From Candidatus Bathyarchaeota archaeon (GTDB lineage Archaea; Thermoproteota; Bathyarchaeia; Bathyarchaeales; Bathycorpusculaceae), in NCBI GenBank assembly GCA_003601875.1, contig PIYF01000026.1, positions 1-13,335 on the forward strand: a stretch of 13,335 bases of DNA, given 5' to 3'. Under the pieces are notes generated by a model. It ran no database searches. It worked only from the letters and a program-made list of their open reading frames with translations, and was not told where the DNA came from. Within the stretch, counting starts at the first letter, position 1, and each line of letters starts with the position of its first letter. This document shows positions 1 through 13,335 of the stretch, piece after piece. The translations under genes were made by a program, and so were the position numbers.

Positions 1-38
1 AAGAAATACTAGAAGACCTTATAACTGAAGAAAGCTAA
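1..38 (+). CDS. C-terminal end of an upstream gene (partial)
   Basis: The frame beginning at base 3 reads EILEDLITEES and ends in TAA at 36-38. The acidic, helical tail and the T-rich stretch right after the stop fit the end of a real gene on the + strand. Only eleven codons are inside the window, so no function can be given, and a chance open frame of this length cannot be excluded. Confidence 0.35.
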   Translation, partial: EILEDLITEES

Positions 39-48
39 CCTTAAAGAT

Positions 49-72
49 TTTTCTCACCCGCTCTTTTCTCGG
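49..72 (+). terminator. T-rich candidate terminator
   Basis: A pyrimidine-rich stretch with runs of T starts about 11 bases after the stop at 38. Archaeal transcription often ends at such tracts without a hairpin. It would separate the upstream gene from the por operon. The evidence is composition and position only. Confidence 0.3.
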
Positions 73-148
73 CAAACACCATGAATACTTAAAGAAACCT
101 TCATGATATTGGAGTTGAAAGAAAAAATTCTGAAAATTCTTAGAAAAA

Positions 149-157
149 TGTATATGT
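149..157 (+). promoter_or_regulatory. Candidate TATA box of the por operon
   Basis: The sequence TGTATATGT follows an A-rich stretch at 142-148 that could serve as a BRE. A start about 25 bases downstream would give a leader of roughly 20 bases. That leader holds a GGGAG Shine-Dalgarno at 186-190, nine bases before the porC ATG. Inferred from spacing and sequence. Confidence 0.45.
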
Positions 158-199
158 TTGAAAGGTTTTAATGTGAAAGACTAACGGGAGAGTGTTGAA

Positions 200-760
200 A
201 TGGCGAAGCTTTTAGAGGTTAGATGGCATGGCAGAGGAGGACAAGGAGCGTGGACTGCAAGTGCACTCTTAGCGCGAGCAGCAATCTATGAAGGGAAACA
301 TATTCAATCCTTCCCTGAGTTTGGTCCTGAAAGAATGGGTGCACCTGTCGCTGCCTTTACAAGGATAAGTGATGAACCAATTAAGATTCATTGTGCGGTT
401 TATAATCCAGACATTGTAGCGGTTTTAGACCCAACATTATTAAAAGCTGTTCCAGTGACTGACGGATTAAACAAGGAAGGTTCAATTATAGTGAATTCAG
501 ATAAAAATCCAGTTGAAGTTAGGAAAATGCTTAACACGGATAAGGGTAAAGTTTGGAGTGTTCCAGCAACCAATATAGCAATTAAAATTTTAGGGAGACC
601 AATAACAAACACTGCCATGCTTGGCGCAGTTGCCCGAGTGACCGGAATAGTTAAACTTGAAAGCGTTGAAAAAGTTGTAAGAGAACGTTTCCGTTCAGAA
701 ATAGCTGAAAAAAACATTGCAGTTGTGAAAGAAGCATATAAGGAGGTTAAATCTGAATGA
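200..760 (+). CDS. porC: Pyruvate:ferredoxin oxidoreductase, gamma subunit
   Basis: This is the gamma subunit of the cytoplasmic 2-oxoacid:ferredoxin oxidoreductase, which makes acetyl-CoA, CO2 and reduced ferredoxin from pyruvate and CoA. The 186-residue length is normal for the family. The N-terminal WHGRGGQGAW (residues 9-18) and SFPEFGPERMGAPV (37-50) are family signatures. This domain is associated with CoA binding in single-chain homologues. The ATG at 200 follows GGGAG by nine bases. The stop overlaps the porD start (ATGA at 757-760), so the two are probably translationally coupled. Gene order gamma-delta-alpha-beta is standard for archaea. Pyruvate as substrate rests on the partner subunits; a related 2-oxoacid enzyme is the alternative. 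Confidence 0.95.
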   Translation: MAKLLEVRWHGRGGQGAWTASALLARAAIYEGKHIQSFPEFGPERMGAPVAAFTRISDEPIKIHCAVYNPDIVAVLDPTLLKAVPVTDGLNKEGSIIVNSDKNPVEVRKMLNTDKGKVWSVPATNIAIKILGRPITNTAMLGAVARVTGIVKLESVEKVVRERFRSEIAEKNIAVVKEAYKEVKSE

Positions 761-1032
761 AAACCGAGAAAAAAGGCTGGAAAGAAATTCCAATAGCAGG
801 TGTATGCTGGAAACCAAGCACTGAATATTTAACTGGAGACTGGAAAACCTACAAGCCTGTTAGAGACCCTGAAAAATGCAAACTGTGTCTTTTATGTGTA
901 ATATTTTGTCCAGATGGAGCTATTCATTGGAAGCCTGAGGAAAACGACCTTGAATTTGACTATAACTTCTGTAAGGGATGTGGAATTTGTGCAAATGAAT
1001 GTCCATTTAAGGCTATTGAAATGAAACTTTAA
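757..1032 (+). CDS. porD: Pyruvate:ferredoxin oxidoreductase, delta subunit (2x[4Fe-4S])
   Basis: This 91-residue ferredoxin-like subunit carries electrons from the catalytic beta subunit to external ferredoxin. Two complete CxxCxxCxxxC motifs are visible: Cys 41, 44, 47, 51 and Cys 72, 75, 78, 82. Each is followed by proline, as in bacterial-type 2[4Fe-4S] ferredoxins. The roughly 40-residue N-terminal extension with aromatic residues (CWKPSTEYLTGDW) is typical of PorD rather than of free ferredoxin. The ATG at 757 overlaps the porC stop and is preceded by a strong AGGAGGT at 741-747. The gap to porA is only 14 bases if porA starts at 1047. Confidence 0.95.
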   Translation: MKTEKKGWKEIPIAGVCWKPSTEYLTGDWKTYKPVRDPEKCKLCLLCVIFCPDGAIHWKPEENDLEFDYNFCKGCGICANECPFKAIEMKL

Positions 1033-1046
1033 GGGAAGTGTGTGAA

Positions 1047-2276
1047 ATGGAGAGTGTTAAACAGAAAGTTTTGGCGTTAAATGGAGATGAAGCTGTTGCT
1101 TACGCTGTGAAGCAATCTGACGTTGACGTTGTAGCCGCTTACCCGATAACTCCTCAAACAATAATTGTTGAAAGATTCAGTGAATATGTGGCAAACGGGG
1201 AAGTTGACACTGAATTTATCTGCGTGGAATCTGAACACAGCGCCCTATCCGCTTGTCTCACAGCATCAGCTGTTGGTGCAAGGGCTTTCACTGCAACAGC
1301 CTCCGCTGGCTTAGCTTTAATGCATGAAATTCTATATGTAACTTCTGGCTGTCGCGCACCGGTTGTTATGGCTGTTGTAAATAGGGCTTTATCAGCGCCT
1401 ATAAACATTCATTGTGACCATTCAGACAGTATGGTTGAACGTGACTGCGGTTGGATACAAATTTATGCTGAAAACTCTCAAGAAGCATATGATTCAATAA
1501 TTCAAGCTTTCCGTATAGCAGAAAACCCGAAAATTATGCTTCCAGTCATGGTTGGTTTAGACGGTTTCACATTGAGCCACACCCTTGAAAATGTTCATGT
1601 GCTTCCAGATGAAACAGTAAGAAAATTTGTTGGAACCCGCCAATTTCCACTAGTAACGACACATACTGGAAAAGAGGCTCCATTAAGACTTGACGTTGAA
1701 AATCCCATGACAATTGGACCTTTAGACCTGCCAGACTACTATTTCGAACACAAACGTCAACAAGAGGAGGCAATGCGTAATGCACCTGAAATAATAAAGA
1801 AAATTCATGATGAGTATGCTGAAATCAGTGGAAGACGTTACGGAAACGGGTTACTTGACCCATACAAGCTTGAAGATGCGGAAATCGCTGTAATCTGTGT
1901 TGGTTCAACTGCGGGAACTGTGAAAACAGTTGTTGACAACCTTAGAAATCAAGGTGTTAAGGCTGGATTGTTAAGAATCCGCACGTTTAGACCCTTACCT
2001 GTCGATGGAATAAGAAAGGCTCTTGAAAAAGTTAAGGCTGTAGCAGTTATGGATAGAAGCATGAGCTTCGGTGGACATGGAGGAGCAATATTCCATGAAG
2101 TACGCCATGTACTTTATGACGCATCAAACCATCCATACATTGTCAACTACATTTATGGGTTAGGTGGAAGAGATACAAGTCCAAATCAAATCAGAAAAAT
2201 TTACAATGACTTACAAAAAATTGTGGAAACTGGACGTGTGGAAACTCCAGTGCAATTTGTCGGTTTAAGAGAATAG
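1047..2276 (+). CDS. porA: Pyruvate:ferredoxin oxidoreductase, alpha subunit
   Basis: The alpha subunit supplies the pyrimidine-binding half of the thiamine diphosphate site and part of the pyruvate pocket. Signatures seen are YPITPQT (residues 32-38), ESEHSA (61-66), the TATASAGLALMHE stretch and RALSAPINIHCDHSD (113-127); the last is characteristic of the pyruvate/2-oxoacid family. Domain II (about 270-390) contains the GLLRIRTFRPLP and MDRSMSFGGHGG segments. I chose ATG 1047 (409 residues) over the in-frame GTG at 1038. The GTG lies inside the GGGAAGTG Shine-Dalgarno region, and the layout from GGGA to ATG then matches that of porC almost base for base. Length is normal for the family. Confidence 0.95.
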   Translation: MESVKQKVLALNGDEAVAYAVKQSDVDVVAAYPITPQTIIVERFSEYVANGEVDTEFICVESEHSALSACLTASAVGARAFTATASAGLALMHEILYVTSGCRAPVVMAVVNRALSAPINIHCDHSDSMVERDCGWIQIYAENSQEAYDSIIQAFRIAENPKIMLPVMVGLDGFTLSHTLENVHVLPDETVRKFVGTRQFPLVTTHTGKEAPLRLDVENPMTIGPLDLPDYYFEHKRQQEEAMRNAPEIIKKIHDEYAEISGRRYGNGLLDPYKLEDAEIAVICVGSTAGTVKTVVDNLRNQGVKAGLLRIRTFRPLPVDGIRKALEKVKAVAVMDRSMSFGGHGGAIFHEVRHVLYDASNHPYIVNYIYGLGGRDTSPNQIRKIYNDLQKIVETGRVETPVQFVGLRE

Positions 2277-2289
2277 GAGGAATATGAAA

Positions 2290-3249
2290 ATGTTTTCAGA
2301 ATGGAAATTCACTATAAGGGAAATAGCTGAAAAACCAGACCTTTTCATGTCTGGACATAGAGCATGTGCAGGCTGCGGACCAGCAACTGTAATAAGGCTT
2401 GTTTTAAAGGCTGTGAGGGGACCAACAATAGTTACTTGTGCCACCGGATGCATGGAAGTTGTTTCAACAATTTACCCGTACACAGCTTGGGCCACACCTT
2501 GGATACATACAGCATTTGAAAATGTAGCTGCAAATGCATCCGGAATAGAAGCAGCGATAAAAGTGTTGAAGAGGAAGGGAAGAATAAAACAGCATATAGA
2601 TGTCATAGCCTTCGCTGGAGATGGAGGAACATACGACATTGGAATTCAAGCTTTATCTGGAGCTGTTGAAAGAGGCCATGATTTCCTCTATGTACTTTAC
2701 GACAATGAAGCTTACATGAACACTGGAATCCAGAGAAGCGGTGGAACACCTCATGGAGCAGCAACAACAACATCACCAGCAGGCACAGTTATCCCTGGGA
2801 AACCTCAATATAAAAAGCCAATTGCAGACATAATGGTTGCCCATGACATACCATATGTTGCAACAGCCTCACCATACTACTGGAAAGACCTAATAACAAA
2901 AGCAAGAAAAGGCCTTGAAGTTGAAGGCCCAGCATTTCTACATGTAATTGCACCTTGTCCAAGGGGATGGCGTTACGATACAAGCAAATCCATAGAAATT
3001 TCACGTTTAGCTGTTGAAACATGCATATTTCCATTATGGGAATCCATAAACGGTGAATATCAACTTTCAGCACCAAGCAAAACTATAGCGTTAAAGCCTG
3101 AAAGAAAGAAACCAGTTGAAGAATACTTAAAAACACAAGGCCGTTTCCGCCACCTATTTACACCGAAATTTAAAGGTGTAATTGAGGAGATTCAGAGAAT
3201 AACTGATAAAAGATGGCAACGTCTATTAAAGAAGTGCGGCATAAACTAA
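2290..3249 (+). CDS. porB: Pyruvate:ferredoxin oxidoreductase, beta subunit
   Basis: The beta subunit binds the diphosphate half of thiamine diphosphate and the proximal [4Fe-4S] cluster. CAGCG (Cys 26 and 29), Cys 54 and a later Cys (223 or 245) are the likely cluster ligands. The thiamine diphosphate/Mg motif is GDGGTYDIG (110-118) followed by DNEAYMNTGIQRSG (138-151), typical of pyruvate-type enzymes. GGAGG at 2276-2280 sits nine bases before ATG 2290 but only three before the in-frame ATG at 2284. I therefore prefer 2290 (319 residues), the same spacing as porC. The Shine-Dalgarno overlaps the last base of the porA stop. This is the last gene of the operon; herA converges on it 22 bases downstream. 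Confidence 0.95.
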   Translation: MFSEWKFTIREIAEKPDLFMSGHRACAGCGPATVIRLVLKAVRGPTIVTCATGCMEVVSTIYPYTAWATPWIHTAFENVAANASGIEAAIKVLKRKGRIKQHIDVIAFAGDGGTYDIGIQALSGAVERGHDFLYVLYDNEAYMNTGIQRSGGTPHGAATTTSPAGTVIPGKPQYKKPIADIMVAHDIPYVATASPYYWKDLITKARKGLEVEGPAFLHVIAPCPRGWRYDTSKSIEISRLAVETCIFPLWESINGEYQLSAPSKTIALKPERKKPVEEYLKTQGRFRHLFTPKFKGVIEEIQRITDKRWQRLLKKCGIN

Positions 3250-3260
3250 ACCTTCAACTT

Positions 3261-3271
3261 CCTATTTTTTA
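3261..3271 (+). terminator. T-run terminator after porB
   Basis: CCTATTTTTTA follows the porB stop by about a dozen bases and lies between convergent genes (porB on +, herA on -). A T-run in this place fits an archaeal terminator for the por operon. No hairpin is evident. Confidence 0.4.
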
Positions 3272-4675
3272 TTAAACGATTGTTGAATTCTGTTTCAGAA
3301 ACTTTTCTATTTCTTTTTCAGCATTATCAGCCTTTATGAATATTGGCACATTTTCTATTCCAGTTGCAATGTAACTTGATAACAACCATTCTCCAGGTGC
3401 AAACTCTAAAGTTTTTTCCAAAATGCTCTTGTCTATCATGAATGTGTCGCTTATCAATGCCCTATCATAAGGTCTTGGCAATGTTCCAATAAAGTATGTG
3501 TGAAGCTGCTGTAGAGCGTTCGTGTTTAAATAGGCAATTCGCTGAGTTGCCACACAAACGCCTAAACCGTACTTTCTTCCCTGTCTAAGTAATGTTTCAA
3601 CTTGTCTTGAACATTTTGCATCTATTCCTGATGAACTGCTTACACTTGGTATAAACTCTTGGGCTTCGTCGAAAACCATTAAAATGTATGGTTTAACTTG
3701 AAATTTACGTTTCCTCCTTAGAAGCATGTCCTGGGTGAGTTTCATAACCAAATTTTTTATTATAAACGGGTCGGAAATTGAAACACATATTAACCTGTCT
3801 TCATCTTCCAATAACTCCCGGATTCTTTTAGCTGTTAATCCGCCACCCTGCTTCTTCTCTTTTTCCTGCATCTTCTTTATTCTATCAATAATCATTCCCC
3901 TAGTTGTAGCCCAAGAATATAATCCACTTCTCTCCGACACCTTAAACTGTTGAACAGCACTCGTGGCAACCTCGTCTATATATTTAATAAACTCTTCATT
4001 TACCTCTTGATTTTCATCTAAACCTTTATTTTCCAGATAATCAAGTACAGCGTCATGTATTTTATCCACCGCATTCATGTAATGTGGTCTTCCAACAGCC
4101 TCTTTTCTCTGATCTTTCAACTCATTCAAGAATTCTCCGTATGTTGGAACTTTCTGTCTTGGCATAGTATAATAGGCAAGTTTACCCTGTTCCATTATCT
4201 TTTTTAATCCAGTCTTTATTCTCTCATCATTTTCATACTCTCTTGGTTTAACAATGGAGTTGAAGAACTGTTCTAAAGATTCTATTTTACGTTCAAGAAC
4301 AACTTTAGCGGGAACATCAGGGTCAGCTAAAATGTCTAAAAGGAGGAAAACGTATTCACAGCTTATATCGAAAATTATAAACTTTGTATCCTTTGTGTGA
4401 AGCAATATTCTTCTTAAAATGTTTGATACAAGATTGCTTTTACCTCCACCTGTGAAAGCGAAAACTCCGAAATGGTAACGGACAAGCTTTTCAAAATCAA
4501 CATAAATTGGAATTGTTGTCCTGCTTGCTTGAAACATTTTTATTAATCCAATTCGCGGGTCAAGTTTTGCATCTTCAATGGTTTGAGAAGGGTCTATTCC
4601 AAGTTTTTCAGCTATTTTTTGATTATACATACGGTTTATCATTTCGCTGTTTAAAATGTAGGCTGGGCTGCCCAC
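3272..4675 (-). CDS. herA: HerA DNA translocase, ATPase part (separated from its N-terminal domain)
   Basis: This 467-codon frame encodes the RecA-fold ATPase of HerA, the hexameric DNA translocase that works with NurA in end resection. Seen: Walker A FTGGGKS (74-80), the FDISCEY strand (102-108), Walker B ILMVFDEAQEF (331-341, D336/E337), a candidate arginine finger in RQGRK (364-368) and ATQR (376-379). The listed start is a GTG with no good Shine-Dalgarno at normal distance. Homology-like coding continues upstream in the same frame without a start codon (NEFEFIKGFSYPI). This frame is therefore very probably the continuation of the 145-codon frame at 4729-5166, cut off by a small indel. It may be translated separately at low level, only after frame restoration, or not at all. 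Family assignment is firm; functional status is open. Confidence 0.85.
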   Translation of the reverse strand: MGSPAYILNSEMINRMYNQKIAEKLGIDPSQTIEDAKLDPRIGLIKMFQASRTTIPIYVDFEKLVRYHFGVFAFTGGGKSNLVSNILRRILLHTKDTKFIIFDISCEYVFLLLDILADPDVPAKVVLERKIESLEQFFNSIVKPREYENDERIKTGLKKIMEQGKLAYYTMPRQKVPTYGEFLNELKDQRKEAVGRPHYMNAVDKIHDAVLDYLENKGLDENQEVNEEFIKYIDEVATSAVQQFKVSERSGLYSWATTRGMIIDRIKKMQEKEKKQGGGLTAKRIRELLEDEDRLICVSISDPFIIKNLVMKLTQDMLLRRKRKFQVKPYILMVFDEAQEFIPSVSSSSGIDAKCSRQVETLLRQGRKYGLGVCVATQRIAYLNTNALQQLHTYFIGTLPRPYDRALISDTFMIDKSILEKTLEFAPGEWLLSSYIATGIENVPIFIKADNAEKEIEKFLKQNSTIV

Positions 4676-4726
4676 AATAGGATAGGAGAAACCCTTGATA
4701 AATTCGAATTCATTGTTATTCTTTAC

Positions 4727-4739
4727 AATTAAATTAAAT
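4727..4739 (-). repeat. 5-bp tandem repeat (AATTA, 2.6 copies) at the herA frame break
   Basis: The + strand reads AATTAAATTAAAT-type sequence made of AATTA units at 4727-4731 and 4732-4736 plus a partial third at 4737-4739. On the coding strand the upstream frame runs Asp-Leu-Ile-stop here. Deleting one 5-base unit gives Asp-Leu-Ile-Val-Lys and joins the two herA frames without any other change. This is read directly from the sequence. Whether the extra unit is real, variable or an assembly error cannot be decided here. Confidence 0.8.
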
Positions 4740-5166
4740 CGTAATTTATAGGTATAGCATCTATTTGAATCATCATTGTTGATTTGTCATCTGTCTGCCA
4801 GTCAAGTTCAGACTGTTCAATTATTTCAAACTGCATTGGATAATATCCATGGTCGGATAAGCCTTTAAGACCGAAATGTTCAGGCCAAACTCTACTTATC
4901 TCCATAAGAGTATACCTTTTCTCCATTCGCTCAAACTGTTTAAAGTTTTTAACAGCTAGAAGCATCCCTTCCTCTAAAAGTCCCATCAAATCTTTTTGAT
5001 ACTCAACTTTTACTCGGCATTGATATCTTGCTCCTGTACCTCCAAGTTTTGTTTTCTCTTCAGCTCCAAAATATTTCGGTATAACAGCCGCCAGTCTCGC
5101 ATTGAATTTTCCATCAAAATCTGTGAAGCAGAAATTGTTAAGGATGTTCTCTTCTTGCGGCTTCAA
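4729..5166 (-). CDS. herA: HerA N-terminal (HAS-barrel) domain fragment
   Basis: The 145-codon frame is rich in beta-prone segments (RYQCRVKVEY, GMLLAVKNF, KRYTLMEISRVWPEHFG, YYPMQFEII, STMMIQIDAIPINYD). This matches the size and position of the N-terminal HAS-barrel domain of HerA, which contacts NurA and helps hexamer assembly. Its TTG start (5166-5164) has a strong GGGAGAGGAGAG Shine-Dalgarno about eight bases upstream and overlaps the 3' end of nurA by 29 bases, so the genes are translationally coupled. It ends at a TAA created by the 5-bp repeat, without an ATPase domain. A stand-alone barrel protein is possible, but the in-frame continuation after removal of one repeat unit argues for a single 629-residue HerA. 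Confidence 0.75.
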   Translation of the reverse strand: MKPQEENILNNFCFTDFDGKFNARLAAVIPKYFGAEEKTKLGGTGARYQCRVKVEYQKDLMGLLEEGMLLAVKNFKQFERMEKRYTLMEISRVWPEHFGLKGLSDHGYYPMQFEIIEQSELDWQTDDKSTMMIQIDAIPINYDLI

Positions 5167-7051
5167 TTGACGCTCTCCTCTCCCTAAACGTGTTCATATA
5201 AAATATGAATTTTCTCAATTTATGGTTATTGAATATCCATTCAGCTGTTGTGTCTACAATACGTTTAAACTGACTGTAATTCCACTTTGCAACTTTGTCA
5301 GCTATAAATAACGGCTTGTTATGTCCGAAAGCTTCTGGAATACTGGAAGGCGCCATAGCCACTAAAATGTTCATGGTAAGATTTTGAACCTTATTAGGGA
5401 CATCCTTATTCAGAAAAAGAATAACTTCAATTGGCTCTTTGGCTCCTCCAAACTCGTTCCAAAATTCAACAATATTTTCAGGTTTATAATCAAATTCCGG
5501 ATAAACCAAACGATCTACAAGGAGAACGTTGCTTCTTAAGAGAGGATCAGTTTTCGCTTGGCTTAGTTGAACATACGTTTTAAGAAATGTTTTTTCAATG
5601 CTTATTCTGTTTTTTATTGCTCCGGAAACGTAACCTATACGGTTGTCTTTATCTGGAACCATTGTACGGAAGGCTGAATCATATTCTATTAAACTCCATG
5701 GAGGCCTTATTTTGTCAGGATTAAATATACTTACTGATTGAAGGATCATTCGATCAGTGTTTGGAAGCATTTCAAACTCTTCTGGTGAAATCTTCTTCTC
5801 TAATAATCCTTCATTATGCATTATAGGTATTAACTGTCTTTTGAAGTCCCTTGCAGCAGTGTCTTTTGTGATTCCTATTAATAATATTCTTTTTTTCCAG
5901 CATTCTTCAATAAGCATGTTAAGGGTGAAAAGTGTGAGAAACGCTATGTCAAGGGTTGTCAACCATTGTTCTTTACCTTTCTTCACTATTTTCATAAGGT
6001 TGGCTGTTCCAATTTTTTCTGTTTTTTCAAAGAAGAAACGGTTACCTAAAGTTTGAACAAGTTTTTTAATGCGATTCCAAGTAGTTTCATATTTACGGTT
6101 TAAGGTGTAAACTTCATTTTTCTCTTTCACAACTTTATCCTTAACCAAGCTTTTCAAGTAGTTATCAACTCTTCTCACTCTCTTCTCATCTTTTATATCT
6201 AGTTCTTTGAGCAACTGTTTTTTCGTCAAAGCTTTTCTTTCTTTAATCTTTTGAATTATTGCATATCGCAGGTAGTCGCCTCTTGGGGGAAGTAAACCTA
6301 ATGCATTGTTAAAGATGTGATGTCTTGCAATCGTTAAGTCCCATTCATCTATTGTTTCTCCGTCGATTTCATATCCTAAAATGCTGCTTTTAGCTTTCCA
6401 AAACTCCCTCTTTGAAGTATCATAAAGTAAGCTGGCTCTTTCAATGGATAAGCTTCTATCCATGAGGATTATTCTAAAATTTTCTTTCGGGTCTGTTGCT
6501 AATTTGTAGGCTAGGTAGAATTCAGCGAAAGTCATTATCCAATTGGCAATTGTAGCGTTTCCAATTATTGCTTCATCCTTTAATGGCTTACTTAAATTTG
6601 CTTCTTCGGGTTGTTCTTCCTCAAAGAAAGTTTGGTCAACCTCGGGAATTTCATTCACGTAAATTGGAACTACACTTGAAATTCCCGCTCCTCTTTGAAT
6701 AATTTTTTCATCATACTTAACAATTGGATGTTTCCCATTTTCCTTAAAAGTTATTGTTCCAGTTGAAGCGTAAGCTCCGCCGAAAAAAATGACGAGGTCA
6801 AAAAGTGGATGTGAATACATTGTTCCATCTATACCTGCGAAGCGAACACTGCGCGAACCGAAAAACTCTTCAGCTGTTTCAAAAGCCTTTCCAGAATCAA
6901 AATCCATGATTAGAAAATTTGAAAGTAAACGATCATAAAATCCCTTTAAAGATGAAAAACGTTTTTCATAATCTAAAACCTGCATAGAAGCCCCGATTTT
7001 AAGCACATTGCTTGTCCGTTTAAGAGTTTCATTTAAAAATGTTAGACTCAT
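5138..7051 (-). CDS. nurA: NurA-like nuclease, enlarged, with an internal winged-helix segment
   Basis: NurA is the nuclease partner of HerA in archaeal DNA end processing. Family features in order: FAGIDGTMY (D75 from ATG 7051, motif I), E177 in MTFAEFYLAYKLA, ILMDRSLS (D198), ITKDTAARD (K396), and a C-terminal GHNKPLFIADKVAKW corresponding to the conserved end motif. The 637-residue length is well above the 300-450 residues I would expect. The surplus includes a segment at about 255-325 (KALTKKQLLKELDIK, then RRVDNYLKSLVKDKVVKE) that looks like a winged-helix DNA-binding domain. ATG 7051 follows AGGTGA by five bases; the GTG at 7060 lies inside that Shine-Dalgarno and is rejected. It is followed by herA with a 29-base overlap. 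Assignment to NurA is by motifs; exact biochemistry is inferred. Confidence 0.82.
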   Translation of the reverse strand: MSLTFLNETLKRTSNVLKIGASMQVLDYEKRFSSLKGFYDRLLSNFLIMDFDSGKAFETAEEFFGSRSVRFAGIDGTMYSHPLFDLVIFFGGAYASTGTITFKENGKHPIVKYDEKIIQRGAGISSVVPIYVNEIPEVDQTFFEEEQPEEANLSKPLKDEAIIGNATIANWIMTFAEFYLAYKLATDPKENFRIILMDRSLSIERASLLYDTSKREFWKAKSSILGYEIDGETIDEWDLTIARHHIFNNALGLLPPRGDYLRYAIIQKIKERKALTKKQLLKELDIKDEKRVRRVDNYLKSLVKDKVVKEKNEVYTLNRKYETTWNRIKKLVQTLGNRFFFEKTEKIGTANLMKIVKKGKEQWLTTLDIAFLTLFTLNMLIEECWKKRILLIGITKDTAARDFKRQLIPIMHNEGLLEKKISPEEFEMLPNTDRMILQSVSIFNPDKIRPPWSLIEYDSAFRTMVPDKDNRIGYVSGAIKNRISIEKTFLKTYVQLSQAKTDPLLRSNVLLVDRLVYPEFDYKPENIVEFWNEFGGAKEPIEVILFLNKDVPNKVQNLTMNILVAMAPSSIPEAFGHNKPLFIADKVAKWNYSQFKRIVDTTAEWIFNNHKLRKFIFYMNTFRERRASIEAARREHP

Positions 7052-7095
7052 CAGTTTCACCTTGAATTCAGAATTATCACTGAACAGTAAAAATG

Positions 7096-7977
7096 TTATT
7101 CTACAACTTTGTTCACAAGAATTCCAATATTTTCAATTTCAATTTTAACTTCGTCTCCCACTTGTAAAAACTTAGGCGGCTTCATAAACGTCCCTACACC
7201 AGCTGGGGTTCCTGTTGCAATTATATCACATGGCTCCAAAGTCATAACTTTACTTAAATGGTGAACTATTTGGAAAACGTTGAAAACCATGTTTTTAGTT
7301 GAAGAATCTTGACGTAATTCCCCATTAACCCAAGTTTTTATTCGTAAATTGTTCAGGTTGCCTATCTGATTTGCTGTTGTTATGTATGGACCTAACGGTG
7401 CAAAAGTGTCAAAGCTTTTTCCACGAGTCCATTGTTTATCCTTAAATTGTATGTCGCGAGCTGAAACGTCGTTCATAATTGTATAGCCAAAAATGTAATC
7501 TTCAGCCTTTTCCAACGGAATGTTTTTGCCCTTTTTGCCGATAACTATTACAAGTTCACCTTCATAGTCAAGCTGTTTAACAAATTTCGGCTTAACAATA
7601 GGTTGATTTGAACCTGTCAACGTTGTGGAAGGTTTCATAAAAATTACGGGTTCATCAGGAACTTCCGCTTTTGCTTCAGCTGCATGATCGTAATAGTTCA
7701 ACCCTAAACATACAATCTTTGGTGGATGAGTAATAGGTGGTAAAAATTTTATTTCAGTTAAATCGTAAACAGCCTCTTCATTATCTTTCTTTATTCCACT
7801 AAGCATGTTTTCCACTTTTTTAATTGTTTTATGATTTTGTAATATCATATCTTCCAGCCTTTTAGGAATTAACCTTCTGTAATAGGGTGAAATAACGGAT
7901 AATGATAGAATTTTAGTTTTGTTTATTAAAACGCCATATTGCTCATTATTTTTATAACTAAAACGTCCTAACTTCAA
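7096..7977 (-). CDS. Fumarylacetoacetate hydrolase (FAH) family protein
   Basis: This 293-residue enzyme belongs to the FAH superfamily, whose members hydrolyse or decarboxylate 2,4-dioxo acids and related compounds with a divalent metal. Metal ligands are visible in DYEGELVIVIG (E139, E141) and NDVSARD (D170). The NYYDHAAE motif (94-101), FMKPSTTLTG, RGKSFDTFAPLGP (185-197) and ATGTPAGVG (254-262) are also present. The N-terminal 75 residues form the small FAH N-domain. The substrate cannot be told: acylpyruvase, oxaloacetate decarboxylase and sugar-acid enzymes share these motifs. The TTG start at 7977 follows GGGGT by about six bases. The gap to nurA is 44 bases, so the three - strand genes may be co-transcribed, although no functional link is evident. 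Confidence 0.88.
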   Translation of the reverse strand: MKLGRFSYKNNEQYGVLINKTKILSLSVISPYYRRLIPKRLEDMILQNHKTIKKVENMLSGIKKDNEEAVYDLTEIKFLPPITHPPKIVCLGLNYYDHAAEAKAEVPDEPVIFMKPSTTLTGSNQPIVKPKFVKQLDYEGELVIVIGKKGKNIPLEKAEDYIFGYTIMNDVSARDIQFKDKQWTRGKSFDTFAPLGPYITTANQIGNLNNLRIKTWVNGELRQDSSTKNMVFNVFQIVHHLSKVMTLEPCDIIATGTPAGVGTFMKPPKFLQVGDEVKIEIENIGILVNKVVE

Positions 7978-8008
7978 TTGTTACCCCAGATTCCTAATCC
8001 ATTATGCT

Positions 8009-8017
8009 TAATTTATT
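8009..8017 (-). promoter_or_regulatory. Possible TATA box for the FAH-nurA-herA unit
   Basis: On the - strand ATAAATTAA-like sequence lies about 35 bases upstream of the TTG start at 7977. This spacing allows a short leader containing the GGGGT Shine-Dalgarno. Position and composition are the only evidence in an AT-rich stretch. Confidence 0.25.
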
Positions 8018-8021
8018 CATT

Positions 8022-8066
8022 ATTCTTTTTCAAAAAAGAACAAATAATTTAAAAGAAGAAAGAGAG
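8022..8066 (-). terminator. Pyrimidine-rich terminator region after the 77-codon gene, with short hairpin
   Basis: Read on the - strand, the 77-codon gene is followed by CTCTCTTTCTTCTTTTAAA and then a run of T. At 8023-8040 the sequence TTCTTTTTCAAAAAAGAA forms an 8-bp inverted repeat with a very short loop. This fits an archaeal T-rich terminator and may mark the end of the viral - strand unit. Apart from this, nothing else is recognised in 7978-8076, and no attachment site or tRNA piece is visible. Confidence 0.4.
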
Positions 8067-8076
8067 GTTGATTGTT

Positions 8077-8310
8077 TTAAGCTGTTTCTTTTTGTGTTTC
8101 TTCTATGTCTTTGCTTAATTCTATGCCTATTGAACCGCCGAAAAACGAGAAGAAGGTTAACAATCCACTTCCCATAGCACTTAGCACTGTTGTTCCAGCA
8201 AGCGTATTAACAGCTGATGTTAAACCATAAACACTGAAGAAGGCCATTGTTCCAACTGCGAAACCGTTAAACACTGCCCTCGCAATTCTAGCCCAAATTT
8301 TCGCTTTCAT
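8077..8310 (-). CDS. Small protein with two predicted membrane segments (holin-like in shape)
   Basis: I do not recognise this 77-residue protein by sequence. It has a short basic N-terminus (MKAKIWARIARAVF), a hydrophobic segment at about 12-34, a second at about 40-63, and a charged tail (ELSKDIEETQKETA). Two helices with small residues (Gly, Ala, Ser) and a short turn give the layout of class II holins, and the gene sits last in the viral - strand unit after portal. A holin role is inference from shape and neighbourhood only; any small viral or host membrane protein would look similar. The ATG at 8310 has a strong GGAGGG Shine-Dalgarno about seven bases upstream. It lies 124 bases downstream of portal. 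Confidence 0.7.
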   Translation of the reverse strand: MKAKIWARIARAVFNGFAVGTMAFFSVYGLTSAVNTLAGTTVLSAMGSGLLTFFSFFGGSIGIELSKDIEETQKETA

Positions 8311-8349
8311 TTACATCCCTCCATTCAATTTCTTAAGAAGTTCTTACCG

Positions 8350-8418
8350 CCATTTTCGGAGAAACTTGCAGAGAAGAGAAGGGAGAAAGGATAAAACTTC
8401 ATTATTTTCCGAAAATGG
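8350..8418. repeat. 11-bp inverted repeat with an overlapping local hairpin
   Basis: CCATTTTCGGA at 8350-8360 is matched exactly by its reverse complement TCCGAAAATGG at 8408-8418, with a 47-base polypurine spacer (polypyrimidine on the transcribed strand). The right arm overlaps a second perfect hairpin, CCGAAA-ATGG-TTTCGG at 8409-8424, so the two structures exclude each other. Both lie in the 124-base gap between portal and the 77-codon gene. Role unknown: processing site, attenuator-like element or chance. Confidence 0.5.
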
Positions 8419-8434
8419 TTTCGGCAACTCATAC

Positions 8435-9604
8435 TTATTCACTTACTTCTGTTTTTGTTTGAATTTGAATAGGCCATCCCAGTTCAAGCAGTATTTTACG
8501 GGCTTCTTCACGGTTAACAACGCCAAGGTTGTAAGCTTCTAAAACATCTTTAATTTGAAATTCTGGTTTGTTAGGCATGCCCCAATATAGTCGAATGGAA
8601 GCTTGCCCCGGATCATAACCGGCTTTACGTAAAACTTCGCTCCAAACTTTTCGCTCAATTATCCGTTTAAGAAAACGTTGTAAAGCTTGAACTTTTCTTT
8701 CAGCAACTTCAATTGCTGCTTTCGCTGAAGCTTCTGTAAAACCTGGAGTGGTGAAAAGCTTCGGTAAGGGTGTTTCCAAAGCTAAGTAAAAAACGTTATA
8801 CAAAGTTTCCAAATAAGCATCAAATCCCCTTGCCCTTTCAGCTAAAATTTGTTTCACACATGCTTTTTCAATGTTAGTTGTGAATCTTGCCCCTGTCCTA
8901 GGTAAAGATTGAATTTTGCCGTGATATTCTCGTAATTTAGCGTCTGTAAGACCGGGGAAAATCCAAAGTTCATTTGGGGCACCAAACTTTTCAAATTGTT
9001 TCATGATGCTGTCCTCAATTTTTCCGATTATTTCAGCATATGAATATCTTATTTCACCGTCTCCAACAAGCATTCTTGTGCAAAGCTTATGTAAGATTCC
9101 GGTTCCAAAACCATCCATTCGAACTGGTTTATAACAGAAATGAATGATTTCATCCCATGGGATAATTTTGCCGCCGTAATGCGATGTAAGTTTTAAACCT
9201 TGAATTTGACTCCAAGGAGTAAACCTCTGTGTTTGAAGTTTTTCCGCTGGTATAAGTCTTTCAACAGCTTGTATTGGGATGATTTGCAGGTTGCTTATGT
9301 CTCCGTCAATCTTATGCCAGAAGGCGTTGCCGAAACCGACAACGTAAATGGTGGTGATTTGAAGCATTTCATCTAAACCAACTTGTTCGTTCCAATCGTC
9401 AATGTATTCTTTTGCAAGTTTACCATCTTTTGATTCAGTGTATTCATCGTTTTGACTTGTATAAAACCCCATTCCAGTTGTTTGCCAAGCAAGAAAGTTT
9501 ATGGCTGAAGCAACAGCTGGATGTCCCTCATAAACTTCCATCATTTTTTCAAAGGTAATTTTCGGAATAACACCTGTTTGCTGTTGAAAGGGTTCAAGAA
9601 ACAT
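8435..9604 (-). CDS. Viral portal protein
   Basis: The portal forms the ring at one capsid vertex through which DNA is packaged. The 389-residue product has the family layout: an N-terminal helix with YEGHPAVASAINFLAWQTTG (25-44), the beta-rich wing (VGFGNAFWHKI, IIPIQAVERLIP, PWDEIIHF), a stem with long helices (ASAKAAIEVAERKVQALQRF), and the C-terminal EFQIKDVLEAYNLGVVNREEARKILLELG-type segment. The listed ATG at 9604 has no Shine-Dalgarno. The frame is open upstream to 9664 and encodes IGFLRSFWEAIRKPPQ, which resembles a normal portal N-terminus that would begin at codon ATC 9652. A non-standard AUC start or a lost ATG is therefore likely (see findings). The gene stands apart from and opposite to the capsid genes, which is unusual. 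Confidence 0.88.
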   Translation of the reverse strand: MFLEPFQQQTGVIPKITFEKMMEVYEGHPAVASAINFLAWQTTGMGFYTSQNDEYTESKDGKLAKEYIDDWNEQVGLDEMLQITTIYVVGFGNAFWHKIDGDISNLQIIPIQAVERLIPAEKLQTQRFTPWSQIQGLKLTSHYGGKIIPWDEIIHFCYKPVRMDGFGTGILHKLCTRMLVGDGEIRYSYAEIIGKIEDSIMKQFEKFGAPNELWIFPGLTDAKLREYHGKIQSLPRTGARFTTNIEKACVKQILAERARGFDAYLETLYNVFYLALETPLPKLFTTPGFTEASAKAAIEVAERKVQALQRFLKRIIERKVWSEVLRKAGYDPGQASIRLYWGMPNKPEFQIKDVLEAYNLGVVNREEARKILLELGWPIQIQTKTEVSE

Positions 9605-9639
9605 TTGAGGAGGTTTCCGAATGGCTTCCCAGAAACTTC

Positions 9640-9819
9640 TTAAAAAACCGATTTTCGTTTCTGCTCATCCTCTTTAAAACTTTCTTTAAAGGCTTTTAAT
9701 CCGAGATGGAGAAGATGGTTTACAAAGGTGCTGCGTTTCTCTCTTCCACGCAACTTCTCTATTTCATCTAAAAGTTTCTTTTCAATAGAAACATTTACAC
9801 AGATTTTCGTCCGGCTCAT
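9640..9819 (-). CDS. Small ribbon-helix-helix DNA-binding protein
   Basis: A 59-codon frame starts MSRTKICVNVSIEKKLLDEI and continues with a second helix around STFVNHLLHLGLKAF, ending in a charged tail (KESFKEDEQKRKSVF). The strand (KICVNVSI), helix A (EKKLLDEIEKLRG) and helix B after RSTF match the RHH/CopG fold, which dimerises and inserts a two-stranded sheet into the DNA major groove. The ATG at 9819-9817 has GGAG six to seven bases upstream. It is the first gene of the - strand viral unit, just upstream of portal and overlapping the putative longer portal start. Autoregulation at the adjacent palindrome (9844-9853) is a reasonable inference. Confidence 0.8.
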   Translation of the reverse strand: MSRTKICVNVSIEKKLLDEIEKLRGREKRSTFVNHLLHLGLKAFKESFKEDEQKRKSVF

Positions 9820-9843
9820 AGCGGCTCCTATAAGCGATTTACC

Positions 9844-9853
9844 ATGTTAACAT
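9844..9853. promoter_or_regulatory. Palindrome ATGTTAACAT, candidate RHH operator
   Basis: A perfect 10-bp palindrome in the divergent promoter region overlaps the edge of the TATA box that would serve the - strand RHH-portal unit. Short palindromes of this kind are typical RHH sites. A second imperfect inverted repeat, TTGTCAAATTTTACAA (9875-9890, 7 of 8 pairs), lies 21 bases away toward the + strand promoter. Binding is inferred. Confidence 0.4.
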
Positions 9854-9860
9854 TTATAAA
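9852..9860 (-). promoter_or_regulatory. Candidate TATA box for the RHH-portal unit
   Basis: TTTATAAAT on the - strand is about 35 bases upstream of the ATG at 9819. This gives a short leader that still contains the GGAG at 9825-9828. It is a good TATA match in the right place for a divergent promoter. Confidence 0.5.
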
Positions 9861-9901
9861 GATTGTTAAAAAAGTTGTCAAATTTTACAAAGTAAACAAA
9901 G

Positions 9902-9911
9902 TTTATATATT
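9902..9911 (+). promoter_or_regulatory. TATA box of the three-module RHH gene; probably leaderless transcript
   Basis: TTTATATATT, preceded by AACAAAG as a possible BRE, is centred about 33 bases before the ATG at 9940. No Shine-Dalgarno lies before that ATG (TTGAAATAAA). A start of transcription within a few bases of the ATG is therefore expected. The box before the next gene (10425-10435) has the same AACAAA-TATA layout and distance. Confidence 0.6.
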
Positions 9912-9939
9912 AAATAGATTCACTATAAATTGAAATAAA

Positions 9940-10374
9940 ATGAGCGAAAAACCTAAACCGAAATTTGTTAGACTATCTGAAGACGTCTACAAAGAACTTG
10001 TGGCATATGCTGGAGAGTTACAAGCTGAAACAAAGGAATTGCAATCTATTTCTGATGCAATTTCAACCTTAGCGAAGTCAGCTGTTGCTGTTCCACCTGA
10101 ACTGATGGAAGAAATAGAAAAGATTATGGAGAAAAGGAAAGATTTAGGTTATACCACTCGTTTCGAATTTGTCCGTGACGCCATCCGCAAACATATTCTC
10201 CGTCTAACCGGTGAATATGAATCAATTGATATTCCAAAAGAAGATTACGAGAGACTTTCTGATGTTTTAAAGGAAATGGATACGCCGTTTCTAAACCCAA
10301 CAGACTTTGTTTACGAACAAATTAAAAATGTTTTGAGGAAATATGAGGAATGGAAAAAACAGAAGAAACGTTAA
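9940..10374 (+). CDS. Protein with three ribbon-helix-helix-like modules
   Basis: The 144-residue protein is made of three units of about 40 residues, each strand-helix-turn-helix. Module 1 (8-47) has FVRLSEDVYKEL, then SISDAISTLAKS. Module 2 (48-90) has VAVPPELMEEIEKIM, then TTRFEFVRDAIRKHI. Module 3 (96-136) has IDIPKEDYERLSDVL, then NPTDFVYEQIKNVLRKY. Module 2 is the clearest CopG-type RHH; 1 and 3 are weaker but keep the same spacing. A highly basic tail (KKQKKR) follows. The likely role is a DNA-binding regulator of viral genes, divergent from the small RHH gene. It could instead be a host-type regulator. No Shine-Dalgarno precedes the start, which fits a leaderless mRNA. Confidence 0.75.
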   Translation: MSEKPKPKFVRLSEDVYKELVAYAGELQAETKELQSISDAISTLAKSAVAVPPELMEEIEKIMEKRKDLGYTTRFEFVRDAIRKHILRLTGEYESIDIPKEDYERLSDVLKEMDTPFLNPTDFVYEQIKNVLRKYEEWKKQKKR

Positions 10375-10410
10375 ATCCGCTTTTTCTGTAAAAACTGCTT
10401 GAAAAACTAA

Positions 10411-10417
10411 TTTTTTT
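10411..10417 (+). terminator. T-run after the three-module RHH gene
   Basis: A run of seven T lies 37 bases after the stop at 10374 and directly before the next TATA box. It may end the regulator transcript and make the capsid genes a separate unit. This is composition and position only. Confidence 0.3.
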
Positions 10418-10424
10418 AACAAAT

Positions 10425-10435
10425 TTTAAATATTT
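10425..10435 (+). promoter_or_regulatory. Candidate TATA box of the capsid gene unit
   Basis: TTTAAATATTT, preceded by AACAAA, is centred about 36 bases before ATG 10466. The gene lacks a clear Shine-Dalgarno (GGTTGTAACCT before ATG), so a short or absent leader is likely. The layout parallels the promoter at 9902-9911. Confidence 0.45.
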
Positions 10436-10465
10436 GCAGTTATTTTTTATTTTTGGTTGTAACCT

Positions 10466-11755
10466 ATGAATCTCCATGAGTTAACGGCTGAAAACAAGCT
10501 TTTCTTTTTCGGAGAATCCCCCCATTTGAAAGAGGCAAACGGCACTTACAAAGTTTACGGATATGCAATTCATCCATTAAAAACTATGCATCCTAATGAA
10601 TGGCCTCAAATTCGAGTTTATCTTGCAGAAGAACTTAAGAAAGCAGCTCCAACCTTAATTGGTAAACCATTTGGCATAGATCATATAACAGATTTACCCT
10701 ACAAAGTTACGTATGCAACGTGGGATGATGATGCTGAAGCTGTGTATTTCGAAGGTGAAGTAGGCCCGGAAATTGCTCAGCTAATTCGAGATGGCAAAGT
10801 TAAAGGCGTAAGCATCGAACTTGACTGGGAAGTTCCCGGCGGAAAACTTGAATATGTTGATGGTGTTGCTCCACGAAACTTTATCTTCACAGGCCTCGAC
10901 CTTATCGTAAACCTTGAACCTGGAGATCCAAATGCTTGGGTTAAACTTGTTGAAGCATCTTGGCAAAATTGGTTCAAGAAAAGTTTTAATTCAAAACTTC
11001 TTAAAAACATGGAAGTGAAGAAAATAAGTTTAGTTGAAGGAGTTGTGCCTTTCGAAGAAACTGCAACGGCTTCTATTGATGTCTCTTGGAATGCTGAAGA
11101 TGCTGAGCAAAGAATTCGCAAGTGGGCTTCTAAAGATGGAAGCGGAAATAAAGAGATGATTGACTGGAATAAGTATCGAAAAGCCTTCGCCTGGTACAAT
11201 CCCGAACAAATAGAAAATTTCAATAGTTACAAACTGCCCCACCATGACATTGTAAACGGTAAATTTAGTGTTGTTTGGCATGGTGTAGTTGCAGCCATGC
11301 AGACACTTTTAGGAGCTAGGGGTGGCGTTCAAATTCCGGCAATTGACCGTAAAGCGGTTTATACACATCTTGCTAAACATTATCGGCAGTTCAATAGGGA
11401 ACCACCAGAATTCCAAGAGGCATTAATTCTAAATTTGGAAAGTAAGCTTAACAAATTTGCAAGTACGCTTGAAAAACTCGCTGAAGCAGTTGAAGCAGAT
11501 AAAAAGTCTAAAAAAGGAGAACTACAGGAAGCAACAAAAACCGATAAGGCTGTAAGGCTTAGAGAAAAAATTGTTGAACTTGAAGAGAAGGCTAAAGGAG
11601 CTGAAAAACGTGCCTTAAGGGCTGAAGCTAAACTTGAAGCTTTCAAAGAGACAGTGCTTAACTTGTTGCCAAGCGAAAGGGTTTATCGTCACTGGGGTTG
11701 GGGACCACAGCAATTCGTTTTTCAGTTAAAGAGAGTTTTGAGGAAAGATAGTTAG
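10466..11755 (+). CDS. Capsid maturation protease fused to a scaffold-like region
   Basis: In tailed viruses this protein assembles with the capsid shell and then cleaves it. The N-terminal part (about 10-160) has the prohead-protease layout, with GKPFGIDHITDLP (H73) and VKGVSIELDWEVPGG (S116) as likely catalytic His and Ser. A middle domain (about 193-315) has SYKLPHHDIVNG, VVAAMQTLLGARGGVQIP and AVYTHLAKHY, a pattern I associate with extra domains of phage prohead proteases. Residues 320-395 are a charged, heptad-like helix (LESKLNKFASTLEKLAEAV, later LREKIVELEEKAKGAEKRAL), as in scaffolds. The last 25 residues are basic and aromatic. It lies 33 bases before the decoration gene. Protease function is inferred from motif and position next to the major capsid gene. 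Confidence 0.75.
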   Translation: MNLHELTAENKLFFFGESPHLKEANGTYKVYGYAIHPLKTMHPNEWPQIRVYLAEELKKAAPTLIGKPFGIDHITDLPYKVTYATWDDDAEAVYFEGEVGPEIAQLIRDGKVKGVSIELDWEVPGGKLEYVDGVAPRNFIFTGLDLIVNLEPGDPNAWVKLVEASWQNWFKKSFNSKLLKNMEVKKISLVEGVVPFEETATASIDVSWNAEDAEQRIRKWASKDGSGNKEMIDWNKYRKAFAWYNPEQIENFNSYKLPHHDIVNGKFSVVWHGVVAAMQTLLGARGGVQIPAIDRKAVYTHLAKHYRQFNREPPEFQEALILNLESKLNKFASTLEKLAEAVEADKKSKKGELQEATKTDKAVRLREKIVELEEKAKGAEKRALRAEAKLEAFKETVLNLLPSERVYRHWGWGPQQFVFQLKRVLRKDS

Positions 11756-11788
11756 TTTTCAAGAAACCGAAAAGGAGAGTGATGTTTT

Positions 11789-12199
11789 ATGGCTGACACA
11801 ACAGGATTTACAAATCTTGTTGCAGGCGACATTGTAAGTTCAATGAGTGAAGCGTTCATCATTTCATTCACCGCTGAAGCTTCAATATCGAAGGGTGATC
11901 CTGTATACTTAACAAGTAACAACAAGGTTTCTCCAGCTACAGCTGAACAATCATGCATTGGAATAGCTCTTCATGACGCTGACCCTGATGACCCTGTCGC
12001 AGTATGCGTTAGTGACGGTATAGTTAAAGTGATTGCTGGAGAAGCAATAAGTGTAGGTAGCAAAGTTAAAGCTGCTGACACTTCTAAACGCGTATTAACT
12101 TGGGTTTCCGGAACCGATTCACCTGACCTCATATTAGGAACAGCTCTAACAGCAGCCGAAGCTGCTGACGATTTAATCTTAATTCTTGTTGGAAGGTGA
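11789..12199 (+). CDS. Capsid decoration/stabilisation protein (DUF2190-like)
   Basis: The 136-residue acidic, beta-rich protein contains ISKGDPVYLTSNNKVSPA (33-50), SCIGIALHDADPDDPVAVCV, DGIVKVIAGEAISVGSKVKA and a final LGTALTAAEAADDLILILVG. This layout is that of small head decoration or capsid-cement proteins of the DUF2190 type. They trimerise on the outside of HK97-fold shells and are encoded just before the major capsid gene, as here. GGAGAG at 11774-11779 precedes ATG 11789 by about nine bases. The stop (12199) is 10 bases before the preferred capsid start. Identity is by pattern and position; no catalytic residues are expected. Confidence 0.75.
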   Translation: MADTTGFTNLVAGDIVSSMSEAFIISFTAEASISKGDPVYLTSNNKVSPATAEQSCIGIALHDADPDDPVAVCVSDGIVKVIAGEAISVGSKVKAADTSKRVLTWVSGTDSPDLILGTALTAAEAADDLILILVGR

Positions 12200-12209
12200 A
12201 GGTGAAAAC

Positions 12210-13157
12210 ATGGAGCTTTATGAAGCCTTAATTCAAAAAACCGAATATAAGGAACATTATGACCGTGTAATTGCAGAGGCTGAGAAAAACCCATTACTTA
12301 AAAAGGTTATTCAAAACGGAATTAAGGAAGGACTTTGGAGCGATGACTCTCAAGCAATTGGAAAAATCCATGATAGTATAGTTCAAGCAGTTTATCCTGC
12401 AGCTATAAGTAGAGAAATAATCACTGTGAGAACGACAAGTCAACCGAAGGAACGTTTCATAAAGAGGTATGCAACTGAAGCTTATGTGGCTGCTGAAGGT
12501 GGTGGAGTAAATGTTATACCAGCTAAAACAAGCTACGTTGATATTACCTGCGACATTATAATAAAGGCTGCAAGTGAATGGACCAGAGAAATGGTTGAAG
12601 ATGCCACATGGAACGTTATGGATTATGAACTTCAAGATTTAGGAAAAGCAGTTGCAGTGCAAGAGACAGAAAAGGTTCTCTCCGTTTATGATGCTATTGA
12701 CGCTTCAAATTTGGCTGGTGGAAGTAAACTTGACGGTGAAGCTGCAAACTTAAGTTGGACTATGTTACTGAAACTTTTCAATGTTATTATAGGAGAAAAC
12801 TATAAGCCAACAGTGTTTGCAATGAATCCTATACATGCAATTCAACTTCTTGATGATGATAAATTCGTTCACAGCGCTTACTTGCCAAGTGAATCAAAAA
12901 TAAGAAACGGAGTCTTAACAGAAATTCAACCTTTAAATGTTAAAGTTGTGGCAAGCACAAAAATTACAGCTGGAACAGTTTATGCAATCGACACAGATGC
13001 TGCAGCAGTTATGCTTATCCGTAGAGACCTAACAAGCGAACCTTACGAAGATCCAAAAGAAGGATTATATGGCATAGTCGCTTCAGAAAGAATAGGAATA
13101 GGGATTATACAACCAAAAGCAGTCGCCTGCATGGTGAACATCGGAACAACACTGTAA
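12210..13157 (+). CDS. Major capsid protein, HK97-fold type
   Basis: This would be the main shell protein of the virion. The 315-residue product has an N-terminal helical part (1-70), possibly the assembly (delta) domain. A likely E-loop follows (VAAEGGGVNVIPAKTSYVDI, 93-112), then the spine helix (SEWTREMVEDATWNVMDYEL). The A-domain includes PTVFAMNPIHAIQLLDDDKF (200-219), LPSESKIRNGVLTEIQPLNV and a C-terminal YGIVASERIGIGIIQP. This order is characteristic of HK97-fold capsid proteins and of encapsulins; the protease, decoration and portal neighbours favour virus. I chose ATG 12210, preceded by GGTGAAGGTG, over the in-frame TTG at 12186, which overlaps the previous gene. I do not see an obvious cleavage site for the protease. 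Confidence 0.85.
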   Translation: MELYEALIQKTEYKEHYDRVIAEAEKNPLLKKVIQNGIKEGLWSDDSQAIGKIHDSIVQAVYPAAISREIITVRTTSQPKERFIKRYATEAYVAAEGGGVNVIPAKTSYVDITCDIIIKAASEWTREMVEDATWNVMDYELQDLGKAVAVQETEKVLSVYDAIDASNLAGGSKLDGEAANLSWTMLLKLFNVIIGENYKPTVFAMNPIHAIQLLDDDKFVHSAYLPSESKIRNGVLTEIQPLNVKVVASTKITAGTVYAIDTDAAAVMLIRRDLTSEPYEDPKEGLYGIVASERIGIGIIQPKAVACMVNIGTTL

Positions 13158-13171
13158 AATGGTAATTAAAA

Positions 13172-13200
13172 CAACGTTCTATTTCCCCTTTTTAGTCTCT
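13172..13200 (+). terminator. Pyrimidine-rich stretch after the capsid gene
   Basis: CTATTTCCCCTTTTTAG and the following TCTCTTC lie 15-40 bases after the capsid stop. This could be a terminator or partial terminator that raises capsid mRNA over downstream genes, or simply part of the leader of the next gene. Nothing else is seen in 13158-13217. Confidence 0.25.
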
Positions 13201-13232
13201 TCAAAACTTTGAAAGTTGGAGGTGTATGTGAG

Positions 13233-13335
13233 ATGGCTTTAAATGATAGGATAGGTTGGAAGGCTGCTTGGCAGATAAACAAGTTCAAAGACCCAGACGG
13301 TGTAATTGCGGAGCTATTGCGGGGTGGAGCTAAAA
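13233..13335 (+). CDS. Start of an unrecognised gene downstream of the capsid gene (partial)
   Basis: ATG 13233 follows GGAGGTG (13218-13224) by about nine bases. It opens a frame starting MALNDRIGWKAAWQINKFKD that runs to the window end (34 codons). Its place after the major capsid gene suggests a head-completion or head-tail connector protein, but the visible part gives no recognisable motif. The function is unknown. Confidence 0.65.
   Translation, partial: MALNDRIGWKAAWQINKFKDPDGVIAELLRGGAK

Follow-up and report, generated by a model that had tools for sequence, protein, structure and literature searches.

The apparent split of a HerA-like ATPase gene in a draft Bathyarchaeia genome is a private frameshift, real or made in assembly

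The closest described relatives of the locus reported here are the archaeal HerA–NurA end-resection pair (4d2i, 9x1l, 3taz) and the antiphage HerA systems, SIR2-HerA and DUF4297-HerA. In Deinococcus, according to the excerpted text of PMC9960219, the contact of HerA with NurA is mediated by the N-terminal HAS barrel of HerA, and viability of Sulfolobus islandicus needs both the ATPase activity of HerA and the HerA–NurA contact, as given in the part of PMC4351679 drawn on here. The window with the present locus spans contig C37 in full (13,335 bp); the draft genome to which it belongs comprises 66 contigs and 597,499 bases and has a completeness of 66%. On the minus strand of the window, a gene for a NurA-like partner is followed by a piece encoding a barrel-like domain and then by a piece encoding a P-loop ATPase domain (Table 1). 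Elsewhere in the window, a pyruvate:ferredoxin oxidoreductase operon (gamma, delta, alpha and beta subunits) occupies positions 200–3249 in unbroken frames, and virus-like head genes, namely a portal-like gene on the minus strand and genes for a cement/decoration protein, a major capsid protein and a small holin-like protein, occupy positions 8077–13157 at the contig end, where they perhaps represent an integrated element beside host genes.

Table 1 Features of the HerA-like/NurA-like locus in the 13,335-bp window
Feature	Position	Strand	Remarks
NurA-like partner gene	5138–7060	minus	640 aa, unbroken frame; upstream of the HerA-like gene, 29-base overlap
5' part of the split HerA-like gene, encoding the N-terminal barrel-like domain	5166–4729	minus	145 codons, TTG start, TAA stop at 4731–4729
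Perfect period-5 tract with the frame change	4727–4739	no strand	13 bases, about 2.6 units
Candidate restart GTG	4673–4675	minus	first ATG/GTG/TTG of the open ATPase frame; not conserved as GTG
3' part of the split HerA-like gene, encoding the P-loop ATPase domain (PF01935)	4675–3272	minus	467 codons from the GTG at 4675

The open reading frames and their coordinates place the barrel and ATPase sequences in different frames, as the initial annotation had held, and its description of the sequence proved accurate in every detail that was checked. The barrel frame ends in GAT TTA ATT TAA, and the ATPase frame is open from 4786 to 3272, the two overlapping at 4786–4729; between the upstream stop of the ATPase frame (TGA, 4789–4787) and the GTG at 4675 there is indeed no ATG, GTG or TTG. 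The break falls on AATTA units, as had been described, which form a perfect run of period 5, and the predicted effect of removing one unit, a single HerA of 629 codons, is matched in length by a natural intact protein, P0001. Three period-5 runs of at least 12 bases occur in the 13-kb window, so the tract is not rare in itself; it is telling because it coincides with the frame break. It consists of a perfect duplication with three matching bases past two full copies, and the single-unit sequence at the break holds two ATT triplets five bases apart.

P0001 is a database protein of 629 amino acids, encoded on another contig of 10,067 bp, in which the HerA-like gene is whole. The barrel piece is identical to its residues 1–145 at 144 of 145 positions, and the ATPase frame at 484 of 490 aligned residues, with five of the six differences falling in the opening ten residues of that alignment, which cover the frame read ahead of the duplication and in which the linker differs. 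When the two pieces are combined, three differences are left in 629 residues (positions 27, 148 and 439; 626/629, 99.5% identity), two of them away from the junction and the remaining one three codons away from the break. P0001 may originate from another sample or from a coexisting strain; the sister strain is known as protein only, P0001 belongs to a cluster of six member sequences, and a search of viral contigs for DNA of the P0001 contig found none encoding a relative. The cluster of the 145-aa barrel protein has two member sequences, from one contig.

Intact orthologs occur across the class. Matches were found in 92 of 256 class genomes, our own included, and 74 of these are full-length, with at least 54% identity, in one frame of 625–650 amino acids; a stop reported in three of the 74 frames (G024, G006 and G088) is taken to be the normal gene end because the frame length is normal. 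Another ten genomes carry distant relatives (30–34% identity, one of 44% over a part), and six have a gene that is truncated at a contig end or spread over two contigs (G038, G067, G068, G069, G081 and G097, the contig ends being confirmed for G038 and G097 and read from coordinates for the others, in G069 from its two contigs). Two genomes have the gene broken inside a contig, at different places: our own (G000) and G017, where the break lies at residues 219–224 on a perfect 7-bp tandem duplication. Both halves of the split gene match one intact homolog in order. Among 45 distinct ortholog linkers, our own left out and identical ones counted once, not one contains a stop, a frame change or a 5-bp duplication; the length is equal in 43, one being a codon shorter and one a codon longer. 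The single-unit seed seen in our gene is present in five of the 45, GTG stands at the candidate restart site in 16, and within their first 45 bases period-5 runs reach at most 10, with 37 linkers having 7 or 8. In a sample of the phylum, 29 of 398 genomes match the barrel query, and among these our own alone was seen to stop at the linker, the 367-aa frame of G478 standing outside that reading; in G038 and G081 the frame runs out at the contig end. Nearly all titled relatives are Bathyarchaeota or Bathyarchaeia. Close relatives sharing the same split, as expected of a genuine two-gene arrangement, were not found in the class, the 74 full-length orthologs being single-frame and the restart codon not conserved.

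Of 83 database proteins, our own included, nine leave the P0001 alignment at residues 145–151. Besides our own (P0121), these are P0127, P0146 and P0183, on contigs shorter than 1 kb; P0130, on a 4,064-bp contig and with an alien-looking tail; P0160, for which no contig is given; and P0157 (200,189 bp), P0158 (9,942 bp) and P0184 (seven contigs, the longest of 28,398 bp). When the next conserved segment is read with a +1 shift, it agrees with the tail of P0158 and, in part, with that of P0184. Judged from these sequences, frame changes at the HerA-like linker may also occur in distant lineages (the barrel-only proteins P0158 and P0184), and the two proteins are possible exceptions to the finding that none of the 45 ortholog linkers is shifted. 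If the variable linker between barrel and ATPase were a recurrent site of small frame-changing duplications, at which archaeal populations toggle a HerA–NurA-like DNA-processing module by slippage, P0158 and P0184 would be further cases; we regard this as hardly credible. Among the best 120 of 2306 database proteins, seven ATPase-only proteins (496–517 aa) start at P0001 residues 111–131, and since these starts lie upstream of the break, they are not products of a split like our own.

Frame breaks elsewhere in this and related drafts bear on how the lesion is to be read. In a homology scan of our own genome, 202 query ORFs from four relatives had a match of at least 45% identity in 452,575 sampled bases, and the frame switched at five places, which are the HerA-like gene, a dihydroorotase gene, two N gaps and one hit judged to be a low-complexity false one. 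The same scan gave 3 places for 180 queries in G017, 1 for 34 in G008, 0 for 43 in G006 and 1 for 80 in G005; several queries can match one gene, so none of these are gene counts. On our contig C3 (L070), the dihydroorotase is out of frame at about 9591–9633 without a tandem duplication, and a perfect 13-bp duplication lies at 4194–4219, close to where an acyl-CoA-dehydrogenase-like ORF ends. The sampled genome has two such 13-bp tandem duplications, against none in simulation; one is in low-complexity sequence read in frame, and the other, about ten codons before the stop of the acyl-CoA-dehydrogenase-like ORF, may have changed the tail of that ORF.

In G017, frame changes coincide with perfect tandem duplications of exactly 7 bp at four places (L062 1472–1481, L147 18109, L197 1300 and L188 2006). 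The genes concerned are the HerA-like gene, purM, a B12-type radical SAM gene and an AmrS-like gene, the last three names being a reading of the sequence; for the HerA-like gene and purM, the frame change is backed by homology. We infer that this 7-bp set is an assembly fault. Period-7 tracts exceed simulation in G017 (44 vs 27.0, s.d. 4.3) and G008 (16 vs 8.9, s.d. 2.7) and slightly in G006 (15 vs 10.4, s.d. 2.9), with no excess in G005 (6 vs 8.5) or G000 (43 vs 46.7). Scans for tandem tracts, comparing the matching frame with a wrong-frame control, gave 10 vs 11 and 14 vs 15 in G000, 3 vs 3 and 23 vs 26 in G017 and 12 vs 19 in the pooled controls. A further scan is not sensitive, as the window's own break is missing from its list. 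As there is no overall enrichment over the wrong-frame control, the case of G017 rests on the individual genes and not on the count. The other translated tracts of G000 (L122, L124, L131, L115, L177, L114 and L119) look, by eye, like ordinary gene ends or non-coding tails. An epidemic of 5-bp assembly faults in our own genome was also considered and is not supported by the tract counts or the tandem-tract scans.

Of the four meanings that had been offered for the split, a recent pseudogene and an assembly error survive, and neither a slippage switch nor a pair of separate polypeptides is supported. The duplication is known from assembled sequence and may exist only in the assembly, the cells carrying an intact gene to which an extra unit was added during metagenome assembly or consensus calling. 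This alternative has an appreciable, though lesser, probability. Our draft contains N-filled gaps (7 N runs in the 46 sampled contigs), the two 13-bp tandem duplications and a second gene out of frame, the dihydroorotase; the intact sister protein differs at a residue close to the break; and in G017 perfect 7-bp duplications are found in four frame-changing genes, the housekeeping gene purM among them. Many purported pseudogenes are assembly errors, as stated in the excerpt of PMC11017572, and in the portion of PMC3711429 cited here the expectation for singleton frameshifts with BLASTp validation is a sequencing error and not an indel mutation. Against an assembly error, the tract has an extended match, as slippage would favour, with three extra matched bases compared with 1, 0, 2 and 0 in the four 7-bp duplications of G017, and the sampled genome shows no excess of period-5 runs (422 seen, against a mean of 503.1 in 15 simulations). 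A 5-bp unit is, moreover, unusual for a short-read error. Because the two ATT triplets provide a plausible slippage substrate and three bases are matched beyond two copies, we lean towards a real slippage mutation, which we hold to be somewhat more probable than an even chance.

A reversible switch by slippage had also been proposed; here it would be phase variation turning a HerA–NurA-like module on and off. A 5-bp change is reversible in principle, an intact sister form exists, and some distant database proteins likewise leave the frame at the linker (P0158, partly P0184), but our tract has only 2.6 units, and the 45 ortholog linkers, in which the longest period-5 run is that of 10 bases, display neither a repeat array nor an out-of-frame length change of the kind by which a phase-variable locus differs between strains. 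A locus is phase-variable, in the passage of a review relied on here (PMC11868660), only if switching in both directions exceeds a minimum rate. The switch is accordingly given next to no weight, and only a trace more goes to the idea that the split gene still works, either as two polypeptides, the second restarted at the GTG at 4675, or through a –1 shift before the stop that yields the joined protein. Such a shift within the overlap of the two frames would lead from the barrel frame to the ATPase frame, and the GTG lies 56 bases past the first base of the stop codon; yet direct reading of the overlap finds no canonical X-XXY-YYZ heptamer, the 74 full-length orthologs have no split at our break site, and these and the 45 linkers are all in one frame, with no conserved frame transition such as programmed frameshifting would leave. 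The sole candidate restart codon is GTG in so few of the linkers that two separate polypeptides find no backing there, and in a low-confidence model the break falls between strands 131–147 and 152–156, so that the barrel would lose its end.

The split is thus an ordinary private frameshift, real or assembly-made, and nothing points to a switch, to recoding or to an arrangement as two genes. On the favoured reading of a real mutation, a private and recent 5-bp tandem duplication threw a normal one-piece HerA-like gene out of frame. Replication would have slipped between the two ATT triplets, which lie within the Asp-Leu-Ile codons where the two domains meet. Translation would stop after 145 codons, leaving the ATPase ring without a covalent link to the barrel, through which NurA is contacted in the known complexes. 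If the family works like known HerA, such a ring would fail to recruit the partner, and the HerA–NurA-like module would be off. Since both pieces are free of any further stop or shift, the event would be young, in the lineage or population represented by the draft, and the duplication would have no regulatory role.

In a survey of 60 genomes, our own included, with matches at E ≤ 1e-10, 39 have both the HerA-like gene and its partner, and the other 21 have neither. Of the 38 relatives with a completeness of at least 90% and a contamination of at most 5%, 25 carry the two genes and 13 lack them. Because both genes are absent from so many genomes, near-complete relatives among them, calling the gene an essential-type repair helicase finds no support in this family, and because they are missing together from many relatives, the need for viability seen in S. 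islandicus does not carry over to it. Four genomes (G006, G016, G022 and G029) have, in addition to the HerA-like gene, a second and more canonical HerA beside a NurA match, G042 does likewise more weakly, and in G058 a canonical-type HerA/NurA pair is present and the window-type HerA-like gene is missing. In bin490 (CP070714; L047 3061–3537), only residues 482–639 of the partner match and the HerA-like gene is whole, and a stop codon is found within the partner gene at L035 1645–3537.

The names of the two proteins stand on unequal ground. The name HerA, given in the initial annotation, holds for the ATPase at the level of superfamily and fold: PF01935, the HerA central domain, scores 64.7 bits on the ATPase piece (gathering score 23.2) and matches 28 of 28 aligned family members, the window gene being its single match in the part of our genome searched. 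HerA chains are matched by the ATPase both by sequence profile and by fold; in Foldseek, HerA structures are the best matches of the HerA-like model (E down to 4.8e-11; mean pLDDT 60.6, a low confidence that makes this weak support). The profile for canonical archaeal HerA (NF040819) gives the ATPase piece 52.9 bits, below its curated 970, a harsh cut-off reached by none of 14 control genomes; at 1e-20, it has matches in 8 of 60 genomes, none of them at the ortholog of the window gene. The partner is weakly NurA-like. It has no Pfam match at E ≤ 0.01 and no relative by sequence among solved structures at E ≤ 1, and PF09376 (NurA) has no match in our genome at E ≤ 1; its ortholog in G017 scores 18.0 bits with PF09376, under the cut-off of 21, and a distant partner in G043 passes it with 23.2 bits, neighbours in the frame included. 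The best fold matches of the partner model are NurA structures (E from 1.1e-4, all TM-scores below 0.4; mean pLDDT 54.9, again low-confidence and weak support), followed by small winged-helix-type DNA-binding domains.

The lead can be closed: the repair-type ATPase gene that looked split bears a lesion private to a single draft genome. The work also marks out a module of Bathyarchaeia made up of two genes, one HerA-like and one NurA-like, which genomes have or lack together. A further lesson is that draft archaeal assemblies contain genes broken by short, perfect tandem duplications; the sampled part of G017 has four of exactly 7 bp, one of them in purM, and such cases call for a look at the reads before any conclusion on gene loss or switching is drawn.

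Like the archaeal HerA–NurA pair, whose structures supply the best fold matches for the two window proteins, the locus places a NurA-like protein next to a HerA-like P-loop ATPase that bears a barrel-like domain at its N terminus; unlike that pair, its ATPase piece stays far under the NCBIfam HerA cut-off, its 640-aa partner matches no Pfam family, and both genes are missing from a third or so of the near-complete relatives. Antiphage HerA systems belong to the same ATPase superfamily and are among the best structure matches, and the PADLOC HerA profile matches P0001 at 1.7e-40; the window differs from them in that the neighbour is NurA-like, having no Pfam match at E ≤ 0.01 and, in PADLOC, only a weak one to BrxF (E 0.0067). 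As regards the lesion itself, the nearest parallel is with the GeneTack singleton frameshift genes, a class of pseudogenes, hypothetical pseudogenes or sequencing errors, which, in the section of PMC3711429 considered, likewise have a site that is not conserved and halves that match intact proteins in order, whereas the lesion described here is a perfect tandem duplication for which a nearly identical intact protein is known.
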